The translations under genes and the position numbers were made by a program. Source: Desulfobacterota bacterium AH_259_B03_O07 (GTDB lineage: Bacteria; Desulfobacterota_D; UBA1144; Nemesobacterales; CSP1-2). From it: 35,265 nt of DNA. Within the stretch, counting starts at the first letter, position 1; each line of letters begins with the position of its first letter. The notes under the pieces were generated by a model. The model did no database searches. It worked only from the letters and a program-made list of their open reading frames with translations, and was not told the origin of the DNA. This document shows positions 1 through 35,265 of this stretch, piece by piece. The stretch lies in the NCBI GenBank assembly GCA_027717645.1, contig JALLOG010000019.1, forward strand, positions 1 through 35,265, in the 5' to 3' direction.

Positions 1-69
1 TGAATGCCCATTTAAAATCGAAAAGACTGTCCCCGAAATATCTAACATCTACAATCACAACTATTAAAC

Positions 70-120
70 GAAGCGATCTCTAGCTATCTTTGAAGATTGC
101 TTCACTCCGTTCGCAACGAC
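70..120. repeat. REP-like palindromic repeat copy 1
   Basis: GAAGCGATCT (70-79) and AGATTGCTTC (94-103) form a near-perfect inverted repeat with one mismatch, and the right side continues into TTCGCAACGAC. On the reverse strand this reads like the widespread CGTTGCGA...GAAGCAATCT intergenic repeat type. A related, more complete copy lies at 30226-30353. The left outer arm is not recognisable, so this copy appears partial. It lies in the non-coding space downstream of the methyltransferase gene. Confidence 0.55.
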
Positions 121-159
121 ACGACAGAGGAAACCCTGCAGCAAGCTAAAGGGAATTTG

Positions 160-1332
160 CTAGTTTAAATCAATTATATCTGTATCGGTTTGCAGGCTAA
201 TTTTAAAGGGTGATTTAGGAATGAGTGAATTAATTATTTCCCCCACGTTTCTCCCCTGAATTAATATCTTGAATCTATCCCCCATTTGTTCAGGTAGGAA
301 AAGATTTTTAATTGAGAATATAGTTTTGAGTCTTGTTGCCTCTGATTGTTTATTATTTTCTGTGGTTCTTTCGATAATATCTAAAATACCCCAATCGATT
401 AGAAATTGTCCTTGAGTTGTATATTTTAAAGTTTTTAAACCAACGGATTCTCCAATTCTTATGAGATTGCTAAAGTCAACATGGGCTGTAATGTCTTGTT
501 TCCCTATGTTTATATACGGGTTATCATTTATACTGTGTTTATATAGACATTTACAAGTTCCCTTCAATCTTGTGGGATTAAATAATTCCTGGGCGAGAAA
601 TCCGTAGTCAATTGTCATAACAAAGCCCTTATCAAGCACACTTGCTATATCTCGAAGCCATTTTTCCGCATGAAGGTTAATCTCAACCTCTTGACAATCC
701 TTAAAATCAATATTGTAATCGAGGAAATAGTCTCTTAATTCTTTAATGCTTGGATCATCTATGACTTCTATAAACTCATCGTTTTTAAGATCAACGAATA
801 TTTCTTTTAGCATTCCGTCTTCAAACCTTGCTCTATGGAAGGGGAATGAATCAAGAAGTTCATTTGATATAAAGATTCCGCAAATATTTGTTGATTTCAG
901 TTCAGAGATTCGATTGATCCATTTAATCTTATCAAGGTGCTCTTTCAATAAATTTTTCTCCTGGAGAATTTGGTGCGGGCTTTTTTCTATAATCGTGTAA
1001 TTAAGGCAATTGTAGAGATTAGGGTAATTCCTTTTTGTTGAATCAAGAATATCCAGCGCAAGATATCCTTTACCTGCGCCCATCTCTACGATTGTAAAGT
1101 TTGATACACCGATAACTTCATATGATTTATGTATTAAACTACTGATGACTTCTCCGAATGCCGGATGAACGCATGGGCTAGTATAATAGTCGCCTTCTTT
1201 ACCGATTATTCTTTTCCCAGCGGTATAGTAGCCATATTTTTTATGGTAAAGAGCGAGGCCCATAAATTTATCGAACGTAATCGGACCAGTTTCTTTAATT
1301 ATGGATTTTATGATTTTTGTTAGTTCATGCAT
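160..1332 (-). CDS. MidA/NDUFAF7-family SAM-dependent methyltransferase
   Basis: This 390-aa protein has the layout of the COG1565/DUF185 (MidA, NDUFAF7) family. It has an N-terminal helical cap, a GDYYTSP motif (residues about 47-53), and a Rossmann SAM-binding loop EMGAGKG (83-89). A later MTIDYGF segment matches the conserved core. The mitochondrial relative NDUFAF7 methylates an arginine of a complex I subunit; the bacterial substrate is generally unknown. A nuoI start at the far right edge of the window shows that complex I genes exist here, but 34 kb away, so a link is only suggestive. Length is normal for the family. It starts at ATG on the minus strand and stands alone, divergent from the acyltransferase gene. 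The family call is firm and the substrate is not. Confidence 0.88.
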   Translation of the reverse strand: MHELTKIIKSIIKETGPITFDKFMGLALYHKKYGYYTAGKRIIGKEGDYYTSPCVHPAFGEVISSLIHKSYEVIGVSNFTIVEMGAGKGYLALDILDSTKRNYPNLYNCLNYTIIEKSPHQILQEKNLLKEHLDKIKWINRISELKSTNICGIFISNELLDSFPFHRARFEDGMLKEIFVDLKNDEFIEVIDDPSIKELRDYFLDYNIDFKDCQEVEINLHAEKWLRDIASVLDKGFVMTIDYGFLAQELFNPTRLKGTCKCLYKHSINDNPYINIGKQDITAHVDFSNLIRIGESVGLKTLKYTTQGQFLIDWGILDIIERTTENNKQSEATRLKTIFSIKNLFLPEQMGDRFKILIQGRNVGEIINSLIPKSPFKISLQTDTDIIDLN

Positions 1333-1519
1333 CTAGTTGTCAGAAATTTAAGATAATATTATAAACGTTTTAGGAATAATGAAATCGGGTATGGATTTTA
1401 GGCGACAATTGATATTAAATTAATTATACATGAGTATATTAAGTTGAAAATCCATGAAAATTAATCAATAATTTATATTTAAATTCTTATTTCTCTATTA
1501 GAGAGATTGGGGAAATTTG

Positions 1520-2389
1520 ATGCTAGCTCAAAAAGTCGCATCTATAAAAGATTCTGTATTTAATTTCAATATGTTTTTAAAGGCGTACCGGTGGAAATTA
1601 CGCCAGTTTAAACCCAAGGTATTAGTATTTTATGAAAATCGAAAGTTTATTATAAAATCCGCCGAAAATGCCTATGAGCTTGAACAAGCTTTAAATCTTA
1701 GATATGAGGTTTTCTACAAAGAGGTCCTAAATAAAAGGGCCATATTACAAATTGATATAGATAGCTTCGATCTAATTTGCGACCATCTGATTATCATCGA
1801 TAAAAAATCAGAAAAGGTAATTGGAACTTATAGGTTTATTTCTTCTACTTACTCTGAAGTGTTCTATTCTGAAACTGAATTTTCAATTGATAATCTTAAA
1901 AGGGCTACCGGGAATAAACTTGAACTTGGCAGGGCTTGTGTACACAAGGATTATAGAACAGGGATAGGTATAGCGCTCTTATGGAAGGGTCTCTCGGAAT
2001 ATATGAAAAAGGTTGATGCCCAATATCTTTTCGGATGTTCTAGTGTTAACACGACGAACACTTTTGAAATAGGATTACTTTATAAGTACTTAAAGGAATT
2101 ATATTTCTCACCGGAGGAGTTAAGGGTATATCCCAATGAGAAAAATAAGATTAGGCAGTTCGACTTATATTTGAATGCTATTGGAGATATAAGTTCACAA
2201 ATAGAAAGGATAGAAGAATTAATTCCCGCTCTTTTAAGAGGCTATTTAAAGGCTGGTAGCAAAGTATGTGGTGAACCTGCCTTGGACTGGAAATTTGGAT
2301 GTGCGGATTTCTTTACCATTTTAGACCTCGAACGAATGAATAAGTTACATGAAAAGAAGTATAACAATAAAGAAAAGTTTCAGCCATAA
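1520..2389 (+). CDS. GNAT-fold N-acyltransferase, OlsB/hemolysin-like (COG3176)
   Basis: The protein (289 aa from the ATG) carries the pattern of OlsB-like acyl-ACP-dependent N-acyltransferases: LRYEVFYKE near residue 61, a D.CDHLI stretch, IGTYRF, and LELGRACVHKDYR, followed by the acyl-CoA/ACP binding region. OlsB acylates ornithine to lyso-ornithine lipid; related enzymes acylate other amino acids. The ORF track starts at a TTG at 1517. The ATG at 1520 is preferred because GGGGAA lies 5-6 bases upstream. The next gene is a PlsC-like O-acyltransferase, the usual partner (OlsA role), which supports amino-acid lipid synthesis at the inner membrane. The exact head group cannot be read from the sequence. 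Confidence 0.72.
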   Translation: MLAQKVASIKDSVFNFNMFLKAYRWKLRQFKPKVLVFYENRKFIIKSAENAYELEQALNLRYEVFYKEVLNKRAILQIDIDSFDLICDHLIIIDKKSEKVIGTYRFISSTYSEVFYSETEFSIDNLKRATGNKLELGRACVHKDYRTGIGIALLWKGLSEYMKKVDAQYLFGCSSVNTTNTFEIGLLYKYLKELYFSPEELRVYPNEKNKIRQFDLYLNAIGDISSQIERIEELIPALLRGYLKAGSKVCGEPALDWKFGCADFFTILDLERMNKLHEKKYNNKEKFQP

Positions 2390-2563
2390 TAGCTAATGAT
2401 AATATCCCGTAATAATTTATCTTATAGTGTTTTTCTAATTAGTTTCCTTTAACACACTAATCAACGTTTTCTCAATCGAATGTTGTTTAAGAATGGTAGA
2501 AGTTTTATGGATTCGCACATGGTTTGATTAAAAGTGACTCTTTTTAATAGACAAAAGAAATAA

Positions 2564-3337
2564 ATGATGAAAAAGTATTTAAGAATTACTGCGCTTTTTT
2601 TTATCGTAGTATCTTTTGTTATTATTTGTTACATTGCAGATAAAGCAATTGGAAATGAAAGGAGGAAATTAAAATTTTTTTCTAAGAACGCCTCCTTTTA
2701 CACTAAGCTCTTGCTTAAGGCTTTCGGAGTCAAGCCTTTATATAGAAATATTGAAAATCTATCGAAAAAAGAAACTAACTATCTAATTGTTTCTAACCAT
2801 CTATCATATTTAGATATTTTCATAATCTTTTCATTTGTACCATCAGTGTTTGTAGCTAATTCCGAATTAAATGAGCAGTTTCTGTTAGGGACAATTACTA
2901 GATATGCTGGTGGGGTTTTTGTAGAGAGGAGAAGTAGGGCTGAACTTTCTAAGGAAATTGAATTGATAACGAATATGCTAAAAGAAGGTCTTAATGTCGT
3001 TTTATTTCCTGAAGCAACCACATCCAATGGTGATGCCCTAATGCCCTTCAAAAACCCTTTCTTGACATGTGCAATTAAAGCGAATGTTGACATAGTGCCT
3101 GTTTGCATTAAATATAGAAAGATTGACGGTGAAGATGTTAATTCGATGAACCGTGATCTAATATATTTTTATGGGGATGCAAAATTCTTCGATCACGCTT
3201 TTAGGCTTGTATCCCATGAACGTGTTGATGCGGAAATGTATGAACTGGAGAAAATAGGGGTAAAACCTGAACACACAAGGAAGCAATTAACAGAAATTGC
3301 TTACAACATTATTAGTTCAGCATACACTTCTAGTTAG
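2564..3337 (+). CDS. PlsC-like lysophospholipid/lyso-ornithine-lipid acyltransferase
   Basis: This 257-aa membrane-anchored acyltransferase has an N-terminal hydrophobic helix (about 8-26), the catalytic HX4D motif NHLSYLD (H79, D84), and block III FPEATTS (148-154). The usual block III is FPEGTxS, so Gly is replaced by Ala. Family members transfer an acyl chain from ACP or CoA to the free hydroxyl of lysophosphatidate (PlsC) or lyso-ornithine lipid (OlsA). Its position 174 bp behind an OlsB-like gene favours the second role, though housekeeping PlsC is not excluded. Two in-frame ATGs (2564, 2567) are possible and neither has a strong Shine-Dalgarno. Confidence 0.82.
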   Translation: MMKKYLRITALFFIVVSFVIICYIADKAIGNERRKLKFFSKNASFYTKLLLKAFGVKPLYRNIENLSKKETNYLIVSNHLSYLDIFIIFSFVPSVFVANSELNEQFLLGTITRYAGGVFVERRSRAELSKEIELITNMLKEGLNVVLFPEATTSNGDALMPFKNPFLTCAIKANVDIVPVCIKYRKIDGEDVNSMNRDLIYFYGDAKFFDHAFRLVSHERVDAEMYELEKIGVKPEHTRKQLTEIAYNIISSAYTSS

Positions 3338-3412
3338 GAATCTGTTTTTTCCAAACAAATATTCCAAGCTACCTGGTTGTTTAACGCTAAGTGGTTTTTA
3401 TCAACTATTAAA

Positions 3413-4064
3413 CTAATTATATTTTCCGCTTGTCAAAACGAGGTTAAATATCGACGTATCAACCTCGACCAAGTGTCTAATCTTTTCATGAACATCTATA
3501 TAAATCATATCAGCATATCCGGAAAGCCGTTTCAAGAATCGGTTAAAATGCTTAGTCTGGGATTCATGAAACTCTTCAATATTTAGAGTAGTTGAGGATG
3601 AAGTATTTTTAAGAACCATTTCCAGATGGTGTTCGGCACTTAAAAAGAAATCACGATCTAACGATCCCGTCATTGATATCGAAAGGTTAGTTACAGCATT
3701 TTTATAGTGCTTTAGGGATATCTCTAATGCACCGTGCTCTTTATACTGTAGAAAATTTTTCTAAGGATTCAAGATAATTAGCCGTTAAACTATTAGCCTC
3801 GCCAAATTCTTGAATAAAATGGCGTTTGAACTGTACTCCCATTCCACAAATCCCGATTATATCTGCATCAGGGTCCGTTGGAATAGATTCAATGTTTTCA
3901 TCAATAATCTCTATATCCCATTCTTCCGGACATAAAGCTGCCAGGGTCGCAATACCTAATGGTGACCTGGTGGTTTTAATGTCTCTAGGTAAAACATTAT
4001 CAATTGCCCACTGAAAACTCCAAAAGCTCTCGGGAAACTTTGGGTTGATAAGTAATAATTTCAT
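3413..4064 (-). pseudogene. Remnant of B12-binding/radical-SAM-type gene with deletion and frameshift
   Basis: The first part (MKLLLINPKFPESFW..., to about residue 82) matches the N-terminal cobalamin-binding domain of B12-binding radical SAM proteins, ending at IIGICGMGVQFKR. There the homology stops: the rest of the B12 domain and the whole CxxxCxxC radical SAM core are absent. An unrecognised, helix-rich tail follows. That tail shifts frame near 3751-3760, inside an A5T4 tract (EKF|STV stop versus EKF LQYKEHG in the next frame). The open frame then continues to a stop at 3413. The pattern fits an internal deletion plus an indel. A short intact protein ending at 3741 is possible but unlikely to be functional. 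Confidence 0.6.
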
Positions 4065-4470
4065 AGGCTTTTTCTCCTAGTTGATTAGTTCAACTGTGAT
4101 TTCGTACAATTATGATAATTTCGTTTTATGCGAAAACCTAAATCATGAAACAAATAAAGGTCTCTAGTCAACCAAAGACATCACATCGAACTACACATTT
4201 CCTTGGAAACAAACTTGTCGTTCCTTCGAGCATAGCATTAAATTTAAGTTGTTCCCAGTACTTTCTTGTTGATTTATAGACCTCACCCTATAAGTGTTGT
4301 TAATCATTGCTCTTGTTACTCCCTCCCCTATTTCCTCCTTGTTATGTAACCCAAGCTAAACTCTATTGTTCATTTATGTTGTCTTATAACCGTAAGCGCC
4401 TATAAATTCAAAGAAAGTGGGGATCGCTATAATTGCCATCTTCTAAAGGTATTATTTGGGATAATGATTC
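4065..4470. other. Non-coding stretch upstream of dapL
   Basis: About 400 bases hold no ORF of note on either strand and no clear hairpin terminator or riboswitch core that I can recognise. It separates the decayed radical-SAM remnant (-) from dapL (+) and may be further decayed coding DNA. Confidence 0.4.
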
Positions 4471-4499
4471 TTGCTCTAAAAATTGAGGTAGGTTATGAT
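4471..4499 (+). promoter_or_regulatory. Candidate sigma70 promoter for dapL
   Basis: TTGCTC (4471-4476) and TATGAT (4494-4499) are separated by exactly 17 bases. The -10 matches 5/6 of the consensus and the -35 only 3/6. The start would fall about 20 bases before the dapL ATG, just upstream of the AAAGGAGA ribosome binding site. Confidence 0.4.
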
Positions 4500-4525
4500 T
4501 AAGGCTTTCTAAAGGAGATTCATCG

Positions 4526-5692
4526 ATGAATGTGAAATGGGCTAACAGAATCGAAGCGCTCCCTCCTTACCTATTTGCAGAAATAGATGCGAAAATGGAT
4601 GAAATGAAAGCCAAGGGGGTTGACGTTATAGATTTGGGTGTTGGTGATCCCGATATACCAACGCCTTCGAACATTATCGATGCGCTGGAAATTGCCGCCA
4701 GGGATCCAGGGAATCATAGATATCCATCATATGTCGGGATGCTATCTTTTAGAGAGGCTGTTTCAAATTGGTATAACGAAAGATTCGGTGTTGATTTGGA
4801 TCCTGTGACTGAAGTACTTGCCCTTATTGGCTCGAAGGAAGGTATAGCACATACACCTCTTGCCTTTTTAGACCCTGGGGACGTTGCTTTGGTTCCAAAT
4901 CCTGGATACCCGGTTTATAGTGTAGCAACCACTTTTGCAGGTGGAATTCCCTATGACTTACCATTACTTAGGGATAATGGCTTTATCCCCGATCTAGATT
5001 CTATTCCTGAAGAAATAAGAAATAAAGCAAAAATAATGTTTTTGAACTACCCGAATAATCCCACAGCCGCTGTATCAGAAATTGGCTTTTTTAGTGAGGT
5101 TGTAGATTTTGCATCCAAGAATAACATTCTTGTTTGTCATGATGCAGCATACACAGAAATAGCTTTTAATGGGTTACAACCGCCTAGCTTTCTCCAGACG
5201 GAAGGTGCCACTGAAGTTGGCATGGAGTTTCACTCTTTGTCGAAGACTTTTAATATGACTGGATGGAGGATAGGCTTCGCCGCTGGAAATAAAAATGCCA
5301 TCGCTGGTCTGGGTAAAATAAAAACAAATATCGATTCTGGAGTGTTTCAGGGTGTTCAATATGCTGGTATCGAGGCTCTCAGGAACTATTCTCTTGGGTT
5401 GGATGATCGCAGGAAGGTTTACGAAGAGAGGAGGAACATATTCTGCAAGGGTCTGGATGATGTTGGGTTGAGATATTATCTTCCTAAGGCTACTTTTTAC
5501 GTATGGTTCGAAACTCCTGAAGATATCTCTTCACAGGATTTCACGTCGAGGCTTATATCTGAAACTGGTATTGTAGTAACTCCAGGAAACGGATTTGGAA
5601 ATTATGGCGAGGGGTATATTCGTGTTTCTACTACGATAGGTACGAAAAGGATTTTAGACGCAGTTGAGAGAATAAAAAACTTTAAAATTTGA
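4526..5692 (+). CDS. dapL: LL-diaminopimelate aminotransferase
   Basis: A fold-type I PLP aminotransferase of 388 aa with the DapL pattern: an N-terminal RIEALPPYLFAEID, DLGVGDPD (36-42), NYPNNPT (174-180), HDAAYTE (D206 and Y209 bind PLP), and SLSKTFNMTGWR with the Schiff-base lysine at about K240. DapL converts tetrahydrodipicolinate to LL-diaminopimelate in one step, feeding lysine and peptidoglycan synthesis. Its presence implies the DapL shortcut rather than the acyl-blocked DapC/D/E route. The ATG has AAAGGAGA 8 bases upstream. The membrane glycosyltransferase follows after 43 bp and may be co-transcribed. Confidence 0.9.
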   Translation: MNVKWANRIEALPPYLFAEIDAKMDEMKAKGVDVIDLGVGDPDIPTPSNIIDALEIAARDPGNHRYPSYVGMLSFREAVSNWYNERFGVDLDPVTEVLALIGSKEGIAHTPLAFLDPGDVALVPNPGYPVYSVATTFAGGIPYDLPLLRDNGFIPDLDSIPEEIRNKAKIMFLNYPNNPTAAVSEIGFFSEVVDFASKNNILVCHDAAYTEIAFNGLQPPSFLQTEGATEVGMEFHSLSKTFNMTGWRIGFAAGNKNAIAGLGKIKTNIDSGVFQGVQYAGIEALRNYSLGLDDRRKVYEERRNIFCKGLDDVGLRYYLPKATFYVWFETPEDISSQDFTSRLISETGIVVTPGNGFGNYGEGYIRVSTTIGTKRILDAVERIKNFKI

Positions 5693-5735
5693 GCATATTA
5701 TAAAAATATTTCCAGAGTTGTTTACTCTATAAATT

Positions 5736-7220
5736 GTGGAAAACCTGGTTCTACTTTCTAAAATATTTATAACCTCTATATACACGATTACACTTCTTCT
5801 ACTCTGCTCCTTTGGGATTCACAGATATTATCTGTCTCATATTTTCTTAAAGTTTAAAAACCAGATTCCGAAACCAAAGGGTAGATTCTCTAAATTGCCT
5901 GTTGTTACCATACAACTGCCAATCTATAACGAAATGCACGTTGTTGAAAGGATAATTTCTTCAGTATGCGAAATTGACTACCCAATTGAACTTTTAGAGA
6001 TACAGGTTCTAGATGACTCTACTGATAAAACCAAGGAAATTGCGAAAGCAATTGTTAATAAATATAGATCCTTAGGATTCCAAATATATTACATTCACCG
6101 GGATAACCGAGAGGGATTTAAGGCCGGAGCACTGAGGGAAGGGATCAAGAGATCCAAAGGTGAATTCATTGCGATTTTTGATTCGGATTTTATTCCACCG
6201 AGTGGATTTCTTAAAAAGACGATAGATTTTTTTACAGACCCTCAAGTTGGAATGGTTCAGGTAAGATGGGGACATTTAAATCTAAATTATTCAACACTTA
6301 CCAGGGCACAATCTATTCTACTTGACGGCCATTTCCTAATTGAGCAGGCATCAAGGTTTTATGGTGGAATGTTTTTTAACTTTAATGGAACTGCGGGAGT
6401 ATTGAGGAAGGACTGTATTGAATCATCCGGGGGCTGGCAACATGACACACTAACTGAGGACCTGGATCTTAGCTACAGGGCACAAATGAAGGGTTGGAGG
6501 TTGGTTTATTTAAAAGACTTGGTAGCTAAGGCTGAACTCCCGGTCGATATGAATGCTTTTAAATCTCAACAACATAGATGGGCGAAAGGGGGAATTCAAA
6601 CTGCCAAAAAACTTCTCCTAAGAATTCTTAATACAAAGGAAATATCTAAAAGAAACAAAATAGAAGCCGCCTTTCACCTTTTAGGAAATTTCTCATATCC
6701 ACTTTTATTACTCCTCCTATTATTGATGTTACCGATGGCATATTTGTGGCGATCATATGGCTGGGAGAATGTTATACTGTTAAATCTGATCGCAATTTCT
6801 GCCGGTACCTTGAGTTTCGTTAGGTTTTATTTTCTCGCATTGAAGGAAGCAAACAAAGATAATTGGAGGAAATACGTTAAGTATATACCTCTTTCAATGG
6901 CTATAGGTACAGGATTAGCAATTAACAATTCAATAGCGGTTTTTGAAGCTCTTATCGGTAAAAGTTCGGACTTTAGGCGAACTCCTAAATTTGCTGTTAC
7001 TACAAAAGGGGATAACTGGCGAAAGAGCAGTTACGTTAGTTCAAAAGAGCCAACATCTCTGATTGAGCTGGCGTTTGGTCTTATCTTTATAGTACAAACC
7101 TTTTACGCAGTGTTTATGGGATTTATTGGTTGGATACCATTTCTCATAATTATCCAGATCGGTTTTATTTACAATTCGATTCTTTCAATAATTCATGGTT
7201 CGAGAAAGGGTACATTGTGA
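5736..7220 (+). CDS. Membrane-bound family 2 glycosyltransferase (cellulose synthase-like)
   Basis: The 494-aa protein has an N-terminal TM helix (about 8-27), a cytoplasmic GT-A domain, and C-terminal TM helices (about 312-335, 345-365, 380-400, 440-485). All processive GT2 signatures are present: PIYNE, DD at 93-94, DSD (149-151), TED (240-242) and QQHRW (278-282). It should polymerise or transfer a sugar from a nucleotide donor at the inner membrane, as in cellulose, mannan or ceramide/glycolipid glucosyltransferases. No PilZ domain and no bcs partner genes are visible, so the product is unknown. The start is GTG with no strong Shine-Dalgarno. It may be in one transcript with dapL. Confidence 0.85.
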   Translation: MENLVLLSKIFITSIYTITLLLLCSFGIHRYYLSHIFLKFKNQIPKPKGRFSKLPVVTIQLPIYNEMHVVERIISSVCEIDYPIELLEIQVLDDSTDKTKEIAKAIVNKYRSLGFQIYYIHRDNREGFKAGALREGIKRSKGEFIAIFDSDFIPPSGFLKKTIDFFTDPQVGMVQVRWGHLNLNYSTLTRAQSILLDGHFLIEQASRFYGGMFFNFNGTAGVLRKDCIESSGGWQHDTLTEDLDLSYRAQMKGWRLVYLKDLVAKAELPVDMNAFKSQQHRWAKGGIQTAKKLLLRILNTKEISKRNKIEAAFHLLGNFSYPLLLLLLLLMLPMAYLWRSYGWENVILLNLIAISAGTLSFVRFYFLALKEANKDNWRKYVKYIPLSMAIGTGLAINNSIAVFEALIGKSSDFRRTPKFAVTTKGDNWRKSSYVSSKEPTSLIELAFGLIFIVQTFYAVFMGFIGWIPFLIIIQIGFIYNSILSIIHGSRKGTL

Positions 7221-7328
7221 ATATAGATAGTTGCTGTAGCTAGAAATGGTTTTGTGTCTCTTCCTTGTGATTCCGACCTCGAAGTGTTTTTTTGAGAGTC
7301 ATCAATAAATTCCAATAAAAAAAAGTAC

Positions 7329-7355
7329 TTGACAAAAGTATTTTGGTGTGATAAT
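7329..7355 (+). promoter_or_regulatory. Promoter of the tetR-aminotransferase pair
   Basis: A perfect TTGACA (7329-7334) is followed by an extended -10 TGTGATAAT (GATAAT at 7350-7355). The spacer is short at 15 bases; TAATTA at 7352 would give 17. The same CTTGACAAAAGT context recurs before the 560-aa outer-membrane gene. Confidence 0.5.
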
Positions 7356-7375
7356 TATATGTGTATAGAAATATG

Positions 7376-7389
7376 ACTGACTGGTCAGT
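7376..7389 (+). promoter_or_regulatory. TetR-type operator (ACTGAC-TG-GTCAGT)
   Basis: ACTGACTGGTCAGT has perfect 6-bp inverted arms around a TG centre, the form of many TetR/AcrR family operators. It lies between the predicted transcription start and the ribosome binding site of the tetR gene, so binding should block transcription. Autoregulation is inferred from position. Confidence 0.65.
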
Positions 7390-7407
7390 TCAGTATGGTG
7401 GGGAAAA

Positions 7408-8067
7408 ATGGCGACTCCAAAAAGCATGGTTAGACAGAAAGTCCAGGGGGTGAGTTATCGATCGAGGAGGGAGAGGCGTAGGGAACAGATAATTAAAATA
7501 GCCTCAGGTTTGATTTCTGAAAAAGGCTATCACGATGTAACTGTGGAGGAAATAGCTGACAAAGTTGGAGTTGCAAAGGGAACTATTTACCTTTATTTCC
7601 CTTCTAAAGAGAAGTTATACCTTGAGATTCTAGAGGATAGTTATGAAGCCATAGAATCTATCCTCGAAAAAGAAATAGCAAAGAGTGATCCAGCTCCGAT
7701 TAAGTTGAAAAAGGTATTAACTTTAATTTTTGAGTTCTATAAAAGAAACCTAGACATACTGCGAATTCTAAGCAGAGATGAGACACACCTTATTCGAGAG
7801 CATTATGAATTCACTGAACATTGGAGATTGAGGAGAATCAAGCTTTATGAAAGGATTCTCGAAAAGGGGCAAAAAGAGGGATCATTTCGTTCAACGAACA
7901 CAAAGCTTACGGCTTTAATAATGTTTGGTCTTGTTAGATCGGTGATGTTTTTCTATAGGACTGATAAGACCGCAGGAGAAATTGCGGATGAAGTATTTAC
8001 AGTTATCTACAGAGGAATTCTTGTTAGTCAGGTAGAAGAGGAAGAAGGATTGTTATATGGGAATTAG
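7408..8067 (+). CDS. TetR/AcrR-family transcriptional regulator
   Basis: This 219-aa protein has a basic N-terminus followed by the TetR DNA-binding helix-turn-helix at about residues 23-68 (IASGLISEKGYHDVTVEEIA, then KVGVAKGTIYLYFPSKEKLY), which is diagnostic. The C-terminal helical half is the ligand and dimer domain and its ligand cannot be read. The ATG at 7408 follows GGTGGGG. A perfect palindrome directly upstream is the probable operator. An aminotransferase gene starts 52 bp downstream with its own strong ribosome site, so this regulator probably controls the pair. Confidence 0.9.
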   Translation: MATPKSMVRQKVQGVSYRSRRERRREQIIKIASGLISEKGYHDVTVEEIADKVGVAKGTIYLYFPSKEKLYLEILEDSYEAIESILEKEIAKSDPAPIKLKKVLTLIFEFYKRNLDILRILSRDETHLIREHYEFTEHWRLRRIKLYERILEKGQKEGSFRSTNTKLTALIMFGLVRSVMFFYRTDKTAGEIADEVFTVIYRGILVSQVEEEEGLLYGN

Positions 8068-8119
8068 TTTTTTAGATAGCAAATAGAAGAAATCTTTTTA
8101 AAACAAGGAGGTATCGTAA

Positions 8120-9301
8120 ATGGCCATGAACTATCAATTTAGCTCGAAGATAAGCCATTTTGTTCCCCCAAAGCAGTGGGCCAGTATGAGGGTAGCAAAG
8201 GAGCTTGAAAAAACCACTGGCAAAAAAATAATTCACTTCGAAAAGGGTGATTATCAGGGACCTGATTTTGATACTCCAAACCATATCCTAGAGGCCACAG
8301 GAAAGGCGCTGGAGGACGGATATGTAAGATACGACCCAGGTCCTGGTCTTTCCGAACTAAGAGAGGCAATTGCTCAAGAGATGACAAAAAGAGGAAGACC
8401 TACAACCGACGATGAAGTTATAGTAACTGCGGGTGCAAAGCAATCCCTTAAGATGTCTCTCCTAAGTTTTTTGGAGGATGGTGACGAGGTGATTTTTCCG
8501 AACCCAGGTTACCCGCCCGATGAGGTTTGGGCAAAGTATGCAAGAGCAGATATACAGCATACCCCCCTCTCAAAACCCGATTGGCAGTTTAATGTTGAAG
8601 AACTTGAAAAAATGATTACACCCAAGACCAAGCTTATAATAATAAACACCCCTCAGAGGCCAAACGGTCATCTGGTAGAAAACCCGGACGAGATTGCCGA
8701 GGTTTGTTTAAAACACGAACATCTGATGGTTATAACCGATGAGATATTCTCACATGTCGTTTACGATGGAAAACAACATAGGACTATCTCTGCCGTACCC
8801 GGCATGGCTGAAAGATGTATCGTTATCGATACATTTTCAAAAACTTATGCAATGACGGGATGGAGAATCGGGTGGACTGTAGCTCCAAAACCTGTAATAG
8901 AAAAGCTTTCAATTTTTCTTCAAGACTCTATAACAAATGTTGCGGCATTTATTCAAAAAGCTGCCTTTACCGCTATGACAGGTCCTCAGGATTGGGTAGA
9001 AAACAAATTAATGATACTTCAGAACAAGAGAGATAGAATGGTATCAGGATTAAATTCAATTCCAGGCATAAAATGTGACACTCCTTCCGGGGCTTTTTAC
9101 GCTTTTCCTGATATTACTGGTACAGGATTAACTTCACAGGAATTTACAGACAAGTTGATTAAAACTGCAGGGGTTGCAGTAGTTGCAGGAACAGCTTTTG
9201 GTAGCCAGGGAGAGGGTTATGTGAGGGTAACATATGCGTGCTCCGACGAGGACATTGATGAGGGAATTGACGGGATGAGAGGGGCTAACTTAAAAGCATA
9301 G
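8120..9301 (+). CDS. PLP-dependent class I/II aminotransferase
   Basis: A 393-aa fold-type I aminotransferase resembling aspartate/aromatic aminotransferases. It shows GPGLSELREAIA, a PNPGYP loop (127-132), D207 in ITDEIF, the lysine motif FSKTYAMTGWRIG (K241), and EGYVRVTYA holding the substrate carboxylate arginine. The usual NPxNPTG motif reads NTPQRPNG (176-183): the lead Asn is kept but the loop is altered, which may affect substrate choice. AAGGAGGT lies 7 bases before the ATG; a second in-frame ATG is at 8126. It is probably co-transcribed with the TetR gene, which suggests induced amino-acid turnover rather than a housekeeping role. The donor and acceptor are unknown. Confidence 0.85.
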   Translation: MAMNYQFSSKISHFVPPKQWASMRVAKELEKTTGKKIIHFEKGDYQGPDFDTPNHILEATGKALEDGYVRYDPGPGLSELREAIAQEMTKRGRPTTDDEVIVTAGAKQSLKMSLLSFLEDGDEVIFPNPGYPPDEVWAKYARADIQHTPLSKPDWQFNVEELEKMITPKTKLIIINTPQRPNGHLVENPDEIAEVCLKHEHLMVITDEIFSHVVYDGKQHRTISAVPGMAERCIVIDTFSKTYAMTGWRIGWTVAPKPVIEKLSIFLQDSITNVAAFIQKAAFTAMTGPQDWVENKLMILQNKRDRMVSGLNSIPGIKCDTPSGAFYAFPDITGTGLTSQEFTDKLIKTAGVAVVAGTAFGSQGEGYVRVTYACSDEDIDEGIDGMRGANLKA

Positions 9302-9341
9302 TCAATACTCGTTTTTTCCAGAGTGTAATTTGCACAGTATC

Positions 9342-9388
9342 GGGGGAACAAGTTGCTTTGATAACAACTTGTTCCCCCTTTATTTTAT
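9342..9388 (+). terminator. Strong intrinsic terminator after the aminotransferase
   Basis: GGGGGAACAAGTTG (9342-9355) pairs perfectly with CAACTTGTTCCCCC (9365-9378): 14 bp of stem and a 9-base loop. TTTATTTTAT follows. It ends the tetR-aminotransferase transcript. Confidence 0.93.
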
Positions 9389-9452
9389 AACTCTTTAAAT
9401 TTGTCTGTAAAGTTGATAATATAATAATAATTAACTTGATAAAGACACTCCT

Positions 9453-10289
9453 ATGATAGATAGAAAGAGAAAAAAATCAAAACCCCAAAAAACGTCCATT
9501 ATATTAACGGTATTATTCCTATCTTTCTGTTTATTGATTGCATGTTATCAGGCACCAGTAACAGGAAGGTCTCAATTTATACTGCTTTCTGAAGATCAGG
9601 AAGTTCAGATGGGACTGATTGCTTACAAGGAAGTACTGCGAAAAGAAAAGATATCAAAAAATGCGGGATATAATCAATCAGTTACCAGGGTGGGTAGAAG
9701 AATTGCCGAGGTTTCAGATAAACCAAATTATGATTGGGAATTTAAGGTTATTAAGGCTGATGACACAATAAATGCCTTTGCCCTACCCGGAGGAAAAGTG
9801 GCTGTTTATACAGGTATTTTACCGATTGCTAAGAACGAGGCTGGCCTTGCCACTATAATGGGACATGAGATTGCACATGCGACTGCCCGCCATGGAGGTG
9901 AAAGGGCAACAACGGGAATACTTGCTGAGCTTGGTGCTGCCGGACTAAGCGCAGCTATTGGAAGCCAGAATCCTGTAGTTTCGAGTGCCATAATGCAAGC
10001 CTACGGGGTAGGTGTTACTGTAGGTGGAATATTACCCTTTAGCCGTGCCCAGGAGGCTGAGGCAGATAGGATTGGGTTAGTATATATGGCGGAGGCGGGG
10101 TACGACCCGAAGGAGGCATTGGATTTCTGGAAAAGGATGGATCAAGCAACCAGGGGTAGCCCAAAGCCACCAAAGTTTTTATCAACACATCCAGGTTATG
10201 GTACAAGGCTTAGTAATATCCAGAAATGGCTTCCAGAAGCGATGAATTATTATGAACGCTCTAAAAAGGCTCCAAACCACCCGATATAG
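9453..10289 (+). CDS. M48-family zinc metalloprotease, predicted lipoprotein
   Basis: The 278-aa protein has an N-terminal hydrophobic segment (about 14-30) ending in the lipobox LLIA-C31, so it is probably a lipoprotein facing the periplasm. The M48 zinc site is clear: HEIAH (138-142) with the third ligand in EAEADRIGL (about 201-206). The STHPGYGTRLSNI tail is typical of the BepA/LoiP/YcaL group. These proteases act in outer-membrane protein quality control. No TPR domain follows, so it is LoiP/YcaL-like in size rather than BepA-like. No good Shine-Dalgarno precedes the ATG. Its stop faces the phoU stop, with 73 bp between. Confidence 0.87.
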   Translation: MIDRKRKKSKPQKTSIILTVLFLSFCLLIACYQAPVTGRSQFILLSEDQEVQMGLIAYKEVLRKEKISKNAGYNQSVTRVGRRIAEVSDKPNYDWEFKVIKADDTINAFALPGGKVAVYTGILPIAKNEAGLATIMGHEIAHATARHGGERATTGILAELGAAGLSAAIGSQNPVVSSAIMQAYGVGVTVGGILPFSRAQEAEADRIGLVYMAEAGYDPKEALDFWKRMDQATRGSPKPPKFLSTHPGYGTRLSNIQKWLPEAMNYYERSKKAPNHPI

Positions 10290-10362
10290 ATTTTAGAAAT
10301 TGTTAAAAGTGACTTGGAAGCCTACGAAGTTTCTTGATTGTAATTCGTCTGAACCGGGAAAT

Positions 10363-11034
10363 TTATGGTAATTTTTGATCTTTTCTCGGTGGATGTTTTA
10401 TAATTTCTCCGCTTTCAATATAGTAGGTATCTTCCGCGATGTTAGTAGCAAGGTCTGCAACCCTTTCTATGTCCCTTGCGATTAGAATAAGCTGTATGGA
10501 CTGATCAATTGTTTTGGGATCAGAAAGCATATAGGTAATAAGTTCTCTCATTATCTGGGGTTCCAATTCGTCCACTTCGTCATCCTTTTCGCATACCTGG
10601 CGAGCGAGTTCTTCGTCCGAGTTCACAAAGGATTCTATACTTTCTCGAAGCATCTCCATGGCTTTCTCAGCCATTCTTGGTATATCAATTAGAGGTTTTA
10701 CAGGGGGTTTATCTGCGATAGTGATTACCTTTTTTGCTATATTTACTGAATGATCCCCGATTCTTTCAAGGTCATTATTTATCTTCATAATCATTGTAAC
10801 TTTCCTTAGGTCTTTAGCTTCAGGATGATATAGAGCGAGAATCTTGATAGAGAGATTATCAATCTCAATTTCCATTTTGTTTATAATGTCATCACTTTTT
10901 ATAACCTCTTCTGCTAAAATCATATTTCTTTCAATCAAAGCCCGAACACTTTTGACAATCATTTCTTCGGCAGAGGTTGCCATATTCACCAATAGCTTAG
11001 TGAGATTATTCAAATCTTCTTCAAGTTTAATCAT
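10363..11034 (-). CDS. phoU: Phosphate transport regulator PhoU
   Basis: A 223-aa all-helical protein with the two PhoU repeats, each carrying the metal-binding pattern: LERIGDHSVNIAKKV in the first and IERVADLATNIAEDT in the second. PhoU links the Pst transporter to the PhoR kinase and holds the Pho response off when phosphate is ample. GGGAGAA precedes the ATG. It is the last gene of the pst block, 92 bp after arsC, its usual place in pst operons. No intrinsic terminator is visible downstream. Confidence 0.95.
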   Translation of the reverse strand: MIKLEEDLNNLTKLLVNMATSAEEMIVKSVRALIERNMILAEEVIKSDDIINKMEIEIDNLSIKILALYHPEAKDLRKVTMIMKINNDLERIGDHSVNIAKKVITIADKPPVKPLIDIPRMAEKAMEMLRESIESFVNSDEELARQVCEKDDEVDELEPQIMRELITYMLSDPKTIDQSIQLILIARDIERVADLATNIAEDTYYIESGEIIKHPPRKDQKLP

Positions 11035-11126
11035 TTAATTTCTCCCTATTCTTCATTATCTATATATAATAGAACCAAAATGTTAAATAATAAAATCGAT
11101 CTGATTTAACCCCTACGTTCAAGAGT

Positions 11127-11543
11127 CTATTTAGCGAAAGATTTCTGAATCCAGTAGTTTATTTCATCTCTTACCTGTGTGAAAACCAGGTATTTCTCTT
11201 CATCGGAGCCTTCAAAACTTGTTGGATCAGTAAAACTCTTATGAATGTACTTTTTCGCACCGGGAAAATGCGGGCATGTTTCCTTTGCAGAGTCACAAAC
11301 CGTTATCACATAATCGAAAATCAGATCAATAAATTCATTCACACTTTTTGAGGTGTGATTTGATATCTCAATACCTATTTCTTTCATTGCTCGAATGGCA
11401 TATGGATTAGCAAATCGAGGCTTTGTCCCCGCACTATGAGCATCAAATCTGTCACCATAGAGGTTATTTAATATTCCTTCTGCCATCTGTGATCTTGCTG
11501 AGTTATGGGTGCAAATAAATAAGACCTTTTTCTTTTGACTCAT
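11127..11543 (-). CDS. arsC: Arsenate reductase, thioredoxin-coupled LMW-phosphatase type
   Basis: A 138-aa protein of the low-molecular-weight phosphatase fold. The P-loop CTHNSARS gives nucleophile C11 and R17, and the redox pair lies in VCDSAKETC (C83, C90). These three cysteines match the C10/C82/C89 relay of the S. aureus/B. subtilis ArsC, so this is arsenate reductase and not a tyrosine phosphatase. It reduces arsenate to arsenite using thioredoxin. No ArsR, ArsB or Acr3 is nearby. Instead it lies between pstB and phoU, the entry route of arsenate when phosphate is scarce. Its own ribosome site is weak. Confidence 0.92.
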   Translation of the reverse strand: MSQKKKVLFICTHNSARSQMAEGILNNLYGDRFDAHSAGTKPRFANPYAIRAMKEIGIEISNHTSKSVNEFIDLIFDYVITVCDSAKETCPHFPGAKKYIHKSFTDPTSFEGSDEEKYLVFTQVRDEINYWIQKSFAK

Positions 11544-11671
11544 AAATATTTTGGTGGAAAGGGCTTTAACTTAATTTTTATCATCACTAGGAATAGAACA
11601 GATTAAATGTATAAAATTTTATTTAGCAGGATGAGATGAGGAATAGATCAACTATTAATAAATATCGGTGC

Positions 11672-12580
11672 TTATCCAAATTTACCGGAGACATAGTCCT
11701 CTGTCTGTTTGTTAGTAGGCCTTAGGAATATGTTTTCTGTTATGTCGTATTCAATTATCCTTCCCAAATACATAAATGCAGTATAGTCTGAAACCCTAGC
11801 CGCTTGTTGCATATTATGTGTGACAATTACAATTGTATAATTTTGTTTGAGCTCGGTTATCAGATCCTCAATTTTCCCCGTTGCAATTGGGTCTAGATCA
11901 GAGCAAGGTTCATCCATTAGCAGGACTTCAGGCTCTACTGCGATAGCTCTGGCAATGCAGAGTCTTTGCTGCTGGCCGCCAGAAAGGCTTAATGCACTTT
12001 CTCCCAACCTGTCCTTTACTTCTTCCCATAGGGCTGCTCCATTTAGACTATTTTCTACTATCTCATCCAGATCGGTGCTGTTCTTAATTCCAGATAGTCT
12101 TGGTCCATAAGCTACATTTTCATAAATTGACTTGGGAAATGGATTAGATTTCTGGAAAACCATTCCAACCCTCTTTCTGAGTTCTGTGACGTCAATATTT
12201 GAGTCGTAAATGTCTTCGCCACTTATCTTTACCGATCCTTCTATTGTTACGCCATCAATTAGGTCATTTAAACGATTTAGGCAGCGAAGAAGTGTGGATT
12301 TTCCACATCCAGATGGGCCAATAACGGCAGTGGCATGATTTTTGGGAATATCGATTAATATATCGATTATGGCGGGCTTACCATCATACTCGAGAGTAAG
12401 GTTTTCAATCTCAACGATGGGATCTGAAATTTCTAATTGATGGCTTCTACCTTCTTTCCTTATGCTGTCTTGCTTTTTATCCTCTAGATTTTGTTTTATC
12501 AATTGATCAGATTTTTTTAAGATTTGGTTATATTTTAGGATATTTCCCTGTACACTTGCCAAATTTAGTATAACCTCCAT
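11672..12580 (-). CDS. pstB: Phosphate ABC transporter ATP-binding protein PstB (N-terminally extended)
   Basis: The ABC ATPase of the Pst importer. Walker A is GPSGCGKST (88-96), the signature LSGGQQQ (198-204), Walker B LLMDEP (219-224), and the D-loop CSDLDP where PstB usually has CSALDP. The PstB mark [16 protein letters not shown] is present. At 302 aa it is about 45-50 residues longer than usual; the extra hydrophilic N-terminus precedes [17 protein letters not shown] overlaps the first ATG and may instead serve a TTG seven codons in, which would still leave most of the extension. Confidence 0.93.
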
Positions 12581-12630
12581 TTTCCAAGAATATAAAATTA
12601 TCTGACTAGAACATAATGTGATTTCGTTTA

Positions 12631-14256
12631 TTAAACACCTGGCAGAGTATACTTCTTCCTAAGGTAGTTTCTAATAATTATTGCTGTAAGATTCAATATT
12701 ACAACTATTAAGATAAGTAATAACGTAGTTGTAAATATCATGGGCTTAGCTGCTTCTACATTAGGGGATTGAAATCCTACATCATAAATGTGGAAACCAA
12801 GATGCATAAATTTTCTCTCAAGATGAATAAATGGGAAATGGCTATCAATCGGAAGATCGGGAGCAAGTTTAACAACTCCCGTGATCATAAGAGGTGCCAC
12901 TTCTCCAGTGGCTCTTGCAATTGCTAGGATAACCCCTGTAAGAATCGCTGGCATTGCACTTGGGATCATGACTTTCCAGGTGGTCTCAAATTTTGTGGCT
13001 CCTAGTGCTAGTGAGCCTTCCTTTACTGCCCTCGGGACTGCTGCCAAACCTTCTTCTGTTGCCACAATCACAACAGGAACTGTCAATAAAGCGAGTGTTA
13101 ATGATGCCCATAGGATGCCACCCGTTCCGAGAGTTGGTGTAGGTAGGGACTCTTTAAAGAATAGGCTGTCTATAGTCCCACCAATACCATATATGAAAAA
13201 ACCCACAGCAAAAATTCCAAATACTATAGATGGGACTCCAGCGAGGTTGTTAACACAAATTCTTACTATTCTCACAAGTAGCCCCTGTTTTGCATATTCT
13301 CTGAGATAAAGGGCGGCAAGCACTCCAAATGGTAAAACAACTATGCTCATTATCACGACCATCAACACCGTGCCAAATATTGCAGGAAAAACACCACCCT
13401 CTGTATTCGCTTCTCTTGGGTTGCCCGAAACAAATTCCCAAAGTTTAGAGAAATAAATTAGTAATTTTTCAAATATACTCATTGAATTGGGACGGTAAGC
13501 ACGAACGATAGTTCCTATCGACATTTCTTTTTCTCTACCGTCGATAGTTGAGATTGTTATCCTGTTTTGATTAAGTTGTTTATAGAGGGATGTAAGCTTA
13601 GATTCCTCTTCTTGAAAGAGTTTATTTTGGTCCTCAATCTTTTCTTCAAGTTTTTTGATGGAACTTTTATTTTCTCCTCTCTCAAGTTCCAGTTTGCGGA
13701 TTTGTAATCTGAGTTGTGAAATATTATAGTTGATATCACCTATCTTCTTTTTCTCTATCCTCTTTATTTCCTTATGGATTTCATGGGTCTTAGGAAGGAG
13801 GGATTTAAGAACAGGCCATGACTCCACATTTCCGGTGGCTATTGTCGTTCCGTCTGATCGGATCCCTTTAATAAATCCATACATATTGCCCCATTCAAGT
13901 CTTTCTAAAACAACAGCATCTTTTGGATATTCTATACTTTTAATCTGATTTTCGTCTATCCATTTGAAATCCAATCCATAAAGGTCGCGATTTCCGATCT
14001 TTAACTGAATTCTGGAATCCTTGTTTTTAGCAACGGCTTCACCGGGCTCGGGCTTTTTCTCACGGTTTGATATTTCTCCCATGTAATAAGTGCCGTCATT
14101 CAGTTCTATAACGGCAATGTCTGAAGGCCAGAAGAATCCTAATCCCTTATACATTATGAGAAAGAGCAGGCCACCGATCATAATCAGGCTAAAAACAAGC
14201 GAAAGGCCTGTTAGCCATATAAAAGGATCACCACTTTTCCAGGAATTTTTTTTCAT
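12631..14256 (-). CDS. pstA: Phosphate ABC transporter permease PstA with coiled-coil extension
   Basis: The C-terminal half (about 285-535) is a normal PstA permease with the EAA loop [22 protein letters not shown]. The N-terminal half is extra: a TM helix at about 14-36, then about 220 soluble residues that include a long heptad coiled coil (about 155-235, rich in K/E/L/I). Total length is 541 aa, against about 300 for the short form. Long PstA proteins with an added N-terminal domain are known in proteobacteria, paired with long PstC as here. The ATG overlaps the pstC stop (ATGA), so the two are translationally coupled. Confidence 0.92.
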
Positions 14257-16580
14257 AATTGACCGTATTTTTTCCTAAGCCTTTGTCTTACTAATTCTGC
14301 AGCAGTGTTTAACACGAATGTTACGAAAAAAAGTAAAAGTGCTGCAAGGAATAAAACTCTATAGAGTGTCCCCCCGTGTGGGGCTTCTGGAATTTCAACA
14401 GCTATATTTGCCGAAAGCGCCCTAAAACCGTTAAAGATAGACCAATCCATGATAGGGGTATTACCCGTTGCCATAAGCACAATCATTGTTTCTCCAACTG
14501 CTCTTCCAAGTCCAATCATGATTGCTGAAGATATTCCTGCACTTGCCGTTGGAAGGACTACTTTAATAGCTGTTTGCCATCTGTTGGCGCCTAGAGCCAA
14601 AGAGCCTGCGGTTAAATGCTTAGGTACATTTGATAAAGCATCTTCAGCAATACTGAAGATTATAGGAATTACTGCAAATCCCATTGCAAAACCGACTATC
14701 AAAGCATTCCTCTGATCATATTGGAGCCCAAGAACCTCAAATAGCCAATTTCTATAATCTCCGCCGAATAACATATTTTCTAATGGGGTATTTAACCAAA
14801 TACTAATCAGGATCCCTAAAATTATTATTGGTATAAGGAGGAAAAATTCGGTTCCTTCTCTAAACCTGGCATGAATAAACTTTGGCAAGTACTTCCAAAG
14901 AATCATAGCAACTAAAGTTAATATTGTTATGACTAAGGGCATCAAAAAAACTGCTGGAATAATTTTCTCAATGTAGGGTGCAAGCCAGAGGCCAGCAAAG
15001 AATCCCAAAACAACACTGGGTAGAGCTGCCATAATCTCTATAATGGGTTTAATAACATTTCTCATAGATGGGTGCATAAACTGAGAAACGCAAATAGCAC
15101 CCAATAATGACAATGGAATTGCAAAGATAAGAGCATACAGTGCTCCCTTCAGAGTGCCATAGGCGAGTGGTGTAAGGCTCAATTTTGGTTCAAACTCGTC
15201 TGTACCCCCAGTAGACTGCCATACGTAATCAGGTTTCGAATAACCCTCATACCAAACCTTACCGAAAAGTGTTTTTAAATTTGTCTCAGGATGTGGATTA
15301 TCAATATCCCAGTCATAAAAAACACCCTTTTGGTCAATTGCAAGGATGCCGTTTGCTTTTGGGGCGAATGCAATTGCTACTATTGAGGAACCTTCAGTAC
15401 TGAGCTGAAGCAACGTTTGATTTGATGTTGCGTGGTGGAGAGAAATATTACCACTACTATCGGCACTCAGAAAGCTCCTGTCTCTGGAGGATGAAGCAAT
15501 ATTTGTAATGGGTTGGTTGTGAGATTTAAAATGATGAATCTTTTGAAGTTTTCTTCCAATAGGTGAAGTTTCATCTTCAACTTGGAACCAGACAGATACG
15601 ACACCCGAAGCATCTCCTACTATAAGTGAGCGATCTCCTAGCAGGAATCCAAGTGCCGTTAAAGGAGTACCTGGTGGTGCAGTAGCACTTATGACATCCA
15701 CTAGTTTTGGATTCTGTTTATCACTTACCGACCAATGATATAGTCTTCCTTCTTTAGTGCCAACATAGAGGTTATCCAGAAAGCTATCCAGTTCTAAGGA
15801 GGTGACATTGTCTCCTTTTAGGCCTGAAGTTAAATCGTGTTTGAAAAGATTTTTTATTTCGTCGCTAATTAGGCTGCTGGACGTTTCTACTGAGACAAAA
15901 ACAAGTCTGCCATCAGAGGTAATTACAGCAGCAGCCCTTGAATCATCACTGGATTGATTATAGGCCAGCTTGTTTAACGTAATTGATTCAACTAAAAATG
16001 GCTCACCTTCAAATAGCCTTGGCTCGATGATTCTTTTTCCTTCCTGTGTAAAACTTACTTTAAAATTGATTTCTACTGGTAAAACATATCCATCTTCAGT
16101 TCCCAAGGCGTATTGTTTGTTATTTGATGACTCGAAAATTGAACTAACATTTTTTCCTTCTATTTTCGAAAGAGGAACTTGTTTTATGATGCTTCCATCT
16201 TTTAAGGATATAAAATTAATTTTTCCAGTTTTTGTGATGATAAACCCTATTTCTCTATATTCATCCAGCCCTATAGCAAATATGGGAATAGGTTTGTTGA
16301 ATGGAGTGTCATCGGTAATAATTATGGCTATTCCGGCGGTTTGTTTGATGTCGAATCTGCCAGATAAGTCAGCTTTAACTCCCCTCCAAAGGGGAATGAC
16401 CTCTATAGTAATAAAGAAAAGGATAGCTAGGATACTGAGAATAATTGCAATACCACCTGATGTTACTACCAGGCGGGCAAAGAAATCAGCAATCTGCCTT
16501 TTTCTTTTAATACGAGATTTAAAAGCGGATTGCAGATAAATTTTATCTTCTACATCCTTAAGTCTAGTGATGACGGACAT
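14253..16580 (-). CDS. pstC: Phosphate ABC transporter permease PstC with WD40-like propeller domain
   Basis: The protein has an N-terminal TM helix (about 34-66), then roughly 400 residues of WD40-like repeats (ALGTEDGYV, VGTKEGRLYHW, VGDASGVVSVW, LSADSSGNISL, AIDQKGVFYDW). The permease domain follows with its EAA loop (SNVPKHLTAGSLALGANRWQ). By topology the propeller should lie in the periplasm, where it could meet PstS or the matching PstA domain. Total length is 775 aa, against about 320 for short PstC. The ORF track starts at TTG 16586; the ATG at 16580 is preferred. It lies 33 bp behind pstS. Confidence 0.93.
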   Translation of the reverse strand: MSVITRLKDVEDKIYLQSAFKSRIKRKRQIADFFARLVVTSGGIAIILSILAILFFITIEVIPLWRGVKADLSGRFDIKQTAGIAIIITDDTPFNKPIPIFAIGLDEYREIGFIITKTGKINFISLKDGSIIKQVPLSKIEGKNVSSIFESSNNKQYALGTEDGYVLPVEINFKVSFTQEGKRIIEPRLFEGEPFLVESITLNKLAYNQSSDDSRAAAVITSDGRLVFVSVETSSSLISDEIKNLFKHDLTSGLKGDNVTSLELDSFLDNLYVGTKEGRLYHWSVSDKQNPKLVDVISATAPPGTPLTALGFLLGDRSLIVGDASGVVSVWFQVEDETSPIGRKLQKIHHFKSHNQPITNIASSSRDRSFLSADSSGNISLHHATSNQTLLQLSTEGSSIVAIAFAPKANGILAIDQKGVFYDWDIDNPHPETNLKTLFGKVWYEGYSKPDYVWQSTGGTDEFEPKLSLTPLAYGTLKGALYALIFAIPLSLLGAICVSQFMHPSMRNVIKPIIEIMAALPSVVLGFFAGLWLAPYIEKIIPAVFLMPLVITILTLVAMILWKYLPKFIHARFREGTEFFLLIPIIILGILISIWLNTPLENMLFGGDYRNWLFEVLGLQYDQRNALIVGFAMGFAVIPIIFSIAEDALSNVPKHLTAGSLALGANRWQTAIKVVLPTASAGISSAIMIGLGRAVGETMIVLMATGNTPIMDWSIFNGFRALSANIAVEIPEAPHGGTLYRVLFLAALLLFFVTFVLNTAAELVRQRLRKKYGQL

Positions 16581-16613
16581 AAACAATTAGCGAATCACAG
16601 AATAGTCTATGAT

Positions 16614-17627
16614 TCATTGGATTTTTTCTAGTTGTTTTTCAGCAATATTAGCCGTTAGTGGTAAATATCCATCTTTAATTACAACTTCTTGACCTTCTTT
16701 ACTTAGTATGAATTTTAAAAATTCTTCTCTTATTGGGTTTAGGTGCTTATTGGGTTCCTTGTTAATATAGAGGTAAAGAAATCTTCCAAGAGGGTATGAG
16801 CCATTGATAACATTTCCCAGATTCGGCTCTACACATGAGCCCCCGTCTTTTGAAAGTGGCACATCTCTGACACCTGAAGTTTTGTAACCGATACCACTAT
16901 AACCTATTGAATATTGATCCTCAGCTACACCCTGAACTACAGAAGCGGAACCAGGCTGTTCTTTCACGTGGTCTTTATAGTCACCTTTACACAACGCGTG
17001 TTTCTTTATATATCCATAGGTACCAGATGCTGAATTTCTACCATACATGCTTATAGGGCGATTTGCCCAATCACCTGTAAGACCTAATTGTCCCCAAGTT
17101 ATTATGTCTTCGGTTCCTCCACATTTTCTTGTCCTTGAGAAAATTGCATCCACTTGTTCAATGCTGAGACATTCTATTGGATTATCTTTATCAACATAAA
17201 TTGCGAGTGTGTCAATGGATGTACTAATTCTAGTGGGTTTATAGCCGAATGCTTTTTCAAATCTATCTATTTCGGTATTTTTCATAGCACGTGACATGGG
17301 CCCAAACTGTGCCGTTCCCTCAATAAGAGCAGGCGGTGCAGTACTCGAGCCCTTTCCCTCTATCTGGCATCTAACGCTTGGATAAAAATTGTTGAAGCCT
17401 TCGCACCATAGTGTCATTAAATTATTCATAGTGTCTGAGCCAATACTGTTAATATTCCCTGATACACCACTGACCTTTATATAATTTGGTATGTTAGAAT
17501 CTACCTTGACTGGCCCTTGAGCATTGACTCCTTGTGAATTAAATAGAGCACCAACAATTAGAGCAAAGATCGTTTGACTAAATACTAATCTAAATTTTAT
17601 AATGATTTCAGACAGTTTAATTCTCAT
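16614..17627 (-). CDS. pstS: Periplasmic phosphate-binding protein PstS
   Basis: A 337-aa substrate-binding protein with a Sec signal peptide (hydrophobic core FALIVGALF, likely cleavage after VNA at about residue 35). Phosphate-site motifs are visible: GSDTMNNLM, GKGSSTAPPALIEG, FGPMSRAM and GRNSASGTYGY. It binds phosphate in the periplasm and delivers it to PstCA. GGGAGGAAC precedes the ATG. Four 11-bp-spaced TTAA-centred repeats lie 52-92 bp upstream, so it should be strongly PhoB-controlled. It is the first gene of pstS-C-A-B-arsC-phoU. Confidence 0.95.
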   Translation of the reverse strand: MRIKLSEIIIKFRLVFSQTIFALIVGALFNSQGVNAQGPVKVDSNIPNYIKVSGVSGNINSIGSDTMNNLMTLWCEGFNNFYPSVRCQIEGKGSSTAPPALIEGTAQFGPMSRAMKNTEIDRFEKAFGYKPTRISTSIDTLAIYVDKDNPIECLSIEQVDAIFSRTRKCGGTEDIITWGQLGLTGDWANRPISMYGRNSASGTYGYIKKHALCKGDYKDHVKEQPGSASVVQGVAEDQYSIGYSGIGYKTSGVRDVPLSKDGGSCVEPNLGNVINGSYPLGRFLYLYINKEPNKHLNPIREEFLKFILSKEGQEVVIKDGYLPLTANIAEKQLEKIQ

Positions 17628-17678
17628 TTCGTAGTTCCTCCCTCTTTGGTTTCTATTATCAAGAATTAAACTATAAAA

Positions 17679-17719
17679 TTGTTAAGGGTTTGTTAAGATT
17701 TTATTAATAACGTGTTAAT
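17679..17719 (-). promoter_or_regulatory. Pho-box array upstream of pstS (four 8-mers, 11-bp period)
   Basis: On the plus strand TTGTTAAG-ggt-TTGTTAAG-att-TTATTAAT-aac-GTGTTAAT. On the reading strand this is ATTAACAC, ATTAATAA, CTTAACAA, CTTAACAA, each separated by 3 bases. PhoB-family regulators bind direct repeats with 11-bp spacing, and cyanobacterial Pho boxes have a similar TTAA core. A TATAGT or GATAAT closer to pstS could be the -10. The same 8-mer recurs before oprP. Confidence 0.85.
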
Positions 17720-17823
17720 AGTATCTAGATACCTTATTAAAAGGTTAAATATCATTAATATGGTTTAGGTACCTAAGTGGAGAGGACCATGTTTAAAAAT
17801 CATCGTATATTAAATGAGTTGGC

Positions 17824-19113
17824 TCAAGAAGTATATAACGGGAAGTTAATAATAAACTTGGTTCCTTTACCTACTTCACTTTCAACGTCAATTTGTGCAC
17901 CATGAATATTGGCTATATGTTTTACGATGCTGAGTCCTAATCCAGTACCTCCCATCTGTCTTGATCGTGTCTTGTCTACTCTATAAAACCTTTCAAAGAT
18001 TCTTTGTAAGTTTTCTCTCGGGATTCCCATTCCAGTATCAAAAATTTCTATTTTGATGCTTGAGTCTTGATTACTCGCATTCGCCCCAATTGTTCCACCT
18101 TCTGGTGTGTATTTTACAGCATTATCAACAAGATTAATGAACATCTGTTCAAGTAGAAACCTATTCCCCATTGTGATAGGTATAACTTCATTTAAATTGA
18201 GAGCAACTTTAAGATTTTTCTCGGTAGTGTTGCCTTTTAATGAATCATATGATGAAGATATGATTTCCCTAATGTCGACTTTTTCAAAATCTGAAACAAG
18301 TGATTCTTTCGATGAAGATTCCTTGCTTTCAATTTCTGATAGAACAAGCAGGTCAGAGACTATATTTATAAGTCGATCTGTATGCCTATTAATTGTGTTT
18401 AGAAAATGTTTTCTTTCATCTTGGCTTTCATAAGCTTCCTCTTGCAGTGTTTCAGTGTAGCCCTTTATAGCTGTGAGAGGGGTTCTAAGCTCATGAGAGA
18501 CATTAGCAATAAAGTCTGCTTTTATCTTTTCTAGGCTCTTGAAACCGGTTATATCGAATATAACAACAACTAGCTCTTTTTCTGGAGAATCTAGAGGGAT
18601 AACACTTGCTAGGTAGTGTTTTTCAGTCGGATAAAGAAATGCAATTTCTTTTTTGCACTCAGTATTAGTACTTAGGACATCTTCGATTAGCTCATTAAGC
18701 TCTGTGTTTCTAATAATTTCCCAATACCGTTCGTGAGTGAGATCCTCTTTAATTTGAAACATTTCCCTAATAGCGTTGTTAATAAGAATTACTTTGCCGT
18801 TACTCGATAGGAGCATTACGCCTTCACTCATTGAACTTAGGGCTGCTTTTAGCTCACCTCTCTCATGAGTGATTTGTTTGAACGACCGATTTAACATCAG
18901 AGCCATGTCGTTGAGAGCGTCAGAAAGTTTTTTTATCTCGCCTTTATTGTGATCAGTTGAAATTTTTGCGTCTAGATTCCCTTTCCTAATTTCTTCAGAG
19001 AATCGAATAATGTTCTTTATTACTTTTGAGAATTTTCTTGATGTGATTAACAAAAGGGTTATTGCGATAATAGCTATTATTAAGCAGATGAATACAATGA
19101 TGAGCATGATCAA
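17824..19113 (-). CDS. phoR: Phosphate-regulon sensor histidine kinase PhoR (single TM helix)
   Basis: The order is one TM helix (about 3-24), HAMP (25-75), a PAS domain (about 88-190), HisKA with H207 in NVSHELRTPL, and HATPase with N box LVDNAVKYTPEGG, G1 DTGMGIP and G2 GGTGLGLSI. This matches PhoR, which phosphorylates PhoB when phosphate is low. The first TM helix and periplasmic loop normally found are absent. The frame stays open for about 28 codons upstream but offers no start codon. The start is TTG at 19113 or ATG at 19107. It lies 103 bp behind phoB. Confidence 0.9.
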   Translation of the reverse strand: MIMLIIVFICLIIAIIAITLLLITSRKFSKVIKNIIRFSEEIRKGNLDAKISTDHNKGEIKKLSDALNDMALMLNRSFKQITHERGELKAALSSMSEGVMLLSSNGKVILINNAIREMFQIKEDLTHERYWEIIRNTELNELIEDVLSTNTECKKEIAFLYPTEKHYLASVIPLDSPEKELVVVIFDITGFKSLEKIKADFIANVSHELRTPLTAIKGYTETLQEEAYESQDERKHFLNTINRHTDRLINIVSDLLVLSEIESKESSSKESLVSDFEKVDIREIISSSYDSLKGNTTEKNLKVALNLNEVIPITMGNRFLLEQMFINLVDNAVKYTPEGGTIGANASNQDSSIKIEIFDTGMGIPRENLQRIFERFYRVDKTRSRQMGGTGLGLSIVKHIANIHGAQIDVESEVGKGTKFIINFPLYTS

Positions 19114-19216
19114 ACTTAATTTATAATAGGATTTTAAATAGTTATTGGAACTATAAATAGAAGGATTAGAAAAAGTAGCTTGTCAATATAAAATATGAAG
19201 CTCAAACATGGATCTA

Positions 19217-19909
19217 TTAATCTCCTTCCAATTTATATCCTATTCCCCTAATAGTCTTTATCATATTGCCGGCTTTTCCAAGCTTTTCTCTTAAATTTTT
19301 GATATGGACGTCAATTGTTCTATCGTAAACTAGTTTATCATCACCCCAAAGCCTTTTCTTTTTTAGTAATTGATCCCTTGTGAAAACGGTTCCTCTTCTC
19401 TGTATGAGGGCCTCAAGTATTTTGAATTCAGTAGTTGTAAGATCTATTTTGTTCCCATTTACTTTGACGTCGAATTTATCAGGATTGAGAGAAATCGGGC
19501 CAATCTTTAAATTTTCATCTTGAACTTCCTTAATTCCGGTTCTTCTAAGCAGGCTCTTAACCCTCGCTACTAATTCTCTTGGGCTAAAGGGTTTTACTAT
19601 ATAATCGTCGGCACCAAGTTCAAGTCCCACTACTACGTCTGCTTCTGAGGCTTTTGCAGTAAGCATAATAATGGGTAGTTTAGATGTACGATTTTTACTT
19701 TTTAGCATCCTACAAATTTCGAGTCCATCTATTCCGGGGAGCATAATATCTAGTAGTACCAAGTCTGGAATAATGGATTCTAAGAATGAAAGAAAACCCC
19801 TGCCATTATAAAATTCTTTAACCCTATATCCTTCTCGTTTTAGGTGGTGACTTACAAGTTCCACTATGTCCTCTTCGTCATCTACTATCGCAATAACCTT
19901 TTCAGCCAT
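19217..19909 (-). CDS. phoB: Phosphate-regulon response regulator PhoB
   Basis: A 230-aa OmpR/PhoB-type regulator. The receiver domain has the acidic pocket VDDEED (9-14), phospho-acceptor D54 in LLDIMLP, T84, and K106 in YIVKPFSP. The winged helix follows, with TTTEFKILEAL, FTRDQLL and the closing VYDRTIDVHIKNLREKLG...IRGIGYK. It should bind the 11-bp-spaced repeats seen at pstS and in its own upstream region. It is divergent from oprP and shares the intergenic space that contains one array, so autoregulation is likely. The ATG is preceded by GGGGGCT. Confidence 0.94.
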   Translation of the reverse strand: MAEKVIAIVDDEEDIVELVSHHLKREGYRVKEFYNGRGFLSFLESIIPDLVLLDIMLPGIDGLEICRMLKSKNRTSKLPIIMLTAKASEADVVVGLELGADDYIVKPFSPRELVARVKSLLRRTGIKEVQDENLKIGPISLNPDKFDVKVNGNKIDLTTTEFKILEALIQRRGTVFTRDQLLKKKRLWGDDKLVYDRTIDVHIKNLREKLGKAGNMIKTIRGIGYKLEGD

Positions 19910-19988
19910 TAGAGTAGCCCCCGATTATCTATATTTCTTAATATTATTATAGATTGGCACACCTCTTTAGCAATAAAGCTGTTTAGAA

Positions 19989-20029
19989 CTTAACAAAAAC
20001 TTAACATTAAGTTCATATCTAGTTAATTG
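19989..20029 (+). promoter_or_regulatory. Pho-box array between phoB and oprP
   Basis: CTTAACAA-aaa-CTTAACAT-taa-GTTCATAT-tcta... gives units at 19989, 20000 and 20011, and a weaker fourth (GTTAATTG) at 20022, all on an 11-bp period. The first unit is identical to two units upstream of pstS. The array is 50-90 bp before the oprP start and 80-120 bp before divergent phoB, so it could serve both. Confidence 0.8.
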
Positions 20030-20078
20030 TTACCTCTTATCATTTAAGTCAAATTCAATGAAGAAAAAGGAGGAAAGT

Positions 20079-21491
20079 ATGATATATGCGATTAGATTGC
20101 TGGCACTTGTAGTGCTTTGCACACAACTATTTATAGTACAGTCACAAGCACAAAACCAAAGTGGTAAGCAAGTAGCACAGAAAAGGAGTGATATTGAGGA
20201 GCTAAAAAGGCGGATAGATGAGATTCAGAGACAAAACCAGAAGCAGATTGAGGAACTTCGGAAAAAGATAGAACAGCTTGAGTCTGAAAGGGCATCTGAA
20301 AAAGAGGCTGCAGAGAAAGTCATTGCTAAGGAAAAGGAAGATAAAGATGCTTGGTATAACAAGTTCGAAGCTGGATATAAGAAAGGATTGTTCTTTAAAA
20401 CAAATGATGGGAACTTTTTAATGAAAATGAGACTACAAACACAGTTTCAATTTTCAGTGAATGATACGGATGATGAAGACACTGCTACAGATTTCCGCAT
20501 AAGAAGGTTTAGGGTGAAGTGGAATGGACATGCCTTCAGACCCTGGTTTCTGTACACAATTCAATTAGACGCCGATAGTGGAGATGTAAGATTGAGGGAT
20601 GCTTATTTCGGTGTCGCTTACAATACTGGAATTGTGCCAAGGGTGGGCCAGTTCAAGGTTCCCTTCAACAGGGAAAGGTTAACTTCATCGTCAAGCTTAC
20701 AGCTTGTTGAAAGATCCATTGTAAGTGATGAATTTAGTATCGGACGTGACATTGGTGGTGGATTATACGGGATATTTGGAAATATGATTACATATGGTGG
20801 TGGAATTTTTAACGGGGACGGAAGAAAAGCCAGGAGTACAGATTCCAATCTACTTTATGCCGGGAGAATACAATTTAATCCTTGCTGTGGAAAATTGAAG
20901 TATAATGGTGAAGAATTCCCTTCGGGGGGTTCTTATAAGTTAGTGCCGAACTTCGGTGGCAGACAACCTATTGTAGCTATTGGAGGCGCATTTTATACTT
21001 TTCCGGGTCTGAATATCGCTAGAAAAACCCCCGATGATCAGGGCATTGAAGAAAGGTTTTTGGAGCTAGGTATCATAAGAGGAAATGTATCGGGGATAAG
21101 TGCTGATATTGCTTTCAAACAAACAATCTATAGTTTTGTAGCTGAATATGACGGAAGGTGGATAGACCCGAAAGAGACAATAGATAGTCGTGTTTTAGAT
21201 ACCATATACGATCAGGGGTTCAGGGTTCAGGGTGGTTTTTTCTTGCTACCACATTATATAGAGGTTGCTGGAAGGTGGGCATATGTAAGATATGATAAAG
21301 TAGAAGGTTTAATTCCTGTATTGGTTGCAAGGAAAAGCAGATGGCAGATCACCCCTGGGCTTAACTTTTATCTCTCGGGGGATCACAGGTGGAAAATCCA
21401 GCTTTCCTATAATTTTATCAAAAACAAATTTTTAAACGGTGATGATATTAATGAAAACATAGTTAGAGCACAACTCCAGGCATATTTCTAA
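20079..21491 (+). CDS. oprP: Phosphate-selective porin, OprP/OprO family
   Basis: The protein has a signal peptide (cleavage after QSQA), a periplasmic coiled coil of heptads (about 25-75, DIEELKRRIDEIQRQ...), then a beta-barrel with the OprP/O pattern (RRFRVKWNGHAF, PRVGQFKVPFNRE, LVERSI) and a C-terminal aromatic residue (QAYF). OprP trimers form anion channels for phosphate or pyrophosphate. The ORF track starts at 20058, but AAGGAGG at 20067-20073 lies 5 bases before the ATG at 20079. That start also gives a cleaner signal peptide, so it is used here (470 aa). A Pho-box array precedes it. No terminator is visible. Confidence 0.9.
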   Translation: MIYAIRLLALVVLCTQLFIVQSQAQNQSGKQVAQKRSDIEELKRRIDEIQRQNQKQIEELRKKIEQLESERASEKEAAEKVIAKEKEDKDAWYNKFEAGYKKGLFFKTNDGNFLMKMRLQTQFQFSVNDTDDEDTATDFRIRRFRVKWNGHAFRPWFLYTIQLDADSGDVRLRDAYFGVAYNTGIVPRVGQFKVPFNRERLTSSSSLQLVERSIVSDEFSIGRDIGGGLYGIFGNMITYGGGIFNGDGRKARSTDSNLLYAGRIQFNPCCGKLKYNGEEFPSGGSYKLVPNFGGRQPIVAIGGAFYTFPGLNIARKTPDDQGIEERFLELGIIRGNVSGISADIAFKQTIYSFVAEYDGRWIDPKETIDSRVLDTIYDQGFRVQGGFFLLPHYIEVAGRWAYVRYDKVEGLIPVLVARKSRWQITPGLNFYLSGDHRWKIQLSYNFIKNKFLNGDDINENIVRAQLQAYF

Positions 21492-21550
21492 ATTTGCTTG
21501 TGGAGGGGATTCCTATTGATCTCTCGTAAGATCTTGTTGAAACCATACGG

Positions 21551-21562
21551 CCCGGCGCCGGG
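21551..21562. repeat. GC-rich perfect palindrome downstream of oprP
   Basis: CCCGGCGCCGGG is a 12-bp perfect palindrome in AT-rich surroundings, 60 bp after the oprP stop. It has no T-run, so it is not a standard terminator. The flanking bases do not form a credible gene. Confidence 0.4.
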
Positions 21563-21679
21563 ATATACTGTGCCAGGCTTCTTAGGCTTTGCATTGAGAT
21601 AATTAAAGGTCTTAGATATACAGATAAAATCGACTCATTTCTATTTACGTTACAGATCATTGTAGGCCTTAAGATTAAT

Positions 21680-22270
21680 TTATTTGCCCTCCTTCCCCCT
21701 GAAAAAAAAGAAGGAATCTACATAACTGGAAAGTCTTGGCTGTCCGACAGAACCGGGGTCCAAGAAGCTCTTATTGCCAATTTGTCTTAAATATGGCTTG
21801 TGAGAATGTCCGCTTAATATAAAATCATATTTGAACAAGTCATAATTGACTCTTGGTTTGGGATGACCTTTGGAGTATGAACTATTTCCATGACTTATAT
21901 CATGACTTATATGGAGATTCAGACCTTCTAATAAGAGAACTGATTATCCAAATGGTAGTGTCCTTAGAAAACCTATCTCTTGGCTTTCAAGGAGGTCCTC
22001 ACTCCATTCCCTTGTTGTGTTTGATAAAGTATTTAATTCGTTATTACAGAGACACTCTTTAGCATATGCCATTGCATGGTCATGATCCCCCCTTACGCCC
22101 CAAAATTGGCCATATGAAGATTTTATTGGGAATCTTACACACTCCCTTGGGTTTGGACCAAAATCAACTACATCGCCCAGGAAGACAAGGCAGTCATAGC
22201 TTTGCTTGCTAAGTAGAGCTTCTAGGGCGTGCCAGTTGCGGTGCGTATCTGAGAGAATTAGAATTTTCAT
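21680..22270 (-). pseudogene. Metallophosphoesterase interrupted by one in-frame TAA
   Basis: Read straight through, this is a 196-codon calcineurin-like phosphoesterase (YfcE/PF12850 type): SDTHRN at the start, GDVVDFGPNP, RGDHDHAMA, and in the last third ILSGHSHKPY and LDPGSVGQPR. A single TAA at codon 109 (21944-21946), after LRTLPFG, splits it; the same frame continues with SVLLLEGLNLHISHD. Only the first 108 codons appear in the ORF track, and that product would lack the GHSH metal ligands. The GNHD motif reads GDHD. No Shine-Dalgarno is seen; a TATAAT overlaps the ATG. The organism's other genes use TAA as stop, so this is probably a recent pseudogene or a base-call error. Confidence 0.85.
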
Positions 22271-22525
22271 TATAGTGAAATTATAAAGCCTTTGTATGAA
22301 TTAAATATTAAGTATGTAATAGGTAGGGGTTAGGAAAATTATTTTGCTTTCCTTTTTGAAATGCACTTTGGTTATCTTTGATATTAAACTCTTTTTATGC
22401 TGTTTAGGGACTAAATTAGAGAGAATACATCAATCATGCTAAGAGGTTAGGTCATTATTTGGAACGATATAGAAAAGGGTGATTTCTTGTGGTATGATGT
22501 AAGAAACAAAAAGAAAAAAAACCTC

Positions 22526-22554
22526 TTGACAAAAGTTGATATTTTATATAAAGT
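22526..22554 (+). promoter_or_regulatory. Promoter of the 560-aa outer-membrane protein gene
   Basis: Perfect TTGACA (22526-22531), a 17-base spacer and TAAAGT (22549-22554), with TATATA overlapping just upstream. CTTGACAAAAGT is shared with the tetR promoter. The rest of 22271-22525 shows no gene or clear regulatory structure. Confidence 0.5.
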
Positions 22555-22592
22555 AAGGTAATAGTTTAAAAAGTTAAAGGAGGTAAGGAGAG

Positions 22593-24275
22593 ATGAGTAA
22601 AGCCAAATGGCTAGTGTTATTTATATTGGCTCTTTGTATTGCAGTTCCCTCTTACGCAGTAGAACTCACGTTGGGTGGATTCCCAAGCTACATGCGTACA
22701 AGGGCACACTTTATTGGGCAAGCGACTTTCGTCAGCTCGTTGAGTCCTAGAAATGCTAGGACGCTTGGTTTTAGCGGTTCAGATGACTTTATCCAGTTTA
22801 TTGATACGAGGCTTCGATTGACCCCACAGCTTGTGCTCAGTGATAGTGTTACGATAAGAGCACAGGTTGATGTTGCGGACAATATGATATGGGGTGGATT
22901 CGGTAGTGGTTTTGCAGGAACGAGTAGTAATAATCCCTTTTCTTCCAGATCCGACGTAATATTTTCTTCACTTACTCCTAGCGATAGATTCAGAGGTGCG
23001 TTGTTGACAAATGCTGGAGCTTGTGCTAACCAGCCGGGGTCAACTGCTGTCTGTAGCTTTGCCCTTGGTAACAATACAGCAACTGATAATGTTCAGTTTT
23101 TTAACGTCCGCATGCTTCACATGGATGTAGTTCTCCCCAATAATTTGGGTTTCGTAAGGATTGGGCGTCAGCCGTTTGACTGGGGCTTGGGAATAATGGC
23201 AAATGGTGGTTGGGACCCACAATCGGATCTGGGATTTGTACTTGACAGGTTCCTTTATCTTAAATCCTTTGCGCTTGGCGATGGATCGTTTACGTTCGTT
23301 TTTGTTTCTGACAAATTTACTCAAGGTCAGAGTTTGATAAATGGTGTAGGTGAATCATATGATTATGGTGCTGTGGCGCTAATTTACAATATGCCAAATC
23401 TAATGGGTACTAACTTTACGATTGGAGGTTATGTATTCCCATATATACATCAAGATAATATCTTTTCAGGTCCACCCGCTACTGTTGGAGCTGGAGTTAC
23501 CGATCTTAATCTAGACCGTCTAACATTATGGGCTGGTCTTATCGACATAAAGACCGACCTATGGAGACTCGTGGCTGAATATCAAAATGTGCAGGGGGAG
23601 GTAGCGCTTGAGGGTGATGATCTTTTTGATATTACTGCTCATAATTTACTCTTTGCTATACGTGCTGAGGTCTATCCAGGATGGCCGGTAAAGATCGTAG
23701 CAGCAGAGTTTGGCTACGCTGGTGGTGATGATGTGAGTACTACTGATATAGAAGGAAATGTGATCACTTTCAGTGCTGCCTATAACTTAGACAACCTGAT
23801 GTTCAGACATATGCTACCCAATATATACCGACAAGAAGGAAGCGTAATAAATGCTTTCTACGCAAGGGCGTGGGCAACGGTTAAGCTTCTTGACTCGATT
23901 TCTGTCACACCACAAGTCGTCGTCGCTTGGAATGAGGAGACGAGTTCTCCCCTTTTTGCTCCTGGTACCTTCGGTTTTGGTACTCCTGAGAACCCACAGA
24001 ACACAGATGTTAGTAGGTATTTGGGTACGGAGATTGAATTAACCGGCACTTGGCAGGTACACCCTGGTGTTAACTTTGATCTAATAGGGAGTCTTGTGAT
24101 CAATGGGGATGGTATGCAGGATCTTTTGGAACAGCAGGCTGTCGCTACATTTAATCAATTTTCAACATTAACTAGTCTCGGTACCGAGATAAATAGGGGG
24201 GATGTTGACGCTCAGAGTGTTGCTTGGGCCATCCAAGCAAGGGTGTTGATTTATATTGATCAGTTCTTTAAATAG
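22593..24275 (+). CDS. Outer-membrane beta-barrel protein of unrecognised family
   Basis: The 560-aa protein has a clear signal peptide (cleavage after PSYA, residue about 22) and then many alternating amphipathic strands: VTIRAQVDVADNMIWGG, FVRIGRQPFDWGLG, FTIGGYVFPYIH, LWRLVAEYQNVQGEV and WAIQARVLIYIDQFF. It should form a large barrel in the outer membrane, perhaps a porin. The IGRQPFDWGLG segment recalls porins and alginate-export-like barrels, but I cannot assign a family. It ends ...FFK, so the terminal aromatic is one residue in. A good promoter, AAAGGAGG before the ATG and two tandem terminators suggest a strongly expressed single-gene unit. Confidence 0.75.
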   Translation: MSKAKWLVLFILALCIAVPSYAVELTLGGFPSYMRTRAHFIGQATFVSSLSPRNARTLGFSGSDDFIQFIDTRLRLTPQLVLSDSVTIRAQVDVADNMIWGGFGSGFAGTSSNNPFSSRSDVIFSSLTPSDRFRGALLTNAGACANQPGSTAVCSFALGNNTATDNVQFFNVRMLHMDVVLPNNLGFVRIGRQPFDWGLGIMANGGWDPQSDLGFVLDRFLYLKSFALGDGSFTFVFVSDKFTQGQSLINGVGESYDYGAVALIYNMPNLMGTNFTIGGYVFPYIHQDNIFSGPPATVGAGVTDLNLDRLTLWAGLIDIKTDLWRLVAEYQNVQGEVALEGDDLFDITAHNLLFAIRAEVYPGWPVKIVAAEFGYAGGDDVSTTDIEGNVITFSAAYNLDNLMFRHMLPNIYRQEGSVINAFYARAWATVKLLDSISVTPQVVVAWNEETSSPLFAPGTFGFGTPENPQNTDVSRYLGTEIELTGTWQVHPGVNFDLIGSLVINGDGMQDLLEQQAVATFNQFSTLTSLGTEINRGDVDAQSVAWAIQARVLIYIDQFFK

Positions 24276-24288
24276 GAAATAGATGGTT

Positions 24289-24319
24289 GGGGGATTCGTA
24301 TTGAATCTCCCAATTTTTT
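24289..24319 (+). terminator. Intrinsic terminator 1 after the outer-membrane gene
   Basis: GGGGGATTC (24289-24297) pairs with GAATCTCCC (24303-24311), with one G-U pair and loop GTATT. AATTTTTT follows. Confidence 0.85.
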
Positions 24320-24329
24320 GGAATAGAAT

Positions 24330-24367
24330 AACCCTTCTGCTTACATGCTAAGCAGAAGGGTTTTTTT
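24330..24367 (+). terminator. Intrinsic terminator 2, in tandem
   Basis: AACCCTTCTGCTTA (24330-24343) and TAAGCAGAAGGGTT (24349-24362) form a perfect 14-bp stem with loop CATGC and a run of seven T. It is 11 bp after the first terminator hairpin's tail. A matching A-run on the left arm is short, so it works best in the plus direction. Confidence 0.92.
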
Positions 24368-24478
24368 ATGATTCTAGATTAGGATTATTGATAAATTTCG
24401 GGTTTCTATCGAGGGAATATGTTTATAAGTGTATTTTCTAGATAAAGGTGTGTTATTCTCCTCTTCCCTGCTTGTGGA

Positions 24479-24706
24479 TTAAGGCTGGAATGAATGGGTA
24501 ACCAATTTTATAGCTCCATCGTCAAGACCCATTTTCTTAATATTGTAGTAGAGATATCTTGGACCTTAGAATGTTTTGTCTTTTAAACCATCGGGATTTG
24601 TTTTAGGGTATATTTTAATACCATTACAAACCATTTCCAGATCAGGCCCTTTAGCTATTTCTACAACCCAACTAGTGTCTAGGTAACAGAATGGACGACT
24701 ATAATC
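24479..24706 (-). pseudogene. Short decayed coding remnant with in-frame TAA
   Basis: On the minus strand one frame stays open for 47 codons (SWVVEIAKGPDLEMVCNG, KIYPKTNPDGLKDKTF), meets a single TAA, then continues for 28 codons (GPRYLYYNIKKMGLDDGAIK) to a final TAA. Composition and continuity look like protein, but no start codon with a ribosome site is present and I do not recognise the family. The rest of 24368-24825 holds no other gene that I can support. Confidence 0.4.
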
Positions 24707-24825
24707 TTAGGAGAAACAAATTTTGATATTAAGTGGGATTGAGTAAATATGATAAGTTGATTTGTAGCTTCATTATTCTTGCCTTTCAGCTAATATATTA
24801 ATGGAGCTGTTCTATGATGTTAATG

Positions 24826-24834
24826 TGTTATAAT
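24826..24834 (+). promoter_or_regulatory. Extended -10 promoter for the tolC-like gene
   Basis: TGTTATAAT (TGn plus a perfect TATAAT at 24829-24834) lies 35 bases before the ATG. No good -35 is present at 17 bases, which is common for extended -10 promoters. Confidence 0.5.
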
Positions 24835-24868
24835 TTTGTGATTTTAAATTCTTATTGGAGGAAAATAG

Positions 24869-26377
24869 ATGACACCCATTCTATTATTACTTATATCCCT
24901 ATTTGGTATTCAGGAAGTGCTGAATTTGTCGCTTGATGATGTGCGAATAATTACACTTGAGAATAACAGAGATATTCAAATAGAGAGGAAGAATGTTGAA
25001 ATATCCCTAGGAGAGGTACAGAAGCAAACGGGGGTTTTTGATCCACTATTAAATGTGGGTTCCTCTTATACAGATGCTTATATTCCAACGACGAGCACAT
25101 TTATACAAAGTGGTGTGATCCATGAAAAGGTTTTTGATGTTGGAGCCAATGTCGAAGGGACTCTTCCAACTGGGACCTTTTATGACATACTTGACTTTTC
25201 AATAACAAGGACTGAAACTGATTCGGCAATTACGGATCTCTCTCCAGGTTGGTTTAATACATTAGGTTTTACTATCGGGCAAGACTTACTTAAAAATTTT
25301 GGTGTTGAAGTAAATCGAACTCCAATTATAGTTGCAAGTAGAAACAATGAGATCTCAGACAAGGAGTTGGTGAAAAGGATTTCGGAAATACTACTGGAGG
25401 TTGAGAGATCCTACTGGCTGCTTGTATCAGCTGAGGAAAATCTTGAACTTGCTCTTACTGCTCTGGAGCTAGCTAAGGATCTTCAGAGGAGAAACGAAAT
25501 TCAAGTTGAAGTTGGTGTTTTACCGCCAGTAGCGGTCACTCAGGCCAAGGCCGAGGTGGCTGCGAGAGAAGTTGATTTAATCAGGGCTGAAAATGAACTT
25601 AGAGCAGCGGAGGATAATTTAAAAAACATTTTGGCTATGCCACTTACAACTAAGATTTCTGCGATTGATGAACCCACTACAGTTTTTCAGTCATTTAACG
25701 AAGATGAGGTTCTTGGGGAAGCACTTGAGAAAAGACCTGAAATGCAACAGGCTAAGCTCGAAATTGAAAACAGGGAAACTCTCAAGAAGTTTTTTTCAAA
25801 TCAGAAGTTACCAAGATTCGCGATAGAGGGAAGTGTTGAACTTCAGGGTCTTGGGGGTGCGGAAAATCCTGATCGCGCAAGCTTCTCAGGAGTGATAGAG
25901 CCTGTACCTGAGAGATTCTTAGGGGCTGGTAAGGCATTTAGTAGCCTATTTGAGGGTGATTTCCCTACATGGCAAATACTTGGTGTTTTTACTTTTCCGC
26001 TTTTTAATCGGGCTGCAAGGGGTGATTACGTGAAAGCTTCTGCTGAAGTAGATAGAAGTATTATTTTTTTTAAAAGGGTGACTGAGGATGTTTCACTGGA
26101 TGTGAGAAATGCTATAAGGAATGTTAAGGATAGCATAAGAGGAATTGAAGCTGCAAGAGTGGCTGTAGGGCTTGATGAGGAGGTTCTGGAAAATGAGGAA
26201 CAAAGGCTTGAAGTGGGCATTGGTACAACAAGATCTGTTCTTGAAGCACAGAGGGATTTGGTTGATGAAAGAACGAGGGAGATAGGGGCTATTACGGGTT
26301 ATAATACCGCGCTTGCAGAGCTTGAATTTGCGAGGGGGACTATCTTAGAGTCGAGTGCCTTTGAGTTTCAGGAGTAA
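24869..26377 (+). CDS. TolC-family outer-membrane efflux channel
   Basis: A 502-aa protein with two OEP repeats: the first from about LSLDDVRIITLENNRDIQIERKN to EEKRP-type helices (about 20-255), the second from LGEALEKRPEMQQAKLEIENRE to the end. Long helices (RSYWLLVSAEENLELALTALELAKDLQRR) and the VGVLPPVAVTQAKAEVAARE turn are typical of TolC. It would form the outer-membrane tunnel of an RND, ABC or type I export system. No membrane fusion or inner-membrane pump gene is beside it. The N-terminal signal is short and hydrophobic. TTGGAGG precedes the ATG. It converges on purH with 5 bp between the stops and no terminator seen. Confidence 0.88.
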   Translation: MTPILLLLISLFGIQEVLNLSLDDVRIITLENNRDIQIERKNVEISLGEVQKQTGVFDPLLNVGSSYTDAYIPTTSTFIQSGVIHEKVFDVGANVEGTLPTGTFYDILDFSITRTETDSAITDLSPGWFNTLGFTIGQDLLKNFGVEVNRTPIIVASRNNEISDKELVKRISEILLEVERSYWLLVSAEENLELALTALELAKDLQRRNEIQVEVGVLPPVAVTQAKAEVAAREVDLIRAENELRAAEDNLKNILAMPLTTKISAIDEPTTVFQSFNEDEVLGEALEKRPEMQQAKLEIENRETLKKFFSNQKLPRFAIEGSVELQGLGGAENPDRASFSGVIEPVPERFLGAGKAFSSLFEGDFPTWQILGVFTFPLFNRAARGDYVKASAEVDRSIIFFKRVTEDVSLDVRNAIRNVKDSIRGIEAARVAVGLDEEVLENEEQRLEVGIGTTRSVLEAQRDLVDERTREIGAITGYNTALAELEFARGTILESSAFEFQE

Positions 26378-26382
26378 ATTTA

Positions 26383-27945
26383 TTAATGCCTAAAATGTCT
26401 TACGCCCGTAAACACCATTGCGATACCGTGTTCATCGGCGGCCGCTATGGTTTCCTGATCCCTTATAGAACCCCCAGGTTGAACAATAGCCGTGATCCCT
26501 GACTTTGCTGCTTCATCTATTCCATCACGGAATGGGAAAAATGCATCAGATGCGAGAACTGAACCATTTGTTGTTATGTTTGCTTTCATTGAGGCGAGTT
26601 TAACTGAATCTATTCTACTCATTTGGCCGGCTCCGATTCCAATAGTTTGACCATCACGAGCAAAAATTATCGCATTGGATTTTACATGTTTGCAGACCTT
26701 CCATGCGAATTTTAATGCCTGCATTTCTTCATCCGTGGGTTGTCTTTTGGTTTCCACTTTAAAATTCTTGAAATCTTCATCCGCACTGAGGTCCCTATCT
26801 TGAACAAGCAAACCTCCTACTACCTTTTTATGATCTAGGCCTTCCTTACGACTGTTGTTCAATGGAGGTGTTTTCATCACTCTCAGGTTTTTCTTTGTCG
26901 ACAGGGTAGAAATTGCTCCCTCTGTGTAGCTTGGAGCCAGCACTACTTCAAGAAACATACCTGATAGTTCAGAAGCAGTGGCTTCATCTACTTCGGTATT
27001 AAAGGCAACTATCCCACCAAATGAACTTTCAGGGTCACATTCTTTTGCTTTAGCGAAGGCTAAAAAAGGGTTTTCAGCAGTTGCGACACCGCAGGGGTTT
27101 TTGTGTTTCACAATTACACATGCTGTTTCTGAAAATTCCTTTACTGTTTCAAAGGCAGCGTCTGTATCAAAGATATTGTTAAGTGAGAGTTCTTTTCCTT
27201 GGATCTGAATTGAGTTTGAAACGCAAGGTTCTCCTATCCCCTTTTCGATGTAAAAAGATCCATCTTGATGGGGGTTTTCACCATATCTGAGCCCCATCTT
27301 CTTTTCGAAATGTAGAGTTAGATTTGAGGGAAATTTGGTTCTCTCTCCGTCCTCATCAATAGAAGAAAGGTAATTGGATATAGCTCCATCGTATCGAGCT
27401 ACATCGGAAAAAGCTTTTAATGCAAGCCTGAAATTTGTTTCAACTGTTATATGACCCTTATTCTCCTTTAATTCATTTAAAACGGTTCTATAATCCTCTA
27501 GATCGACAACTACGGTTACGTACTTATAATTTTTAGCCGCTGCGCGAAGCATCGTGGGTCCACCAATATCAATGTTTTCAATTGCTTCTCTTAAATCTAC
27601 ATGGTCATTTTCGATTACGTCCTCAAAGGGATATAGATTTACTATAACGAGATCAATTTGCTTAATACCGTGTTGCTTGGATTCTTCTCTGTGAGTTTTA
27701 TTGTCTCTCATCGCGAGAATACCTGCGTGAATCTTGGGATGAAGAGTCTTCACCCTTCCACCAAGAAGTTCAGGTGATTGAATGTATTCTGATATTTCGG
27801 TTACTTCAATACCAGATTCCTTTAAAAGTCTCGCGGTACCACCCGTTGATAGAATTTCAATGTGAAATCGTTTTAGTTCGCGGGCAAAGGTAGTTATTTC
27901 ATCCTTTTTTGAAACACTTATGAGGGCTCTTTCAATTTTATTCAT
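26383..27945 (-). CDS. purH: Bifunctional AICAR formyltransferase / IMP cyclohydrolase
   Basis: A full-length 520-aa PurH. The N-terminal MGS-like IMP cyclohydrolase domain has ALISVSKKDEI, STGGTARLL and GGRVKTLHPKIHAGIL. The C-terminal AICAR transformylase domain has RYGENPHQ, the catalytic KHKNPCGVA, and the closing SDAFFPFRDGIDEAAKSGITAI and GVRHFRH. It catalyses the last two steps of IMP synthesis in the cytoplasm. GAGGAG lies upstream of the ATG. It is a single gene here, divergent from the MCE gene across 173 bp in which I see no purine riboswitch. Confidence 0.97.
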   Translation of the reverse strand: MNKIERALISVSKKDEITTFARELKRFHIEILSTGGTARLLKESGIEVTEISEYIQSPELLGGRVKTLHPKIHAGILAMRDNKTHREESKQHGIKQIDLVIVNLYPFEDVIENDHVDLREAIENIDIGGPTMLRAAAKNYKYVTVVVDLEDYRTVLNELKENKGHITVETNFRLALKAFSDVARYDGAISNYLSSIDEDGERTKFPSNLTLHFEKKMGLRYGENPHQDGSFYIEKGIGEPCVSNSIQIQGKELSLNNIFDTDAAFETVKEFSETACVIVKHKNPCGVATAENPFLAFAKAKECDPESSFGGIVAFNTEVDEATASELSGMFLEVVLAPSYTEGAISTLSTKKNLRVMKTPPLNNSRKEGLDHKKVVGGLLVQDRDLSADEDFKNFKVETKRQPTDEEMQALKFAWKVCKHVKSNAIIFARDGQTIGIGAGQMSRIDSVKLASMKANITTNGSVLASDAFFPFRDGIDEAAKSGITAIVQPGGSIRDQETIAAADEHGIAMVFTGVRHFRH

Positions 27946-28118
27946 TTTTTGTGGCTCCTCGGAAGAAGGGGATAATGAAAATTACCATGTGTTTTGAGAA
28001 ATTGTCAATTCTTACGTATAATCATTTTTAAATAGTCAGGTCTAGTATAGTCAATTATTAGAACTGATAGAGCATTGAATTATTAGGAGTTTGTTTAACC
28101 CATTAGAGATTTGTTATT

Positions 28119-29048
28119 ATGATGGATCAAAGAGCGTTAAAGCTTAAGGTTGGACTATTTGTATTAATCACTCTTGCTATTCTAATATTCTTCGTTTTCA
28201 TATTCGGTGGAACTAAGACTTTATTTACAAAAATATATATACTGAATACCTCATTTACGAATACTGCAGGCCTTAATCACGGGGCTGCAGTTAGGCTTTC
28301 TGGGGTGCGAATTGGAAGTGTCAAAGGGATTGAGTTTCCGTCTGATCCGGATATTAACCTAATTAGGGTTGTAATGAATGTAAGGGAAGAGGGAATGAAG
28401 AGGATAAGCCCTGACTCAGTTGCAACTATTCAAACAGAGGGACTCCTTGGTGATAAGTACATAGAAATAATCAGGGGTAAAAAGGAGCCGCCTAAAAAGA
28501 TTCAGAATAACATGCAGATTAAGAGTTACACACCTCCTCAATTTCAACAATTGATAGGACAATCTGGTCAATTAATCGATAATGTAATCAAGATATCTCA
28601 AAGCTTGGAAAGGATAGTAGATGCTTTTGGAACAGAGGAAAACATTGAAAATATAAATAAGACTATTGCTTCAATTAGTAATAGTGCTCAGGCGATCGAA
28701 AAGAGTTTGCAGGCAATCGAAAACCAACCTGGTGTCCTTCACAGCTTGATATATGAAGCACAACTTTCTAATGATCTTGACAATACGTTGGCAAATATAA
28801 GTTCGGCCTCTGATGATATAAGTGGTGAGGATGGCATTGCGGCTGAATTGAAGGAAGCCGCTGCAAATTTCAGAGAAATATCGGAAATGCTCAGGGGTGG
28901 GGAAGGTACACTTGGGGCACTGTTGATCGATCCTACTGTTTATGATAATTTAAAAGGAGTTTTGGGACAGGCTGATAGAAGCAGGTTTGTCCGCGCAGCA
29001 GTAAAATATCTTTTAGATGAAAAAGCAAAGAATTCGGATGAACCCTAG
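28119..29048 (+). CDS. MCE/MlaD-family lipid-transport substrate-binding protein
   Basis: The 309-aa protein has an N-terminal TM anchor (about 12-30) and a single MCE domain (about 38-118: NTAGLNHGAAVRLSGVRIGSVKGIEF, TEGLLGDKYIEI). A helical tail (about 135-280) follows with heptad-like spacing (NIENINKTIASISNSAQAIEKSLQAIE). MlaD-type proteins form hexameric rings in the periplasm for phospholipid transport between membranes. The permease and ATPase partners (mlaE, mlaF) are not in this window. Two ATGs (28119, 28122) are possible and no strong Shine-Dalgarno is seen. Confidence 0.88.
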   Translation: MMDQRALKLKVGLFVLITLAILIFFVFIFGGTKTLFTKIYILNTSFTNTAGLNHGAAVRLSGVRIGSVKGIEFPSDPDINLIRVVMNVREEGMKRISPDSVATIQTEGLLGDKYIEIIRGKKEPPKKIQNNMQIKSYTPPQFQQLIGQSGQLIDNVIKISQSLERIVDAFGTEENIENINKTIASISNSAQAIEKSLQAIENQPGVLHSLIYEAQLSNDLDNTLANISSASDDISGEDGIAAELKEAAANFREISEMLRGGEGTLGALLIDPTVYDNLKGVLGQADRSRFVRAAVKYLLDEKAKNSDEP

Positions 29049-29069
29049 ACCGTTTGATGACTTTGCTTG

Positions 29070-29142
29070 AGCGGGCGACGGGACTCGAACCCGCGACCCC
29101 AAGCTTGGGAAGCTTGTACTCTACCAACTGAGTTACGCCCGC
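29070..29142 (-). tRNA. tRNA-Gly(CCC)
   Basis: On the minus strand it folds as a full cloverleaf. The acceptor GCGGGCG pairs with CGCCCGC. The D-arm is ACTC/GAGT, the anticodon stem CAAGC/GCTTG with loop TTCCCAA, and the T-arm GCGGG-TTCGAGT-CCCGT. The anticodon is CCC and the discriminator base is U, as expected for bacterial glycine tRNA. The CCA tail is not encoded. It sits between the MCE gene and murQ. Confidence 0.96.
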
Positions 29143-29199
29143 TTTCAGAAGAAATTTATTATAGCTCCCATAAAATGTCAATAAATGCCCAATATATGT

Positions 29200-29228
29200 T
29201 TAACTTGAAGACACTTAATTGATATAAT
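29200..29228 (+). promoter_or_regulatory. murQ promoter, probably leaderless
   Basis: TTAACT (29200-29205, 4/6 of the -35 consensus), a 17-base spacer and a perfect TATAAT (29223-29228). Transcription would start at about 29235, at or next to the GTG start codon at 29236, so the mRNA would have no leader. Confidence 0.5.
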
Positions 29229-29235
29229 ACTTCTC

Positions 29236-30135
29236 GTGACTAAGCACCGCAAAACCGACCACCTCATCACGGAAAGGATCAACCCAAGAACAATAGGAAT
29301 TGACAAGTGTTCTACGCTTGAAATAGTCGAATTGATCTCTGAAGAAGATAAGGAGGTTGCAGAGGCAGTTTCTAGGCAAATAAGAAAGATTACTAAGTCT
29401 GTGAATTTTATTGTTAGCAGTCTTAAACAAGGTGGACGCTTATTATTCATCGGAGCAGGCACTAGTGGAAGATTGGGTGTTATGGAGGCCACTGAATGTC
29501 CTCCGACATTTGGTACAGATCCAAACCTGATTAAAGGTGTTATCGCGGGTGGAAAAAGTGCTTTTTGGCGTTCAATAGAGGGTGCAGAAGACTCTAGAAA
29601 GGATTCTCAGACTGAATTGGCAAAACTAAAATTAAATAGTAAAGATGTCGTAGTAGGAATAGCGGCCAGCGTTGACACACCATTTGTTGAGGGAGCTTTA
29701 TCTTATGCTAAGAAAATTGGATGTGGTCGTATCATCATCACCTGCCATCCAGTAAATTATTCTAACCTTGCAGATATCATCATTAGTCCTGTTGTAGGTC
29801 CTGAAGTTATAGTGGGTTCGACTAGAATGAAGGCCGGCACGGCTACAAAAATGGTATTAAATATGTTAACAACTGCTACAATGATAAAGCTTGGGAAGAC
29901 TTATGGAAACCTTATGGTTGATGTCCAGCCGAGATCGGAAAAGTTAAGAGATAGGGCGATAAGAATTGTGATGCATCTCGCGGGTACGGGTAGAAAAGAG
30001 ACTTCGATTTTACTTGAGAGGTCAAGATGGAATGTAAAGATTGCCGTTATTATGGGACGCAAGGGAATCAAATACCGGGAGGCGAGGGCGATTTTGGAAA
30101 GCAGTAATGGCTTTTTGCGTAAAGCACTTAAATAG
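29236..30135 (+). CDS. murQ: N-acetylmuramic acid 6-phosphate etherase
   Basis: A 299-aa SIS-domain protein with the MurQ pattern: TERINPRT..ID, FIGAGTSGRLGVMEATECPPTFG, STRMKAGTATKMVLN, and GNLMVDVQPRSEKLRDRA. E84 and E115 fall where the acidic catalytic pair of the family is expected. It cleaves the lactyl ether of MurNAc-6-P to GlcNAc-6-P in the cytoplasm. The GTG at 29236 has no Shine-Dalgarno, but the N-terminal alignment fits and no better start exists. It is followed by anmK, nagZ and a symporter. Confidence 0.95.
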   Translation: MTKHRKTDHLITERINPRTIGIDKCSTLEIVELISEEDKEVAEAVSRQIRKITKSVNFIVSSLKQGGRLLFIGAGTSGRLGVMEATECPPTFGTDPNLIKGVIAGGKSAFWRSIEGAEDSRKDSQTELAKLKLNSKDVVVGIAASVDTPFVEGALSYAKKIGCGRIIITCHPVNYSNLADIIISPVVGPEVIVGSTRMKAGTATKMVLNMLTTATMIKLGKTYGNLMVDVQPRSEKLRDRAIRIVMHLAGTGRKETSILLERSRWNVKIAVIMGRKGIKYREARAILESSNGFLRKALK

Positions 30136-30225
30136 CGTGTATGAAAATAAGATACTATAAAAACTATAATTTACTTGTCATAAAGAGGAGCTTTGTCTAT
30201 GTTTGATTCATTTGAAGCTACTTGG

Positions 30226-30353
30226 ACGTTCATTGCAGGGAACTTTTCGAGAACCATGGCCTGAAGCGAGATCAGGCCAGCTTCGGGGCCAACAACGAAG
30301 CAAACTACAGAATTAGTTTGCTTCGCCTCTTTCAGCCGCTCGCAATGACGATT
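30226..30353. repeat. Palindromic REP/MITE-like element at the anmK 5' end
   Basis: The outer ends CATTGC (30231-30236) and GCAATG (30342-30347) are inverted. A central inverted repeat CGAAGCAAACT (30295-30305) and AGTTTGCTTCG (30314-30324) flanks 8 bases. A nested imperfect hairpin (GGCCTGAAGC...GCTTCGGGGCC) lies in the left half. It is GC-rich relative to its surroundings. TTGG occurs just outside both ends (30222-30225, 30353-30356) and may be a target duplication. It belongs to the same CATTGCGA...GAAGCAA family as 70-120. Confidence 0.7.
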
Positions 30354-30368
30354 TGGGGGGAAGCATCA

Positions 30369-31553
30369 TTGAACTTGTTAAATCGAATCCATAATAAAGA
30401 AGAAAGACTCGTGGTTGGACTGATGTCTGGTACATCCATGGATGGAATCGATGCAGCTCTGATGAGAATCAAGGGAAGCGGTTTTAATACGGTTTTTGAT
30501 TTAATAGGGTTTGTTTCCTTCCCATATGAACCAACTCTTTTGGAGAACTTGGAAGGTTTATATTACGACTCTTCAATGGAATTGATATCAGAACTTAATT
30601 TTCTTGTAGGGGAAGCTCATGCTAATGCAGCCATTGCAGTAATCGAGCAGAGTGGGTTTCAAGTTAGTGAGGTAGATTTAATTGGCTCTCATGGTCAAAC
30701 TATTTATCATAACCCTCCGTCATCGAAAAATGGAACTGGGAGTACTCTTCAGATTGGCGAATTAGACGTAATAGCCGAGAGGACAGGGATTACCACAATC
30801 GGTGATTTTAGAACACGTGATATTGCTGCTGGGGGTGAGGGGGCTCCCCTTGTTCCTTATGTGGATTATATTTTATTCCGCGAAACTGGAAAAACTAGGA
30901 TCGCTCAAAATATTGGTGGGATAGCAAATGCTACAGTTATAACAGAAAAACTTTCAAAGGTAATAGCCTTTGATACAGGACCAGGAAATCTAATAATGGA
31001 CTGGGTTGTAAGTTTAGCAACCAAAGGTAAAAACAAATTTGATAAAGACGGGAAATTCGCTGCGCGTGGTTTGGTTAATGAAGAATTATTAAAAAATTTA
31101 TTAAATGATCCTTATTTCAAACTTCCTCCACCAAAATCTACTGGGGGCGAGCTTTTCGGGTTAGAAAAAGCCAAGGGACTTTATAATTTGGTAAAAGGGG
31201 ATAAAATAAGGCTTTCTGATTTAATAGCGACCCTTTTAGAGCTGACTGTAGAGTCAATAGCTATTTCTTACGAAGAATTTATTTTTCCAAGTTGGCAAAT
31301 TAACGAGGTTATATTGAGTGGAGGTGGATGTAGAAATCCTATACTTTTAAAAAGACTAAAAGATAGGTTTAAATCTTTAAAAATTTCTACTTCAGATACC
31401 TATGGGGTTCCAGTTGATGCAAAAGAAGCGATCGCTTTTTCCATCTTGGCAAATGAGCTCATTTCTGGAAATTGTGCAAATTTACCTTCTGTCACCGGAG
31501 CCAAATCACATGTTCCATTGGGAAAGATTGTTTTAGGTAGGGCAAATCTTTAA
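30369..31553 (+). CDS. anmK: Anhydro-N-acetylmuramic acid kinase
   Basis: An ASKHA-fold kinase with VVGLMSGTSMDGIDAAL near the N-terminus, GSHGQTIYHNP, GDFRTRDIAAGGEGAPLVPYVD, NIGGIANAT, FDTGPGN and a C-terminal LSGGGCRNP. It converts anhydroMurNAc to MurNAc-6-P, the MurQ substrate. The ORF track begins at 30222 inside a palindromic element, so that start is rejected. TTG at 30369 is chosen: GGGGGGAAG lies about 6 bases upstream, and LNLLNRIHNKEERL matches the usual short N-terminus. ATG 30345 (inside the element) and a GTG at 30412 are alternatives. About 394 aa. Confidence 0.92.
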   Translation: MNLLNRIHNKEERLVVGLMSGTSMDGIDAALMRIKGSGFNTVFDLIGFVSFPYEPTLLENLEGLYYDSSMELISELNFLVGEAHANAAIAVIEQSGFQVSEVDLIGSHGQTIYHNPPSSKNGTGSTLQIGELDVIAERTGITTIGDFRTRDIAAGGEGAPLVPYVDYILFRETGKTRIAQNIGGIANATVITEKLSKVIAFDTGPGNLIMDWVVSLATKGKNKFDKDGKFAARGLVNEELLKNLLNDPYFKLPPPKSTGGELFGLEKAKGLYNLVKGDKIRLSDLIATLLELTVESIAISYEEFIFPSWQINEVILSGGGCRNPILLKRLKDRFKSLKISTSDTYGVPVDAKEAIAFSILANELISGNCANLPSVTGAKSHVPLGKIVLGRANL

Positions 31554-31636
31554 TTGCAATGATTGTTACTGGATTATCTCCATTTCTATCATTAGTGTCA
31601 GGTTAACTTACAATAATAATCAGATTTCTAGAAACG

Positions 31637-33175
31637 ATGAATAGGCACGTAGTAAAGAGTCTAAGCTTGCAACAAAAGATTGGCCAGATCCTGATGCCAA
31701 GGTTGAATTTTAAGGATCCAGGGGCTCTATCATATGCAAAAGAACTAGTTTCAAAATATCATTTTGGTTCATTTATAATCATGGGAGGAGAGTATCTGCA
31801 AGTCAGACAAGCAACTCAACAACTTCAGGATATTTCTGAATTTCCCCTCTTTTTTGGTTGTGATGCTGAGCGAGGAGTGGGTCAGGTTTTAGCAGGAGCA
31901 ACGCTCTTTCCTTCTAATATGTCACTTGGAGAAGTAGCCGACAGTGACCTTGTAAATCGAGAGGCGAGATTTATCGCAAATGAAATGAGCTTTTGTGGAC
32001 TGAATGTAAATTTTGCACCCATTGTGGATGTTAATACCAATCCCGAAAATCCAATTATAAATATCAGATCTTATGGAGATGATCCTAATTCAGTCTCGGG
32101 ACTAGGGATTTCATTCATTAAGGGATGTCAGGATGAGGGTGTAATGGCTTGTGCTAAGCATTTTCCGGGACATGGCAGTACTGGGATAGATTCGCATATA
32201 GAGCTGCCTAATGTGATGAGATCTCTGGATGAGTTCTTTAAATGCGAGTTAATACCATTTCAGAAGGCAATAAAACATGGCGTTTGATCAATAATGACTG
32301 CTCATATATCTGTTCCAAGAATTGATGTGAGAGGTGTTCCAGCAACGATTTCAGATGAAATTATAAATAAGCTCCTTCGTGACCTCGGGTTTCGCGGGTT
32401 GGTTTTTACAGACTCATTTCACATGGGTGCAATCGACAAATTTGGGAGCGAGGAGGAGATAGCTTCTATGGCCCTGACCTCTGGCTGTGATGTTATCCTT
32501 GACCCTCGCGATCCTTTGGATTTACTGGAGAAATTAATTGACAAGGCAGGTTCTGGAAAAATCTCTTTAGCTCTTTTGGATAGAGCGGTGGAAAGAGTCG
32601 TGTCAGCGAAAGACAGTTGGCTTAATAAAAGTGATATTAAGAAGCTAGAGAATAGAACCTCGGGACTTGATATAATTAATGAAATAGCGAGCCGATCGGT
32701 ATGTGTCTTAAAAGGTGGGAAGTTAGCAGCAAGGAAAGCAAAGGTCTATATTCTAGATGTAACACAATCTGGAGAGGATATATCTAAACCCTTTGTCGAT
32801 AATTTAACTCAAGGTGGTATAGGCTGCGATGTAGAGATAATTTTACCTTCCTACGAAAATAATCCATCTCGCTTAGATATAAATTCTTATGAATCTATAA
32901 TCTGTCTCATATATACTTCCGTTGGTGCGTGGAGTGATTATTCTAGATTACCGGAAGCTTATAGATTATTTTTGAAAAGGGTTAGCTATGCTGAAGGTGA
33001 AAAGGTTGTAGTTTCTTTCGGATCTCCTTATGTAGTTGAAAGGCTCAAAAATTTTAATACTATCGTCTGCACATTTGACCAGTTAGAAGTCTGTCAAATC
33101 GTTACAGCAGAGGTGTTGTTGGGACTACTAGAACCCCAGGGAAACATGCCAGTAGAATTAGCCTTGAAGTCATAA
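31637..33175 (+). pseudogene. nagZ: GH3 beta-N-acetylglucosaminidase (NagZ type) split by in-frame TGA
   Basis: The two track ORFs (31637-32287, 32294-33175) are one reading frame broken by a TGA at 32285-32287, between KHGV and SIMTAHI. The first part has KHFPGHGSTGIDSH (174-187), the NagZ-type His loop. The second has the nucleophile region LVFTDSFHMGAI (D about codon 259), then a C-terminal GH3 alpha/beta domain. Neither half alone has a complete site. No signal peptide is seen, so the product would be cytoplasmic, cutting GlcNAc from anhydroMurNAc. Total 513 codons. TGA is a normal stop elsewhere here (dapL, GT2, pstC). A nonsense mutation or sequence error is most likely; stop readthrough is possible. 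Confidence 0.85.
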
Positions 33176-33183
33176 TTATTCTT

Positions 33184-34959
33184 ATGTCGGAATCCTTACA
33201 ATCTATAATATCGTCATTAAGTCCGCTTGATTGGCTAATCGTCATATCGTATCTCGTTTTGTCTCTTTTAATAGGTGCCTACTTCACTAAGCGAGCTAGT
33301 AAAAGCATGGTTTCTTATTTCGTATCCGATAGAAATCTCCCTTGGTGGATACTTGGTACTTCAATGGTTGCAACTACATTCGCTACAGATACTCCTCTTG
33401 TTGTGACTGGCTGGATTCGTACGGATGGAATATGGAAAAATTGGTTTTGGTGGAATTACATCTTTAGTCACGTGTTTATAGTCTTTGTATTTTCTCGGCT
33501 TTGGAGAAGAGCTGAGGTGATCACGGATAATGAACTTATTGAACTTCGTTACAGTGGAAAGCCGGCTGCATTTCTTAGAGGTTTTAAAGCATTTTATTTT
33601 TCCACTATATTCAACTTCGTTGTTATGGGTTGGGTTATAAGTGCTATGGTTAAGGTTTTTAAGGTATTTTTTGGTTTCGAAACAACAATCGCTATTATCA
33701 TTTGCATATCAATTGCTTTTCTATACACGATGATGTCAGGGTTATGGGGTGTAGCAGTGACAGATTTTTTGCAGTATTTCATAGCTCTAATAGGCACGAT
33801 TATACTCGCGTGGGTTGTTATTGGCTCCCCAGAGATTGGAGGATTTCAAGGCTTTATCGAAAAACTTAAGGGTATTGATAGTCATACGTCGTTTTTTATG
33901 ACGCCTTCCGAAGGGGTTCCCGTAAGCGAGGGGTTTTGGAATTCTAGTTTCTTTGTCTTCCTGGTTTATGTTTCCATTATATGGTGGTCTTCTCATAATG
34001 CTGATGGTGGAGGATATTTTATTCAAAGGTTATGTTCTGCAAGAAATGAGCGTCATGCATTGTTAGGAACGGCTTGGTTTTCCCTGAACCATTATGTTGT
34101 TCGTCTCTGGCCGTGGGTTTTAGTAGCAATTGCCTCCCTTTTAATTTATCCCACAGCTAAACCGACAGGGGGAGATCAAGAAGCTATGTATTTAGTAGTT
34201 GTTAATGACTTCTTAGGGCCTGGTCTTAAGGGTTTATTGTTGGTATCATTTCTCGCTGCATTTATGTCTACTTTGTCTACTCAACTAAATTGGGGGACCT
34301 CTTACATTATAAATGATATATATAGGAGGTTTATCAATAGGGCTGCAAATGAAAGTCATTACGTTTTTGTTTCGAGAATATGTACTTTAATTCTGACGCT
34401 GGTTGCAGGGTATTTTGCTTTTCATATCAAAAATATAGGCAAGGCATGGATTCTCCTTTGGGCTATGAGTGCCGGAGTTGGATTAGTACTAGTTTTTAGA
34501 TGGTTTTGGTGGAGGATCAACGCATGGTCGGAGATAGCTGCTCTCGCTTCATCATTGATTACTATTTTTTCTCTGATTCTATATACAAGGTTTCAGAATG
34601 TTTCTCTTGAGCTCAAGCATCAAATCATAGTTGTTCCCGTGGCCATATTCAGTTGGGTAACAGTTACATATCTTACTAATCCTGAGCCGAGGGACACGTT
34701 ACTTAATTTCTACAATAGGGTTCGTCCATGGGGTTTTTGGGGACCCGTAAGGGAGATGAATCCGGTAGTGAAGTCACCGCCATTCGTTCCGGTTCTGATA
34801 AATTGGGTTCTGGGTGTTAGTTTCCTATTCTTTGCTATGGTTGGTGTAGGTAAACTTTTATTGGGATCTCCATTCGTTGGTTTAGCTATGATTGTAGTAT
34901 CACTATTCTCAGCGATTTTGATTTATTTGAGATTGAAAAGGGAGTTTAGTGAGAATTAG
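33184..34959 (+). CDS. Sodium:solute symporter (SSS/SLC5 family)
   Basis: A 591-aa transporter with about 13-14 TM helices and SSS marks: an N-terminal YLVLSLLIGAYFTKRASKS, a YFVSDRNLPWWILGTSMVATTFATDTPL segment (TM2 region), AFLYTMMSGLWGVAVTDFLQY, and LLLVSFLAAFMSTLSTQLNWGTSY near the sodium site. It starts 8 bp after nagZ with no clear Shine-Dalgarno, so it is probably translated from the same mRNA. Substrates of the family include sugars, sialic acid and amino acids. Position suggests anhydroMurNAc, MurNAc or a muropeptide, which is inference only. Confidence 0.9.
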   Translation: MSESLQSIISSLSPLDWLIVISYLVLSLLIGAYFTKRASKSMVSYFVSDRNLPWWILGTSMVATTFATDTPLVVTGWIRTDGIWKNWFWWNYIFSHVFIVFVFSRLWRRAEVITDNELIELRYSGKPAAFLRGFKAFYFSTIFNFVVMGWVISAMVKVFKVFFGFETTIAIIICISIAFLYTMMSGLWGVAVTDFLQYFIALIGTIILAWVVIGSPEIGGFQGFIEKLKGIDSHTSFFMTPSEGVPVSEGFWNSSFFVFLVYVSIIWWSSHNADGGGYFIQRLCSARNERHALLGTAWFSLNHYVVRLWPWVLVAIASLLIYPTAKPTGGDQEAMYLVVVNDFLGPGLKGLLLVSFLAAFMSTLSTQLNWGTSYIINDIYRRFINRAANESHYVFVSRICTLILTLVAGYFAFHIKNIGKAWILLWAMSAGVGLVLVFRWFWWRINAWSEIAALASSLITIFSLILYTRFQNVSLELKHQIIVVPVAIFSWVTVTYLTNPEPRDTLLNFYNRVRPWGFWGPVREMNPVVKSPPFVPVLINWVLGVSFLFFAMVGVGKLLLGSPFVGLAMIVVSLFSAILIYLRLKREFSEN

Positions 34960-35138
34960 TTTTTCATATACTTATATTTACAAATGTCTTTCAAACAAGA
35001 TCTATTATTCGGAATTATTGTACAAAAAATATTGGTAAAAATTACATTGATCTTAACTTGTGTCGAAAAATAAAGGCTTTCAAATCGCTTCAAATATGTT
35101 ATATATAAATTGATAATAAAACTATTTTTGAAAATGAA

Positions 35139-35265
35139 ATGGCAATAACTGTTAAGGTCTTAAAACAGCCGAAACTAAGTTTTCTGGAGAAGCTTTATTT
35201 TCCTCAAATCTTTAGTGGTTTAAAAATAACCATAAAGCATCTTTTTGGTGTTAAACCAATAACTG
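35139..35265 (+). CDS. nuoI: NADH-quinone oxidoreductase subunit I, 5' end only
   Basis: The last 42 codons before the window edge read MAITVKVLKQPKLSFLEKLY and continue GLKITIKHLFGVKP, the N-terminal pattern of NuoI (complex I ferredoxin-like subunit). The CxxCxxC iron-sulfur motifs lie beyond the edge. ATG 35139 is chosen because the ATG five bases earlier runs into a stop after four codons. The 179 bp before it are AT-rich and hold no gene. Whether other nuo genes follow cannot be seen. Confidence 0.8.
   Translation, partial: MAITVKVLKQPKLSFLEKLYFPQIFSGLKITIKHLFGVKPIT

Follow-up and report, generated by a model that had tools for sequence, protein, structure and literature searches.

A widespread long type of the PstSCAB phosphate importer with predicted periplasmic modules in PstC and PstA

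High-affinity phosphate import is by textbook account the task of the Pst system, which also provides the input to the pho regulon, and the locus described here raises the question of why both Pst permeases should carry large additional domains. In the window (the whole stretch of DNA that was analysed, 35,265 nucleotides), open reading frame (ORF) calls and profile matches placed a pst operon on the minus strand with the gene order pstS-pstC-pstA-pstB-arsC-like-phoU, preceded by phoR- and phoB-like genes. The pst and phoU genes were:

16614..17627, minus strand: pstS, with an apparent N-terminal signal peptide (TIGR02136, above cut-off)
14253..16586, minus strand, TTG start: pstC, long type, 777 aa (NCBIfam TIGR02138, 201.4 bits versus a cut-off of 196.45)
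12631..14256, minus strand: pstA, long type, 541 aa (NCBIfam TIGR00974, 244.5 bits versus a cut-off of 193.45)
11672..12580, minus strand: the pstB ATPase (TIGR00972, 400 bits)
10363..11034, minus strand: phoU (TIGR02135, 207 bits)

Membership in PstSCAB followed from PstC and PstA exceeding the curated family cut-offs, which they cleared via their permease cores only, and from PstS, PstB, and PhoU scoring above cut-off and being encoded adjacently on one strand as a single operon. By these profile matches the system is a long-type PstSCAB phosphate importer, with phosphate transport itself predicted and PstS the presumed docking partner of the PstC and PstA extensions. The start of pstA overlaps the stop of pstC by 4 nt (ATGA), and an alternative ATG start of pstC at 16580 would yield a product of 775 aa. 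In PstB, the conserved ATPase domain, matched at residues 56-302, is preceded by approximately 55 residues. A thioredoxin-type arsenate reductase-like gene scoring under the NCBIfam cut-off lies between pstB and phoU (11127-11543, minus strand), as it does in many relatives (e.g., loci L034, L041, L042, L053, L058, and L073), and may handle arsenate entering via Pst.

An insert of approximately 405 residues follows transmembrane (TM) helix 1 of PstC. An AlphaFold2 model based on an alignment of 69 PstC proteins (mean pLDDT 89.6; TM2 from residue 472) was combined with profile and structure searches, giving the following parts of the protein:

16389..16481, minus strand: TM helix 1, residues ~36-66 (AlphaFold2 model; hydropathy and charge)
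15300..16376, minus strand: seven-bladed WD40-type propeller, residues 71-429 (AlphaFold2, Pfam beta-propeller matches, Foldseek)
15174..15299, minus strand: linker from the propeller to TM2, residues 430-471 (conservation, alignments)
14256..15173, minus strand: permease core, residues 472-777 (TIGR02138, PF00528)
14796..14960, minus strand: extra TM hairpin of long-type PstC, residues ~543-597 (AlphaFold2 model)

The propeller was modeled with pLDDT values mostly of 90-98 that were low around residues 81-100. It comprises seven four-stranded blades (residues 102-429) and its ring is closed by the N-terminal strand 71-79 completing the last blade, an architecture that the model and Foldseek identify as a WD40-type ring. 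Foldseek searches with the PstC model retrieved WD40 propellers (E 3e-16) and a prokaryotic WD40 domain (8e-14), and the isolated insert matched several Pfam beta-propeller families (best E 6.5e-11), which were eukaryotic subfamilies matched under their curated cut-offs in nearly all cases. As the insert did not reach the cut-off of the Pfam WD40 family PF00400 (16.4 bits versus 27, E 0.014), it is WD40-type by fold rather than a curated WD40 member. An earlier note on this DNA had proposed about 400 WD40-like residues after TM1, which these results bear out as a confidently modeled seven-bladed propeller. The most conserved part of the insert is the linker 430-471. The two extra TM helices, overlooked in the earlier note, sit between the usual TM3 and TM4 in the model, and the inter-anchor stretch containing this hairpin had a length of 85-88 residues in almost every intact PstC of the long type, including those devoid of a propeller.

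PstA carries its insert, of approximately 245 residues, in the same place after TM helix 1, and was modeled from 61 sequences (mean pLDDT 82; insert mostly 84-95 with dips around residues 71-80 and 191-200). The parts distinguished were:

13834..14130, minus strand: beta-domain, residues 43-141 (AlphaFold2 model; conservation)
13573..13830, minus strand: antiparallel helical hairpin, helices 143-191 and 197-228 (AlphaFold2 model; conservation)
13489..13572, minus strand: further strands 3' of the hairpin, residues 229-256 (AlphaFold2 model)
12634..13395, minus strand: permease core, residues 288-541 (TIGR00974, PF00528)

In the model, strands at 47-141 are followed by the helices 143-191 and 197-228, strands at 231-254, and then the permease core, while the beta-domain contains the conserved motifs KxGNRD..GxDFxW and ER.EWG. 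The presence of an insert after TM1 agreed with the previous description of about 220 soluble residues with a long coiled coil, which needs amending in size and in that the 'coiled coil' corresponds to a helical hairpin within a single chain, mounted on a beta-domain.

A periplasmic location of both inserts, as had been suggested earlier, is supported by the charge distribution, by a depletion of cysteine, and by sequence homology with the 9k3s chains. Nine K+R compared to three D+E residues precede TM1 of PstC, both inserts occupy the TM1-TM2 loop, the first on the periplasmic side in the fold that these permeases have in common with E. coli PstC and PstA, and the inserts were free of cysteine in 161 of 176 PstC and 153 of 176 PstA proteins.

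Comparison with known Pst systems separated the shared core from the additions. The E. coli PstSCAB (PDB 9k3s, 9k3x, and 9k3y) has the same operon logic with PstS, PstB, and PhoU and matches the PstC and PstA permease cores by sequence and PstA also by fold, whereas its PstC (319 aa) and PstA (296 aa) have no room for either extension. The medium PstC and PstA of the alphaproteobacteria are both enlarged, in step with each other (494 and 440 aa in Sinorhizobium meliloti), but the PstC extension lies at the N-terminus, has hydrophobic segments, and includes no propeller-length loop insert. The S. meliloti PstC and PstA match DUF3708 and DUF3333 at 1e-59 and 3e-54, respectively; the window proteins did not match DUF3708 (PF12501) or DUF3333 (PF11812) at E <= 1, the Pseudomonas aeruginosa pair hit neither family, and membership of the window extensions in these families was rejected on that result. 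The P. aeruginosa long pair belongs to the same family as that of the window, with a PstC frame of 777 aa and a PstA of 558 aa bearing propeller-length and hairpin-length inserts. Its PstC is annotated from a later start (677 aa) and only as 'ABC transporter permease subunit', and scores 189 versus the NCBIfam PstC cut-off of 196.

The distribution of the long type was scanned in one genome per species for 84,980 species, from which the best 80 long-PstC loci were taken. ORF calls showed a long pstA adjoining the long pstC in 74 of these best 80 loci, and the other six had a long PstA elsewhere in the assembly (three), a cut at the contig end (two), or a broken PstA (one). Mostly from metagenome-assembled genomes (MAGs) with possibly wrong taxon names, the best 80 loci carried titles of the Deltaproteobacteria, Nitrospirae, Nitrospinota, Dadabacteria, Binatota, Methylomirabilota, Rokuibacteriota, Planctomycetota, Armatimonadota, Latescibacterota, KSB1, Acidobacteria, Gemmatimonadetes, Omnitrophota, Bacteroidia, Haloferula, and several Proteobacteria. 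Among 150 genomes drawn evenly from the phylum of a Methylococcaceae MAG (L123), strong matches to the PstC insert occurred in 14 and strong matches to the PstA insert in the same 14; inspection revealed a diverged pair in G091, and G126 and G162 had a reduced PstA insert together with a PstC without propeller. Throughout the order of G126, PstC and PstA sizes fell into matched long, medium, and short classes, the long class comprising 32 genomes with a long PstA of which 30 had a long PstC frame and two a PstC incomplete near a contig end. The long PstC/PstA pair is widespread, P. aeruginosa included. The pairing emphasized in the earlier note consequently holds in bulk (74 of the best 80 loci, the same 14 of 150 genomes, and matched size classes) and is not strict, as the hairpin or propeller has been lost in places.

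The long pair prevails within the order and class to which the window belongs, and some genomes hold both long and short types. A short PstC/PstA pair was identified in two genomes of the window's family, G001 (L044) and G002 (L045), and the long pair was not detected in either. The pstA of G003 (L048 3122-4613, minus strand) consists of two overlapping frames, perhaps due to an assembly frameshift. These gene neighborhoods also bear on a possible role of the extensions in anchoring the importer to the envelope, by reaching toward peptidoglycan or an O/P-type porin and so channelling phosphate from the outer membrane. An O/P-type porin gene encoding an N-terminal coiled-coil-like stretch is situated near the window pst operon (20058-21491, plus strand) and several other long systems likewise have porin genes in their vicinity, yet the same porin type adjoins the short system in G002 and most long loci had no porin visible nearby. 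Alpha-helices rise 0.15 nm per residue, such that the 49-residue helix of PstA spans only about 7 nm, and such anchoring is very unlikely.

The modularity of the extensions was measured on alignments of 176 long-type operons, a non-random set in which many loci had been fetched on account of the variation noticed in their family. Of the 176, 145 combined a PstC insert of propeller length with a full PstA hairpin, and 11 had an insert of that length together with a lost (seven) or shortened (four) hairpin. A partial PstC insert of 200-250 residues occurred in 10, where the hairpin was short or lost, and the propeller was absent in a further 10, with the hairpin short (five) or lost (five). A reduced propeller with a full hairpin occurred in none of the 176. 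In the permease-core tree, every propeller reduction fell within one clade and parsimony required one change, so the common shrinkage of the two parts there does not count as independent statistical support; a tree-based association of the two losses was discarded as evidence, one clade being one history and not many. This gammaproteobacterial family exhibits stepwise shrinking of the propeller, in sizes of about 350, 240, 50, and 13 residues (L157, L158, L199, L205, L208, L212, and sisters), with shortened or lost PstA hairpins, and its members with the propeller down to a 13-residue linker keep PstS, the PstA beta-domain, and both permeases. The hairpin was lost with the propeller kept in six Nitrospirota genomes, in G429 from another phylum, and in a gammaproteobacterial clade, i.e., in at least three lineages. 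Although derived from few events, this suggests that the hairpin relies on the propeller more than vice versa, and the losses in some lineages make the extensions accessory modules.

Accessory modules might merely stabilise or shield the permease pair, aiding folding or protease resistance without a specific partner. Their erosion or loss in separate lineages with a conserved permease core is in line with this role, but the extensions are kept over many phyla and residues are conserved in the hairpin and linker, and we consider it unlikely. WD40-type propellers generally serve as protein-binding platforms, and the propeller could instead bind another periplasmic protein such as a phosphatase, thereby coupling phosphate release and uptake. 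The transporter survives propeller loss as expected of an optional partner, yet pst-related queries revealed no other gene constantly adjoining the long system, leaving this coupling rather improbable. The E. coli Pst transporter is established to signal through PhoU, and phoU, often joined by phoR, is linked to the long system, as would suit a signalling module reporting the state of the transporter or periplasmic phosphate to PhoR/PhoU. Such a module is nevertheless doubtful and has a low probability in our assessment: the called ORF of the window PhoR-type kinase includes only a short N-terminal membrane part, E. coli Pst signals without any extension, and propeller-less systems, which retain PstS, PstB, and PhoU, still have phoU adjoining (L157 and L158). 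Phosphate sensing by the extensions and their reach to the porin, both raised in the earlier note, found no support in this analysis.

The tentatively favored explanation, which we hold possible at somewhat below an even chance, is that the extensions form a periplasmic scaffold capturing and positioning PstS at the channel mouth in the manner of the MalF P2 loop. The P2 loop of MalFGK2 is also a large folded periplasmic insert in a type I importer permease, and the likeness is of how it works, with no homology of the inserts claimed. The P2 loop contacts the binding protein, but differs in fold and belongs to a single subunit, in a different loop, whereas the window PstC and PstA both carry inserts after TM1; by charge, cysteine depletion, and homology these are likewise predicted on the periplasmic side of the permease. 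According to titles of papers cited in PMC3328499, the P2 loop of MalF interacts with MalE during the entire cycle and signals whether substrate is available. By analogy, the PstC propeller and the PstA beta-domain and hairpin, which begin at the opening of the translocation pathway, the expected landing site of PstS, may capture and position PstS there, and its delivery might thereby become more efficient at low phosphate.

The computation supports the folds, periplasmic side, conservation, pairing, and modular loss of the extensions. Conserved insert residues are located in the beta-domain and the distal hairpin half of PstA and in blades 5-6 and the pre-TM2 linker of PstC, a placement as expected of a docking surface near the mouth. 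In most relatives whose locus extends far enough, pstS precedes the long pstC, and the PstS proteins of long operons constitute one family, scoring 344-501 versus 113-233 for the short and medium systems examined. It is the position of the inserts at the mouth, this single PstS family, and the conserved residues that favor the docking scaffold. PstS of the propeller-less clade scored 344-390 bits compared to 373-396 in sisters with a propeller-length insert, and a divergence of PstS accompanying propeller loss was dismissed as these ranges show no special shift. Since this clade keeps the same PstS family, docking cannot strictly require the propeller, and loss of the hairpin in at least three lineages counts against the scaffold. 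Mean-field DCA between the inserts (156 pairs, Neff 116) ranked inter-protein pairs among its top scores at chance frequency in a run that also did not clearly recover the expected intra-protein contacts. The propeller had a mean net charge of -14 and the PstA insert one of -6.5, and a positively charged phosphate funnel was rejected, with propellers being positive in only 6% of cases. An extended form of the docking scaffold, in which the propeller and PstA beta-domain/hairpin would make up a joint vestibule around PstS that arose apart from MalF P2, occurs in many phyla, and was dismantled stepwise in one gammaproteobacterial family, is speculative and on balance unlikely.

A search of the open-access literature for PstC with WD40 or a propeller gave nothing relevant, which is no proof of absence, and titles and abstracts there on topology and periplasmic domains did not describe the long Pst form. 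The long-type PstSCAB variant with periplasmic modules is apparently undescribed so far, and no Pfam domain scores above cut-off in its periplasmic half. The graded propeller loss within one gammaproteobacterial lineage renders the role of the modules testable by single-module swap or deletion and, if the vestibule around PstS is real, this family would be a natural deletion series for scaffold function. The solved Pst structures found are of the short E. coli type, whereas many bacteria, P. aeruginosa among them, use the long type.

Follow-up and report, generated by a model that had tools for sequence, protein, structure and literature searches.

Four direct repeats between phoR and pstS, in the 35,265-nucleotide stretch of DNA analysed here (the window), are in our confident prediction the operator of a phosphate-starvation promoter, with PhoB as its binder and activator and with half-sites in a TTAA dialect rather than the familiar one. 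Judged from sequence, the array is very probably a class II PhoB promoter of a type that extends throughout the lineage. The initial annotation had already called it a Pho box before pstS, and that reading is borne out by order-wide conservation of the units, of their period and of their distance to a -10 hexamer, by enrichment of such arrays at phosphate genes, and by the phoB-phoR-pstS-pstC-pstA-pstB-phoU context. That PhoB is the protein bound, that it activates, that it is arranged in dimers and that an asparagine gives it its specificity is what we infer from these data. The features concerned are collected in Table 1.

Table 1. Positions of the repeat arrays, putative promoter elements and phosphate genes in the window
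Feature	Position	Strand	Basis or remark
Predicted four-unit Pho box array, pst promoter	17679..17719	-	11-bp period, matrix, order-wide conservation
Putative -10 hexamer TTTAAT	17665..17670	-	8 nt after last pstS unit; conserved in order
Predicted four-unit Pho box array in divergent phoB/oprP gap, pointing at oprP	19989..20029	+	sequence, relatives
Putative oprP -10 hexamer TATCAT	20038..20043	+	8 nt after fourth unit; same place and type in relatives
Promoter-like TTGCTA-16-TATAAT before phoB, separate from array	19946..19973	-	consensus match only
pstS, first gene of pst operon	16614..17627	-	PF12849 and TIGR02136 above cut-off
pstC, 777 aa, long N-terminal part	14253..16586	-	TIGR02138 above cut-off
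pstA, 541 aa, long N-terminal part	12631..14256	-	TIGR00974 above cut-off
pstB	11672..12580	-	TIGR00972 above cut-off
phoU	10363..11034	-	TIGR02135 above cut-off
phoR-like sensor kinase	17824..19113	-	HisKA, HATPase, PAS domains
phoB, proposed binder	19217..19909	-	recognition helix RTIDVHIKNLREKL
oprP-type porin	20058..21491	+	PF07396

Two arrays in the phosphate locus

Read 5'->3' on the minus strand, positions 17719..17679 are ATTAACAC gtt ATTAATAA aat CTTAACAA acc CTTAACAA, exactly the four 8-mers with 3-bp gaps directly upstream of pstS that had been described from the sequence; the period is 11 bp throughout, and its division into 8+3 is a convention, 7+4 or 6+5 fitting equally. The pstS ATG at 17627 lies 51 bp downstream of the array and is preceded by a GGGAGGA ribosome-binding site. 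The second array, before oprP, reads CTTAACAA aaa CTTAACAT taa GTTCATAT cta GTTAATTG, and two of the pstS units are indeed identical to its first. Within the window, YTTAACAANNNYTTAACAA has a single match without mismatches, at the pstS array, and one further match when one mismatch is allowed, at the oprP array. An Rfam search of the window returned no RNA element near the array, its sole match being a tRNA.

A 41-column matrix, built from 16 pstS promoters that all come from other genomes, gives the pstS array 28.8 bits; the best site in the window outside the overlapping pstS registers (12503-12543) scores 5.8 bits, and with the same matrix 200 Markov-simulated windows have a mean maximum of 6.2 bits (sd 3.8, highest 20.4). 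The organism's own genome, fragmented (3.78 Mb in 712 contigs), was searched by pattern with reversed controls instead of by matrix. A three-unit pattern with up to two mismatches gave four matches there, against none for the reversed control: two registers at pstS, one at phoB/oprP and one elsewhere. Two-unit patterns with one or two mismatches showed no excess over control in this genome, and since such loose patterns are at background, weight can be given only to matches that are strong or span several units. A three-unit TTAA array at G000:C23:8338-8366 was rejected as a third target: it runs into the start codon of its gene, which encodes a 327-aa zinc-ribbon membrane protein, leaves no room for a -10 and is probably a chance occurrence. 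The expectation that the array would supply a lineage-specific matrix for the Pho regulon holds across the order, but in the fragmented genome itself it leads only to pstS, phoB/oprP and one doubtful site.

The minus-strand genes run phoB-phoR-pstS-pstC-pstA-pstB-small phosphatase-like gene-phoU. PhoB, a receiver joined to an OmpR-type winged helix and adjoining phoR and the pst operon, reaches 243.5 bits with TIGR02154, below the curated cut-off of 296.2, and this is still its best NCBIfam model; the phoR-like kinase reaches 304.7 bits with TIGR02966, below the cut-off of 334.2. The long N-terminal part of PstC has beta-propeller-like Pfam matches, mostly under their cut-offs. Downstream of oprP is a 108-aa metallophosphoesterase remnant (21944-22270, minus strand); intact relatives of 244-259 aa (G003, G001) are preceded by Pho-like arrays, so the window copy looks decayed. 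Elsewhere in the window a glycosyl hydrolase family 3 gene (31637-33175, plus strand) occupies two separate frames (profile 2-209 and 213-315), the result of a frameshift or an assembly error.

Conservation and distribution across the order

The pstS upstream regions of 28 relatives from the order, those with enough upstream DNA, were compared with that of the window. All 28 other readable loci have four units in register at the 11-bp period, followed after 7-8 nt by TTTAAT or a close variant. Unit 1 is usually [AG]TTAAC or GTTTAC and unit 2 [GT]TTAAT or TTTCAC; units 3 and 4 are CTTAAC or one change away from it. Over the 29 promoters the unit columns hold 1.2-1.7 bits and the hexamer 1.62, the flanks 0.18 and 0.38, and the array is conserved also in relatives with 53-55% G+C. 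Orthologous promoters share descent and their number overstates their independence; more weight lies with the control patterns and with the difference between units and flanks. In most of the phoB/oprP gaps that were read in relatives these four units recur; here the strong ones are distal, and a TATNNT-type hexamer follows the fourth after 8 nt.

The phylum is represented by 58 species in one class. In the other order of this class, whose genomes are about 1 Mb in size and, where read, 29-32% G+C, the array precedes pstS, oprP and a gene that matches PHO4 below threshold. Further afield, inspection by eye of Nitrospira loci (L032, L033, L034, L036, L038) found TGTAACA-like units at an 11-bp period before pstS, seemingly another Pho box dialect, and the region upstream of pstS in a Chthoniobacterales locus (L035) looked TGTCA-like. 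In the Nitrospira and other loci with a PstS 60-65% identical to that of the window, a search for an OmpR-type regulator to set beside the local PhoB found none.

Whether such arrays gather at phosphate genes, a question raised in the initial annotation, was answered by an exact-pattern search, and in the affirmative. There are 40 occurrences of CTTAACA-N4-CTTAACA in 41 genomes and two of the reversed pattern; when the gap between CTTAACA units is varied from 1 to 9, the 4-nt gap that gives the 11-bp period accounts for 40 of 47 matches, and the eight other spacings together for 7. Assigned by the nearest downstream open frame, 23 of the 40 precede pstS (16, one of a different pstS type), lie in phoB/oprP gaps (5) or precede the polyphosphate kinase 2 gene ppk2 (2). 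Eight, two of them overlapping, stand before members of one 190-aa family, four before one 80-aa family and one before a Ysc84-like protein; the remaining four, left unassigned, lack a phosphate-related or recurring neighbour. When 39 arrays, orthologous ones among them, are scored for likeness to TATAAT, there is a sharp maximum at an offset of 8 nt (3.79 matches out of 6, compared with about 2 elsewhere). An imperfect three-unit pattern gave 135 matches against 51 in the control (counts summed over the search table), and its additional places include metallophosphoesterase genes and the space that separates a glycosyltransferase from an ornithine-lipid-type GNAT acyltransferase.

The 190-aa family has no Pfam or NCBIfam match and is missing from the genome of the window, as is PPK2, whose gene is a target in relatives. 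Every orthologue with intact upstream DNA has two or three units, and in nearly all of them the array is followed at 8 nt by a TA-type hexamer. One example (G019 L160:3362-3931; orthologues L187-L199) has genes for PAP2, two glycosyltransferases and a GNAT acyltransferase of ornithine-lipid type in its vicinity, a neighbourhood that hints at phospholipid replacement. The window also encodes a GNAT acyltransferase (PF13444; 1517-2389, plus strand), 63% identical to the one in this lipid cluster, with no array visible before it. The 80-aa family (MDPNSGAKRLMGYAFLVVFANDD...), without a Pfam match, has an array followed 8 nt on by TATAAT (L165, L166, L168; G027, G023, G008).

Relation to known boxes and the predicted reading of TTAA

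The repeats of Bacillus subtilis PhoP, TT(A/T)ACA at a period of about 11 bp and often four in number, are TTAACA-like, as are those found here; they belong to a Gram-positive lineage. These repeats and the PmrA box are equally as near to the array as the cyanobacterial box to which it had initially been likened. That likeness was rightly seen: the SphR/PhoB box (CTTAACCT; PMC1906773) is likewise found at pst genes as a tandem of at least three TTAA-type 8-bp direct repeats separated by 3-bp linkers. It comes from another phylum; in the present lineage the number of units, four, and the distance to the -10 are constant, and the seventh base is mostly A (CTTAACA), the exception being family f6 with CTTAACCT as its last unit. 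The window units are CTTAACAA, ATTAACAC and ATTAATAA, and CTTAACCT itself is the last pstS unit in some relatives.

Escherichia coli PhoB boxes (CTGTCAT) are tandem 11-bp units that occupy the -35 position and lie about 10 bp upstream of the -10 (PMC1906773, PMC4415409). The pstS array shares the direct repeats at this period and, by prediction, the PhoB regulator, and its conserved hexamer, together with the offset peak 8 nt after the 8-mer, puts it in the same place relative to the promoter. The difference from the TGTCA type, also recognized in the initial annotation, lies in TTAAC, in four units as the rule and in Asn in place of Arg; the sole CTGTCAT-type half-site in the window, at 33757, has three mismatches and is within chance. 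Pho box consensus is known to vary between species (PMC4415409). The PmrA/BasR box (CTTAAG and XTTAAT, also CTTAAG/CTTAAT) has TTAA-type half-sites 5 bp apart, hence the same 11-bp period (PMC3973317), but usually only two of them, and it serves another signal and other targets.

In an alignment with E. coli PhoB and BasR, Asn205 of the local PhoB falls at Arg201 of E. coli PhoB, a residue that contacts guanine (PMC3973317). BasR/PmrA also has Asn at this position, in an HI-x-N-LR helix like that of the local PhoB, and the crystal structure of PmrA shows this residue, Asn196, reading bases (PMC4660055). The local helix is unchanged in relatives where it is readable and nearly the same, RTIDVHVKNLREKL, in the other order. 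The TTAA-type half-site is probably due to Asn having replaced the guanine-reading Arg201, though at the sequence level the pairing of Asn with TTAA and Arg with TGTCA is a correlation over three proteins and not proof. We hold it possible, at slightly less than even chances, that PhoB throughout the phylum reads a PmrA-like TTAAC through Asn for Arg and that the whole Pho regulon is in this dialect, including the 190-aa family, whose gene neighbourhood suggests a phosphate-controlled replacement of phospholipids.

Proposed mechanism, alternatives and significance

At low phosphate PhoR would phosphorylate PhoB, and phospho-PhoB would bind the four direct repeats, presumably as two head-to-tail dimers, with one subunit per 11 bp and all subunits facing the same side of the helix. 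Of the four units, the two strong proximal ones (CTTAACAA) would replace the -35 element and the two weaker distal ones would stabilise binding; PhoB would then recruit sigma-70 RNA polymerase to the TTTAAT -10 lying 8 nt downstream, switching on pstS-pstC-pstA-pstB-phoU. The phoB/oprP array would play the same role at oprP, with a possible further effect on phoB.

An operator of some other OmpR-family regulator, for example one of PmrA/BasR type responding to envelope or metal signals and counting phosphate genes as only some of its targets, might look much the same, given that the PmrA box is also TTAA-type with an 11-bp period (PMC3973317), and the genomes do contain several further OmpR-family candidates. 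We consider this unlikely, since the strongest and most widespread arrays stand at pstS and before phoB itself and the helix of the adjoining PhoB is nearly unchanged across the order; the Asn that the local PhoB has in common with PmrA would explain the TTAA reading without a second regulator. It is more improbable still, pstS being an activated target in well-studied systems, that the array serves mainly as a repressor site through which PhoB or another factor blocks pstS or phoB. The position of the oprP array just upstream of the promoter-like phoB site would suit such a role, and repression of some genes by Pho regulators is on record for other bacteria (PMC4415409), but the fixed 7-8 nt to the -10, found in several gene families, is the layout of an activated PhoB promoter. 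As for a chance product of AT-rich DNA, the 62% A+T of the window and the background level of loose two-unit patterns in its genome lend that idea some plausibility, but the array's matrix score far above the simulated maxima (28.8 bits against an average of 6.2), its persistence in relatives of 53-55% G+C and the spacing and reversed controls leave it next to no probability; in our view matrix, conservation and pattern controls refute it.

Pho boxes as a kind are already known, TTAAC-type ones in cyanobacteria included, and a Pho box before pstS is ordinary; what is new is the dialect in this lineage, the predicted regulon and the Arg-to-Asn correlate. A limited search of the open-access literature found no description of this dialect, of its conservation in the phylum or of its regulon. 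In a phylum that is known almost exclusively through metagenomes, the signature of four 11-bp units, 7-8 nt and a -10 picks out phosphate-starvation genes and predicts new members of the Pho regulon that lack a known function. The PhoB of this lineage also offers a clean test of whether one recognition-helix residue of PhoB and PmrA sets the reading of TGTCA or of TTAA.
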